The notes under the pieces were generated by a model, which had not been told where the DNA came from, did no database searches, and worked only from the letters and a program-made list of their open reading frames with translations. From NCBI GenBank assembly GCA_029204225.1, contig CM055107.1, positions 27,062,572 through 27,126,571 of the forward strand: 64,000 nt of DNA, in the 5' to 3' direction. The position numbers were made by a program, and so were the translations under genes. This DNA is from Diphasiastrum complanatum (lineage: Eukaryota; Streptophyta; Lycopodiopsida; Lycopodiales; Lycopodiaceae). Below, one piece after another: positions 1 to 64,000 of this stretch; the first letter of the stretch is position 1; each line of letters opens with the position of its first letter.

Positions 1-1
1 A

Positions 2-82
2 AAGGACTTATTTTTCAAGCATAGAACAAGTCTTGGTGTACTTTCTAAATCTATGCTAAAACTAGTTGAAGAGGGAGTGTGA
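2..82 (+). pseudogene. Copia pol, C-terminal tail (partial)
   Basis: The window opens inside the last 26 codons of a Ty1/copia polyprotein. The frame reads KDLFFKHRTSLGVLSKSML and ends VEEGV, the tail after RNase H. The same tail occurs on the minus strand at 24,442-24,520, where it is linked to a recognisable RNase H domain. The TGA stop (80-82) lies just inside the start of the following LTR. The gene is cut off by the window edge, so its integrity cannot be judged. It is transposon coding sequence, not a host gene. Confidence 0.8.
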
Positions 83-640
83 AAAATTGTCAACTAGTAG
101 TATTTTCCTAACTTGAGATTTTGTAGGCCTATGGCCAAATAAAAGTTAGAGATAGGTTCATACATGTATGTAGAGGCCCAAAGTATGTGTACACTACTTT
201 TGAGGTCACATTAATTAGAGGAGGTCGAGTGTGGAGCTCTTCTATTGGCTCATAATTTGGTGCATTCCTATTTGACCAAATTTCTAGGTATATGGGTGAA
301 TCCTATTGGACCCCAATTTTAGCCTATCATAAGACAAGTGGCCAAGAGGCACTATGGCTGCTATAAATAGCCATCTCCACGAGTATGTACACATCTCATT
401 TTCATTCTATTGAATGAATGTTATGCTCTTTGAAGGTCCATCTTCTTCTCTCTCACTTTTTTGTTCATATCTTCCATTCTAGCCACTAGAATTGTGATTT
501 CTTTGTTGCTATGGCTTCACACGTGTGAAATGCAGGTTGTAGGCTCTGAAGTACGGACAGGGACAGCAAGTTTCTGTTTGTGGAAGCTTATGATCAGATT
601 TTGATGTTTAGTTGATGTTTAGTATGCTTAACATCACAAT
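78..640 (+). mobile_element. Copia 3' LTR (right end uncertain)
   Basis: The LTR begins tgtgaaaaattgtcaacta directly after a purine-rich tract (gaagaggga). It belongs to the family seen in reverse at 24,340-24,439 and 40,548-41,201. Internal signals are a TATA box (ctataaatagcc, 360-371) and the palindrome ttcacacgtgtgaa at 516-529. I found no primer-binding site or clear CA end, so the right boundary of about 640 is a guess. Confidence 0.6.
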
Positions 641-1166
641 TTCTATCATTTTTTCAATCTAGATGTGCATAACTTCCATGGCCAAGATCTTTATGAAACT
701 TTAGCATCTTTTGGATCTGAGTTTTTCACATGATGTGGAACGAATTGGGCCACCAAATAAAGATGGAGGCCGGAGTAGACCATGATCCATTACTCCATTA
801 CGTCTTGATGAAGCCTCTGCTGATGCCGAAGCCGAAGCATGTCCATGGCTAAAAGTTCAACAAAAACACAGTTCCGAAAATGCATTGAATCCATTCATTT
901 ATAAAAATGTTTCTTTATGATAAGTTTTATTAGGAATATGTATGAGGATGATGTTGGTGTAAACAAGCAAAGTGACTTTTGTCTCCACTTGAAATGTAGA
1001 GATGCGTTTCATTTTACACGACACTTGTAATTAGCTTGTTTTCCAAGTCACAAGGAAAGTTTAATAGCAAAAATGAAGTCGGAGAATTTTCTATCAAGGA
1101 AATGAAAGTTTTGAAGTCATCGGATCCTTCTAGAGAGAGGATATAGAATAGCAGGGGTGATGGACT

Positions 1167-1421
1167 TTGTCTCACCCTGTAGATTCAGTGCTAGATTTAT
1201 TTAGCAGTAATGGCGCATGTGCTTGTCAAAAGGACAAACATGTTGTTGTTATAGAACAAGATACTAGATTAGTAGAATTTATTAAAATGAAAATGAAATC
1301 CCTTTCTATTTTGGCCGATGAGCTAGGAGAGATAAAAAAGGCTGTAAATGATGAAAGCAACGTCATTCCTTTGAGCCACAAGCTCCTATCAGTGATAAAA
1401 TTGATGACGCAAGAGATTTAG
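1167..1421 (+). pseudogene. Methyltransferase-like fragment (tentative)
   Basis: This 84-codon frame contains DSVLDLFSSNGACACQ followed after a short spacer by HVVVIEQDTR. That resembles motif I (DxFxGxG) and the acidic end of strand beta-2 (E-x-D) of an AdoMet-dependent DNA methyltransferase. The second glycine position is replaced (SSNGA). The frame starts at a non-ATG codon just after a TGA and stops soon after the motif, so no catalytic motif IV is present. The likeness rests on a single short stretch and could be chance. If real, it is a broken remnant next to an old copia LTR. No promoter or splice site supports it. Confidence 0.25.
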
Positions 1422-1429
1422 CGAATGTT

Positions 1430-2880
1430 ATTGTATAGGAGTACAAAATGTGCAGATAGAGAAGTTGATACACAAAAGACATATACTCTTGTAGTGGTAG
1501 ACCCAAAGAATGTTATTGACTTGTAAAATAAAATAAAATAGTTTATTTCTTGTGTCACTGTATTATTTTATTTAATATTTAATTTTGTTTACGTTAAAAA
1601 AAATAAAAATATTGTTATTTTTTCTATTTTAATAATATTTTGCAATAAAAAAGTGATAAACTTGGTTGAAAAATATCAAGTTCTTATTTTTATTCATTTC
1701 TGCAGAATAATTACAAAAATAACATGTGATCAATAAAATACAAAATTTTTAAATAATAAGCGCTTACAATATCTAAATGACATTAATTTTGCAATATTTG
1801 AATGACACGTCTAATTTTTTTTGTAAAAGATAATGCAGGTAACAAAATCTTACATATTTTATGTTAAAGATTTTAAAAGACTTAATTTTTTTAATATTTT
1901 AATATTAAATTTTTAAAATAAGTCTTCAAAAAAATTAAATCTCAAATATTTTGGACAATTTTAAGTATATTCACTCTTTTCAAGTATTTTATGATTGAAA
2001 AAATAGAATAAAATTTCAATATTGCAAATATTCATATTTTGATGTTTGTTATTAGCAACTAATTTTTTTTTTTAAAAGTTAGAATATTAAAAATTATAAT
2101 AGCTTTTTAGAAATAGAAATTATTATCTCAATATTTCTAGAATTTTAATTTAAAAATGTTTCTGTTTAGATTTTTTTAATTGTATGTACAAAGATAATAT
2201 GATAATCTTTCTTGGTAGCATTGCCATAATTTTTAATAGAGTACAATTTCATTTAATGTAGCAACATATATGAGAATATCATTTTAAATGTTGGCATTTT
2301 TAATTTTTAGAAAAATGGGTGTCTAGGTCATTTCTCTTTTTCTGGTAACCATGTTTAAAAGGTGAACATATATTTTAGAAAGTATAAAATTGTCTTTTGA
2401 TAGATCTATCTGAGTGTCTTTGTTGTCCTTTAAATAAATGTCTATTTTGATTATGAAATTCTTGTTTGTAAAAAAATCATGTAGTGGCATTAAAAGCTTA
2501 GCACTTTTTATGGTCACTTGGATCTTCTACGATTTTTCACAAAGTTGCTTATCCAATATAGTTGATATTAGCACAAGGCTAGAGACTTGGGACACTTGTT
2601 TGGTCGTGACAACAACTTATGCCATATAAGGGTTGCCTAAAGAAGGTATATGTATAATGTTTATGCTTTTATGGTGTAACTTTCACTTAAGAGATTTCGG
2701 TGGCTTGTGTGTACTTTATACCTCTTTGCTTCACTCAAATTCCTCTTTGATGTTCATCAATCGTAACTGCTAGAAGCATTGCCAAGTTCACCACCAAGCA
2801 CACTGCTCTCTATTGCCATCACTAACTCTTTATTTATTCTCAATTGCTTTCGAGACAATTATGCAACTGAAACGATTATA
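1430..2880. other. AT-rich intergenic stretch, no gene seen
   Basis: This is mainly long A and T runs with stop codons in all frames. The short open frames at 2,323-2,629 overlap on opposite strands, have no recognisable motif and look accidental. No RNA gene or repeat structure was seen. Confidence 0.6.
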
Positions 2881-2884
2881 TAGA

Positions 2885-2886
<2 letters not shown>

Positions 2887-2929
<43 letters not shown>
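2887..2929. repeat. (CA)n microsatellite
   Basis: About 43 bp of uninterrupted AC dinucleotide. It produces the artefactual Val-Cys run in the opposite-strand reading frame. Confidence 0.98.
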
Positions 2930-2932
<3 letters not shown>

Positions 2933-3054
2933 CATGCCTAGCCAAGAAGGAGCTTGAGATTCGAAATGTTAGCATCGATTGAGAGTTGAGCTTGCGCATT
3001 TGCTCTACATTATGTCTTGGAGACAATAACAAGAAGGATATTAATAATAAAACT

Positions 3055-3332
3055 AACATTGGGCCCTCATAAACCTTTAATTCCAATCATGTTGAAACGG
3101 CAACGCACCTTGAAAACAAGAGGATGGAGGGTAGAGAATAGTATTGAGTAGTTCTCACATAGTCATAGTTGTCGTGTGAAAATTTTGTTTAACATTGGGG
3201 CCCTCATAAACCTTTAATTCCAATCATGTTCAAACATGAAAGTGGCAACACACCTTGAAGACAAGAGGATGGAGGGTAGAGAACAATACTGGGTAGTTCT
3301 CAAATAGTCATAGTCGTGTGAAAATTTTGTTT
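3055..3332. repeat. Tandem duplication, two units of about 136-142 bp
   Basis: Unit 1 (3,055-3,190) and unit 2 (3,191-3,332) both run from aacattggg(g)ccctcataa to gtgtgaaaattttgttta. The second unit carries small insertions and substitutions, for example in the stretch after caatcatgtt. The copies are diverged enough that the duplication is not recent. Confidence 0.9.
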
Positions 3333-3959
3333 AAATAATCAATGCTTATGTGTATTACTAACACATCAAATGCCAAGCTTAGGGTATGCATCAAATTATC
3401 GACCTGTTTTGAAGATGGGGGCTCATAAGCGGTATCGATCGAATTTATCAAGTTCTTAAATACACAGTACATCAATAGAAGCCGATTTCTACAAAAATGC
3501 AGGCTCAAGCTTAGCTACCTTAGGTTCCTAACTTAATGTATGCCCTCCCAACACTTATGGACACCACCAAGTACATAATGCCATGTGCTCAAGTTTCTTT
3601 TGTATTTTGGGACCACCTCCAAGAGCAAAATGTTCATCCACTTTTCTCTCTCCTCCGGAATCTGTCATTCTCTTTTTAGAATGTGCATTCTCTCTCCTTT
3701 CACTATGGAATGCACGTTCTCTCTCTACAGAATGCACGTTCTCTCTCTACCTTCTCACATGGCATTACGTCGTGGAAGGCCCTGAGGACCCCAGGCCTTC
3801 CTTGCAGGTCGGTGCCCTGCCCTCGATGAGGGCCTTCCACCATACAGTATCTCAAAAGGGCTTAAGCCTAATTCCCTTGGGAAAGCCAATGCTACCCTTC
3901 ACAGACGGCCAAAAGGGTTTTGGGGGGCGACTTTCCCGTCAATTTGCTGTGCGGCACTC

Positions 3960-4035
3960 CACATAGAATTAGGGCTAGGGTTTTATAAGGAACTTTGTTT
4001 CTTCCTCGGTCTCTCTCTCTTTGTTCTCTCCCTTC
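3960..4035 (+). promoter_or_regulatory. RPS27 core promoter: telo-box, TATA-like box, pyrimidine tract
   Basis: A telo-box (ctagggtttt, 3,975-3,984; reverse complement aaaaccctag) overlaps a weak TATA (ttttataagg). It is followed by a CT-rich stretch from about 4,000. Telo-boxes close to the start are typical of plant ribosomal-protein promoters, and the pyrimidine-rich leader resembles a TOP-type 5' UTR. The start codon follows at 4,166. The transcription start is inferred, probably near 4,000. Confidence 0.7.
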
Positions 4036-4165
4036 GCTCTCTCCTCGCTTCTCTCTCTTTTGGATCCTGCGGCAGCGCCATCTATCTAGTGCAGACAGGG
4101 ACACTCGGTTGCTGCATCTTACACCCAGTTTTGAAGAATCCACAGCATCTTCCGAAGCTGACATC

Positions 4166-6618
4166 ATGGTAAAACGTTGAGAAGATTTGGTTTTGACGTT
4201 TGTGTCTGCTTGAAAAGAGCTTCTTTTTGATGATATTCTGTGCTTAGTTTGTGATGAAGTAAGTCCTTATGTATGGTTGGTGAGTTTTTGCAACGAAGAC
4301 ATGACGGATAAAGTGTTGCCTGAAGTGTTTATTTTTCTAGACTTCCGGCATTTGTCGATTGATTGACTAGTTACTTGTGGACATTCCGATCCCTTCCCAG
4401 ATCTGAATCAGATGTGAGCATGTTCTTGTTTATATTTGGGGCATTGAGTCACTATTGAGAAAGTCACCCTAGATGAAGCTAGTTTTTTTGTGGGTGGACC
4501 GGTGAGCACTTATAATACTTGTAGATGGAGGCATTTGATGATTATTTATGTACTGATGATTCAATTTTGGCTGCAAAAGGTGGCAAGAGGGAGTAGGATA
4601 ATGTGGTTGTGTATTAAATTCAGCTGTATTTGGGAATTTGATCTAGACATCTTTGAGGCGGCACTCTGCTGCCAGTCGCTGGGATGTCGTGAAGTTACTT
4701 CTACACGCGCCTGAGTACTCATGATGCCGCGTGACTGGCCTTAAACAAGCAGCGGGTTATACCCTCTTTCCTCCAATCAATTCCATGAAATATTCTGGCT
4801 ACTACGTCCAAAAAAGTTCTTTTTCCAAAAGATGGATGAGAAATAGACATTCTGCACGGAAACAAGAATGCACTTTAAAAATTAAGGGAAATTAGAGGAG
4901 TAGACTAGTTACAATTATTCTGAGCTTTGTTTTTGTGTTTTGAAGCCTTATCTTTTTAGCATGCCCATTGCCTCTTGTGCTTAAGGTGTAGTATTTTGCC
5001 TCTCATGAACACATGTCAACTTTGTATCTCATGAATTAATATTAGATCAGTATCTCATAATTCATTTACCTGCCCTTGGCTCTCATCTGGATTCTATACT
5101 AACTATAAGAGAGTCGAGACTGAAGTTGTAAAGTCTCACTGAGGACTAACCTGACAGGGTACCTACTACCTATTGAATAGGATGCAGTTTGCCACAGTCT
5201 AGAAATCAGACTCAGTACGCAACCATATTGAAATCTATGCTCACTCCCAAGTTTGGGAGTTTGCACCAAGATCCACAATCCATCCACTAGATGCTAATTG
5301 TGGCATCCTTTACCATTAAGGTCCCATTCTGCCAAGTAAATGCTTTGCCTGATTTGAATGATTACTTATCCAATATAACGCAAAAATCCTAAAACTGGTT
5401 CGAACCTTTTTGTACGTTTTGAACCTGGCCAAACTGATTTGAACACGGTTCTTACCATCGAATTGGACGGTTCAAACTGGTTATCTAAACGTTGGAAGTA
5501 TCTCGCCTCTCATAGTTTGGACATTTGAATGAATGAAAATCTTTAACTCAAAACACATATCTTCAAAGTCAATTTGATGGGAGAAAGCTCTAGTTGAGCG
5601 TTCACATAGTCATAAGCCCTAGCCTGGGAAGATGGGTGTACATAAGAATCTCATCTGTATTCTCAGTTTGAGCCCTTTTTCTTTATATCCTCAACAGAGC
5701 AAGTATTGAGGAAATCGAATTTGTGACATTTGGAACCCTAAATGCCTTACGAGTTCGGTTTTTGCCATGAATGCAGGTTCTTTCAAACGATGTCGATCTG
5801 TTACATCCACCAGCGGAACTTGAGAAGCGAAAGCACAAGTTAAAACGACTTGTGCCGTCTCCAAATTCTTTTTTTATGGTAATATTGAAGCCTCCCTTGG
5901 CTTGTTCCTACATAAGGATTATCTTTTCTGCTGTAGTCTGAAGTTTAATTGCCGTCTTAGGAGGAACTTCAAAGAGTATTCAACATTTTCATTGGTTGTC
6001 CTAGGGTAGCACTTCTTGCTTGTGATCTTAGTTGGTTCTATGTGCCATCTTATGGTTAGTGATTTTAATTCTTCTGTTTTTTCTGCTCCAAGTTTACTAC
6101 ACTGTAAAGTAAATGTGATCAATGTTATTTATTGTAATCTTTGTGTTGTATGTAGGATGTCAAGTGTCAAGGATGCTTCACGATGTGAGTTTTTTCCTTA
6201 AACCCTGCGCCAAGCCGGTTGTTTTCCTAATGCTGGTAGCTTGTCCAATTATCTGCCGGCCTCTATGGTGTACATTATTACATTGTCAAATTTGATAAGT
6301 TGCACCCTTTCTATGGTGTATATTATCACATAATTGTCAAATTTGATAAGTTGCAATTCTCTGGCTGTCTTTTTTCACAGTTTTCTAGTTTTTTGTTGCT
6401 GGTGCTGTTATATTTTTTTTATGGACAGCATGGATTGTCGGTGCTATAATTTGCAGTTCAACTGAATGATCTTTGGATGTGCTCTGTGCAGTACCACTGT
6501 TTTTAGTCACTCCCAGACAGTTGTTCTATGTGGAAATTGCTCAACTGTTTTGTGCCAACCTACCGGTGGGCGTGCCAGGTTGACGGAAGGATGCTCTTTT
6601 AGAAAGAAGGGAGATTAA
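4166..6618 (+). CDS. RPS27: 40S ribosomal protein eS27, four exons
   Basis: This encodes small-subunit protein eS27, which uses a C4 zinc finger in the 40S subunit. Exons are 4,166-4,168 (ATG only), 5,777-5,878, 6,156-6,184 and 6,492-6,618. All three introns are GT-AG, with phases 0, 0 and 2. The predicted product is 86 residues, the normal plant length. Landmarks are [27 protein letters not shown], then [18 protein letters not shown], ending FRKKGD. The four zinc ligands are the CxxC pair in KCQGC and the CxxC pair in CGNC. An intron right after the ATG is common in ribosomal-protein genes. No stop, frameshift or missing key residue was found, so this is the one intact host gene here. The 1.6-kb first intron holds no other gene I can support. 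Confidence 0.95.
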
Positions 6619-9600
6619 TGAACATGTTAGCAATCCCATTCTTAGCCTAGTAGATGATGGGGTTCAGTTTTTGAAATGTTGATGAGCCAAGACGTTGAAG
6701 GGTGTTGGTGCTCTGATGAAATGCATCAGGGCTTTTGATTTTACAGCACCATAGGATATCAATATCTATTTCAATTTCCTTATGACTAGATCAAGAAAAA
6801 GACTCTAGTGAGCCTTTGCACATTACCTTATTTTGTGAGTTCCAATATAAGCATTGTATTGATTAAAGCTTGTTGCAAAAGTTGAGAAGTTGTTTGCTTT
6901 TGTTCTAGTTTGGTGCTAGAAGCCCTATTGAAACTGTGAATCGTTTATTGTTTCTAAGTTTTGTTGTAGTTCTTTCAACATATAGCCTTTCTCTCTCTTC
7001 GAAATGCAATAGCTCCTTAATCAGTCAATAAATTTCTTGTGGATTCCTTAGTTTGTAGAGGTTGATTATTTGTGGAGGCTGCAATCTGCATTGGATACTA
7101 GAATTAACATTCTTTTCCGGTATTTGTTGCTCTTACGTAGATGTTGACAGAGGTTGAAATTTGGTTTGATTGTTTACGAGGCCTTTGTTTTCTCTCTTGT
7201 ATCGTGGATTGGATTCTAACTCGTGATGGGAATGCCTAACAAACTCACCACCTATTGAAGGACTGTTTATGAGGCCTTTTGGGAGAGTCTCCTCAGTTCA
7301 CAATTTATTGTTTGTGCATCATTGGTAATCTATTTACAGATAAATGTTCTTTCAGTTTTATTTTGAGTTCTGTATGTCACTTTTGGAATCTCTTGGCGAC
7401 CATTAAGCTTGTACTGCAAGTTGGGGTTGATTTCCTTATTGCTTTTTGATATGCAACGTGTCATGGTGTGCTCATTCCTCATGTGTAGTCTTTATGTCAA
7501 CTAAAAATTTATCTTTGTTGCCAATAAAAAACTTTTAGACATATCGATAACTTGAACTGAGTAATTGGTTGAGTTAAGCCTTTGAAAAAGTACGACCTTC
7601 ATGTGGAAGTATCTACCCTTGGTCAACGACATCATGAGTAGAGATGTTGTGCACTTCAATAGTGCTATGCATGATGGAGTTGATGGTCAAAGACTTTGTG
7701 AATTAAGATTGAACATTTACTTCGATGTCTGCATTTCACATGGACAATTGGGTATTGACTTGAGATTCTTTGCGATAAGGTTCATTTGGCTTTTGGGAAT
7801 CATATTGATTGTGTTTTTAGCCAGTATCATTCCTAGCAATGCAAAATCTGTGAATGAAAGCTACACATTCAATCATAACCTCAAATAAGTGGCTAAATGT
7901 GTTTGGAGCTTACCTTTATTAAAAGTTTGGGAGTGCTGTTTCTACAATGTCCTCTGAGGGAGGAATTGCGTAAAGCACAGCCACTAAGAATATATCCTTA
8001 TTAAAGTGAACCACCGTTCACACAAGTCACATTGAAATGATTTTTTCTGAGATAACCTAAGAAAGCTGCTTTCAATATTCTTCATCATAGTGGGGCTCTC
8101 TCCTTGGTATGTTTTCCAGGGTATAAAATGTATTTACAGCCTGACATGACCTGCACCAAAAACTCATGCATCGTCTTCCAGCTTCCTTTTCAAATTGTTT
8201 TATTTTTCCATATTTTCCTTTTCATCTTCAGTAAGATTAAAAAAGTGTTTGATGTTTGTGTACAAAATCAAATGACTTTCTATTTGATCAGTAATTTTGC
8301 TTGGAGAGATAATTAACACAGGGGCAACAAGGGTAGATAATCAACACAGGAAGACTTTTTAATTCTGCCTAATGTCGTCCTTAACATAGCCTTAACAAAT
8401 ATCTCTAGATTGAGGTGAGGATAAAACACAAGATAGTGTTGTTGCAACATTTTTCTAAACTGGTATAACTTCTGACCTCAAATTATGCAGATTTTTAAGT
8501 AAACAGCTAATTTAATTAGTTTGAAACTTGGTCATCAACTCTAAAGAGATGACTCAAGCTAAACGTTTGCAAGAGTATGTATGTGACCGATAGAAATTGT
8601 GTTATAATTTTGAAGTTGTATTCAGTCAATTTTTTTGAACAATGCATGACTAGTATAGTCATTGTAGACCAAAATTTTGTTCCTTTTGGACGTTTTGAGT
8701 AGAAGCATCAAGCATTGTTGTTTGATAATGTTGCACCTGTTTAACTTGTAACGTAAGACATAGAGAAGCAAATGAGGATGCTACTGGTACTGTCATCAAT
8801 TTTTTGTTGTATTATGGATTTCGTGATTTATATGAAAAGCTTTTGGTGTTTAAAAGTTTGCTTGTTGAAACTCTAGTTCGGTAAGATTTGCTTGTTAATT
8901 TACCCAGTTTTTTTGACCATTATAACTTGGAAGCAATTATTTTCCTTGCATGCAACATGTATGTTGAAGAATGTTGAAGCACTTTGTGCATTCTGTTCTT
9001 AAGCTTTTAGTTCATTCAATGTAATATGCACCCTTAATCCATTTTCATACAGATTTTAGTTAACACTAAGAAGAGATGTTCTAGAAAATTGAGCTGGCTT
9101 GAAGAATTTGGTAAAGGGTTCCTTTAAAGCTTCTCATTCATCGAATTTGTGGCACTTGAGATTGAAAAACCGCTCTTTCATAACGTTGGCCCATTGTATT
9201 TCGAGACGTAATGCATCGCAAAGCGTGGACATGGGCATAGGCATCACAAAGAAAGAGTGTGGTGCAGGCATGCTTGAGTTTTGTAGGGCACAATCTAGGA
9301 GTTTTTAGAAAAGGAAACTTTTAGCATTTGTTACAAGTTGCAATATTTTAAAGTTAACAAAAATCTGCAGACTAACAATAATTATAGTAATTGTAGGACA
9401 CCATTATATTAACAAAGTATGTATGTCAATTCTCATCATATTGATTATGAATATCATTCATTATATATGCATCATTTGCACACACAAAATTAACATATGT
9501 ATTGATTACATAGAAAAGTCTAATCAACTTCATGCATAGGAGCACCATTTAGCGACACATACATGAGAGCCTTGAACATATGCTCTCATATCATTTTGTT

Positions 9601-10400
9601 TGGAAAATTCTCATTCACAACATTCAATATTAATCGGAAGAATCTCAACTATTGCCAGAACCACATGACGTGAGAAAAGTGTTGCAAACATTTCCCACAT
9701 ATACTCCATACATCGTGCATTCCCTCGATGGAAAAGCTCTTACACAACCTCAATGAATCCCTCTAATTATTCGACACACTTTCCTTTGTCAATAATGCGA
9801 GCTATATACTATAAATAGCCCCTAACTAGTTTACCTTTAGGTATTGGCCCAATTATCATTAGGGGCATGTTCTTATGAGACCCATGTACCCTAAAATGCC
9901 CTAATTCCTAGAAGGTTCCACTAAGGACCTCTAGATAGTATATATAGGGTTATCATTTCGACATTTATTAATTCATTGGTTACTCAACTTATTGGCAATG
10001 TTTGGGCTCTTCATGAGAGAACCCTTTGCTATTGCTGGGGCTTTAGCTATTGATCATATCAAATGCTCTTGGTCACTTTTCATGGGAGATTGTTTGATTG
10101 TGTGGGGGAAGGCCTCGTGTGAGAGCCTTCCATCTTGGGAGATGGGAGCCCGGCCTGCCCGAGGACCCCACTGACTAGGGCAAAAGGCCCGAGGGCGACC
10201 CCTGTACAATGACACGTGTGAAGATTTTTTCTTCAAGTTTTTCTTTTCCCCATGTTTTTCTTTTTTGCATTTTCTTTTGTTTCATTTTATTTATTTATTT
10301 TTGGTAGAATTTTTTTTTTTCAAGATTTTTTCTTTCGGTCTCTCCATTTTTCACAAAAAGAATTTCACATTTTTAATTTTCTTTTTGTTGGAATGTCACA
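6619..10400. other. RPS27 3' flank and intergenic DNA, no supported gene
   Basis: The 3' UTR must lie in the first few hundred bases, but no polyadenylation site can be fixed. Several short frames (7,601-7,888, 8,104-8,316, 9,099-9,308) have no known motif, splice support or duplicate. TATA-like sequences occur at about 9,810 and 9,937, and a GC-rich patch at 10,090-10,200 resembles one at 3,775-3,840 (shared gaggacccc and ccttcca words). These hint at an old repeat family without clear ends. Confidence 0.5.
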
Positions 10401-10404
10401 CGCG

Positions 10405-10495
10405 GACAAGCAATGACAAGTTGCCATGTCACAATGACAAGCAATGACAATTTGCCATGTCACAATGTAGACAAGCAATGACAGGTTGCCACATA
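10405..10495. repeat. Three short direct repeats, about 30-34 bp spacing
   Basis: Three copies of gacaagcaatgaca followed by a TTGCCA word start at 10,405, 10,436 and 10,470. Each is followed by an atgtcacaatg-like or acatag tail. The copies are near-identical and head-to-tail. Confidence 0.85.
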
Positions 10496-10771
10496 GCATA
10501 TGCACATTCTGCTTTTGGTCTTCACATTTTTGCAAAATTCTTTTTACATTTTTTACTTATACTTTGACAAAGTATGCATGTGGACAACCAATGATGGCGG
10601 GCTGCCACCTAATACATGCACATTTCATGCGGAATTTGCATGTGCTATGTGGCAACTCGCTATCCACATGCACATTCCATCATAACTTTCATGTGCTACA
10701 TGTCAACTTTATACTGTCCGCTTGAAAATTATGACAAAAATGCTCACAAAAAAGTCTGGTTTTAAACTTAC

Positions 10772-11020
10772 ATGAACAAGCGAAATCTAATACATGATTT
10801 AGATTTTTCAAGCAATGCAAATCATCCCATGTGTGAAAGTTGTATCGTAGAAAAGTATGCTAGGAATCCATTTAAATATAATCATGTACATACCTCAAGA
10901 GGTTTTTTTTTTTATATTGTGCATAATGACATGTGGTCCAATGCATACTCCATCTTTAGGAGGAGTAAATATTGGAAATGGATGTTGGTGGATCAGATGA
11001 CTAGAGGAGAGGCTCTAGAT
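10772..11020 (+). pseudogene. Copia integrase N-terminal fragment
   Basis: The frame contains MCESCIVEKYARNPF (CxxC of the integrase zinc-binding domain) and then FYIVHNDMWSN, matching the LELVHSDICGP-type start of the copia integrase core. It continues to SKYWKWMLVDQMTR, the position of the first catalytic strand. It ends abruptly at the LTR beginning at 11,021. No pre-integrase or downstream core sequence remains, so it is a short fossil that was probably the target into which the minus-strand copia element inserted. Confidence 0.75.
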
Positions 11021-11673
11021 TGATTCACTCAGAGATGAATACACATCAATGCAAGAACAAAACAGTAAAGTGAGACAAAAATTTCACTCTTTATTGAATC
11101 AAAATTGATTTGAATAGATTGGAGCATAGATGTGTGAAGCGCGCTCTTCTTGTGCGTGGGTTTTCAAAAAACTTCAGTACTTGATCATTGATAGATTTTT
11201 TTTCCACTCTGATTAATGTTCTACCTATTGATATATACAGTTTTGATGATCAATGTGGATCGATGACTAAGTACAAGTGAGTATGCTTATACACGTTTAT
11301 TAGTTCTACTTGATCTACTCTATTTTAGATAGCAGTCGTTGTAGGTAGTACTCAAAATGTACATGGTAGATGAACTGTCACATCATCCTCTGATTGTGAC
11401 GCAGGTCAGAACGATTGACAATATCAAAATAAGTGCCAGGTCGAAACAAAGATAGGTGTCGAGTCAAAACAAGTGTCAGATTGAAATAGATTAGTTTATT
11501 CGACCATCGACCCAGGCCATGATAGAAGTATATTCTGATACTTAGGCGTTGAAAATAGACTTCAATGTTCTGTTTATGTATTTTCATTTTTTTTCTTCAA
11601 TTTTTTTAGATTATTTACAACTTCAGGATGCTCATTAAAAAGTGGATTTCCACTTGAGCTTTGAAATCCAACA
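11021..11673 (-). mobile_element. Copia 3' LTR (family A), reverse orientation
   Basis: Read on the minus strand it starts tgttggatttc and ends gagtgaatca, with TG...CA termini. The polypurine tract (minus-strand taaggggggg, plus coordinates 11,674-11,683) lies immediately upstream in element sense. Bases 11,016-11,020 (tagat) would be the target duplication, but no matching copy adjoins the LTR at the far end of the element (22,608). Confidence 0.75.
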
Positions 11674-11683
11674 CCCCCCCTTA

Positions 11684-14524
11684 ATGTGGATCATGAAATT
11701 TTTTCATCTTTAAATTTAAAATATTATTAAATCTGATGTGGTTGTGTTTTGATAAAAATGCTTTGGTGAAGTAATCTGATGCCATGAACTCGATCCTATA
11801 GTAAGTGAGTGAAACGTCCTTGCTCTGTGCTTTTTCCTTGAGATGATGGTTCTGATTTCAATATGCTTGCTTTGAGAGTAAAATCTTGGATTCAAGGATA
11901 GTGCCATTGTGCTTTGATTGTCACAATAGAGAATTGTGGGCTGTTGTTGAGCAAGGTCAATATCTGCAAGTAGGTTTCTGAGCCAAATTGCCTCCTTGGT
12001 AGCATTTGTGGTAACAATGTATTCTCATTATGTTGAAGATAATGCTACTAAGGTTTGTCTTCGGCTATTCCAAGATATTGGGCCTTGCTTGAATAAAAGA
12101 CAAAACCAAAGGTCGATATTTAGGTGTCGATATTCCCTTGCCCAATCTGCATCTATGTATCCTTCAAGAATATTGGCAAATTGGCCATCTCCATAGCAAG
12201 TGCATAAGTCTTTGGTGGCTTGAATATATTTCAAGACCTTCAAGAGAGCTTTCCAGTGTGTCATTGCTAGGTTAGAAAGGAATTGGCTCAACAAGGTTAT
12301 GGAGTATGCTAGATCGGGTCGAGTGCATAACATAACATACATTAATGAGCCTATAATGGAGTGAAACGAATATCGCTTCATGACCATTTTTTCTACCTCT
12401 GTTTGTGGACATTGCTCCTTTGATAATTTTAATCGTGGATCGAGTAGAAATAAACTTGGTTTACAATCAGACATGCCATATTTACTCAACACATTTGTCA
12501 AGTATCGTTGTTGACTGATAAAAGTCAGTCTACAGGGTCAATCTCTGTGGATCTAGATTCCGAGACAATAGTGGGCTGGTCCCAAATCTGTCATCTCATA
12601 CTCTTTTGGACATCCTTCAAATATTTCCGATCATTATTGAATAATAATATATCATCAACATATAAGGTGATGATAATGAAGGAACTAGAAACAAATTTGA
12701 AATACACATTAGAATCTGCTGAGTTTAGAACTAAACCATTCTCGATAAAGAATTGGTTGATTTTTCTGGAGCCAGACCCTTGGAGACTGTTTTAGTCCAT
12801 AGACAGTTTTGTGAATCTTGCATACAAGGTGCTCTCAATCTTTAAGCTCGTAACCTTCCGATTGTGAAATAAAAATGTCCTCTTCAATAGTCTCATTTAG
12901 AAATATTGTTTGGACATCCATTTGGTGACTTTGAGGTTGCATAAGAGAATAATGATTGACTTGAAGCATGCTTAACTACTGGACTGAAAGTTTCAAAGTA
13001 GTCTAGATCTGAAATTTGTGAAAAACCTTTTGCAACGAGCCTAGCTTTGTATTTATTAATTTTGCCTTCAGCATTATACTTTACTTTGAAGATCCATTTG
13101 CATGGAATCAGATTTTGATCCTTAGGTAGTAGCTCCATGACAGTCCAGGTTTTGTTCTCCATTAGAAAATCATATTCTCTGTCCATTACAGGTTTCCATT
13201 GATTCGCATCTTCATTTGACATGGCCTTTTAAACAGTTTTAGGCTCTTGTATGAAGTAGCTAGAGGCATCATCCATAAATAAGGATGGAGGCTGTTTGGG
13301 TCAATTTGACCTCCTTGGAAGGTTTTGACCTTCTGAAGTTGTTCGACCTATTGAGAAGTAACTGTTGGGAATCTCAGCTAGAGCCTCACCCTTGAGGTTG
13401 TAGAATTGATTTTCAACAAAGATTAAGTCTCTACTTGTAAAAGATTTTTGTGAAAGTGGATTGTAGTGCTTGCATGCTTTGTGGTCAAGAGAATGTCCTA
13501 TACAAATCAATCTACTGCTAGTGTTATCTAGCTTCTTTCTCAGCTCATCAGAGATTTGAGAGCACAACATCCAAAACTTGGATATTTTTTAGGGAAGGTT
13601 TTGATCATGTCCATACCTCATAAGGAGTTTTATTGTGGAGAGCCTTTGTGATGGATCGATTCTGGAGATAGGCAACAATCAATATTGCTGAGGCATGAGC
13701 CAACATGCTCTTTGCACTCTCTATGAGAGTTTGATTCTTCATCTCGGCTATATAATTGGACTATGGTGAATAGCTTGTAGTAAATTGTTTGTGTATCCCA
13801 CGTACCTTGCCGAAGTCTTTAAATTCATTAGAAATAAATTATTCCCCTCCATCAGAGTGTCGAGTCTTAATTTTTCTTGAGTTTCAATTTCTAACAAATG
13901 CCTTGAACTATTTAAAATACTTGAAAGCTTTAGATTTGTACTTCAGAAGAGAAGAAGTCACACTTCTTCTAGAGAAATCATCAATGAATGCTAGAAAATA
14001 TTTGGCTCTCCCTGTGGAAGTGGTCTGTATTGGGCCACAAATATCACTATGTACAAGATCTAGTAAACCTTTTGAAGTATGAAGATGATCTAAATTGAAT
14101 GGACTTCTAGAATGTTTGCTGATAATACAGCCTTCACATATGTGAGAAGTCGATTTACTAATAGAAGACAAATCTTGTACTATTTTCAAATTGACATTTG
14201 TTGAATACTTTGGTGATTTGAATTGCCTAATCTGAAATTCCAAAGCATGTCGATTCATAAGTAGAAGTGTGAAGAGCTTGACTATTGGTAGAATAACAAG
14301 AGCCTAATTTATAGAAGTAGCCACACCTCTTACCGAAAGCTAAAACTTTTTTAGATTTGTCAAGAATAGTGCAGTCTTTTGTATCAAATTCAACCCTATG
14401 ACCAAAATTAGAAATCTACTAATTGAGAATGGATTTTTGTAAGAACATTGGACAAAAACTTACATCATCGTTTTGAAACTCGATCTTTATAATCCCTTCA
14501 CATTTGGTACAACTCTAGGATGAG
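11684..14524 (-). pseudogene. Copia pol (integrase, RT, RNase H), decayed, family Y
   Basis: On the minus strand, from high to low coordinates, this holds an integrase zinc domain (HICEGCIISKHSRSPF, near 14,130) and core start (LLDLVHSDICGP, near 14,040). RT fragments follow at 12,893-13,222 (KYKARLVAKGFSQ, ETFSPVVK) and an RNase H region at 12,028-12,501 (YIDADWA, SRRQTLVALSS). Several frameshifts and stops break the frame, and the RT YVDD box was not found intact. The 5' part continues across the nested element at 20,325-20,490. This is an old element, dead before or soon after the nested insertion. Confidence 0.85.
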
Positions 14525-14529
14525 TGAAT
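14525..14529. repeat. Target-site duplication, left copy (tgaat)
   Basis: Five bases tgaat immediately before the 5' LTR, repeated exactly at 20,320-20,324 after the 3' LTR. Five base pairs is the normal Ty1/copia duplication length. Confidence 0.95.
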
Positions 14530-15076
14530 TGTGAAAATATTGTAAAATTAAAATAATATTAAACTTAGAGATTCAAATTTTGGGGTTTGTCCAAACTTGA
14601 GGTAGACTAGTCTAGTAACTTTCCAATTAGAGTCAAGTTAGTTTTTTGTCTTCATAGTGATGTGTAGGTCTAGAACCTATCAAGAAGCATTTGAGGCTAC
14701 TCTTTTAGGTCAAAGGATTCTCAAAAAGAGAGATTCTCAAGCCTTATCCATCTCTCTTTTTGTCATCTAGTAGAGAGGTAGAGGCAATGTGGCATCTAGA
14801 TTGTTCTCTCTCTCCACGAGTTCTAGAAGGCCTCTTGTATTATAGATAAGTTGGCTTTGTACCACAAGTATACACTTTTTCAAGTAAATCTTCCATTTGA
14901 GCTATTTGAGGTGTAATGATAGTTAGATTGTGATGAATGCTCTTGCCTTCATGCTAACTAGCTTGCCAATGTTTTCCATCTCTTTGTTTTTGGAAAGGAA
15001 GCTAGTTTAGTGTGCAATCATTCATTCTCTTGATCCTTTGTACTTGTAGCTGGTTCACACGTGTGAAAAGTTATCA
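14530..15076 (+). mobile_element. 5' LTR of nested copia
   Basis: Starts tgtgaaaatattg and ends aaaagttatca. The palindrome ttcacacgtgtgaa lies at 15,054-15,067, just inside the 3' end. A weak TATA-like sequence (ttatagataag) lies near 14,838 (ttataaataag in the 3' copy). Confidence 0.95.
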
Positions 15077-15087
15077 TGGTATCAGAG
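15077..15087 (+). promoter_or_regulatory. Primer-binding site (initiator Met-tRNA)
   Basis: tggtatcagag follows the LTR directly and is complementary to the 3' end of plant initiator Met-tRNA, the usual copia primer. Confidence 0.95.
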
Positions 15088-15804
15088 ATTGACTTTGTCA
15101 AATGGAATGACTTCTCATCATTGTTGGTGAAATTTTGCCTCTTACTAGCACTCGATTTTGAGCTAACTAGATCCACTCTCATCATCACTTATTAATGTAT
15201 CTTTTTCTCTGATTTCAGAGCTGTACGGCCTACTGTAGCAGCACGTGTGAGGCCTCTAATCAAGATAGAGTGGGGGCTATGTTACTTCTCATCTTTTCCA
15301 TCCATGTAGCATATGAATGGAAAGCTAATCAAGTGTGGATTGTGATGCAAGTGTCCTCAAGAGGATTGGTGGATCCTAAGGAGAGTTCTCTGCACTCAAA
15401 GTGAGGCATATTGAAGAAGAAAATAGAGTTTTACATGCTTGAAGGCTGTACTATCAAAGATCCTTTATTGTAGGAGTCAATAGCAAATTTTGACTATTTT
15501 TCAATTTTCTTCAATCTAAGAAGCATTGTTTGGATATATGATCCTATGAATGGATGAAACTTTCTAAATGATAAATTTGACTTTTTTAAGCTATTTCACA
15601 TATGTGAACTCAGATTTACTTCATCCACTTTTGCTTTAAAAAATTAAGTGCAAATTTTGACTAGCACCTAGAAATTGTTATTTTTGGCCTTCTTTGAGTT
15701 CTCAATCATTTGTTACTTGATTCCAAGTGATCAATAGTTTACATTTGATTAGTTTTGAACCTCTGAAAACACTCATTTAGTAAGCCAAAATCAATTCTCT
15801 AGGC

Positions 15805-18800
15805 ATGACTTCAATGAGATCTTATCTATTAGGACAAAGTGAGAGACTCACTTCTACAAATTATGGTACATGGAAAGTGAGGACAGAATCCATTCTTGTA
15901 CTTCAAGATCTAATAGATATAGTGAATGGGAATGAGGAGTAGCCTAATAATTCTCAAGAAATTCCCAAATTCAAGAAAAGAGCACGTGTTGCTCTTCATG
16001 TTTTAAAGCTAAATGTCTCTAATGAAGTACTAAGAGAGATTAGCTCTTGTGTCAATGCTCAAGAAGCATGGAGTACTCTTCAATCCATTTATTAGTCTAA
16101 AAACACTTCAAGAGTCCTTACTCTAAGAAATATGATTTTTCAAAGTTTTCAAAGAAAGGATGAAAGTGCTTCATCCTATGTTTCTAGAGTCAAGGATCTC
16201 CATAAAGATCTTTGTTGCATAGATGATTCTATCAAATCCAACGAAATTGTTCAAGTTATTTTGAATGGATTAAGTGAGGATTTTGATACCATTGTTCAAT
16301 CTTATGAAATTAAAGAGGACTTACCCTCTTTAGAAGCCTTACAAGGAGTCTTGATAGCCGAGGAGTATAGGCATCAAACTCGAGTGGCAAGATTTGAGAG
16401 ATTGTCTCTCAAGGATGGAGGAAGTGATCAAGCACTCTTCACCAAATCCAAGGAGAAGAAACGACAAGAAGAATGGCAAGAGCTCCAAGGACAACACAAA
16501 AGCAATGCAGAAGACATCCGAGGAGGAACCAAGCTCATCCAATGTGAAGAAGAACAAGTACAAGGTTACTTGTTTCTCATGTGGCAAGAAGAGGCATTTT
16601 GCCTCCCAATGCTACAAAAGGAAAAAGCAAGCCAACATCACTTGTGAAGATGAATCTCCTTGTGACAAAGAAGATTCACTTATGATGTCTAACTTTTCAT
16701 CTTCCTCTTTCAAGCATTCTAATGTATGGTGGCTAGATAGTGGTGCCTCATCCCACATGAGTAGTGATAAAAACTCTTTTTGTAATCTTGTACCATACAA
16801 ATGATCTAGAAGTTGTATCTATACAGCAAATGATGAGGAATGTATGATAGAAGGCATAGGAAGCATATCTCTAGATAATCTTGATCTCAATGATGTGCTC
16901 TATGTTCCTAGTTTGAACTAATAAGTGTAGGCCAACTCAATGATGATGGTCTACAAGTAGATTTTAAAGATGGTACTTGCTTGATCACAAAAGATGATGA
17001 TATAATAGCATCATGTTCTCGTTTTGGAAGGTTATTCAAGCTTGATGGAAATGGAAATGCTAATCTTTTCTCGGATATTGTGCTACAAGGAAAGCTTTCA
17101 AATGAAGATCTATGGCATAGGAGGTTGGGCCATCCCAACTCCAAGGCCATGCAGTCTATGTGCAAGTTGGAGCTAGCTCATGGTTTGCCTAAGTCCATGA
17201 TCAAGGAGCCAAGTCCTTGTGATGCATGTGCATTGGCCAAATCGCATGCAAGGCCACATCAAAGATCAACCATCAAGTCCAAAGCACCTTTGGAACTCAT
17301 CCATAGCGACATCCATTTCTCATCCACCAAGAGCAAGGGTGGAGCTACATGTTTTATAGCATTTATTGATGATTACTCACGTTTTTGTTGGGTTTACCTC
17401 TTATCTTCTAAAGCACTTGCATATGAAACTTTTGTGAAGTTCAAAGCTTTTGTTGAGAATCAACTATCTTGTAAAATTAAATCTTTGAGAAGTGATAATG
17501 GAGGTGAATACATCTCCACAAAGTTCATAAACTTCTGTAATGATTTTGGCATTAGAAGAGATTTCACTTGTTCCTACTCTCCTCAATCTAATGGAGTGGC
17601 TGAAAGAAAAAATAGAACTCTATGTGAATGTGCAAAGGCACTTAGACTAGGAGCCTCTCTTTCTAAAGATTTTTGGGGAGAAGCAATAGGATGTGTAACT
17701 ATGCAATTTTTTGTCAAATCATGCTAGAGAAGATATTTCACCTTATGAAAAGTTGTATGGAAGGAAACCCGAGGTCAATCATCTTAGAACATTTGGATGT
17801 GTATGCTTTGTACATGTACCTCTTGAAACAAGAAAAAAAGAAGATGCTAATGCTCTTAAAGGCATTATGATAGGCTACTCAAGTAAAGCCTATAGGATTT
17901 TTGTTCCATCTACTAGTCAAACTATGATAAGTAGAGATGTGATCTTCCATGAAGATCGAATGTACATGAAGGACAATATGCAGGAATCTCAAGAGCTTAT
18001 TCATCACGGAGGAGTCTCTTCATCAAGTATTGATCAAGATGAAGACTTGTTGGGGCCAAGATCACAAGAGAAGCCGAGTCTACCAATGACTCCAAGCAGA
18101 TCAACCCGAGAGAGATCCAAGCCTAGAAGACTCACCTACTTGGAAAAAGGCAAACAAGTGGAGGATTCAAGTTCTCTACATGCTTTTCACACTTCCATTG
18201 AAGAACCATGAAGTGTGGAGGAAGCTCTTCAATCAAAACATTGGATCAAAGCCATGGAAGCCGAGTATGAAGCTTTGATGCAAAATGAGACTTGGCAACT
18301 TGTAGATCCTCCTAATGACAAGCATGTCATTGGATTCAAGTGGGTCTATAGAATCAAGCTCAATAATGATGGATCAATCAATAAGTTCAAAGCAAGGCTT
18401 TGTGCTAAAGGCTATGCCCAAATCAAAGGCATAGATTATGAAGAAACCTTTGCTCCAGTAGCAAAGATGGTAACCATTAGAATTCTCATTACTATTTGTT
18501 GCTTTTATTATTGGAAAATGCTTCAACTTGATGTTTCCAATGCCTTCTTGAATGGTTACTTAGAAGATCAAATATATATGCATCAACCTCTAGGTTTTGT
18601 TGTGAATGGCAAAGGATCAAAAGTATGCTTACTTTTGAAAAGTCTTTATGGCTTGAAACAAGCTCCAAGGGCTTGGTATGAGAGGTTGAACACTTATCTT
18701 ATTTCTATTGGTTTCAAGATTAGTTCATATGATCCATCATTATATCTTTAACATGTTGGTAATGATATAATCATGTTGCTTATTTATGTTGATTACATTC

Positions 18801-19744
18801 TATTATGTGGAAGCAACATGGATTTACTTGTTGATACCAAGATCTCCTTAGGAAAGGAATTCAAAATGCAAGATCTTGGATTTTTACATCATGTACTTGG
18901 ATTAGAGATTAAGATCTCTAATGACTTAGCTTTCATTTCTCAAGAAAGTTATGTAAGATCTATGCTTAAGAAGTTTAAAATACAAGATTGTAAAAGCATA
19001 GATACTCCTATGGAGTCTAATGTTAAAGACACTAAAACTTGTGATGAAGCATCCTTTGAGGACATCACACTTTTTAGAAGTCTAATAGGCTCTTTAATAT
19101 GGCTCACTATCACTAGGGCTGATCTTACTTTTAATGTGCATAAGCTTAGTCAAAGCATGCAAAATCCAAAGATCCATGATTGGAAAAAGGGGAAGAGGAT
19201 CTTGAGATATGTTGCTTCTACTCAAGACTATGGACTTTGTTTGAAAATACATGATTTAAGCCTTGTTGCCTTTTCAGATTCGGATTTTGCAGGTGATAAG
19301 GTGGATAGAAAGTCCACAAGTGCTTATACAATATTTTTAGGAGGTAATCTTGTCTCTTGGCAATCTAAGAATCAAGACACTATCTCCTTATCCTCATGTG
19401 AAGACGAGTACAAGGCTTTGACTATCACAACAAAGGAAGTCATTTGGATCAAAAGATTACTAGTGGAGCTCGGGATCATTCAAGAGGAGGAGATACCTTG
19501 CATCAAATGTGATAGCATCTCGGCCCAGTATCTTGCAACTAATCCAATATTCCATGCAAGAAGTAAACACATAGAGGTAGCACACCACTATGTAAGAGAA
19601 AAAGTTATGGATGGTGAGATTCTCCTTGAGCATGTATCAACTTCAAATTGTTATGCAGATTTACTCACCAAGCCTCTAGCTAAGAAGGACTTTGAAAGAC
19701 ATAGATCAAATCTTGGCTTGATCTCCAAGTCCTTAGTATTGTAA
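15805..19744 (+). pseudogene. Copia gag-pol polyprotein, multiple stops
   Basis: The ATG at 15,805 opens MTSMRSYLLGQSERLTS. Domains in order: gag; a CCHC zinc knuckle CFSCGKKRHFASQC (about 16,572-16,613); protease WWLDSGASSHM (near 16,735); integrase zinc domain LWHRRLGHPN with CDACALAKSH; integrase core with D in LIHSDI, D in LRSDNGGEY and E in VAERKN; reverse transcriptase from about 18,215 (FKARLCAKGYAQ, LYGLKQAPRAWY); RNase H (SDSDFAGDKVDRKST, SLSSCEDEYKAL). The RT active box reads YVDY (18,785-18,796) instead of YVDD. In-frame stops occur in gag, after protease, at 18,209 and near 18,750, with frameshifts near 16,450, 16,915 and 17,710. This single-polyprotein layout with integrase before RT defines copia. 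Confidence 0.95.
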
Positions 19745-19760
19745 ATATTATTTTTATTTT

Positions 19761-19769
19761 AAGGAGGAG
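19761..19769 (+). promoter_or_regulatory. Polypurine tract
   Basis: aaggaggag directly before the 3' LTR; the primer for plus-strand DNA synthesis. Confidence 0.9.
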
Positions 19770-20319
19770 TGTGAAAATATTGTAAAATCAACATAATATT
19801 AAATTTAGAGATTCAAGTTTTGGGGTTTGTCCAAACTTGAGGTAGACTAGTCTAGTAGCTTTCCAATTAGAGTCAAGTTAGTATTTTTGTCTTCATAGTG
19901 ATGTGTAGGTCTAGAACCTATCAAGAAGCATTTGAGGCTACTCTTGTAGGTCAAAGGATTCTCAAAAAGAGAGATTCTCAAGTCTTATCCATATCTCTTT
20001 TTGTCATCTAGTAGAGAGGTAGAGGCAATGTGGCATCTGGATTGTTCTCTCTCTCTCCACGAGTTCTAGAAGGCCTCTTGTATTATAAATAAGGTGGATT
20101 TGTACCACAAGTATACACTTTCTCAAGTAAAGCTTCCATTTGATCCATTTGAGGTGTAATGATAGTTAGATTGTGATGAATGCTCTTGCCTTCATGCTAA
20201 CTAGCTTGCCAATGTTTTCCATCTCATTCTTTTTGGAATAGAAGCTAGTTTAGTGTGCAATCATTCATTCTCTTGATCCTTTGTACTTGCAGCTGGTTCA
20301 CACGTGTGAAAAGTTATCA
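19770..20319 (+). mobile_element. 3' LTR of nested copia
   Basis: Same termini as the 5' LTR (tgtgaaaat...agttatca), 550 bp, with the palindrome ttcacacgtgtgaa at 20,297-20,310. Followed directly by the second tgaat. Confidence 0.95.
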
Positions 20320-20324
20320 TGAAT
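20320..20324. repeat. Target-site duplication, right copy (tgaat)
   Basis: Exact match to 14,525-14,529. Confidence 0.95.
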
Positions 20325-20490
20325 GGCTTGAAGTCTTGGAACCAATTGAGATGATGAGTCATGTGTTGTGTTGCTCCCGAGTCCAAATGCCAATAATTGT
20401 CATCTTACAGTTTTTCAGCTTTGGTCATAAATGCAACTTCATCTTCTTCTTGAGTTTGAGATGCTTGATTGGTGGTTGCAACATTGGGGC
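20325..20490 (-). pseudogene. Copia gag end and protease, family Y
   Basis: On the minus strand the frame reads YWHLDSGATQHMTHHLNWF, the copia aspartic protease motif (DSGA). It runs toward lower coordinates into the target duplication of the nested element and resumes at 14,524 with pre-integrase sequence. Upstream is a short gag C-terminal stretch (TNQASQTQEEDE). A second, different protease lies immediately upstream in element sense (20,700-20,721), so a junction between two copia families falls near 20,490. Confidence 0.75.
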
Positions 20491-21850
20491 TGTATCGACT
20501 ATCTTTGCTACGGATAGAAGATCTTTATCAAGAGTAGGAACATAGAGAACTTCTTCCAGTTTCTTGTCACCCGGATTCGTGTCTAACCACATTACACCAG
20601 TTCCATCAACTACATGCTTAGAACCGTCTCCAATTATAATGAATCTCAAATAATCTGTCTTCTTATAGTCAAATAAAATTTGTTTGAAGAAAATAAACTT
20701 GTGAGGTGGCTCCCGAATCAAGTACTACTTCTTGAATTTTTGAATTTGATGAACAACATAGATCATCACAAACATATGCTGTTGAATTTCTTGTCGTCCT
20801 GTCTTCTGTTGCTCTGGAGCATTCTACTTTGTCTTCGACAAAATTTGAATATGAAGGTTCGCTTCGATTCTACTCCTTCTTGTTCTTGGGATTTTCATAA
20901 CAGTCTACTATTGCATGACCCCGTTTATGACAATGAATACAATCAATCTTTGGATTCAACCAACACTTGTCTTTTGTATGACCTGATCTTTTGCTTGTAT
21001 TGCAAATCTTCCTATCATCAAAATCTTTTTGTTGTTTTTTTTATTGTCGATCATTTGTCTTGGATTCATCTGAATGATTTCCATTCTTCTTAGACGACTC
21101 CCTCTTAGACTTAGACTTCTTCAAAGATTTATTCTTCTGAGTAAATATAGCTTTTTTTGAATCACCATTATCGTCATAGCGTTTGCGAGCTTCTACTTCC
21201 TCTTTGACTCCATCTATTGCCTTTTGAAGTGTCATAGACGAATCTTTCGCCAGTAAAATTCGAGTTATGCGGAATGACCTCGGTAGGGCTCGCAGAAATT
21301 AGCTAGGCTGTTTTTCCTTTGAGATTGTATTTTCCATGCCAAAATTTTGCAAAGAAATAAACAGATCCTTTATCTTTCGTACGAAAGTGGTCAGATCTTT
21401 GTCGTCTACATTATAGGTAAGTCAATTGGTCTTCCAAGAACATGATTTGATTACGAGATCGAGTCTCATTCTTAGTTTGCAATTCTTCTCATAATTCTTT
21501 CACGTTCGAAGTTGATGAAAGATCTAGCATTATGCTGTCATTCACTAAAGACGCAATAATTGCTATAGCTTTGTCATTTTTCAAACTCCATTCACAAAGT
21601 TCTTTGCTAGGAGTAATTGGCTTCCCTTCTGTTGGTTCTACCCATTGCCAAAGACCTTCGCCCTTTAGTACGAGTGAAGTCTTTAACTTTCAGATTAAAT
21701 AATTTGAGCTTTCTGTATCCAAGATCGTATTGATCTTAGACTGAATGTTGCTGATCGAAGACATCTTCTAATCTTCCAAATAAACTCCAGATACGGCTGC
21801 TGATGGATGTGTGAAGGATGCTAAGAGGGGCATTCTATCAACTCTAATAT
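20490..21850 (-). pseudogene. Copia gag and protease, family X
   Basis: Minus-strand gag remnants include two zinc-knuckle-like motifs near 20,915-21,000. The second (CIHCHKRGHAIVDC) is a perfect CCHC. The first (CNTSKRSGHTKDKC) has Ser for its second Cys. A protease start DSGATSQ lies at about 20,701-20,720, followed by FIIIGDGSKHVVDG and EVLYVPTLDKDLLSV, which is the protease to pre-integrase linker. Integrase and RT of this family are missing, because the sequence switches to family Y near 20,490. Stops and frameshifts are frequent. Confidence 0.8.
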
Positions 21851-21862
21851 GCTTTGATACCA
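21851..21862 (-). promoter_or_regulatory. Primer-binding site, family X/B element
   Basis: Minus-strand tggtatcaaagc, matching the Met-tRNA primer site seen in the other copia elements. Confidence 0.85.
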
Positions 21863-22608
21863 CTAAAGAAATAATATTAAGAATTCTTCCTCAGAGAAAA
21901 TGATGAAAGTTTGAATGAATCAAACTAATATCAGTGTCTTCAATCGGGTCTATTTTTGGTCTATGTACTAATAGAGCAGTTTTTACCTTGATTGAATAAA
22001 GCATGTGGAATAAAGAAATATATTTCGTGGGTGTGATTTTAGACAATTAGAAACAATTGATAAAATCATCTGTTGAGAAACTTTGATCAAAAATGAATTT
22101 TTATAATTCAGATTCAGATTCTTCAATATACATCTCTTGTTGCCTTGTTTCTCTATTGTGTCTCTGTTGAGTTACAACGACTAGTGCACATGTATTTATA
22201 TTGTTATAGAACAGGTCTTTTGGCCTTTTACTTTTGTAACAATAGATCTAACCGTTAAGATGGTTGATATTCAAACAAACGTTCTGTTTTAAGACTCGAA
22301 TGATTTTTCTTCGTGAATTGTTCGCGACAGCTTGTCTGTTTTGTGACAGTTTTGTGTTTCGCGACAGTTGTCAATTTTGAACAAGAATCAAAAATATTTT
22401 GTGACAAGATATTGTTCGCGAATCTTTCGAGTTTCAACAAGAACCTATTCGTGAATCTTTCTAGTTCCAACAAGAATATATTTTGCAAATCTTTCGAGTT
22501 TGAACACGAATAGAAATCTTTCGAATTCGAGTTCGTTTCTCAGCCTTTGTCAATTAAACTATGCACTTTGTTAGTAGAACCAAGATTTGTCTGATGAGGT
22601 GTTCTACA
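21863..22608 (-). mobile_element. Copia 5' LTR (family B), reverse orientation
   Basis: On the minus strand it begins tgtagaacacctcat and runs to the primer site. It is homologous in reverse to 23,675-24,339. It differs completely from the LTR at the other end of this minus-strand element (11,021-11,673). A TATA-like atttatattg lies near 22,195. Confidence 0.85.
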
Positions 22609-23674
22609 TTCTTTAGGCTTCGAACCTTTATTCCTTGAGTCGAATGTCTATATCAAGCATGTCAAAGATGAAAATATCATTCTAGCTATTTATGTTGACG
22701 ACACACTTATCTTCTCAAGAAAAGATAATTGATTTCAGATGTCAAAAGAGACATTTCTGGGATATTTGAGATCACTGACCTAGGAGAAACAAAAATTTAT
22801 CTAGGCTTACAAACCAAAAAAGACTTTGAAGGTGGCAAGTTGTATTTTCACCAATTAAGTATACTCGAAAAATCATTGAAGACTTCAACATGCCCAAATG
22901 CAAAGATGTGCATACTCCCATGATACCTGGAACAATACTGAGTAAGGCGGATTGTCCGCAGCTCTCGAAGAAGAGAAACAAATGGTCAATACACCCTATC
23001 AGAGGATGATTGGATCATTGTTGTATCTTGCAGACAACACTAGACTTGATATTACATTTGTAGTATACAGGCTAAGCCAATTTAATTAGAACCCACGATC
23101 ATTGCATTAGAAGTTAGCAAAAAGAGTAGTACAATATCTCTAAGAAATGAAAGACTATGGACTGTGTTATTCGAAGGAGGCTGAATTTCAGATCGAATCT
23201 TACAGTGACGCAAGCTGGGCATCCATGAAGGATGATAGCAAAAGTATTTTATGAGGTTGTACTCTAGCATCTGGCGCAACCATACTTTAAATAAGCAAGA
23301 AGCAAACAACGGTAGCTCAATTTTCGTGTGAGGCCAAATATGTGGTAGCAGCTAAGATGGCAAATGAGCTGATATGGATCAAACAAATGTTGGAAGGACT
23401 TGATAAAACTATTTCTGAACCTTATGTCTTACTAATGGATAACACTTCAGCAATCTATCTTACAAAAGATCATGTGTTTCATTAAAAAATGAAGCATATA
23501 CCTATCAAGTATCATGTTATTCGGTACTTAGTTGAAAAGAAAATACTGAAGATAGTCTTCATACCCACAGAGGAAATGACAGCTAATATCTTTACAAAGC
23601 CACTCAGTAAAGCTTTGTTCGAGAAGCAGCGAAGAAGATTGGGGCTAATCCAACTGCCCACTTTGAGAGGGAGC
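22609..23674 (+). pseudogene. Copia RT-RNase H fragment, plus strand (family B)
   Basis: The sequence starts abruptly inside reverse transcriptase with the intact active box (AIYVDDTLIFSRKDN, near 22,695). It continues through the RT connection (LGETKIYLGLQ), the RNase H start (RMIGSLLYLAD), SYSDASWASMKDDSKS and the tail MKHIPIKYHVIRYLVE to NIFTKPLSKALFEKQRR. It ends at a polypurine tract (gagagggagc) before the LTR at 23,675. Several stops and frameshifts are present. Everything before RT is missing, cut at the minus-strand LTR, so this looks like the target that the family B LTR landed in. Confidence 0.85.
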
Positions 23675-24339
23675 TGTAGAACACCTCAACAGACAAATCT
23701 CGGTTCTACCAACAAAGTGCACAGTTCAATTGACAAAGGCTGAGAACTCAAAATCGTCGCGAAACTCGAAATATTTTCATTTTTGTTCATACTTGAAACT
23801 CGAACTCAAAACTGTCGCGAACAATAATTTGTCGCGAACAACAAACTATTGCAAACAAATAAATTGTCGCGAACAAGAAACGAACTCGACAGATAAATTG
23901 TCGCAAACAAAAATCTTTTGAGTCTAGAAACAAAACGTTTTCTGAATATCAACTGTTTTAACGGTTAGATCGACTGTTACAGAAGGAAGAAGGCCAAAAG
24001 ACCTATCCTGTGACAATATAAATACATGTACACTTACTCATTGTAGACCGACAAGGCAGCAAGAGATGTATACAGATGAATCAAAATCAGAATTACAAAA
24101 ATTCGACTGATCAAAGTTTCTCAACAGATGATTTTTCTCAGTTGTTCCGATTCTCTAAAATTGTCTATCACACTCACACATATATCTCCTAAATCCGCAT
24201 GTTTTATTCAATCAAAGTAGAAACTACTGTATTAGTACATAGACTAGAATCAGACACGATTGAAGACACTGATATTAGTTTGATTTATTCTAACTTTCAG
24301 CGTGTTCTCTGAAGGATAATTCTTAGTATTTTTCTTACA
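23675..24339 (+). mobile_element. Copia 3' LTR (family B), plus strand
   Basis: Starts tgtagaacacctcaaca and ends tttttcttaca. It contains the same landmarks as 21,863-22,608 in reverse: a gaggctgag-like word, many gtcgcgaac words and the TATA box tataaatac (near 24,017). Confidence 0.85.
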
Positions 24340-24439
24340 ATAACTCCATAAAGTTTATCTATAAGTATGAAATGCATATTGGCCTAAATTGACAATTAAC
24401 CAAATCAAACTAAATCAAACTAGTTGACAATTTCTCACA
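24340..24439 (-). mobile_element. Truncated copia LTR (family C), reverse
   Basis: Only the first 100 bp (element sense) of an LTR starting tgtgagaaattgtcaact. It closely matches 41,100-41,201 and is cut by the family B LTR at 24,339/24,340. Confidence 0.75.
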
Positions 24440-26390
24440 CTCCCTCTTCAACTAGTTTTAGCATAGACTTTGAGAATACACCAAGTAATGTTCTATGCTT
24501 TGTAAACAAGTCTTTTACAAGTGGTTTGGTGAATATATCAGCCACACATTCTTTTGAAAAAACATGTTGAAGCTCCACCTCCTTTGCCATGACTTGTTCT
24601 CTCACAAAATGATATGCCACCTCAATATGCTTGCTCCTTGCATGAAAGATAGGATTGCTTGCCAATCTTTGGGTTGAAATGTTGTCACAAAAGATGATTG
24701 GACTCTCTAAAAAATCCAACAAGTGAAAATCTCTCACCATTCTCTTGATCCATAACATCTCCTTTGCACAAGATGTAGGTGCTACCTCACTAGTTGACAA
24801 CGAGATTGTAGCTTGTTTCTTTTGTATCCAAGAGATAGCTCCATCACCTATGAAAATAGCATGTGCACTTATGAACTTCCTATCCATTTGATCTCCTGCA
24901 AAATCTGAACTTGAAAATCCAAGCAAGTTAGGTGATGATCCCTCATACAATATGCCAACTTTCTCGAGTTCCCATGATGTATCTCAAAACTCTCTTTCAT
25001 AGCTTCCAATGCTCCACGTTAGGATCTTGCAATATTTGGCTTAATCTACGAACACAATAGCTTAGATCAGGTCTTGTGATGGTGAGATAAATGAGTGAAC
25101 CAACTAGCTTCCTATAGAGAGTAATGTCCTTGAAAAAGTCTTTCATTACCTCTTATAGTGAGCTTTACATTTGACTCCATAGGTGCATCACAAGGCTTAG
25201 CATCTACCATATGAAATCTCTTTAGAATAGGGCTAGCATACTTCTCTTGACAAATGGAAGGAGATTGAGAATATCTAAATACTTCTATTCCCAAGATATA
25301 ATGCAAATGTCCAAGATCATGCACCTCAAACTCCTTCTTGAGTGCAATCTTGATTTCATCAATATCTTGATTGTTGCCTCCACTCAATATGATGTCATTC
25401 ACATAGATAAGCTAAATAGTAACATGATTTCTAGAAAATCTAAAATATAGTGAATGATCATACTCACTCATGCAAACGTTTTGAGAGAGTAGAAATGTGT
25501 TAAGATTAGCATACCAACTCCTTGGAGATTGCTTAAGACCATATAAACCCTTTTGAAAATAACAAACATGATTTGGCTTTCCATGTGGGATGTAGCCCTT
25601 GGGTTGCTCCATGTATACTTCCTCCTCAAGATCACCATTCAAGAATGCATTAGTGATATCCAATTGCCATAGATCCCAACCAAATAGAGTAGCAAGAGAG
25701 ATGATGATCCAAATGCTTACCATCTTTGTCACGGGTGCAAAGGTCTCATCATAATCCAAACCATGTTCTTGTGCATATCCCTTGGCCACCAACCTTTGTG
25801 TTTGTTGATTGATCCATCTTCACATTGAAGATCCACTTGCATCCACTAGCTTTCTTATCCTTTGGAAGTTCCATGCACCAATCTCCATGTGTTGTTCTTT
25901 ATAAGAGCTTGATACTCAAGATCCATTGCTTGGATCCACTCTTCTTTTTGCCTTGCCTCATCTACACATGTAGGTTCATCAAAAGAGGTTATGAAAGCAT
26001 AGTTTTTTCCACCAACAACTTCCTTAACTTTATCATCATAAGTGAGACTTGAAGGTGTTTGCCTTTGCCTTGACGTCCTCCTTGGCTTTTGACTTCATGA
26101 AGGCCCTTCATCAACATCATCCAAAGTACCATCATCCATGTCATCAACATCAAGATTGTTAGATCCAACCACAACATCACACTTGAAGAAACCTTTGGAA
26201 TATTTCCCTCATCAAAAATGACATCTTTTACAATGACCACTTTATTAGTAGAAGGAATGTAAACCTTGTAAGCTTTGCTTAACTCACTATATCCAACAAA
26301 ATGCCTTTCTTTGAAGATGGATCCTCCTTTGTCCTATCATCAAGAGTTATGTTCATATAGCAAAGATTGTGAATTTCACACATGTGGAGT
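24440..26390 (-). pseudogene. Copia pol fragment (integrase end, RT, RNase H), minus strand
   Basis: From high to low coordinates: integrase tail (KAYKVYIPSTNKVV, near 26,260); RT with AKGYAQEHGLDYDETF and LYGLKQSPRSWY (25,412-25,792) and the connection DLGHLHYILGIEVF (25,112-25,402); and an RNase H region at 24,435-24,950 with SSDFAGDQMDRKF, FHARSKHIEVAYHF and a VEEGV end. The YVDD box is degraded to a stop-containing YVND-like sequence near 25,395. A purine tract (gaagagggag on the minus strand) precedes the truncated LTR. Gag and protease are absent. Confidence 0.9.
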
Positions 26391-26858
26391 GCCCACTACA
26401 TGTGATTTAGATCTCTTAAGGTGTGTGGATGCACGATGATCAAGATTAGATTGAGATTCAAGATCTATCTACCTCTCAATGGCAAAAACACACTACTACA
26501 TGCATTAACTCACTTCCAAAGTACATACACACACGTGTGGAAAGTGTTCCAAAATAAAAGTAAGTAAAAACAAGCTGCTCTCCTTGGGTAGAGAGAGAAT
26601 CCTACCAATAGCTCTTGGGTAGAGAGAGAATTCTAGAAAACACTTTGATCCAAAATCTCACTTGATCTCAAAATCAATTAGCATAGAATGAGAAGTACAA
26701 TGATACTAGTAGATCCACGAGCTAATTCTAAATCAAACATGATTGGCCCTCATATTTAAAATCTCTTAATCCTATTGGACCATCGATGCATCCACCTCTA
26801 AATTCTATTGGTCCATTCACAAGCCTATCTCAAATCACATTGGAAGTGGAGAGAGTGG
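26368..26858 (-). mobile_element. Probable LTR remnant, reverse orientation
   Basis: The left end is tgtgaatttcacacatgtgg. Inside are the 10-bp palindrome CACACGTGTG (26,530-26,539), repeated tctcttgggtagagagaga words and a reverse TATA-like ttaaatatg near 26,755. It fills the gap between two copia coding blocks and shares the cctattggac word with the LTR at 78-640. The boundaries are inferred. Confidence 0.45.
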
Positions 26859-26859
26859 A

Positions 26860-27917
26860 CAAGAGTATGTCCTTAGGATCAAATCTCTTAACAAGGAGTT
26901 AAGTGCAATAGGAGAGAAGATCCAAGATCAAGAGCTAGTACAAATCATCTTGAATGGTCTAGGTGATGAGTTCACCAACTTAGTCCAATCATTTGCCATT
27001 CAAGACACTCTTCCATCCATTGAAAAGTTGCACAATGTTCTTGTGGCCGAGGAGAGTAGGCTTCTACACCTCAAGACAAGAATGGATAGCAAGAAGAAGC
27101 AACATCCATTCAAGAAAAATCAAGGCAAGGTGGCTGAGATAAAGAATGGAGGATCTACTTCCAAAGGCAAAGTGAAGAACAAGGCAAAACTCAAGTGTTT
27201 CTTTTGTGGAAAGAAAGGACAATTTGCCTCAGAATGCTACTTGAAGAAGAATCAACAAGCCAATGGAGATCAAAGGAACATTGCTCAAGAGGAAGAAGAC
27301 GAGGATGGATTCAACACATCCTTAATGGTTGCATCTACACCAACTTCAAGTCAAGACACATGGTGGATAGATAGTGGGGCTAGTTCCCACATGTCTTTTA
27401 ACAAGCATTATTTTTTCTACTCTTCTATCTTGTAATGACTCTAAGAAATCAATGTACACTGCTAGTGATCAAGCATGCAAGATAGATGGCATAAGATCTA
27501 TACCTCTTTGCTTAGGCACATCTAAAAGGATAGATCTAGGTAATGTTTTGTATGTTCCTACCATTTCAAGAAACTTGCTTAGTGTAGGACAATTAATGGA
27601 CAATGGACTAGATGTAAATTTCAAGAATGGAGTTTGTTCCATCTTGAAAAATGATAAGTGCATAGCTAGTGGCATTAAGCAAGGTAGACTTTTTAAGCTG
27701 GATGCTAATGTTGCAAGTGAAAGTGTGAACTTGGCTAGGGAGGAGCTATCTCAAGTGGAGCTATGGCATAAGAGATTAGGCCATCCTAATCTTCAATCTA
27801 TGGAGTCAATGGCAAGCAAGGAACTATCTCTCGGTCTACCAAGAGCTTTCAAGAAGTGTGGAAAGATGTGTGAGGCATGTGGCCTTGCAAAGTCACACAA
27901 ATCTTCTTACAAGAGAT
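26860..27917 (+). pseudogene. Copia D, 5' half: gag, protease, integrase zinc domain
   Basis: Gag reads from EYVLRIKSLNKELSAIGEK. The zinc knuckle CFFCGKKGQFASEC lies near 27,200-27,241 and protease WWIDSGASSHMSF near 27,362. After a frameshift near 27,430 comes VLYVPTISRNLLSVGQL, then the integrase zinc domain LWHKRLGHPN with CEACGLAKSH (27,763-27,900). The frame is cut after SYKR at the left end of the DNA transposon and resumes at 36,767. The 5' LTR and start of gag are missing. Confidence 0.92.
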
Positions 27918-27952
27918 CATTAGAGGAGTTCTCAATATCAAAAAGACCCTTT
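27918..27952 (+). repeat. Left terminal inverted repeat
   Basis: Starts cattagaggagtt and ends aaaaagacccttt. It pairs with 36,732-36,766 in reverse with a single mismatch (position 14, c/t). Confidence 0.95.
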
Positions 27953-28218
27953 AAGGGATGCCATATAGGATATAAAAAATATCAAAATAAATAAAACAAT
28001 ATTATTTATTTGCTTGCCCACACCGCTCCCAAGGCCTCCCCAACTCCCAATGATCTAACCACAGTGTCTATAGTCACAGTTAAGAACTGTTAACAGTTCG
28101 CAGTATAACTTGACTAAATTCAAAAATATTCCCTCCATTGGTTACGAAAAGGGCAATATTTTCACTAGATCTAGAATATGACCGCCGTCCCCAAATTTGA
28201 ATTAGAAAAAATTGCAAA

Positions 28219-30637
28219 ATGTTTACATATGCATTCCTTCCACAAGAATGGAAATATGAGCGCCAACTACAACTTTATATGAATAAAGTTCACTTTTTAG
28301 AAGGTGAGTTAATTCGGATATCCTCTTATTGTCAAAATAGTGATTGTCATCTCCAAAAGACGTTAGAAGAAAATGAACAACTTAAAAAAAATAATGAATC
28401 ATTACAGAAGATAGCAATCAATATCAAATCAGAACTAGAGCAAATGCAATCAGTCTTACAGTCTATTTGTATTCAAAACTTACAATTACTGAAGGATGTG
28501 GATTTGGTAAAGAAGAAGGCTGAAAGTAAGAAGCAAAAGCGACAAAGTTGCAAGGATATTCAAACGCTTTCAAAAGGAGGTTATTGAAATAGAAGGATCC
28601 GTGCATTCAAGTAAGCATATTCTAAATTTTGTAAGTTTTTCAATGACATTTGGATTTAATTTCAGCTATGGTGATATTCTGTTAACTATTTGTTTTTTTT
28701 GCAGATCTGCATTAGTAGCTCCTCGGAATATTAAAGACAATGCTTCTCTAGGAATGTCATTGGGCACAATATTGACTTGCAAATCCACTGAGCGTATCAT
28801 GATGAACAATAGGATTTCAAATGTAAAGTGTAAAATAGCAGAGTCTTTGATGGTGGACATTCAAAATATTTTAGATAAGACTATAGTTCAGACTGCTTGT
28901 GATTTTGCAGGTATTAGTAGGGAAGCATATGCAACAATATTTAAACTAATTAGAGAAGCTTTTAAGCAAGTTCAAATTAGAAAAGTCCCAATCCCTAGGA
29001 CATACCACTTGAAGAAAGAGAGGGATACATTAAACATAGGTATGCATAAGATCACTGGAACTCCATTTTATATTGAGGAGGTGTATGAAACTGATGGAAG
29101 ATCGATATTCTATAATTCATCAAACAATTTATTTGTTGATCTAAATTACTTGCTGAGATACATCGTCACATTCTATGATATTGCCTATGAAAAGGTGAAT
29201 GGCAAAATAATCATAGTACTTAAGTTAGATGAGTCAGAAATTGTGAAAGGGAAGAAGATGGAAAGGTTTAGTATAACTCTCATGAATGGTGCTCTATCCC
29301 AACAGAGAACCGAGAAGATTTCAAATTCAGTGTCTAGTCAGAAAATGATATATGGTGGTTGGCAGCATTTCAGGTAACTAGCCTCATTATTACATTACAT
29401 TCATTGAATAGTATTAATACATTGTTAACTAAGTATGATTAATTCTTTGGACAGGTGCTGAAAGAGGATCATGATATATTATCATGGATATTCTCAAGGA
29501 CATCTTATCCTAGGATCATCAAGGACCATATGGATGGAGGATTTCTCAATGTTCCAGGAGTTGGAGACTTCAATGTTGAATGACACTTAGCAGGTGATTT
29601 GAAAACATTGAAATGTATGTATAATGTCTCTCACGGTGCTACATCAAAACACCCTTGTTTGTACTGCATGAAAATGGCAAAAGATGTAACTAGGAGTACA
29701 GGAATTACTAGAGAATATGCAGATCAAAACTGGAAGCCTGTGTTGCCTATCCCCTTAAAAAATGTGCATGTTTGCACTCTTCATGCAGAAGTTAGATTAA
29801 TAGAAAAGATCATTTATCTTCATATAGTTTTTGCTTGGAATACTAAGCCAACATCATTAGCAAAGGAAGCTATCTCTCGATTAGAAGATGTTTTTATCAA
29901 AAGCAGGACTCCATAAAGGACATGTCAAAATTTAAAAAGATGAAAAGCTTTCAGGAAAGAATGGGAACATGCCAACTAAGCCAAGCATAGGAGGAGCAAA
30001 AGCACATCGTTTTTCTATCAAATCATACTGGTAAGGCTTCTAATATTAAACACTCATTCTGGACAAATATTATTGCTGCCACTCAGGACTTCGAGAAAGA
30101 CGGCAAAACCAGAGTACTAAAAGTTGATGTATGAAAAAAGCTTGATAGTATGATTGCTATTTTAAGAAAAGAAAAATACTCTGATATTGATAAGAAAGCT
30201 GTCCAAAGGACTTGTGTCGAGTTTGTTAATGCAATATCAAAAGCATGGGGAGAAGATCACATCACTCATTACATGGTTAGTTTAAAATTTTCAAAATGCT
30301 TTCAAATTTTCATATATATTTAGATCTAAACATAAGACTAACATTATGATTTTGACATATGCAGCACATACTAAGAGATCATACAACATTTTTTGAAAAT
30401 ACATATGGAAGCTTGAGTGTATGGTCATCACAAGGGATGGAGAAGTCACACTGGCAAGCACGAGCAACATTTCATCGAAATACAGAACATGGAAGAACTA
30501 ATGAAAAACAAAACTACATTTGTCAATTGTTTCAGTGGTTCTACCGCAGATTTCAGATTCGACATATAACAAAGTCCACACAATACAACAAGTTTAGAAA
30601 AGCATGCAAGTTCATACAGAAAGAGAAAATTAGATGA
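28219..30637 (+). pseudogene. Coiled-coil DDE-type transposase, multi-exon, broken
   Basis: The ATG at 28,219 opens a 122-codon coiled-coil region (NKVHFLEGELI, LKKNNESLQKIAINIKSELE). The main part follows in another frame (28,705-29,373): LGTILTCKSTERI, then IIVLKLDESEIV with a candidate first catalytic Asp. A GT-AG intron (29,374-29,454) leads to HLAGDLKTLKCMYN (candidate second Asp) and KHPCLYCMK (CxxC). After more frame changes, intron 30,276-30,364 precedes WSSQGMEKSHWQARATF (candidate catalytic Glu). The GDxKTLK...CxxC...QGxEK layout recalls an RNase H-fold transposase family common in invertebrate genomes; this is from memory of its pattern, not a search. In-frame TGAs lie at 29,581 and 30,133, both probably former Trp codons. 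Confidence 0.75.
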
Positions 30638-30770
30638 TTGCTGAATAGAAGATCATCATTGCTGAGTAGAAGATCATCATGACATGTTCAGAATTGCTTT
30701 GCAAGTACATTGAACAAGAGATGAGCAATACCCAATGTAAATGTATTGATTGTATTATACAAAGTGTCAA

Positions 30771-32166
30771 CTATTCATCATCAGATCTTGTATCAGATTC
30801 TATGGTAGTATTGTCATGAAGAAATTCTCTACTAGCATATGCATCTAATAGATGTGCATTATCCTTATTTCCACTAAGCTCAATATAAGTGGAATACAAT
30901 GAATAATGGGAGCTCCTTAAAGGAATATTCCTATCAGTAAAGCCAAAAATGTTCAAAACATAAGATCTTTTGACAAAAATGATCTTATTTGTCTTAACAA
31001 ATTTATGTCCTCCTAAATAAAATGATAAAGCTTTAACTGCCATTATAAGACTCTCCCCGACTGGGCTCAACTTGGAACGAGCAATACAAATCTCACTCTT
31101 CAAGAAATGCCGAAGATAGTGGCCCAGTCCATTGTCTCTCTGGAACGAGGATGCGTGCACCTCGTCTCGCAGCAAAATCATCTATTATGTGAGCATCCTA
31201 CAATAGGAAATATGTTAGCAAAAACACATTCAGTGATTGAAAACATTAAATGCAAGGAAGATTAAATACTTACACATTCTTCATCATCAGCAGCAACCAG
31301 ATCATGATGATCAATATAATGACCACGTATTGAAGTGGAATCATCAGTGAAATGCATTAATGATGGACGAGGGAAGCCCATCTGGGATTGAAATGCCGTG
31401 AATTCTTCATCGGATGGTCTGCCTCGCCCATCCTCAGCTATATTTGATAAAGTCTTATTCAGACATTCTTCACTGGTCATAAGACCCTCCTCATCATCAA
31501 AGTCAATACCAGCAACAAGGCCATCTGTCTCAAAATCTACAAAGTCGGAGAATTTGAAAATTGTGCCGGATAATAAACATAGAACCTCGTCCTCACGATA
31601 GTAAAAAAATTTAGGCCAATGAAAGAATCCCAGAGAACATCAGTATTTAAATCAATGAAGTCACTTTCTTTATCAGGGGTGTCGATAAGAAAGTGACTGA
31701 TATCCTTAATGGTTGACTGAACAGAGGAGGATGCAAAAGGAGGTTCAGCAACAGGAAACTCATCATCATCTGGGATCTGAACTAAAAGATAAAGTACGAA
31801 ACCACTCTGATATTCAACCAATCGACATTTCTTGTTGCAATACGGACACATAAAACTACTTTTGGAAAGATGAAACAATTTGGTGAACATTCTATCCAGT
31901 CTATGTCTAAAAGCTGGGAAGAAATGAACAAGATCAGTATAATGCATGTACTGGAGTTGACCTATGGAGAAAACAAGCTTGCTAAGTATATCTCTGAATC
32001 TGACATAATGTTCATAAAATACGTCAGAATTTGGTTGTGCAGTCTTGAAAACATGTAGATATGGCCTGAATAGGCTGTGAAAGTAGTCCAGATTTTCAGT
32101 AATCCCAAATTCACTCAGAAATGAACTCAAGCCTGATTCTCGTGAGGATGATGAGGAAGAGGCCAT
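30771..32166 (-). pseudogene. Transposon gene 2: unknown protein with CPYC motif
   Basis: The start at 32,166 opens a serine run (MASSSSSSRESGLSSFLSEF), chosen because that ATG begins a low-complexity leader typical of a true N-terminus. Around residue 115 is FMCPYCNKKCRL (CxxCxxxC), a possible partial zinc-binding site without a clear second half. An acidic stretch precedes the intron (31,273-31,198, GT-AG). Exon 2 ends at 30,771 with a very acidic tail (ESDTRSDDE). One frameshift falls in a 7-T run near 31,607, another near 31,100. I do not recognise the family. Divergent arrangement with the H3-ULP1 gene suggests joint control and perhaps a joint role in the element's life cycle. Confidence 0.65.
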
Positions 32167-32223
32167 GGCAGTAGCGTGAATATTGCACTTGTGCGCGCGG
32201 GAGAACTGAATCAAAACTAACAA

Positions 32224-33012
32224 TCAAAATGGCACAGAAGATGGATATGTATGGCAGACAGATACAGAATATTGCACTTGTGCGCGAGTAGGTATACTTG
32301 CAAGCAAATGGACAGAAATGAGCGTGCACAAAAGCGATATGTAAAAGGTAAAAAGGTAAAAAATTATGAGAACGCAAAAGGTAAAAAATTATTCGGTTTC
32401 CGTGCCATTTATACTAAATTTTTGCACGTGTGGTCAACGGACTTATGACACGTGTCTACTTTCAATTCGACAACAGGCACATGCACGTGTGAGATGACAC
32501 CTGCACATGTGTGAAATGACACCTAGACACGTGTCACATATTCATTCAAGTGCTTATAAACACGTGTCGCTCTTGCATTCGATCGTACAAATCTCACACT
32601 TGTAGTGTGACAGAGTGAGAAGTGTCGCTCTCGCATTTGTTCGTACAACTCTCACATGTGTGACAGGACGTTCTTTTGCACGTGCGAACCCCGATATAAA
32701 ATCACAAATTTCGATGAATTTTTCACTTTTTTTTTTGCTTTGCATATCGCATTTGTGCGCGCCTTTCACGATCAAAATTCCTCCTACTACCTTCCATGTG
32801 CACAGGTCCGATACGTCTTCCTACGTGTCACCCCATTGTCGCACTTGTGCGTCTTTCCTCAAATCTAATCGTTCTCTCTGATATTCGGCTCGCATAGGTC
32901 TGACATACCATACATTCTGTCCGTACATAGCGGTCCTCTGCGAGTTCTTTATCATCCCTTCCTTCTCATCCTAACCTTCACGCACAAGTCCGCTATCACA
33001 TAGTTCACGCCC
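32224..33012. promoter_or_regulatory. Divergent promoter region with six G-boxes
   Basis: This spacer separates the starts of gene 2 (32,166, minus) and gene 3 (33,013, plus). CACGTG occurs at 32,425, 32,449, 32,484, 32,528, 32,561 and 32,679, often extended to ACACGTGTC; E-box variants CACATGTG lie near 32,505 and 32,653. A word close to attgcacttgtgcgcg recurs near 32,190 (just inside the gene 2 leader), 32,272, 32,750 and 32,840. A 45-50-bp block starting gtgtcgctct is duplicated (about 32,565 and 32,627). A TATA box (TATAAA, 32,695-32,700) points toward gene 3. Confidence 0.7.
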
Positions 33013-34692
33013 ATGGATAGGAGAAAGCAAACAAGGAGAGACTTCTTCTCTCCTGGCTCATCCTCATCTCTTGCGGTTGCCATCACACCCCCTGTTAGAC
33101 CTAGAACGTGCAACCACAGCAGGTGGCCCTTTGAGATACGCAAGTATTGGAGGTCAACAACTCTGTTGATCCCAAGAGCTCCATTCTACCGTGCTATCCG
33201 GAACATAACAAGAAATGATCTCGGACAGCACGTTAGATTCACATCAAGTGCTCTTCAGTGCCTTCAGGAGGCTGCTGAAGATTATATTAGCTTTTTTTTT
33301 GAGGATTCTTTTTCGCTTGCCATCCATACCAAGAGGGTTACCATAATGCCCAAGGATTTTCAGCTTCTGATGAGAATGAGGGAGGGGTACTGTAGGTTAC
33401 ATGTATCTCAGCCTGCTGCTCCTAGACCAACTCATGTAGATAGGACTCATCTTCCTACGAAGTGTCCTAGGAAGCAGACAACCCCCAAGCGTGCTCCTAA
33501 GAAAGTGAAGCCTATCCTAGAATCCATTGTAGATAATGCTGCTGTTGATAATGCTGTAAATATAGCTACCTCTGTTCTGGATACTCCTACTTTTTGCTGT
33601 AGATACTACACTTCCACCTCCTCCTCCTCCTCCCAATTTCTATACATATATAGATTCGGATGATTATCTTAAATTTGAGAAAGACATATCGGATTCTATA
33701 GATACAATTAGTACTCCTTTTTGTTTTAGACTAGAAGAACTTGATTTTAGTATTAATTTTGAAGTTCTAGATTGCCTGGATCTCAAAGACAGACGAGCTT
33801 CTATCAGTGATCCTGTGATAGAGTCCGGGCTGACACTCTTGCAATTTGACATTGCAAGAGATTCATCAAACGAGTTGCTGGTGCTGAGTAACTTTCTGCT
33901 CCAGGCCTTTAAGGAGAATAATGACACATTGTCATAGTGTCTGACAACTGGATTCACACCAGCAACAAAGTATCTGGTCATTCCTTATCATACCAAGTAA
34001 GATATATTAAGTGCTTCTTCCTGTTTTATGCATTAACATTGACATTTTCAATTTAAATAGTTCTCAGAATTGCCGCTAAAGTACTTTCAATCTTATTTTG
34101 CAGTGACCACTAGAGTTTAAACCTGATCTCTATTAAGAGATCTGTAAATAATATTATTAAATGTTCTTGTGTCAAGATGAATTCGGCAAGAAATACGCAT
34201 AAGGATGTAGATATATTCATTCCATATCTAAGTAAATATATTCTTACAGATGTTCCCCATTCCGTGGACTGGCAGAACGTCAGCTTGGAGGTAAACTCTT
34301 CTTTCTTAATAGCATTTTGAAATCAGTACTCTGATGAAATATTTTCAATCTAATTCGTTCTGTTTCATAATTTATTTCTTGTGTGTTGAATTATTTTGCA
34401 GTCACCCCAACAAAATGATTCATTCAGTTGTGTGTGGTACACATTGTACAATGCCAAGCTGTTTTTTGAGTGGTTCATCCTTCAACAAGATGTTGATATT
34501 TCTAAGGTAATAAATTCTGTTTATTCTTATTTTGGAATCATGATTAGTTTTCTATTCTGGTGATGTTATTGGCCATTACTAATACATGGATGTTCTATTT
34601 TGCAGTTTACACTTCTTGAGTACACATCAAGCCAGGTGTACAGATTTAGACAAGAAATTATCCTGAGTATACTGGCTCGGACAAGGCTTTAG
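33013..34692 (+). pseudogene. Transposon gene 3: histone H3/CENH3-like domain plus ULP1-like protease
   Basis: Exons: 33,013-33,996, 34,104-34,290, 34,402-34,506, 34,606-34,692, with GT-AG introns and matching phases. Residues 1-40 form a basic tail unlike canonical H3. Residues 41-124 are an H3 histone fold: EIRKYWRSTTLLIPRAPF (alpha-N), LQEAAEDY (alpha-2), HTKRVTIMPKDFQLL (loop 2, alpha-3). LLIP, AAEDY, KDF and a loop 1 one residue longer than H3 favour CENH3. A basic linker, one frameshift (about 33,590) and a run of eight prolines follow. The C-terminal half matches C48/ULP1: YLVIPYHT, His at 34,108 followed by TAG where Trp is expected, a D-to-N candidate at 34,180, and SPQQNDSFSCVW with Gln and nucleophile Cys at 34,429. 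The TAG at 33,935 also looks like a former Trp codon. The copy is non-functional; the fusion reading rests on one frame running across 33,935. Confidence 0.8.
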
Positions 34693-34938
34693 CCTCCCGT
34701 TATTGATGATGGTGCAAAGGATGATGTAGTTGTACTAAATTAAGATCAGAAAAAATATAGATAGCATAGAACAAAAATACATGTATAGACTTCATAGAAA
34801 AATATGCATTGATATATCAAATGCTGCTCCAGTTTATGAATTTGGGAGCACAAAATACATGTATAGATGCCCAACTTGGGCTTTCATTTATTGAATGAAA
34901 GGGTGTATACACAAATTTTTACTAAAGTTTATTTGAAA
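34693..34938. other. Convergent 3' spacer between transposon genes 3 and 4
   Basis: AT-rich, 246 bp, no coding signal. It must hold both 3' UTRs. The word acaaaaatacatgtatag near 34,773 recurs at about 34,850. Confidence 0.6.
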
Positions 34939-36311
34939 CTATTGTTCTCCCACAATGGTGATTGTTGTAGGTAGATCTTTGCAGCACGTTATCGGCTCCT
35001 GTCTTTTTCCCATCTATGACGTGGCAAATATTAGTGAATGTGCAATTGTAAATGATGACATTTTCTATTATTTTGTTCTATTTTGAAATGGCAATAAACA
35101 TAAAGTACTTATGAGTCTTCCGTTGATGATAAATCTGAAATATGTTGGTAGATTGGTTTGCAATAGCATGAGCTCTGTTCTAAAAAAATCAAGCTTCCAG
35201 TGCTCTTCCACCTCAACCATAGTCAAATATTCCTCATTGCAGATAATGCTTATCTCCATTCGGTTTGTGTGACCATTTAGTTCAAAGTCTTGATCCAGTG
35301 GTAGCCATGTGCCTTCAATTTTCTTGTATCTCTAGTAGCTAAATGTGAGACTGAGCATTTGCTTTTCGATATGATAACGTAAGATCATTGAGGACTTTTT
35401 AATCCTGCATTCTATGTCATTATTTGTTTTACTATCCCAGCCTTGATCCATGAGATCTGACAAAGTCTCATCTGATAAATCCTTGCAAACAAATAAAGTT
35501 GGTGTCCTACGAACACTAGCACTCGAGAAAAAATCAACAAATGTATGCAATGAGATAAACCAACTTAGGTGAACAATTTTCGAGCCTGTGCTTATCTTCA
35601 TAGCATTTTTAATATCAATGAGTAGCTTGCATCTCAAGGATTCAGAAACAATGCTGTCAGGAGTAGGCCACTCATCACTTTGAAAACTAGGCAATGAAAT
35701 TGCTTCGAGCTTGCCAAAACCTCCATCTGTTTGTGGCATATATAAAGATTCATAAAAATAGATACCACAATCTGCAAGTTCCTTTGGACTTCTTCCTCTA
35801 TATTGTAGCTTTCCAACATCAGAGTGAATCACGTCTAATATTCCTGCAAGTGATTGTGCGGGCTCCCATTCACTTATGCATGATGGATATAAATTTGAAA
35901 GAAAAAAACAATGTTGAAGCATTTAAATCATAATCTAAAGAGCATCAATAAAGGAAATCACCTATGATTGCTATAGAGTGCATATGTTTTGATATACTTA
36001 CAATTACATTTTTGATGATCATGAGGATTGATATCATGTGCTTTGATTTCTGAATGCATATATACATGTTGCACTAAGACTTCTGATATCAATTGACCTC
36101 TCGGGGTAGTCTTAAACTCCAAATTTTTTGCTTTCCAATAAGATTTGTAAGTCATTTTTGCTCTTTTCTTTTGTCGAAACTTGCCCTTTGATGATGGATG
36201 CAGCAATACCCATGAGTTCTTCGTATATTTTGTTGGCTTCCAGTTATCAGCTTCATCTTTCTCATTGTAAAGAATCACAGAATTGATTGTAGATCTGGGT
36301 CTCCTCGCCAT
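34939..36311 (-). pseudogene. Transposon gene 4: unknown multi-exon protein (copy 1)
   Basis: The start at 36,311 gives MARRPRSTINSVILYNEKDE, then a basic stretch (FRQKKRAKMTYKSYWKAKN) and CxC (HQKCNC). Exon 1 ends at 36,002 before GTAAGT. The long second exon (from about 35,905 to 35,109) has EWEPAQSLAGILDVIHSDVG, VHLSWFISLHTFVDFF, RRTPTLFVCKDLSDETL and MVEVEEHWKLDFFRTEL. A short last exon (35,013-34,939) follows a 95-bp intron. An in-frame TAG at 35,334-35,332 replaces a Gln (the other copy has Gln). The C-terminal strand pattern (FRFIINGRLI...CCKDLP) hints at a beta-grasp, ubiquitin-like fold, but weakly. The family is not recognised. Homology with 43,365-45,018 shows it is a real gene. 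Confidence 0.7.
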
Positions 36312-36731
36312 TGCTATTTTCAAAGCTTGGGCGCCAAAAATCTCTCTGATATGTTACTTGATTTTAATTTTTTGTATCTAATGTGAATGCCAACATAGTC
36401 ACAGTTACTGCGTATACCATGTTTTATGTAATCGTACATACTATATTTCTATAACTGTAACTAGTATAGTTAGAAAATTTCATTATACTAACCAGCATAG
36501 TAAAGTAAATTTAACTTGAGCTATTGACGTCGGGCAGATTAGCACGTGTCGGGCAGGAAAAAGAAACCAATGGGATACGTCCATGCTGTCCGGACACAAA
36601 TTTCAAAGTTTTCTATATTGCATTTTTATTTTTTAGTTAATTGAACTACGTTATGTAGATTTCAAATCTGTGCATTTTGATTGGGCCTGGTGACGGTCGA
36701 AACTAAAGAAAAAAAATAAAAGTATCTTTAC

Positions 36732-36766
36732 AAAGGGTCTTTTTGATATTGAAAACTCCTCTAATG
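36732..36766 (-). repeat. Right terminal inverted repeat
   Basis: Reverse complement of 27,918-27,952 with one mismatch. The outermost base is 36,766; copia D coding resumes at 36,767. Confidence 0.95.
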
Positions 36767-39169
36767 CTTCATCAAGATCTACCTCTCCCTTGGATCTCAT
36801 ACAATCTGATGTACATAGTTTTTCACATGCAAGTAATGGAGGTGCTTTGATGTATGTAACTTTTATAGATGATTGTACTAGATTCACATGGATTGAGTTA
36901 CTATCAGAGAAAAGTCTTGTTTATGAAGCTTTCATTAAGTTCAGGTCTCTAGTAGAGAAACAACTTAGTACTTCCATCACAGCACTAAGATGTGATAATG
37001 GAGGAGAGTACACCTCCAATAAAATGAAAGACTTTTGTGAGATCAATGGCATTAAGTTGCAATACACTTGTTCATACACCCCCCAACAAAATGGGGTGGT
37101 TGAGAGAAAAAATAGGAGTCTATGTGAGTGTGCAAAGTCTCTAAGACTTGATGCATCACTTCCCATCTCATTTTGGGGAGAAGCTATAACATGTGCTAAT
37201 TACTTGTGCAATAGACTTCCTAGTAGTGCTATAGATGGGATCTCACCTTATCAAGACTTGTTTGATAAAAAGCCCAATGTAAAATATTTTAAGATCTTTG
37301 GATGTATTTGTTATGTTCACATCCCTTTGGAGACTAGAAGGAAAGAAGATGCTACCTCCTTCAAAGGGATCTTTGTTGGCTATGGAGAAAATAGCAAGGG
37401 CTATAGGATATATGATCCTATATCCAAGAAAGTAAAGGTAAGCAAGGATATACTTTTTGATGAGTCACAATTTGCTAAGAGCTTGTCGAATGGATCTAAC
37501 CCATTGTGCATTGAAGATCTTGACAAACCCGAGGATGGAGACATGGATCCAAGTCAAAAGGGGCCGAGAAGATCATCAAGAAGCAAGGCCGAGCACTCAA
37601 GGCTCACCTATGTGGACAAAGGAAAGCAAAAGGAAGACTCTACACCTTCTACCTCTTACTCCTTCTTAGCTACATTGCTTGAAGGACCATCATCTTTTGA
37701 AGAAGCATATAAATCTAAAGTTTGGAGAGATGCAATGCAAGTAGAGTATGATGCATTAGAAAAAAATCATACTTGAAATCTTGTAAATCTTTCAAGAGGG
37801 AAGAAACAACTTGCATGTGTAAGCGGATTTATAGAATAAAGTACAATCAAGATGGATCTATTAGTAAGTACAAAGCTAGGCTTGTTGCTAAGGGATTTCT
37901 TCAAATAAAAGGATTGGATTATGAAGAAACATTTGCACCTGTAGCTAAGCTTGTGACTATTAGATTAATCGTTTGCATTGCTACTTTGTTCAAGTGGGAT
38001 CTCTATCAAATGGATGTGCAAATGCCTTCTTGAATGGCTTCTTAGAAGAGGAAATCTACATGATGCAACTTGAGGGCTTCATCAAGGTTGGTGAGGAGCA
38101 AAAGGTGTGCTACTTAAGGAAGAGCCTATATGGCTTGAAGCAAGCACCTAGAGCTTGGTACTCTAGGTTGCATGATTTTCTCTATTCTCTTGGCTTTGTA
38201 CTAAGTGCTTATGGACCTTCTTTATATCTCAAATGTAATGAAGGAATGATCATCATTTTGGTACTTTATGTTGATGACATCATTTTGACAGGAAATGATG
38301 ATGAAGGTATAAGCAAAGTAAAAGTTGATTTATCTAGTGAGTTCAAGATGGTAGATCTAGGCTTCCTAAAATTTATACTTGGGATAGAAGTGTCTAGAAG
38401 TATCAATTGTACTTTCATAAGTCAATCTAAGTATGCTACTTCCATTCTTGAAATTTTGTAAGGGGATTGACACCCCTATGGAGCATGTTGTGAAAGCAAC
38501 TAATGAAGGTGATGAAGCACCCTTTGAAGGCATCACCCTCTTTAGAAAGCTTATAGGCTCTCTAATCTATTTGACCATCACTAGACCTGACTTAAGTTTT
38601 TATGTAAGTAAGTTGAGTCAAAGTATGCAAGCTCCTTTAGTTCATCATTGGAAAAGTGACAAGAGAGTACTTAGATATGTTTCTAGTACTAGATTTTTTG
38701 GCATACTTTATGAAGGATCTAACTTGCACTTGAGAGCCTACTCAGATTCAGATTTTGCAGGTGACAAGATGGATAGGAAGTCCATTATTGCATTTGCAAC
38801 ATTTCTTTGTGGAGGAGTAATATCTTGGCTTTCCAAAAAGCAAGATACAATCTCACTATCTTCTTGTGAAGCCGAGTACAAGGCATTGACTTCAACAACC
38901 AAAGAGCTCCTATGGCTAAGAAGACTCTTGATGGAGCTACATGTGCTAGAGGCCGAGGAGATCCCTTACATATCTTGTGACAATCAAGCTTCTCAACAAA
39001 TTGCTTCAAATCCTATCTTCCATGCTATAACAAAGCATATTGAGATAGCTCATCACTTTGTGAGGGAGAAGGTACAATCCAAGGAGGTGCAACTACACCA
39101 TGTACCATCATCCGAATGCATAGCTGATGTCTTAGCCAAGCCATTGTCCAAAGATCCATTTTTAAAGTA
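36767..39169 (+). pseudogene. Copia D, 3' half: integrase core, RT, RNase H
   Basis: The frame continues directly from 27,917. Integrase catalytic residues are D in LIQSDVHSF, D in LRCDNGGEYTS and E in VVERKNRSL (36,800-37,130). A Pro/Ser linker is followed by RT from about 37,690 (KARLVAKGFLQIKGLDYEE, SLYGLKQAPRAWYSRL) with intact active box LYVDDIILTGND near 38,267. RNase H includes SDSDFAGDKMDRKS, SLSSCEAEYKAL and FHAITKHIEIAHHFV. Breaks are few: a TGA near 37,776 and frameshifts near 37,800, 38,025 and 38,455. The moderate decay suggests the element was fairly young when the DNA transposon entered it. Confidence 0.93.
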
Positions 39170-39224
39170 AAGATTGGAATTGTAGATAGATGTACATTAG
39201 ATTTGCCAAGTTAGAAGTGTGGAG

Positions 39225-40086
39225 TGTTAAAAATTATCACTTCTCACTTGACATTGGTTATTGTAAATATTGATCAAACTTTAGAATAATGTTGATGATC
39301 TGATTTCACACGTGTGGAGCCTGTTCCCATGTGTGAAAAGATGTAATTTTCATACTTGTATATATCTAAATTGATTTTGTATCAATCTAGTTAGTGTGAA
39401 CATGATATGACTAGTTTTTAGTCAAGTTGACTAGTCACCTAGAAATTAGCTTTTCCTTGCATGTGCATGAGTAAATGCTCCCACATGGCAAGTGGATGTT
39501 CACACGTGTGTATAGAGTACTAGAAAATAAGAGTTGACCATTTTCCTTTGATCTTATTTTGTAGGGAATATTCCTATAGTCTAGGAGACTAGCTTTTGAG
39601 ATTTTAGCCATATTCTAGAAGGTCAACTTTGGATAAGGATCAAGGATGGATCAAATGGATAGATCTGAGTGATGTGGCACTCTTCACACGTGTGAAGACC
39701 TGCTGGACTGTACCAGACTCGTGGATGTACTTGATCCATAAAAGGGTCATCATTTTGCTAAGAAGATTGATGAGACTTTTGCATTCTAGACTTTTGTGAG
39801 GTTTCTAGTCATTTGTCTTGTGATTTCTATGAATGATTGCTATCTAGGATTATTGTACTTGTTGTTTCAGGTGCAGGCTGTACTGTGGATAGTACTCCAC
39901 ACGTGTGAGGCCGCTCTCACTAATTTATGATGGGTTGATCCATTTCTCTTGCTTAAATCCAAGTGTAGTGAATCTAGATCAAGATCTAATGTGTAGAACT
40001 TGATAGATCCATTGATTAGGCAACCAATAACTCTCTATGATTGTAAAGTACAATCATTGTTGTCCCAAAAACTGTAAAATTTATCA
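39225..40086 (+). mobile_element. Copia D LTR, 862 bp, with primer site downstream
   Basis: Starts tgttaaaaattatcac after a purine stretch (gtgtggag) and ends aaaatttatca. Four exact CACACGTGTG palindromes lie at 39,307, 39,501, 39,685 and 39,898. It follows RNase H like a 3' LTR, yet a primer-binding site follows it like a 5' LTR, so it may be the shared LTR of a former tandem element pair. Confidence 0.85.
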
Positions 40087-40099
40087 TGGTATCAAAGCT
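40087..40099 (+). promoter_or_regulatory. Primer-binding site after copia D LTR
   Basis: tggtatcaaagct immediately follows the LTR end, the same primer type as the other elements. Confidence 0.85.
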
Positions 40100-40535
40100 A
40101 AGTAAGAGAGTGATCATTGAATCATAAATCTTGTAAAGATCACTGGCAAAATTTGTTTTTGGCCAATACTAGTGAGGGTGAGTTCATCCAAAAACCTCAA
40201 ATACAAGAATCCTAACAAATTTAGGATTTTGACAAAAGTACAAACAATTGAATCTTGCAAATTCTATATGCAAATGCTTCAAAGTTGATATAGTATCTTG
40301 AAGAATGCAATAAGACCTATTCATAGCAATTGAAGTCACCACATTCCACAAAGTATGGAGTGAAATCCTAATTCAATTATTTTTCCTTTTATTGAGTTTT
40401 GATTTACAAAAAATCAATTCTACACTTAAATATTACTTGACTTTTTTAGTAGAAATCAGTCTAGCATGCTCTAGAATTGGTAACTTCTCCAAATCTTTGC
40501 TAATCTAGTTGATCCTTCAAGTAATCTGCACCAAA
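40100..40535. other. Facing leader regions of two copia elements, no gene
   Basis: The left part is the untranslated leader after the copia D primer site. The right part is the leader of the reverse-oriented element with its primer site at 40,536. Both are cut where they meet, near the middle. No coding sequence was found. Confidence 0.6.
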
Positions 40536-40547
40536 GCTCTGATACCA
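40536..40547 (-). promoter_or_regulatory. Primer-binding site, reverse
   Basis: gctctgatacca on the plus strand is tggtatcagagc on the minus strand, adjoining the LTR at 40,548. Confidence 0.85.
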
Positions 40548-41201
40548 TGTGAAGAATAATCAAATCATTAAGATCCAATCAAACTTTAAGATCTTTGATT
40601 ACTTAAGATAGCACATCTAGCACCATTGACAATGTAGAAATCTAGCCCTAACAATGCACATAAGCCATAAAATCTAGTAGATCTTTAAATAATCAGATAT
40701 GAATGATAAAGTATTGTTTTTGTCCATACAAAACCAGTAAGCTACTGTATTTCACATGTGTGAATCCAACAAACATCAAACAATTACATTCTACACACAA
40801 CAATTCAAGATATCAACGCTATAGTGCACCAATGAGTATAGAACCCCAAAGAGATCTCATATGTAAGCATAAATGAGAGTAGAGAGAGAGAATGTATCTC
40901 CTCACATGCTTACAGGCTAATTATAATAGGCCTATACCTGCTTTGGATGTGGTTTTCCAATATTATCAACAATAGGAAAATTCTAGATCTCAAACCCTAC
41001 TCACATACTAGATTCAATGAACCAAATATTCAAATTTGAATCTCCCAAAATCAACCTTCTACATTTCCCACACTTTCTAAAAGTGGTAATTCAAATGAAC
41101 TTAGGCTTAAAATAACTTCATAAAGTTTATCTCTAAGTATGAAATGCATATTTACCTAAATTGCCAATTAACCAAATCAAACTAGTTGACAATTTCTCAC
41201 A
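40548..41201 (-). mobile_element. Copia LTR (family C), reverse, 654 bp
   Basis: On the minus strand it starts tgtgagaaattgtcaact and ends attattcttcaca. A primer site adjoins one side and a polypurine tract (minus-strand taatggaggaag, 41,202-41,213) the other, again the signature of an LTR shared by two tandem elements. The palindrome variant ttcacatgtgtgaa lies near 40,750. Confidence 0.8.
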
Positions 41202-41329
41202 CTTCCTCCATTATTTCAAAGGTTATTAGAGTTTATTTGCTACATTTTCAACAATATCTCTACTTTTGGACAATGTTTATCTACTGCTCCGAACTCTAGT
41301 GTTTCTACAAGAGGTTGTTTGGGGGTCTA

Positions 41330-43104
41330 GGTGTTGGGATTATCATCATCTATTTCACCTTCCTTTGCACAATAGGAGCCAACTACACTAGCTACCATGA
41401 TCCTATCTCCACTTTCATGTTTTCAAATATTCTACAACTCATCTGTCCATAGTTTCCTATGTCTCATTTTCTTGGGTGGCTTACCAAAGACTCTGGTGCT
41501 GGTACATTTGCACATTTGTGGACCTTTTGATGTGATCTCGGTAGGAGGCTCAAAGTACTAGATAACTTTCACTGACAACTACAGTAAGTTCGCCCAAGTT
41601 TGCTTCATTCACAACAAATCAAAGGCATTCAACAAGTTCACTGAATATATGAATGGGACAGAAAGATGCAAAGGAAACAAGATGAAGCAGATCAGAACAG
41701 ATCATGCTGGAGAGTACATCTCAAACCGATTCACTGATTTTTGCAATGATTGAGAAATCCTTCACAAAAGGACAACATCCTATACACCTCAGCACAATGG
41801 TGTTGTAGAAAGAAAGAACGGGACTCTCATGGAAGCCGCAAGGTGCATGATGGCCTATTCGAAGGCACCAAGAGTGCTATGGGCTGAAGCAGTAGCTACA
41901 ACTGCCTACATCTAAAATAGGATAGGCAAATCAGGTGTTCATCACACGACACCACACGAACTATGGTGGGGTAGAAAACCCAATCTGACACATGTTCGGA
42001 TTTTAGGTTGTGCAGCTTATGCACATATTCCTAATAAGCTTCGAAAGAAGCTCAATGAGAAGGTCGAATTAGGATACGTCGTCAGATATGACAACCATTC
42101 GTCATACTATAGTATTTACATGACAAAAATGAATCTAGTAAAGACTGTCACAGACGTCAAGTTCGATGAGACCAGAACAATGGTCGACAATGATTCTGCT
42201 AGCTATGAAGTCCTAGGGAAGTAGTATTATGACTTTCCAACCATGACAGAGGGAGCAAAACCCGAATAGTCAGACGAAGATGTTCGAGCTCCACATCAGC
42301 TGAGCGATGAATCAGATGAAGAAAGGTTCGCAAGCCTGCCCGCTGCTAGAACTCTTGTAAACCGAGATGGTTTCGAATCTAGCCAAAGAGACAAAGGCAA
42401 GAGCATTGCAGTACCAGAAGAATCTCCCAGGAGATCAACGAGAGAGTGAAGAGCGCCAACAAGACTTGTGCCAGACAGCTCTGCTTCTACATCCGAAGAA
42501 TTTTGTGGATTCGGTGGTGAACCACAAACATTCAAGAAAGCCATCGACAATCTAGAGAAGAACAAATGGATCCAAGCCATGAATGAAGAAATAATCCATG
42601 AAGAAGAATGAGGTATAGACACTGCAACTAGTGGCAGAGAAATGAAAAATACTGCAATGCAAATGGGTTTACAAACTCAAGTGTGGACTGAATGGAGATG
42701 TTTCGAGATACAAGGCCAAATTTGTAGTGAAGGGTTTTTCTCAAAAGTACGACATCGACTACACTTAGACCTCCTCTCCAATGGTGAAATATGCTTCCTT
42801 ACTCCTACTATTTGCATATGCAGCTGCATATGACCTCAAGATTCACATCATTGATGAGAAGACAACATTCCTACATGGCGAATTGGACGAAGAGATCTAC
42901 ATGGATCAACCTCCAGGTTATACCTTTGAATCACTTCCTACCTATGCATGCCGAATGCATAGGAGTATCTATGGTCTGAAGCAATCAGCATGACAATGGT
43001 ATAAGAAAAAAGATCAAGCCCTGAGATTTTTAGGATTCGAGTCATTGATAGCCAATTCCAATGTTTATGTGAGAATCATTATTGCTGTGTATGTGGACGA
43101 CACC
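41330..43104 (+). pseudogene. Copia integrase-RT fragment, plus strand
   Basis: Integrase core: TDNYSKFAQVCF, the second catalytic region IRTDHAGEYIS (near 41,698) and E in NGVVERKNGTL. Then comes a serine/acidic linker (SDESDEERFASL). RT has FHAYAAAYDLKIHII-like sequence near 42,810, LDEEIYMDQPPGYTF, IYGLKQSA and the active box YVDD at 43,090-43,101. The sequence stops just after the box and switches to gag of another copia family at 43,105. Many stops and frameshifts occur. The gene has no RNase H and no LTR of its own nearby. Confidence 0.88.
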
Positions 43105-43255
43105 AAGAAAAACCAAAGCAAGTGGGCCGAGGAGAAGGATGGAGCTTCAAGTTCGAAATGCAAATACAAGAAGGACAAGTCCAAGGAAAGGTGTTTCCTT
43201 TGTGGAAAGGTGAATGAGGCTTGGAGTCTCACAAGGACTTGCAAGGTTTGTCTTC
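43105..43255 (+). pseudogene. Copia gag zinc-knuckle fragment
   Basis: Reads KKNQSKWAEEKDGASSSK and then ERCFLCGKVNEAWSL, the start of a CCHC knuckle (CxxCGK) that then degrades. It is a patch of gag about 150 bp long between an RT fragment and the copy of transposon gene 4, so it marks at least two breakpoints. Confidence 0.6.
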
Positions 43256-43364
43256 AAGAGTCCATCACAACACATGTCAAATCTTTTGAAATGTTTCATT
43301 TGGAAGTGCATTGTTTGGTTCAAGATGCAAAGAAAGGCTTGCAGATTGACCATGACTATGATGA

Positions 43365-45018
43365 AGGAAAAGCTATACCTTCATGAATGGGAACCTGTGG
43401 CGTCTCTTTCAGGTATTATAGATGTCATCCATTCAGAAATTGGCAAATTGCAATACAGAGGACGAACGGAAAAGAACTTGCCGATTCTAGAATATTTTGT
43501 TATGATGCTATGTATATTCCAGACACAAATGGAGGAATGGAAAAACTAGAGTGTATACCTCTACCTAATTTTCAAGATAACGTGTGGTGGATTGCAGTCA
43601 ATGACATTAATATAATAAAATGTTTTCGTTCCAAGCTATATAATAATGTACAAAAGTCACTCAAAATTAGTATTGGATCAAGAAATGTGCACTTAAGCTG
43701 GTTTGTTCCAATGTCATTGTTTGTCAGCTCTTTTTCAAGCACTGAGGTGTATCGAACTCCCACATTGTTTGTTTGCAAAAATCTATCAAATGATTTTTTA
43801 TTCAAATTCATGGACAAAGGTTGGGATATAAGATTTACTGCAGATATTGCTTGTAGAATCAAACATCTACCCATATCATTTAGATACAGTATAGAAAAGC
43901 AAATGCTTAGTATGTTGTTTCGTTATCAGAGATGGAAAGAACACAATGGTACTTGGGCCCCATTAGATCAAGATCTAGACAACATTGGACACACTGATCG
44001 TATATGCATTGATATCATGGCAAATGAGGATTTAGTTACTACTATTGAGGTTGAGCAGAACTGGACCTTATTCTACATTAAAACGGAACTGACACTTTTA
44101 CAAAAAGATATCCCCGAATATTTCAGCTTTATATTAGATGGAAAATTGGTATGTGAAATCTATGAATTTGTATATTAATTTGTATTCATTATTGTTTTTG
44201 TCAATATTTGTGAAAAGTACTAAGGACCATAAATAGATCTTTGAATGATCCACAAGGTGATCGTATGCCTGTTAAACAGTCTATCAGAAACTAGTCATCA
44301 GAAAACAAGATCTAGTTTAGTAGCTTGATAGAAAACAAGTAGAGACAATTAAAGCATTGATCAATAAGTGTAATCCAACTCCACATGTGTGGAAATAAGG
44401 CTGTAGTACGGCCTGTAGATAGTGTTTACAAAGTGCCAAAGCTGGGTTTCATTGGAAATCAAGAGCAATCACCATACAATGAGAGGAAACACAAGTTTCT
44501 CCTTGAGGCTCCAAAAAGTTTCTATCTTCTCACTATGGAGAATGGGAATACATAGTAAAACACACTTCCTTTGCTAAGTTAGGTGAAAATCCAGCATGTA
44601 ATAAGGAAGTAGACTCCACTTTCTTGCCCTAATGTGAAAACTCCAGTCTAGATCCAAGAGTCATGCTTGGTAGGTGCATGGTAGGTACAAATCTCATCAT
44701 AAATCATGGTCTAGATCCTACAAAGCAGGAATCACTACCAAATGGACACAACCACTCCTCTTGACTCGTGGTAACCTACATTAGGTGTGAATGTACAAGT
44801 GGCACTTTGGCCATTCAAGTAACCAACAAACAATATTGACAAAATGTACAATATTCTGCATGGCTAGATTTGCCAATGTAGGCAATTTTTCACAATATTC
44901 GGATCACTAACTGTAATTTAATTAATGTATGTTTGTGCAGATACGTAAAAGACATGAAGAGAAAATCAAATGCAAAGATTTGGGCGGAATTTTTCAGAGC
45001 CTCTTTCTGAAGATCTGA
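43365..45018 (+). pseudogene. Second copy of transposon gene 4 (5'-truncated)
   Basis: Homologous along its length to the minus-strand gene at 34,939-36,000: HEWEPVASLSGIIDVIHSEI, VHLSWFVPMSLFVSSF, YRTPTLFVCKNLSN, TIEVEQNWTLFYIKTEL. A 1-base frameshift lies near 43,475. The Gln that is a stop in the first copy is intact here (YQRWKEHNGTW). Exon 1 is missing. The final intron (44,149-44,940) contains a solo LTR; subtracting the LTR and one 5-bp duplication leaves 101 bp, close to the 95-bp intron of copy 1. The last exon (44,941-45,018) reads IRKRHEEKIKCKDLGG and ends TGA. No terminal inverted repeats were found nearby, so this is a fragment of another element copy or of the source gene. Confidence 0.78.
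44209..44894 (-). mobile_element. Solo LTR in an intron, with atatt duplications
   Basis: 686 bp with tgtgaaaag at the left edge and ttttcaca at the right (TG...CA in either reading). Exact 5-bp direct repeats atatt lie at 44,204-44,208 and 44,895-44,899. The minus-strand reading starts tgtgaaaaattgcctac, like the other copia LTR starts. It contains the variant ccacatgtgtgg near 44,382. No internal element sequence remains, so it arose by LTR-LTR recombination. Confidence 0.9.
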
Positions 45019-45079
45019 GTCTAACTTCTCCATTGTCTCTAGGTAGGTTGTAGGCTTCTATTGTTCAGACTCTTGGTGG

Positions 45080-45790
45080 TCCATCTGTTCTAAATCTAGG
45101 TTGTTGTTGCAAGAACTTTTTCCTAAAATAGTTTGTAGAGATATGCATGTGGCACATTGTTCTTCCTTTCTACTATGTCATTCGATAATGGAGAATATCT
45201 TGTTTTCATTTGCTAGTTCGTGTCTTTTATTCTACTTTGAACATCATAAAGAACTTGAATATTTTAGACTTTTTCTTTGAGAATTACACTAACACCTCCT
45301 AAAATAATCATCTATGATAGTTAAGAAATATTTTTCTCCTCGTAAAGATGTAGAATGCATTGGACCACAAATGTACTATGCACAATATCAAGCAAACTTT
45401 TGGAAGTATGTACATGATCAAACTTGAATATTTTTATAACATGCTTTTCTAAGATACAACTTTCCTATATTGGATGATTTGCATTGCTAGAGAAATCTAA
45501 ATCATGTACTAGATTTTGCTTATACATGTGCACAATAGTATTGTAGTCAATATGACCCGATCTATAGTGCCAAAGCAAATCTTAACTGATAGAAGTGGAA
45601 GTGTTCAAAGTTTAAATGTCACTATACAAGTAACCTTGTCTCCTTTCGAGTGCAAGAACATTCATAGAACTATTATGAAGTTTACAACAATTAGAATCAA
45701 ACTCAATTCTATGTCCTAAGTCTACTATCCTACTTGTAGATGTGTCTTCGACAATCATGCGAATAAGAAAAAATATCTAGTATGTTCTAA
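45080..45790 (-). pseudogene. Copia pre-integrase/integrase remnant, minus strand
   Basis: Very decayed. Minus-strand fragments match the integrase core (VERKNNVPHAYLYKLF near 45,130) and the region between zinc domain and core (VHSTFVVQCILHL near 45,360). Local wording is very like the minus-strand copy at 13,790-14,300. No open frame survives. Confidence 0.65.
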
Positions 45791-46287
45791 CTACAGCGAG
45801 TATATCCTCTCTCCTGTGTTCCAAGGAGAGGAGGATGATTTGCATTAACTCAAAGAATTATTTATCTCATACACTCAAGAAAACTTTTATGCATATTCAG
45901 TTACTACAAGCATCCCAATAAACTGCATGAGTTAAAGTTGTCATTGCTTTAGAATAGACACATTCTACACTCATCTTTCCTACAAACACATGACAACTAT
46001 TAATAACATATAGTCTATAAGTCTTTTGAACATGATACAACCCTTTTTCATGATTGACTTTCCATTTCATCAAGAGAGAAAAGAAAATGATTAACACTTC
46101 AAAGAGAATCAAAAAGTTCATAAAAGAAAACTGTAATGAGCTAACGATGTACCTGTAACATACACAATCACATCACTCCTCAAAGATTCTTCATACTAAT
46201 ATTAAAACTTGAAGGTGAGGTAAAGATACTTACTTGCGAGATTCGCACGTCTTCCTCCAGCTCCAACCCACAGGAAATCAGATACCA

Positions 46288-46888
46288 CCAAGACTCTAGA
46301 AGACTTATTTATCCATCATGGCCCAGATCAACAACATTGGTATTCAATAGGTTCAAAAATCTTAATTGCAAAATACATGTAGATTTGATTATAAACACTA
46401 AGATCCAATATGATACTATTTGTATCTATACAACAACATACAGTCTTTCACATATGTGGAATCAAGTACAACAAAAAAAATCACATTCTGTAATCAAGAT
46501 ATCTTGAGAAGTATGCAAGAGATGGACATATAATCAAAAGAGGTAAATTCTCCACATTGGAAAGAGAATACAAAGATCATTTCTCCATGCTGGTACTGCC
46601 ATTTATAGCTAATAAAATTTCATTTGGCCACGTGCCCTAAACTAGCCCTAAAATAGAAACTTCCATGTACTTCACCAAAACCTGGCAGTGACTAGATGCA
46701 ATGCATCTAGATTAGCCAATTAGAATGGGCCCAAATCAAATCTGACCTCATCCATTTATCTACTTGACAAAAATAGTACAAAACTATTTAGGCCTTTATT
46801 GAGATAAAAAAATCTATCTCAAGTTGAAATTTCATGTTGGCCTCAAAATTGCCAAAATATCTCAACTAAACTAGTTGATATTTTCACA
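46288..46888 (-). mobile_element. Copia 3' LTR, reverse (left end approximate)
   Basis: On the minus strand it starts tgtgaaaatatcaactagtt after a purine-rich tract and RNase H sequence. The TATA box is tataaatggc (minus strand, near 46,610). A tggtatctg primer-like word on the minus strand (46,281-46,287) suggests the left limit. It closely resembles 62,334-62,764. Confidence 0.65.
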
Positions 46889-46896
46889 CTCCCTCT

Positions 46897-47247
46897 TCAA
46901 CTGATTGGACACTTTTGAAAATTCAGCAAATTGAAATCCATTACCATCCTTCTGATCCAAAACATCTCCTTTGTGCATGAAGTCAAGGCTTTGTACTTGG
47001 CCTCACTAGAAGATAATGAGATTGTTGCTTGTTTCTTTGACATCCATGAGATAGCTCCATCACCTAAGAAAATAGCATGACCATTTATGAATTTCCTATC
47101 CATTTGATCTCCAGCAAAGTCCGAATTTAAAAATCCATACAAGCTAGGTGATGATCCTCTATAAACAATTCCAAAATCTATAAAACCCAAGATGTACCTT
47201 AATACTCTCTTGCCTAGCTTCCAATGCTCCACACTAGAGTTATGCAT
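46897..47247 (-). pseudogene. Copia RNase H fragment, minus strand
   Basis: Reads HWKLGKRVLRYILGF, LNSDFAGDQMDRKF, ISWMSKKQATISLSSSEAKY and LTSCTKEMFWIRRM, the standard copia RNase H core (D in NSDFA, E in SSEAKY). The C-terminal tail after CPIS is missing, and the LTR begins almost at once. The 5' side ends at 47,247 against the tandem repeat. Confidence 0.88.
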
Positions 47248-47271
47248 AAAAGTTCTATCTAGGATATTGAA

Positions 47272-47407
47272 CCATGGAGATGGTATTTACAATGACCTAT
47301 ACACAAGACTATATACATACTACTCTTGATCTGGTGGTTACAATGGAGATGGTAGTTACAATGACCTATATACAAGACTATATACATACGCCTCCTAATC
47401 TGGTGGA
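47272..47407. repeat. Tandem duplication, two 69-bp units
   Basis: Two units each containing atggagatggta, acaatgacctata and gactatatacatac, ending ctggtgg. Period 69 bp. Confidence 0.88.
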
Positions 47408-47409
47408 TC

Positions 47410-48240
47410 AGAAGTGTCAGATGAGATGTGAAATTTAGAGATGGATTTATAGTCCAGTGCATAATATCGACTTTACTTTTACCATGATTTCTCAACCTTG
47501 ATTACCATTATTCTTTGGTTCTTCTTCATCGCAATCTGACGCCAACTTGTGGAATCAGGTCCTGTTCCCACTACTGTTGGTACCATGTCAATGCCCTTGG
47601 AAACGTTTCACAACTTGGATGCTATGCTTGATCAGAAGATGACAATGGAAAATAGAATTGTCGATACCAACTTGGCCGACTTCTCGGGTAGTCAACCGAC
47701 ATATCGGAGGAAACCTGACTTATCACACTTATCGAGCCTCCTCACGCAACTAATTTGACAATGAAAATAGCCACGATCTTCTTTCTAACGGCACAATGGC
47801 TCCACGCCATCTTTTGTACACTCATCTGCACAAATGTATATAGATAACCATTGTAATCTATTTTCAGTTGTTAAGGATAGAGGATACCAGATGCTATAAG
47901 CTGATTTTACTAATACACTCAAGCGCACATTGATGCTGAGAAGCCAGCTTATCAGAGACAGACATTGTAGATGCCTTTGTGCATTGATTCTTTCTTTCAG
48001 ATGGATTGTCAAAATAAGCTCATAGCTACGTGATAGATTGTAGTCTTGTGCTCACCTGCATTATGTGACTTGTATTTCGTCATGAATAAATTATTTTCTA
48101 GTTCTACATCTAGATTGAAATGTCAATATTGCATGCTTTTCCATTCTCTGTTTGACTTTCTGATTGCTTTGTCTGATTGTATGCTATTTGCTTCTGCAAT
48201 CACCGTGCAATCAAGCTCTAGAATCCATGAGCCTCTAGCA
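47410..48240. other. No supported gene
   Basis: Short open frames (47,549-47,758; 47,785-48,012; 48,046-48,300) lack recognisable motifs. Part may be the degraded 5' region (gag or leader) of the gypsy element that follows. Confidence 0.4.
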
Positions 48241-48249
48241 ATGAGGGCC

Positions 48250-51200
48250 CCTCAAAACAAGTATAGTTTTTACAAAAGGATCATAAATTTACTCCAGTGA
48301 AAAATTTCAAGATAGACGATGAAAAAGCACCAGTTAACCTCATTGAGGTAGAAGCCCTAGGAACATAGAAAGCTAGCGAAGAAGTTTTGTTAGTCACCCA
48401 AAGTGGGCTAAAAATCCAACCGCAAGAAAAATCACAAAAAAAACAAGAAGCACCCCAAGAATGCAACACCACAAGTAATCGAACCCCCATCATCATAGAA
48501 AGGAAAAGAAGATGACCACATAGGATGAGAGGAAGGAGAACTATCAGAATTAGAAGGAAGAAAGATACCGTACGACAACCAATTAGGCCTCTACTTGCAC
48601 CATAAGCCCCTAAGCTAAAGTCACGAAGATCCAAGACAAGTCCTTTTGAAAAAGAACAAGCAAATGTAGTCCAGCATGATATGCCAAAGCATTTTAAACG
48701 TTATACACTGGATGATGTGGTTATCATGTTACCTAAAGCACATCGTGAACCTGAAGAACACATGATGGAATCTAAAGAGATTTACGATGGCCCAGCTAGG
48801 ACGCAGCCAATGAATCTTGCCGAACCAGAAGAACCGAAAAAGATTGTACAAGTGGGATCACAACTTACTCCTGAACAGTATCAAGCACTCCGTTTGCTAC
48901 TTATTAAGTATCAAGATTGTTTTGCATGGACTTATCAAGATTTGAAGGGTATTTTGACATTAGTCATTGAACATGCCATACCTTTAGTACTTGATGCAGT
49001 ACCAAAGGTTACAAAGTTCTATCGCTGTAATCCTAATGTGGCAGATTTGATAAACAAAGAACTTCAGAGATTGCTTGACGTCGATTTCATTTATGAGATC
49101 AAGCATACCTAATGGATTTCTTCGATTGTCATTGTTCCTAAGAAAAATGGGAAATTGCAAATCTGTGTGAATCTCAAAGCATTGAATAAAGTGACACAGA
49201 AAGATCACTTTCCATTACCTTTTACTGAAAGCATTTTGGATCGCCTTGCTGGAGCGGAAGCTTATAGTTTCCTGGATGGATTTAGTGGTTACAACCAGGT
49301 TAAGATTGCACCTGCCGATCACCACAAAACTGCTTTTGCAACAGAATGGGACACCTATGATTACAAAGTAATGATGTTTGGACTCTATAATGCACCAAGT
49401 TCATTCCAAAGAGTAATGCAATTTGCCTTTAAAGATTATTTGCAAAAATTTCTTGAAATTTACTTGGACTACTTGGGGGTTCATAGTACAGATACAGACC
49501 ACCTGGATCGATTGGAGAAAGTATTTGAAAGATGCCACAAATATCAGATTTCTCTAAATCCGAAAAAATGTCACATATGGGTTTCCCACGGAGTTGTGCT
49601 TGGACATGTGATATCAAGACATGGTATTGCCACCGATTATTCAAAGATCAAAGTTATTGTGGAATTGCCACCGCCAGCAACAATTCGAGGAGTTTATGTG
49701 TTTATGGGTCATGCAAACTACTATCGAATTTTTATTATCTTCTTTGCGGATTTAGCACGACCTATATACAAATTAACTATTGTTCCTATTTGGACAGTAG
49801 AGGCATTAGAAGCCTTTGAAAAGTTAAAAAAAGCATTATCTTCAGCACCAATACTGCGTTCTCCAGATTGGACATTAGAATTTCATGCTCATACGGATGC
49901 CTCAAAATACGCCATTGGATCAGTTTTGACGCAGCCAGGTGACTATAAGAAGGATTATCCTATACGATTTGCAAGCAGACAGCTTACAGATCCAGAGAAG
50001 AATTATTCAACAACAGAACGTGAAGCGTTAGCCATGATTTCTTCTATTCGGAAATTTCGTCACTATCTCATGGAAATGCACTTTGCATTTTATACGGATC
50101 ATCAACCGTTACTTTACTTGGTAAATAAGACATGTAATACTGGACGTATTGCAAGATGGTTATTATTATTGACTGAATTTGACTTTCGAATTGTGGTCAA
50201 AAAGGGGAAGCAACATTATCTAGCGATCACGTTTCACAAATTGAATCCACACTAGTTAATACTGAAGTGGATGATGAACTGCCAGATGCTGCGTTGTTCT
50301 ATGTTGAAGTAGTACCTGAGTGGGTGGCAAATATTGTTGAGTACCTGATGCTAGGACAACCGAATGACTCTTTGACAAAAGTACAGAAAAGACAATTGAT
50401 TCATAAGGCTCAACCTTATCAACTAATTGCAGGACAATTGTATCATCGTGGATCAGATAATATTTTACGAAGATGTGTGTTATCGCATGAAGTACCAGAT
50501 TTAATCATGTTTTCACATGATGGCATGAGTGGAAGACACTTCTCTACAGATATTACTATTCGCAAACTTTTGCAATCCGGTTGTTGGTGGCCTACGCTTC
50601 ATAAGGACACAGAAAATTTTATTCAGACATGTGATGTTTGCCAGCAAGCACGACGGCCTACTCGACAGAATTATGAACCCTTACATCCGGTTTTATCGCA
50701 AGCACCGTTTGAAAAATGGGGACTGGATTATGTTGGTCCTATTCATCCTGCTGCGCAAGGATCTCAGGCCCGATACATTATCGTCGCAACTGATTATATG
50801 ACCAAGTGGGTTGAAGCCAAAGCTGTCAAAGTGACTGATGCGAAATCTACGGCCAAGTTTCTATATGAAAATATTATAATTAGATTCGAATGTCCGATCG
50901 AAATTCTCAGTGATCGGGGTACACACTTTGTTAATCAAACAATAAAGTGTTTACTGAAATATTTTTTTGTTATACACAGATTTAGTACTCCCTATTATCC
51001 TAGAGGGAATGGCCAAGCTGAATCTTCCAATAATATTCTCTGCACCATTATGACAAAGACAGTTGAAGCGAGTCGGTCTGATTGGGAACATAAACTATAT
51101 GCAGCATTATGGGCATTCAGAACCGCTTACAAAAATAGTACAAATCAAACACCTTTTCAACTGGTTTATGGTCAAGATGTTGTTATGCCAATTGAATTTT

Positions 51201-51589
51201 TAATCCCATCTTTACGCATAGCAGCAACGGAACGATTAAATGATGATTAGTCTTTACAACTTCGTCACGACGCGTTGCACAAATTATGTGAAACCTGATT
51301 GATGGCAGTTCATGCCTTAGCAGCAGAGAAAGCCCACCGCAAGGCATGGCACGACCGACGATTGCACAAGAAAGATTTGGAAGCAGGAGATCTTGCATTG
51401 ATGTACAAAACCAAGCTGATCAAGGGTAAGTTGAAGTTTACTGGGGAAGGCCTGTATAAAGTGAAGGAAATCCTGAACTATGGCGCAATAATTCTTGAGC
51501 ACTTGGATGGAAAACGATTTGATACTCCGGTAAATGGCAACCAATTACGCAAGTTTCGGCAGCCTGCTCTGCCAGTTCAGCAAGCCTGA
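48250..51589 (+). pseudogene. Ty3/gypsy pol (RT, RNase H, integrase), no chromodomain
   Basis: A decayed protease-side stretch (48,290-48,660) leads into RT: WISSIVIVPKKNGKLQICV, AYSFLDGFSGYNQVKIA, FGLYNAPSSFQRVM and the active box YLDY (49,461-49,472) where YLDD is expected. RNase H: FHAHTDASKYAIGSVL, STTEREALAM, FYTDHQPLLYL. The integrase zinc domain ends in CDVCQQARRP, and the core has D in WGLDYVGPI, D in ILSDRGTHF and E in NGQAESSNN. RT before integrase defines Ty3/gypsy. After the core the frame ends with LRKFRQPALPVQQA and no chromodomain, as in the Tat/Athila branch. Stops occur at 49,110 and 51,248, with a frameshift near 50,222. No LTR or primer site was identified on either side. 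Confidence 0.93.
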
Positions 51590-51654
51590 TCTGAATATAT
51601 TTTTTCATTTTATTTGTTTTCAATTTTTTGTTTTCATTAATTAATTTGTTGACT

Positions 51655-52420
51655 TTTTTTTTTTTTTTTTTGAAAAAAGACAGTTAGAAAAAAAATTACT
51701 AAAAAAATAAGAAAAGACTAATGAGAAAAAGTCAGGAAGTCATCATCACAAGGAAAAGGAAGCACTGTATTTTTATGGAAAATGACTTAGAAAACTTCTG
51801 TTTTGGGCAGATTTGGCCAATACAGTATCAGAAACCTTCGCTGAGCTCTCAAACTGTACATCCACCCTTGATTTATCTAAATTGAGGTGGGCGAAGGTTT
51901 CTGGCAAGAGAAAATTTAATTTTTGAGTCAGGCGAATGTTCAGTGATATGCCATTTTGGGAACCTTCGTCGAGCATCATAACGTTATTATGAACCTTCGC
52001 CGACCTGCTAGATGGTCTTAAAATGACAAAATTAGGTTGTCCATAGGTTCAGATTGTGAAAAACATGCATTTATGACAGTACCTGGGCGAAGAACCCTCC
52101 TGGGCGAAGGTTCATCCTTCGCCATCCCTAGAAAACGTTCGCTTGATAGGTTTAGATCCCTAGAAACCTTCGCCGAGATTTTTATAGCCTATTTTTACAG
52201 AACTGTACATGCCTGCAAATTTTTGTTCAAAACTGATCAATCCAACTACTATTCAGTGTAATGGACCCACCAAATTCACGTATAAGTTGGCTGAATTCGA
52301 TTCATTCCTCACTTGTGCTAGCGAAGCTCTTGCGAATTTTTCTTGTGACCAAAGCCTTCCAAATTTCGTGCATTGCCTTCTAATACACTCTCACGCAGTT
52401 ATAATTCCTTTCTGATCATC
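51655..52420. promoter_or_regulatory. Leader with clustered CTTCG/CGAAG motifs
   Basis: A T-run and A-rich stretch (51,653-51,760) is followed by repeated accttcgccga / gcgaaggttc words in both orientations, near 51,833, 51,890, 51,963, 51,992, 52,085, 52,103, 52,116 and 52,160. A perfect hairpin lies at 52,103-52,123 (8-bp stem GGCGAAGG/CCTTCGCC, 5-base loop). The ORF starts at 52,421. Function is unknown. Confidence 0.5.
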
Positions 52421-53815
52421 ATGTCTTCTACCGCTACTTCCCAGTCTCCGCGCTATACTATCCATCGTGATGTCCCATCTGCAACGGACATCATGATTCT
52501 TCCTAGCACAAGCATGGTCACTTAGTGGATGACCCTTGCAGAGCCTCTACTTACTGCAATGGGTATTCATGAGAGAGCCTTTTTGGGACGCATCAATATG
52601 GATTTCATCACTCTTGCCTTCAGTATGTGGAAGGAAGAGAAATCCAAGTTTTACATCACCTTCCAAGGAGCCACACACAAGGTGCGCGTCACTGAGGCCG
52701 CACTTGCAGCTATAGGAATCTCATCTGGTACACAAGCCTCACCCAATCACAAGCACGCCAAACAGGCCATCAAGCCATACATTGACCTCACCAACGATCT
52801 ACATTGGACTAATGATGGCTACCTTCTGGAAGCCATCACTGAGCCTTCCATCCACGCCGCTGCCCAGTTGTTGAATCATTTGCTGATGGTTGGCAACCTC
52901 AAGAAAGACCGCATCACATCTCAAATCCTTCACATGATAGTGGAGTCCCACATAAAGTTGGCCAAAGCCCCTCTTGAACCATATAACTGGTTCAAGACTG
53001 TTTCTGGTGAGCTCAAGCAAGCTATTAAGGCCAATACAAAGCAGCAGTTCGTCGCTGACTCTCTATTGTCCCTCTTAGCCGCTTCTCACTTAGAAAACAG
53101 AATCCATGGCTTCCACCTAGATTCTGTGCTTTTGGTTTACGAAGAAGCACCGGTTGAGTCATCTAACTAGGCCTCAAGTTCACATAGTCGTCTTCATCCA
53201 CGCAGCGAGATCGTAATTCTTGACTCGCCTTCCGCGTCACGACGACGTACTACGCATACCTCGTCAGCTGCGCTTCCACCCCCTACTGTTGTTCGCACTG
53301 AACTTATCATTCCCCTCGCCTCTGATGCTTCCCTCACCTCTGCTCCCATACAAGGACAGTCTGTGACCATTGGGCCTACCATTTCCATCACAATTGTCCA
53401 AGCCGCCTCACCCGCGCACACCGAAGCAACCTCACTCAACACACAGTTCTTCATGGATATGTTCGATGATTCCGACTCCCTTGGGGCCACCGAAATCTTT
53501 GAAATGCCCCAGAGCCCTAGACCCTTTGAACCCCAATCCCCTGGAAGAGGATTCAGGCATATCCATGAAGCTACTGTTGGTGTCGAAGATGCCAGTCAGC
53601 AACCACCCACACAAGGTAGCCCAGCCACACTTTGGGTCGACACAGCTGTAAAGTCATCGAACCAGTTCGACGCCACGGTTCCTGAAGGGTTTGAAGACGA
53701 GGATATTTTTGAAGAAGGAGAGACCTTGGCACCTATTCCACGCCTACCAAAGACAGTACCATCAGGGTCTCCTGCTGCTGCCACCTCCACGACTGTCGAT
53801 TCCTTGGGCAAGTGA
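52421..53815 (+). pseudogene. Extra ORF downstream of gypsy pol, unknown function
   Basis: One frame runs from MSSTATSQSPRYTIHRDV (ATG 52,421) to TTVDSLGK (53,815), interrupted only by TAG at about 52,523 and 53,168, so about 464 codons were once open. The first part (to about codon 250) is folded-looking: AFLGRINMDFITLAFSMW, THKVRVTEAALAAIGIS, YNWFKTVSGELKQAI. The second part is a Ser/Pro/Thr-rich tail with an acidic patch (EGFEDEDIFEEGE). GC content is visibly higher than its surroundings. Position 0.8 kb after a chromodomain-less gypsy pol, same strand, fits the additional ORFs of Tat-type elements, but it could also be the gag of a second element whose pol is lost. No known domain was recognised. 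Confidence 0.55.
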
Positions 53816-53969
53816 TCCAGTCTATGCTGGATAAGAAGAAGGAAATGGAGCAGAGGATCTCTAATTTCGGATCCGAATTTCAAGGATTTTGGGCCACTAC
53901 AAGAGTAATGTTAGGAGGATGGGTTGCTAGGAAGTTTGACCCAACAAACGAAATCATGAGAGTAGTAGA

Positions 53970-54126
53970 AGCACATGTAAATATGCTTTTCCATTCAAAC
54001 ACCCATTTCAGATGTCTAGAACGGGCCGAGGTCCCTTAGGATGTTATGGCACATGTGAATTTGCTTTCTCATTCAGAGACCCATTTTTTGACGTCTAGAA
54101 TGGGCCGAGAGGCTTTAGGATGTTGA
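53970..54126. repeat. Tandem duplication, two units of about 75-80 bp
   Basis: Both units contain gcacatgt, cattca, cccattt, gtctagaa, gggccgag and ttaggatgtt in the same order. The units begin near 53,973 and 54,048. Confidence 0.85.
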
Positions 54127-54515
54127 TGGCAAGGCCAACACAATTCTGAGAGTAGTGCTTGATCCATGTATTTCACCTTCGAGAGCAACACGCTGCACAT
54201 GAGAGATGTATGGTAGCATCCATTGTCACCTTTTTCATTGGCCATGTGAACATGCTTTTAATCAAGGAGCATTAATGAATGGTCACAACATTAATTACTT
54301 CATTTGGCACTAATTTTCCTGTGAACTCAAGGGGTGAAGTCCTGTCCTAAGATCTTAAAGGCCAAAAGAACTAATTGGCTTTTCATTCACATAAGCTAGT
54401 CTCGAATCAACTTAATGAAAATCAACTAAGATTTTAAATCAAAACTTGAAAAAACAACTGCATCACATAGATTCATTCACACAACAGCGGAAGCACTGAG
54501 GGGTCAAGATGGGGA

Positions 54516-54537
54516 CCCCCCCCCCCCCCCCCCCCCC
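54516..54537. repeat. Poly-C tract, 22 bp
   Basis: An uninterrupted run of 22 C. Runs of this kind are slippage-prone and the length may be imprecise in an assembly. Confidence 0.9.
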
Positions 54538-54734
54538 TGAAGGATTTTTTTCTTATCATTATGCAAATCCAATTGGCCAATGCCAATTACATATACAATG
54601 GATTCCAATAGGGACCTCAGATGTAGGAACATCAACTTACATAAACTTAGTTCATATTCCTTGTTCTTAATTCCATATCTAGCTTAACAAAAGCATAGAA
54701 ATTTCTTTATCAGTCTTAATCTTTCTGACATGCA

Positions 54735-54858
54735 ATCATGTTGGATCTTAGATTCTTGTCATGCAATCCCAATGGATATTAGATTCTTTATATGCAATCA
54801 TAAGGGTTCATAGATTCTTTGCATGCAATCATAAGGGTTCATAGATTCTTTACATGCA
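54735..54858. repeat. Tandem repeat, about 31-36-bp units
   Basis: Four to five units containing catgcaatcat and tagattctt. The last two full units (agggttcatagattctttg) are nearly identical. Confidence 0.85.
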
Positions 54859-54867
54859 ACTATCTGA

Positions 54868-55110
54868 AGTGACATGCAAGCTTCAAAAATGACATGCAAG
54901 CTTTAGATCTGACATGCAAACTCTAGATCTGACATGCATGGGCAATAGACCATTGATACTATGACATGCAGGCTTCCAAACTGACATGCAAGCTCTAGAT
55001 CTGACATGCAAAGACAATGGGCCACTGATGCTATGACATGCAAGCTCTACATCTGAAATGCATAGACAATAGGCCACTGATACTATGACATGCAAAAGTA
55101 CTGATCAGCC
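54868..55110. repeat. GACATGCAAG minisatellite with higher-order unit
   Basis: At least eleven occurrences of tgacatgca(a/g/t) spaced about 20-35 bp. They are grouped into three larger blocks ending in a ccattgatactatgacatgc-like phrase (near 54,950, 55,023 and 55,080). Confidence 0.88.
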
Positions 55111-55410
55111 ATTCTGACATATGGGTAACAGTTTCAAGAGCAACTGAAGTGAACAAATGCCTTCTATAATATTGAGCATATGATATTTCATTGCTTAGGT
55201 TATTGGTAGAAATATTCACATAAATGGATACCTCTCACTCAAAAGCATAGCACCAAAAGCATCATGCATGCCATGTTGATAAATGTCGTCAAAAATCTCC
55301 TCGTTGCCTACATTGTTAGCAAGGAGATCAGAGGTATACAACAATGGCATAGACCCATTATCTAATTGATTCCAACAAGTTGGAATCCTCACTCCATTAA
55401 TATCCCCACC

Positions 55411-56128
55411 TCATGTGGATGGCAATTGTACCAAAATTTTGCTAAGGCTCGGTTTTCTTTGGCCATTATTTTTCTTTTTGGCTCCTACTCCACCCCTGTC
55501 TCTAAATAAAACTTGCAACATTTCATCTTGAAACTTAATTAGTGCTTGAAACTTGTCCCACAATGTTTGTGACTCAATACACCTTTCTATTATTTGGTCT
55601 ACCAAATTTATTTCCTCTACTTCTTGTTCATCTCCAATGTTTTTGAGCTCCTCATTGTACAAAACATTTTCATCCAAGGAAATATCTTCATGATGTTCTT
55701 CTAAATGAGGAAATCCTAAGTTGGAAAGTAAACTGCCATATTTTTGTTGAAGTGATTGGTGCCTACTGAAAGTGAAAGGAGGAACCATTTTTCCACCACC
55801 ACAATAAGACGAGCATGTGCACCTTATCCTTCTTGCTTTTCTATGTAGTTAGAATCAGGTTGTCCACATTCTATAGAAGTTGAACCAGATACTATATTCG
55901 TCAATCTAGTTCCTGCCTCCATTTGTTGCCTCACTAAATGGTGAATATTTCCTCGTGCATCTTCGTGATAATGTTCATATAAGGTTGATGTGCTGACCAA
56001 TTGCATACCAAGTGGTGTGTGCTTGTACTTGTAGTTGCAAGTGCACTTCTTACGAACCAATTTTGGCACGCCTGACATCTGTAGTAGGACAATAGCCTCT
56101 TAGTGTCTTTAATTTTGCCTAGACACAC
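55411..56128 (-). pseudogene. Possible transposase N-terminal region, unknown family
   Basis: Minus-strand frames give MSGVPKLVRKKCTCNYKYKH (CxC) and HTPLGMQLVSTSTLYEHYHE, recalling the C-C...PxGxxVSxxTxxxH start of several CACTA/Plavaka-type transposases. After a frame change (about 55,810) a 125-codon acidic frame follows (HLEEHHEDISLDENVLY, EEINLVDQIIERCIES). The start of each frame is uncertain and no DDE core is present downstream. Two adjoining open frames and a plausible motif support a remnant, but the assignment is weak. Confidence 0.35.
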
Positions 56129-57161
56129 AATGGCATTAACTCCAAGAAATCAACGTTAAGTCCAATGCGTGTTGTATAGCAATGCAAACAAAGATACAAA
56201 TTGCTCTCAAGACACAACAAGACTGTGAGCTGAGGTTTCTTCAAAGTTGCCAAAACTAGAAGCAACATGAACATTAAGAAGGATGGATATAACAAAGGAT
56301 CACTCATAGAATTCTGAGTGCGATCGTTACCACAAAGCATTGTCCCTAGTAATACAAGACAAGCGGCGATACAAATGATGTCTTTGAGGGGTTAATGTTT
56401 CTATAATAACTCAAAAACTAGAAATGAAAAATATGCCAACGAAGTACAACAAGTAAGTTTAGAATGCACCATGAAATGATGCCCTGAAAGGGTGAACACT
56501 GTTCCACGAATGATTTTGTTTATGTAGATTTCTCATTGTTGTAGAGAGCATGCACAACCCATAGTTATGGCTTATGCTAGAATGATGCTTTCACCAAGAG
56601 CAACATTTGTACATGGTAATTGATTACAATTTTCTAACATATGATATGGGTGAATAGTCCATTTTTGGGGTAGAGTAAGGCTATTAGCAACCATGGTAGC
56701 AACCACACGTTTAACTGCAACCAAAAAGTATGTCGAATAGCATAGGTATTGCTATCTTTAATTCTATTATGGAAGCATATATTTTATGAAACCGCACTAG
56801 TTTAAAGTATACCTCATTTCAAGCACTTATATTGAAAGCTAATGCATTAATGTTTAGTAAATCATGGAACAATTGGTTGAGATTCAAACTATGAGAAGAA
56901 TGCAACAAAACTTCAATATTGTCATTCCAAGTATACCATGGAAAACAATCCATTCAAAAAAACATAAATTATGTACCTGGCACAAAATGTGATAGAGAGA
57001 ATGATGCAACTACCACTCAATCTGAAGTCAAAGAAACAAAAATTTGTTACCTCAAGCAAATGAGAAAATGAATGTATGATGTACATGCATCCCCTCAATA
57101 AGTACTTTTGGTCTGTTCTTAGTTGCAAGCAATCTGAATGTATGATTAGTTGTAACGAAAG

Positions 57162-57475
57162 ATAAACCGAGCAAATACTCAAAGCTGCATTAGTATCAAA
57201 CACTATAAGTGATGATTTCATACAATTGAATTTTATGTGATTAGTGTTTATTGGCTTCATAAATCTGGACCTCTCTCCCATAATTATATTATTAGGGTGC
57301 AATTTGGACCTGTAGTCAAAAAGTCAAGGACATTGCATTTTTTTTCAAGGTAAACCGAGCAAATACAAAGCTGCATTAGTATCAAACACTATAATGGAAG
57401 TGATGATTTCATACAATTGAATTTTATGTGATTAGTGTTTATTGCCTTCATAAATTTGGACCTCTCTCCCATAAT
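57162..57475. repeat. Direct repeat, two copies of about 120 bp
   Basis: 57,162-57,285 and 57,350-57,475 share taaaccgagcaaatac, gctgcattagtatcaaac, gatttcatacaattgaat and acctctctcccataat. The second copy carries a small insertion (tggaag). Confidence 0.92.
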
Positions 57476-57499
57476 CAAGGTTGGTGGGCACAAATATAC

Positions 57500-59120
57500 A
57501 CAAATGGGGCCTCAATTGATGGCTTGTGATGATAGAGATTGTGAGCTTGGTAAGGGAAAACTCTGTAAGAGAGCCAATGAATTGTTGATTGATGTTGGTA
57601 TCGCAGTTGGAGTCACAATCATTTGACAACTGCTCAAGTAATCTTCTATTTTGCATAACTTAGTCCTTGAATATTGTGTTATTGAAGATTAGTGATCTCT
57701 CTTCTCTATATCGTATGTAGAAAGTATAACTTTAAGCATCACTCAAGGGCAAATAGCTACATCCGATGGTTGAAAACAAACAAGCTAATTTCAGCTTCTA
57801 TTAAAAATTCTCTCAAACTTTGGGATATTTCCCAACTACTCACTATGGAAGAAAACATGGATATTGATTTAATACCAGCACTGAATTTGCACCAAAAAGG
57901 ACATCTAGTACTCATTTGAACATGATTTGAAACATTGTATTTTACATCGATCAGCCTGGTGAATTTTTTGTTGACAACTCGAATTTTTGAAGCAAATTTT
58001 CAATCACTTCAAATAATATTTTTTAGCTCGGAATTGGCTATTCAATGTCCTCTCCCATTCATATGCATTTTTTAAATGTGATTTCAATTTTAGCTTGGTT
58101 TCCTATGGCTTAGCTAGTTATATTACCAATTACTTTATTCTAGTTCGATGAATGATTAAATTGGTCACAATTTTAGATTTCACTCTTGAATGTCCTCATT
58201 TGTGTGGGAAAATTGCATTGGAACCCATGCTCTCCCAGAGGGAATAGAAAGTCTTACCAAATTCACAATTTATTGGAGGATACAATTCTGGATTTTAGAG
58301 CAACACGGTCCAATTGAAGGAATAAACTAGGAGATAATTTCCATGCCCCATGAAGTTGCTTCTATATGTACATGGATCGAGGCATAGCATAACACAGTAC
58401 CAACAACAAAAGATCAACAAGAAATTATCGTAATGCCAAAAAGCTTGAGCAAGAGTGTTGAGAAAACATATACCAAAAAGACGACTTCATGAAACCATGA
58501 TATTGATGGTTGTTTCCATCAACAGTCCAGAGAAAGATGTTGTTTGCTTCAAAGTTCAGAACAGAGCTTTTCCCAGCTTGATAGCACGAATATTATGCCC
58601 GTGATTTGGTACATCAGTAAGATCACAAAATAAAAATAAATCTCTCTCAAACTATTGCAGAAATTGACATTCTAAGCTCGTGTTCATACCTACCAATCCG
58701 CCAATGTGCTGAAGGATGGGTTCTTCCAAACTGCAAGTTCCAACATCTCAATTTTCCAGTCTTTCCCCTGAATTTCACAAGCAGTCTTCGATCTGACAAT
58801 GAAAACAAACTGAATCTTAGATTCACGAGACTAGGCCGTGAAGAATAATTAAAGCTCAGAATCAGAGACAAGAGTAAGATGAGCGCGCTGTTGGTGTCAG
58901 AGGAGTGCAAAACTAGTCATTAAAGAGGAGCGCAGCCATTGGTCTCAAGTTCGAGCCTTCCCTTGGAAACCAAGAAGCATTAAAGAGGAGCGCGAGCCAT
59001 TGCCAATTCATTGCAGCCCGAATTCCACATTTGTGCACATTTTTTTACAATTTATTAAGGCTTGGGGTCTCTCAACTCATTGAGTCTTGGGGCCTAGTTC
59101 TCCCCTGGCCCCCCAAACTT
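57500..59120. other. No supported gene
   Basis: Short frames at 57,435-57,656, 57,692-57,919 and 58,647-58,910 overlap on both strands without motif or splice evidence. A repeated phrase (attaaagaggagcg) occurs at about 58,920 and 58,980. Confidence 0.45.
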
Positions 59121-59130
59121 AAGAAGCACC

Positions 59131-59134
<4 letters not shown>

Positions 59135-59192
<58 letters not shown>
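59135..59192. repeat. (CT)n microsatellite, 58 bp
   Basis: Uninterrupted CT run just upstream of the short frame at 59,197; it could sit in a 5' UTR, but no gene is supported. Confidence 0.98.
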
Positions 59193-59194
<2 letters not shown>

Positions 59195-60132
59195 AAATGG
59201 CAACCAATGAAATCTTCAGTTATCTGGCAAATGAGTCCCATCCTGCCCACTTGCAACTGGTGTGCCAATGCAACACTTTTCATCGTCCGTCCACAGACAG
59301 GGCCCATGACAACCACCTCACATATAGGCATCTAATTGAAGTTACCTTAATATCCAAAACCTGCGATTCCTCTAACTTTATCACTTAATGGACAATCTCG
59401 AGCGATAAGAGAACAATCTCGTCAATTTGATAAGAAATATCGAATGTTAATGAGCAAAATTGAGCCATCTTGATAAGGATCTAAATCACATGGCAGACAT
59501 CATGTTGAGTTGTCTTGTGTCATAGGGCCATGTGAATTGCATACATCAATGAATCATTGAGCTTTTGGATCATTGAATTAGAGACATCAGATTGATCAAT
59601 CTCGAGTCATGGGGGTCAATTTCATCAACAAGGGGTCAATCTAAAGTAATCCCAAGATACTAAATGCAAGATTGGTCAAGATCCTCGCTCAATAAACTAT
59701 GTCAAGTAATAAGCATCAAGGAACCAAAGAGGAAATGTAATTTGCAGAGACAAATTGCTCCTAAGAAATAAAGACTTTCCCAGCTTCCAACCCAGATAGA
59801 CTTTGATGATATAGAACTATCAATGATCAATATTCTTTTAGAGTATTGTATGAATTTATTGCTTTAATAAATTGAGTAACAAGCATTGACACCTGTAGAA
59901 CTAAGAAACTTCGATGAACCATGTTTGATGGTATTATGAACACTGACCTTTCTTTCAAGGGATGTGCAAGTACACATGAATGTACCTGAAGAATTTGAAC
60001 AAGAATAAGAAGCCCTATGGGCTTAAGGACTGATCTCTCTTTGAGGGTATGTGCAGGTACTCGAGAAAGTGCCAGAAGAACAAGAATCGAAACAAGAAGC
60101 TTTCTAAGCTTAAAAAAAGTATACAAGAAGGC

Positions 60133-60230
60133 TTTTGACAAGTCTATAATGAAGGCTCAGTAGAGTCTATAAAGAAGGCTTATTTATAAGTCTATAATGA
60201 AGGCTCAGTGGAGTCTATAAAGAACCAGAC
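60133..60230. repeat. Tandem duplication with gaaggctcagt words
   Basis: The phrase aagtctataatgaaggctca is followed by gtRgagtctataaaga in two units about 54 bp apart. Confidence 0.88.
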
Positions 60231-60261
60231 AAGGCCTAGGGTCTGATCACCCCAGTGACTT

Positions 60262-60345
60262 TAACCATGATTGAGGATGGGCAACCTCTAGTAAAACAAG
60301 TGCCAATGACCATGACTGAGGATGGGCAACCTCTAGAAAAAAGGG
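60262..60345. repeat. Tandem duplication, gaggatgggcaacctctag
   Basis: Two units of accatgaYtgaggatgggc plus aacctctag, about 50 bp apart. Confidence 0.88.
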
Positions 60346-60719
60346 CCTAGGAATTGATGGACATTATGCAAAAACAAGATGGGCATATACCTTGGCTCTT
60401 CCATAGGATAATTGCACTTGGGTGAATTTCCAAGTTGTAACCATGTAAAATTATATGTAATTAAAAGTCAAGTTGGAACCTTGTACCACCTACCTCCCAC
60501 CTACTTTTTCACATGCATTCTAGGCTAATTGACACCTGGACTGGGGCGCCCTCCTACACTCTCACTTCATATGCCAACTCACCATAATGACTCTCCCAAG
60601 CTAGTACACATCACCCATTCACCCTCCCTAACTAAAACACCTCAACCATGCACTCCACTTCTCCCTAAGTCCAATTGGAGTCTCCCTCACACCTCATACA
60701 CTTGAACTTGACACCTCAC

Positions 60720-60840
60720 TCACTTTTGAAGGCCTCTCCACTCTCTATATAAGTGGAAATGCGCCTCTCTACCAGGAGGATGAGGGGATAATGCATCCAG
60801 ACTCTGTCATTTTATTGTTTGTTGTGTACAGGTGCTCTGG
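60720..60840 (+). promoter_or_regulatory. TATA-containing promoter-like region
   Basis: ctctctatataagtgg (TATATAAG, 60,746-60,753) in a C-rich context, followed by a CAG/gt junction at about 60,832. It may drive the decayed ORF that follows or be part of an LTR; no LTR partner was seen. Confidence 0.4.
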
Positions 60841-60998
60841 AGAAGAGGATTGAGGTAATACCTCAAGGAGACTATGTCATTTTTGTGATTGCAGGATTAA
60901 TTGGATCTCAAACCCTCGGATTTCTATCTCACTCTCAGATCACCACAAAAACACACAATCTCTCTCTCTCCCTCTCTCACTTTCACCTTGATCCAGAA

Positions 60999-61870
60999 TG
61001 ACAAAGATGGCCTAATGCCCTTTGAAACAATGCTTTTGGAACTTCATACTTGTTTGAGTCTCCTAGAAGGACACATGAATGAAAATGCCCAATCCTCTAT
61101 ATGTACGACATGGCATCAACATGGAGTTCTAGAAGTTTCATCTATTGTGAAGGCCAAAGAAGTTTGGAAATCACATAATGCCTATCGTCACAGTTATACA
61201 TGTGAGAGTCATTTGGAAGACAAAGGGATTGTGATTATAAAGGGAAAAAAACAATATCGATCTCCAAATGAGGATAAAGTCCAATATGCAGAGCTTTTGG
61301 GATATTGAAAAGAATCAAGGCCAATTTAGACGAATTACAATTTATAGAAAAATATTTTTTTGAGGAGATGTGTATTCAGTTGATGATGAGGTAGTTCCGA
61401 AAGCCGATGAAAGTGTCACACTTGTAGTTGGAGTAGGACATTTGAAGGCACATCTTACCTCATTTTTTGCGTTGCAACACAATTAAGAGCGGATGTTTTT
61501 CTTTGGTGCTAAGTACTACAAGCAACAAGTTGTAGTTCAAGATGGTGAAAAAAGTCTATGTATTGATTGTGTAACATGCATGAGTATTTTGCAAAGGAGT
61601 CGCATTCCTTTTAATTGGAATTGTATTAGACCAATTAGCTCCTTGCTACATAAATTTATGATTTTTCGACGAGGATTGAATATTATAGGATATGAAACAA
61701 GAGACGTTGAGCCTAGGAATAGATTGTTGAGCCCATCATTTTCGGGTTGCATTTCTCCATGGCCAGAGGAGAATGATATAGTACTAAGGCAAAATACTTT
61801 TGACATAGACTATTGTCTATGTCAAAAGTATTTTGCCTTAGTACTATTTCTCATTTTTGGCATGTTGTAG
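60999..61870 (+). pseudogene. Decayed ORF of unknown function
   Basis: A first frame (60,999-61,308) contains MPFETMLLELHTCLSLLEGH and ESHLEDKGIVIIKGKKQYRS, ending LLGY before an in-frame stop at 61,306. Translating on with frameshifts gives DGEKSLCIDCVTCMSILQRS, CIRPISSLLHKFMIFRRG, YETRDVEPRNRLLSPSF and ISPWPEENDIV. The second part looks like conserved sequence with several Cys residues. No intact gene and no recognised domain. The frame is disturbed by a perfect palindrome at 61,778-61,847. It could be a fossil host gene or transposon accessory gene. Confidence 0.4.
61778..61847. repeat. Perfect 33-bp inverted repeat, 4-base loop
   Basis: Left arm 61,778-61,810 (atagtactaaggcaaaat...) and right arm 61,815-61,847 are exact reverse complements around tatt. 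It would form a fully paired 33-bp hairpin. Confidence 0.97.
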
Positions 61871-62333
61871 TGAGGGAGGTGGATGTTGCAAATAAATAGG
61901 TACACCTAGGTTGGCTAAAGACTGCTGACCTAAGACAAAGAAATCGTTGGAGAGTGGAATGTGAAGAAAATGTGTGGAGGCACTTGACTTGTTATGTCAC
62001 TAGTGTGTGACCTCAAAGAAATTAAAGAAGGTATAACTTTTTATTAAATTGGGTGGTCATTTTGGTTTAACTTAAATACACTTGTTATTAGCAAATGTTA
62101 GTTTTTTTTTTATGTTATAGTTGAATAATCTCTATTTCATATGTTATTGAGAGATTATCATGGATGTATCATGGACGTAGTTAACAACAAAGATCTTCGC
62201 GGGCTCCTTGAGATGTTTATGATGTCTAACGAGTGCAAGTCTTTGATCCATCAAACTGTTAACACAATTCAAAATAAACAATCACATAACGAGGGATCAT
62301 CTCAAGGCCAATTAGAGACCACCAAAAACAAGA

Positions 62334-62764
62334 AATTTCACATTCTATACACTAGAACTCAAGATATCATGAGAAATATGCAAGAGATGGACATAGAATC
62401 AAAAGAGAAAACTTCTCCAAATAGAATGAGAACATGAAGATGACTTCTCCATGCTAGAACAACTATTTATAGCATCCATAATGTCACTTGTCCACTCGTC
62501 GATTTGCCCTAAACTTTCCCTGTAATAGCAGCTTCTAGGTACTTCACCAAAAACTTAGTTTAACTTGACTAGATGCAATGTATCCACATTAGCCGATAGA
62601 AGTAGCTCCAAATTCGACTTATCCACTTATATACTTGCTAAAAATAGTAATGACGCTATTTCTAGACCTTATTGACATTGAGAAATATATCTCTAAGTTG
62701 AAATTTCACTTTGGCCTCCAAATTGCAATTGGACCAACTAAACTAGTTGACATAAATTTCACAC
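62334..62764 (-). mobile_element. Copia LTR, reverse, left end truncated
   Basis: On the minus strand it starts tgtgaaatttatgtcaacta after a purine tract (aagatgggga). It has the TATA box ctataaatag (minus strand, near 62,470). It closely parallels 46,480-46,888 word for word (cttctccatgct, ttcaccaaaa, gactagatgcaatg). Confidence 0.75.
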
Positions 62765-63240
62765 TCCCCATCTTAAGAATGATCTCCATTCTAAAAATAG
62801 GCCTCTTTTCTATGGTTGTATAATTTAGCTTTCATAGTTGTTATAGATAACAGGTTCCATATTGAATGCTTTACTATTTCTTACATCAAATTTGCATATC
62901 AAGATGAAAAACCAACATAGAATGTAACATAGAATCACAATGAATGAATTCCTCCATGATTCCACCTTCGATATCTTTGGAAAATAACATCAACCAAGCA
63001 ATAAATGTGAGGGATATCCATTTGCTTGCATGTATCCTCCACCTTTGTCCTTCCTTGATATGTCTCTACCATGAAAATCCATGAATGAGCCTCCATTTCC
63101 ATCTTGCCACGAGATATTATCATCACTTGATGACTTGACCATGAATGAGAAACAACATCAAAGACTTACTGCCTTCTATCATTGTTGTCTACATTTGTGG
63201 CTAGCCAGCTTCCCTATGCGAAGAGAGCAAAGTGAGCAAT

Positions 63241-63347
<107 letters not shown>

Positions 63348-63555
63348 AAAATGTGTCTCCTCGAGTGATTGAAAGAAAATTTACATGATGTATTTGTAGA
63401 GAGAGAGAGAAGGGGAAAAATGACCCTAAGACATGTTACAAAATATTTTAGAGTGACAGAATTGATCGAATTTTCAGAGATGCATCCTGAAGACGACGTG
63501 ATTGATGATTGGCAACGATTATTTGAAATTGTAATAAATACTGAGAAGCAAATAC

Positions 63556-63705
63556 CTTGAATATTGATTGTGATTATTGTGAATATTGATTGTGAGTATT
63601 GATCATGAATACTCGTGCATATTGATTGTGATTATTGCGAATACTAGTCATGATTATTGTGAATAATGATCGTGAATAGTTGTGAATACTGATAATGAAT
63701 ATTCT
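63556..63705. repeat. Degenerate tandem repeat, about 22-bp units
   Basis: Repeated forms of tgattgtgattattgtgaat with substitutions, about six units. Confidence 0.75.
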
Positions 63706-64000
63706 CGAATCTTTTCCAGCTTCAAAATTCCAAAATGACGGACATATTTCGTGATCAAAATACCAAACTCATTGTAAGAAACTATCATCAAATGAAGATC
63801 ACCCATTTATCGGCAAAATTATTTCATACACATTTTTTTAGCATTTTTGAATCTCAATTTGCAATCTAGTTGTACAATTGTAAAAAACTGTAACTAATTT
63901 TAATGGTAATATAAGCTTTTGGCACTTAGAACGTTAACAATAAAGAAATAAATCATCATGTTAACTTACCTAACCGATACTTATTTCTTTTCCAAATGGC

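Follow-up and report, generated by a model that had tools for sequence, protein, structure and literature searches.

A DNA transposon gene joining a histone H3-type domain to a C48 protease-like domain in Diphasiastrum complanatum, with a tentative role in counter-defence against silencing

The analysis was conducted on a stretch of 64,000 nucleotides of Diphasiastrum complanatum (assembly GCA_029204225.1, contig CM055107.1, positions 27,062,572 to 27,126,571), which is called the window here. A gene encoding an H3-type histone domain and a C48 domain (H3-C48 gene) was located in a DNA element of 8.85 kb at 27918-36766, together with three further genes. The features are listed in Table 1. Gene T, a putative DDE-type enzyme by its sequence, carried the stretches GDLK, CLYC, HAE and QGMEKSH. 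When a composite of its exons from several copies was searched, it gave no Pfam family above the cut-off and no PDB match; the composite was possibly too divergent. Genes B and D gave no Pfam match above the cut-off.

Table 1. Features of the element, in positions of the window
Feature	Position	Strand	Basis or remark
Left TIR, 35 bp	27918..27952	+	Border common to copies; one mismatch against the right end
Gene T, putative transposase, several exons	28201..30634	+	Open stretches in several copies
Gene B, function not assigned, divergent to the H3-C48 gene, with CPYCNKKC	30771..32166	-	Open stretches
Six CACGTG boxes, divergent intergenic region	32425..32684	.	Motif count across copies
Exon 1, H3-C48 gene	33013..33996	+	Frameshift and stop in the window copy
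H3-type histone fold, codons 38-124	33124..33384	+	PF00125 E 1.9e-25; H3 and yeast CENP-A chains among the PDB matches shown
Exon 2, C48 part: His, plus Asn where Asp is usual	34104..34290	+	Copy comparison, alignment
Exon 3, C48 part: Gln and catalytic Cys	34402..34506	+	Copy comparison
Exon 4	34606..34743	+	Window copy stops early at 34690; open-copy frame ends at 34743
Gene D, several exons	35068..36311	-	Open stretches in several copies
Right TIR, 35 bp	36732..36766	-	Border common to copies; comparison of ends

The initial annotation had proposed that an H3 fold and a C48-type protease are fused in one transposon-borne gene, and had named profile searches as a way of checking this. The proposal was borne out by the spliced products of two open copies, in which both domains were matched above the Pfam cut-off. 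The E values were 1.2e-25 and 8.7e-27 for PF00125, and 5.1e-10 and 5.4e-10 for PF02902 (Peptidase_C48; 40 bits, cut-off 20.7). In the window copy, the exon-1 frame (33013-33663) matched PF00125 with 89.9 bits (E 1.9e-25, cut-off 26.4), and exon 3 by itself gave a weak C48 match below the cut-off (E 0.056). Twenty distinct copies were then compared, duplicates among the fetched loci having been removed beforehand. The four exons were open without a stop in six of them (c7p, c5m, c6m, c2p, c14p and L024), with products of 470 or 479 residues. Copy c6m was open, yet its catalytic Cys was lost. In the remaining 14, the frame was interrupted by stops or frameshifts, by a deletion in c3p or by an assembly gap in c1m. 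Decay has left the window copy as a pseudogene, with a frameshift and a stop within exon 1. Such damage would fit two adjacent genes that seem continuous only through read-through in a damaged copy. However, in several copies exon 1 was uninterrupted between the start of H3 and the C48 stretch VIPYHT, which it entered, and six copies were open to the end with intact intron borders, which made this explanation extremely unlikely. Two separate genes, the outcome that the initial annotation had named as refuting the fusion, were sought and not found. Genome-wide, the best 150 C48-exon places included at least 69 with an H3 place on the same strand 0.5-2.5 kb upstream, and the spacing was 0.99-1.12 kb in 57 of these pairs. 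An H3 place within 20 kb downstream was found for none of the 150, among the H3 matches listed. It was confirmed that the two domains belong to one gene and that both are genuine.

Some details of the gene model were revised. The three predicted introns were supported by GT..AG borders at all of them in the open copies, but their supposedly matching phase was not, the phases read from the sequence being 2, 0 and 0. The TAG at 33935 had been taken for a former Trp codon. The open copies have another residue there, and it is the stop directly after the catalytic His that stands in place of a Trp. The gene end had been placed at 34692, and the open-copy frame continues to a stop equivalent to 34743.

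The borders of the element were determined by comparing ten more flanked loci with the window (c6m and c226p were 99.8% alike). Both ends with the gene between them were present in c7p, c2p and the window, and likewise in c5m, where the left end was slightly shortened. In c10m, the right end and the H3-C48 gene were present and the left genes gave no alignment; this copy may be a non-autonomous or truncated derivative. The window copy was inserted within a copia element. Its joined flanks matched all 40 scored empty places (of 1872 candidates) with 98-99% identity, 39 of them over 150 bases and one over 149. For copy c2p, which lay in another copia element, all 40 empty places scored among 1533 candidates matched with 95-99% across the whole query, one span being 1 base shorter. 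These empty sites indicated neither a target-site duplication nor a deletion at the two insertions. A search for the empty site of c7p found none and was uninformative. The copia flanks at 27843-27917 and 36767-36841 were 98-99% like the 40 scored empty copies over 150 bases. From this likeness, the window insertion looks younger than that copia burst; its H3-C48 gene is already broken nonetheless.

These properties were set against known transposon groups. Mutator elements have a 9-bp target-site duplication and a MURA-type transposase. A Mutator-like element with KIU was rejected, because the duplication was zero at two sites and gene T had no Pfam transposase match. CACTA (EnSpm) elements, which have the termini CACTA..TAGTG and a 3-bp duplication, were rejected on the termini CATTAG..CTAATG and the zero duplication at the same two sites. 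Helitrons have no terminal inverted repeats and carry 5' TC and 3' CTRR ends; they were rejected because the element has 35-bp inverted repeats. The Spy group of PHIS transposons inserts without a target-site duplication, as the present element did at the two sites. It differs in that no PHIS-type transposase was found by Pfam in the composite, which was possibly too divergent, and we know of no histone or C48 gene in the Spy group. Judged by its sequence, the element represents a family of multi-gene DNA transposons that could not be assigned to a group.

The histone part was compared with host H3 and CENH3. In the PDB search, the 60 best of 178 matches were H3 or CENP-A chains. The fold was identical to host H3 at 47-48 of 85 residues (about 55%) and to approximate plant CENH3 reference sequences at 43-46 of 86. 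The residues at sites separating H3 from CENH3 were mixed, with 6 matching only H3 and 10 matching only the approximate CENH3 reference. Loop 1 was one residue longer than in H3. Given the mixed identities and the 6-to-10 split, we call this a divergent H3, with a possible kinship to CENH3. The DNA-facing stretch KRVTIMPKD was retained in the fold. Two AlphaFold models were of low confidence (mean pLDDT 34.5 and 48.5); the helix order of the latter resembled H3 and was not counted. In the tail, the start was MDRRKQTRRD compared to MARTKQTARK in host H3. R2, K4, Q5, T6 and R8 were conserved and the K9 position was Asp. The codon at this position was tallied in the 100 listed copies out of 379, with a pattern that fixed the neighbouring bases: Asp 92, Asn 4, Glu 2, Gly 1, Val 1 and Lys 0. 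No lysine was found from the K9 position to the alphaN helix in any of the six open copies. This meant that K9, K14, K18, K23, K27, K36 and K37 had no counterpart under any tail alignment.

The gene was present in high copy number in the genome searched (1.745 Gb, 5176 contigs). The first 35 coding bases were found at 379 places as an exact pattern, in which three positions were free at one codon and a few were two-fold, and the reversed control gave 0. When the first exon served as the query, 7721 first-look candidates were obtained; scoring covered the best 150, all of which matched. With Pfam Histone, 153 matches were obtained from 6325 candidates. By score, 13 canonical H3 genes were among the matches listed; eight were read, and all were H3. 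The 30-base TIR pattern was found at 1817 places with at most one mismatch and at 0 for the reversed pattern. An exact pattern of 100 bases was too strict for mapping (23 places).

The histone part might act as a targeting module by which the transposition machinery reaches particular chromatin, for example that with CENH3. The 10 CENH3-only sites against 6 H3-only sites (with the approximate CENH3 reference) and the longer loop 1 would agree with this, as would the density of the TIR pattern in two stretches of chromosome C1. However, across the 15 chromosomes whose length is known, 209 H3 or C48 places were dispersed, with a KS test below 0.05 in one of 15 (0.042), and the nine H3 starts listed on C1 were spread over 12 to 87 Mb. 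We consider such targeting improbable. The idea that a CENH3-like module reaches centromeric chromatin likewise gained no support from the H3 or C48 places, which were dispersed along the chromosomes, or from the fold residues, which were mixed. The dispersal bears on where copies were inserted and does not bear on where the protein would be located. The 209 places were best-scoring copies, that is, old survivors and not fresh insertions, so an original insertion preference may be blurred. The TIR pattern on C1 was dense at 64.97-66.68 Mb (28 places) and at 95.0-99.9 Mb (26 places), among the places listed (to about 99.85 Mb). The locus c1m, inside the first cluster, consisted of degenerate repeats beside an assembly gap of 5000 N. 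These stretches, in which H3-bearing copies were not dense, may consist of short derivatives with TIRs only, or of a segmental array. Centromere targeting based on them was rejected, as the H3-bearing copies were dispersed.

The C48 part matched a Ulp1-like SUMO protease (E 0.0017), yeast Ulp1 (0.0027), SENP2 (0.029) and SENP8 (0.14) in the PDB. In 18 readable copies, the catalytic His was found in 17, the Gln in 18 and the Cys in 15. The position of the triad Asp, taken from the alignment with SENP2 and Ulp1, was Asn in all 18. Thus, the oxyanion Gln was present and the full His-Asp-Cys triad was not. The residue after the catalytic Cys was Val in the window copy and Gly in 17 of the 18. Because Asp is replaced by Asn, the domain may have low or no activity. 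Papain-like enzymes work with a Cys-His-Asn triad. In one paper, the C48 genes carried by MULEs are considered unlikely to act on SUMO (PMC6117577), and by analogy this may extend to the H3-C48 protein.

Selection was examined by relocating every observed base change at random within the same region with its type kept (2000 draws; the null was blind to CG and CHG context). Copies c1m and c3p were left out. In the deep copy c19p, the H3 part had 12 nonsynonymous changes against 20.9 expected, and none of the 2000 draws was as low. Its linker had 22 against 29.3 (P 0.005) and its C48 part 47 against 55.0 (P 0.026), counts that were blurred by frameshifts in places. In c14p, the C48 part had 8 against 20.4 expected, again with none of 2000 draws as low. 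The linker of c14p had 10 against 11.8 (P 0.20), and in its H3 part no selection was visible among 9 changes (6 against 6.7, P 0.43). The evidence for selection on the H3 part comes mainly from one deep copy, c19p. In the main group of 16 copies, the 300 singletons were neutral (217 nonsynonymous against 220.4 expected), and all 627 changes together gave P 0.056. In sequence comparison, both domains were under purifying selection along the older divergence, and the young changes were neutral. Such a pattern is expected of a gene that is under selection as long as its element is active and evolves neutrally once a copy has inserted. The first part of gene B also appeared to be under purifying selection (c19p, 20 nonsynonymous against 28.9, P 0.003; c14p, 4 against 7.2, P 0.021), and in the same test no sign of selection was seen for genes T and D in the parts covered. 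Copy c19p (L045-L046) had 15 changes in the part of gene T covered by the test and 143 in the H3-C48 gene, and its left genes looked nearer to the main group; it may be a recombinant copy.

These counts bear on whether the H3 gene was captured passively by transduplication and has no function for the element. A precedent for such capture is an hAT element of Pseudocercospora fijiensis, with 471 repeats that contain H3-like sequence (PMC6710886). Fourteen of the 20 copies are broken, two of them through a deletion or a gap in the assembly, as would also be expected of a passenger. However, the H3 part was under purifying selection along the c19p divergence, the fusion was open in copies on several chromosomes, and an identity of about 55% to host H3 implies a long history of its own. 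Passive capture, already disfavoured by the selection on c19p, is highly improbable.

The base changes in the 16 copies were examined by context. C-to-T (or G-to-A) changes were found at 246 of 2465 CHG site-copies (10.0%), 65 of 830 CG (7.8%) and 151 of 7298 CHH (2.1%), compared to a rate of 0.8% for A-to-G. We read the excess at CG and CHG sites as the likely trace of host CG and CHG methylation. Such a footprint is expected if the host silences the copies by methylation in these contexts. CMT2 and CMT3 are described as steering methylation outside CG sites to regions that bear H3K9 methylation (PMC10398659).

Based on the above results, we infer from sequence features that the H3-C48 product might be an anti-silencing protein, with a probability of about 45%. 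It would place nucleosomes free of silencing lysines on the element and remove SUMO-like tags. The histone part would pair with host H4 and enter nucleosomes on or near the element. Because the tail has K4 and lacks K9, K27 and K36, these nucleosomes would be unable to bear H3K9me2 or H3K27 marks. Nucleosomes free of H3K9me2 would break the loop between H3K9me2, CMT3 and CHG methylation. At the same place, the tethered C48 domain would free silencing factors of SUMO, NEDD8 or a comparable tag, and the CACGTG boxes beside the gene may help direct the protein. The stronger claim, that the transposon encodes a silencing-resistant H3 tethered to a SUMO-protease-like domain and replaces host H3 on its own chromatin as a counter-defence, is put forward more tentatively. 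A use in countering silencing had been suggested before together with an action on centromeric chromatin; the former was kept as the most plausible use and the latter was dropped. Against an anti-silencing function, the copies were heavily decayed by methylation-type changes all the same, so any protection would be incomplete or past.

The same protein could also act as a soluble decoy or enzyme that forms no nucleosomes. Its fold would then bind H4 or chaperones, or would serve only to bring the C48 domain to SUMO or NEDD8 targets on chromatin. In favour of this, it is unusual for the fold of a nucleosomal H3 to be followed by a linker and a C48 domain, and selection on the C48 part was clear in c14p. 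In addition, C48 is a selected accessory part in other plant transposons (PMC6117577, PMC13317346). However, K4, Q5, T6, R8 and KRVTIMPKD were kept, which is beyond the needs of a mere binding module. We consider the decoy or enzyme rather unlikely.

Several consequences would follow from the anti-silencing reading. If the histone enters nucleosomes, the transposon would write its own chromatin with an H3 that the host cannot mark as silent. If true, this would be a natural test of whether H3K9me2 causes CHG methylation and silencing at a locus, and does not just correlate with them. It would also be a new type among the small number of anti-silencing proteins known from transposons, and research would gain a natural H3 that has K4 and lacks K9 as a tool.

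Transposon accessory genes made from captured host domains are known, and the H3-C48 fusion is of this kind. Among the open-licence papers listed, we found neither a fused histone-C48 gene nor a plant transposon with H3, and earlier notice elsewhere is possible. Relatives of the fusion were sought in viral contigs; 70 pattern matches were obtained and none was confirmed. The hAT-borne H3 of P. fijiensis and related fungi was, like the present gene, amplified to hundreds of copies by a DNA transposon; it is a transduplicated housekeeping H3 with RIP-inactivated copies, an 8-bp target-site duplication and 20-bp TIRs (PMC6710886). In contrast, the present H3 is divergent, fused to C48 and selected, and the element has no target-site duplication and 35-bp TIRs. 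Fungi with H3 capture by transposons are reportedly the subject of a second study. Viral histones (NCLDV, nudivirus and others) are a further case of parasites with their own histones, some of them fused to other sequence; these are other parasites and other fusions, and the word protease does not occur in the main text (PMC9145170).

By analogy, the nearest model for the H3-C48 protein would be the VANC proteins, which bind VANDAL noncoding regions and cause loss of silent marks (PMC10398659). Some VANC genes (KIU) carry a Ulp1 domain (PMC13317346). The VANDAL elements of Arabidopsis (non-TIR MULEs) are likewise multi-gene DNA transposons whose accessory gene may end in Ulp1 (PMC13317346). 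This gene counters silencing, and the targets of VANC are tandem repeats in noncoding regions (PMC13317346, PMC10398659). VANDAL has a MULE transposase and a histone domain is not mentioned in the text consulted, whereas the present element has an H3 fused to C48 with a putative anti-silencing function. Unlike the non-TIR VANDAL, it has 35-bp TIRs, no target-site duplication and a transposase candidate that gave no Pfam match. The CACGTG box cluster recalls the tandem targets of VANC proteins by resemblance alone. Upstream of the H3 start, 4-8 boxes were counted in nine of ten copies, and one box in c10m, where the left part is missing. The boxes were spaced 22-35 bp apart, and their number varied among copies, like that of an expanding and contracting tandem repeat.
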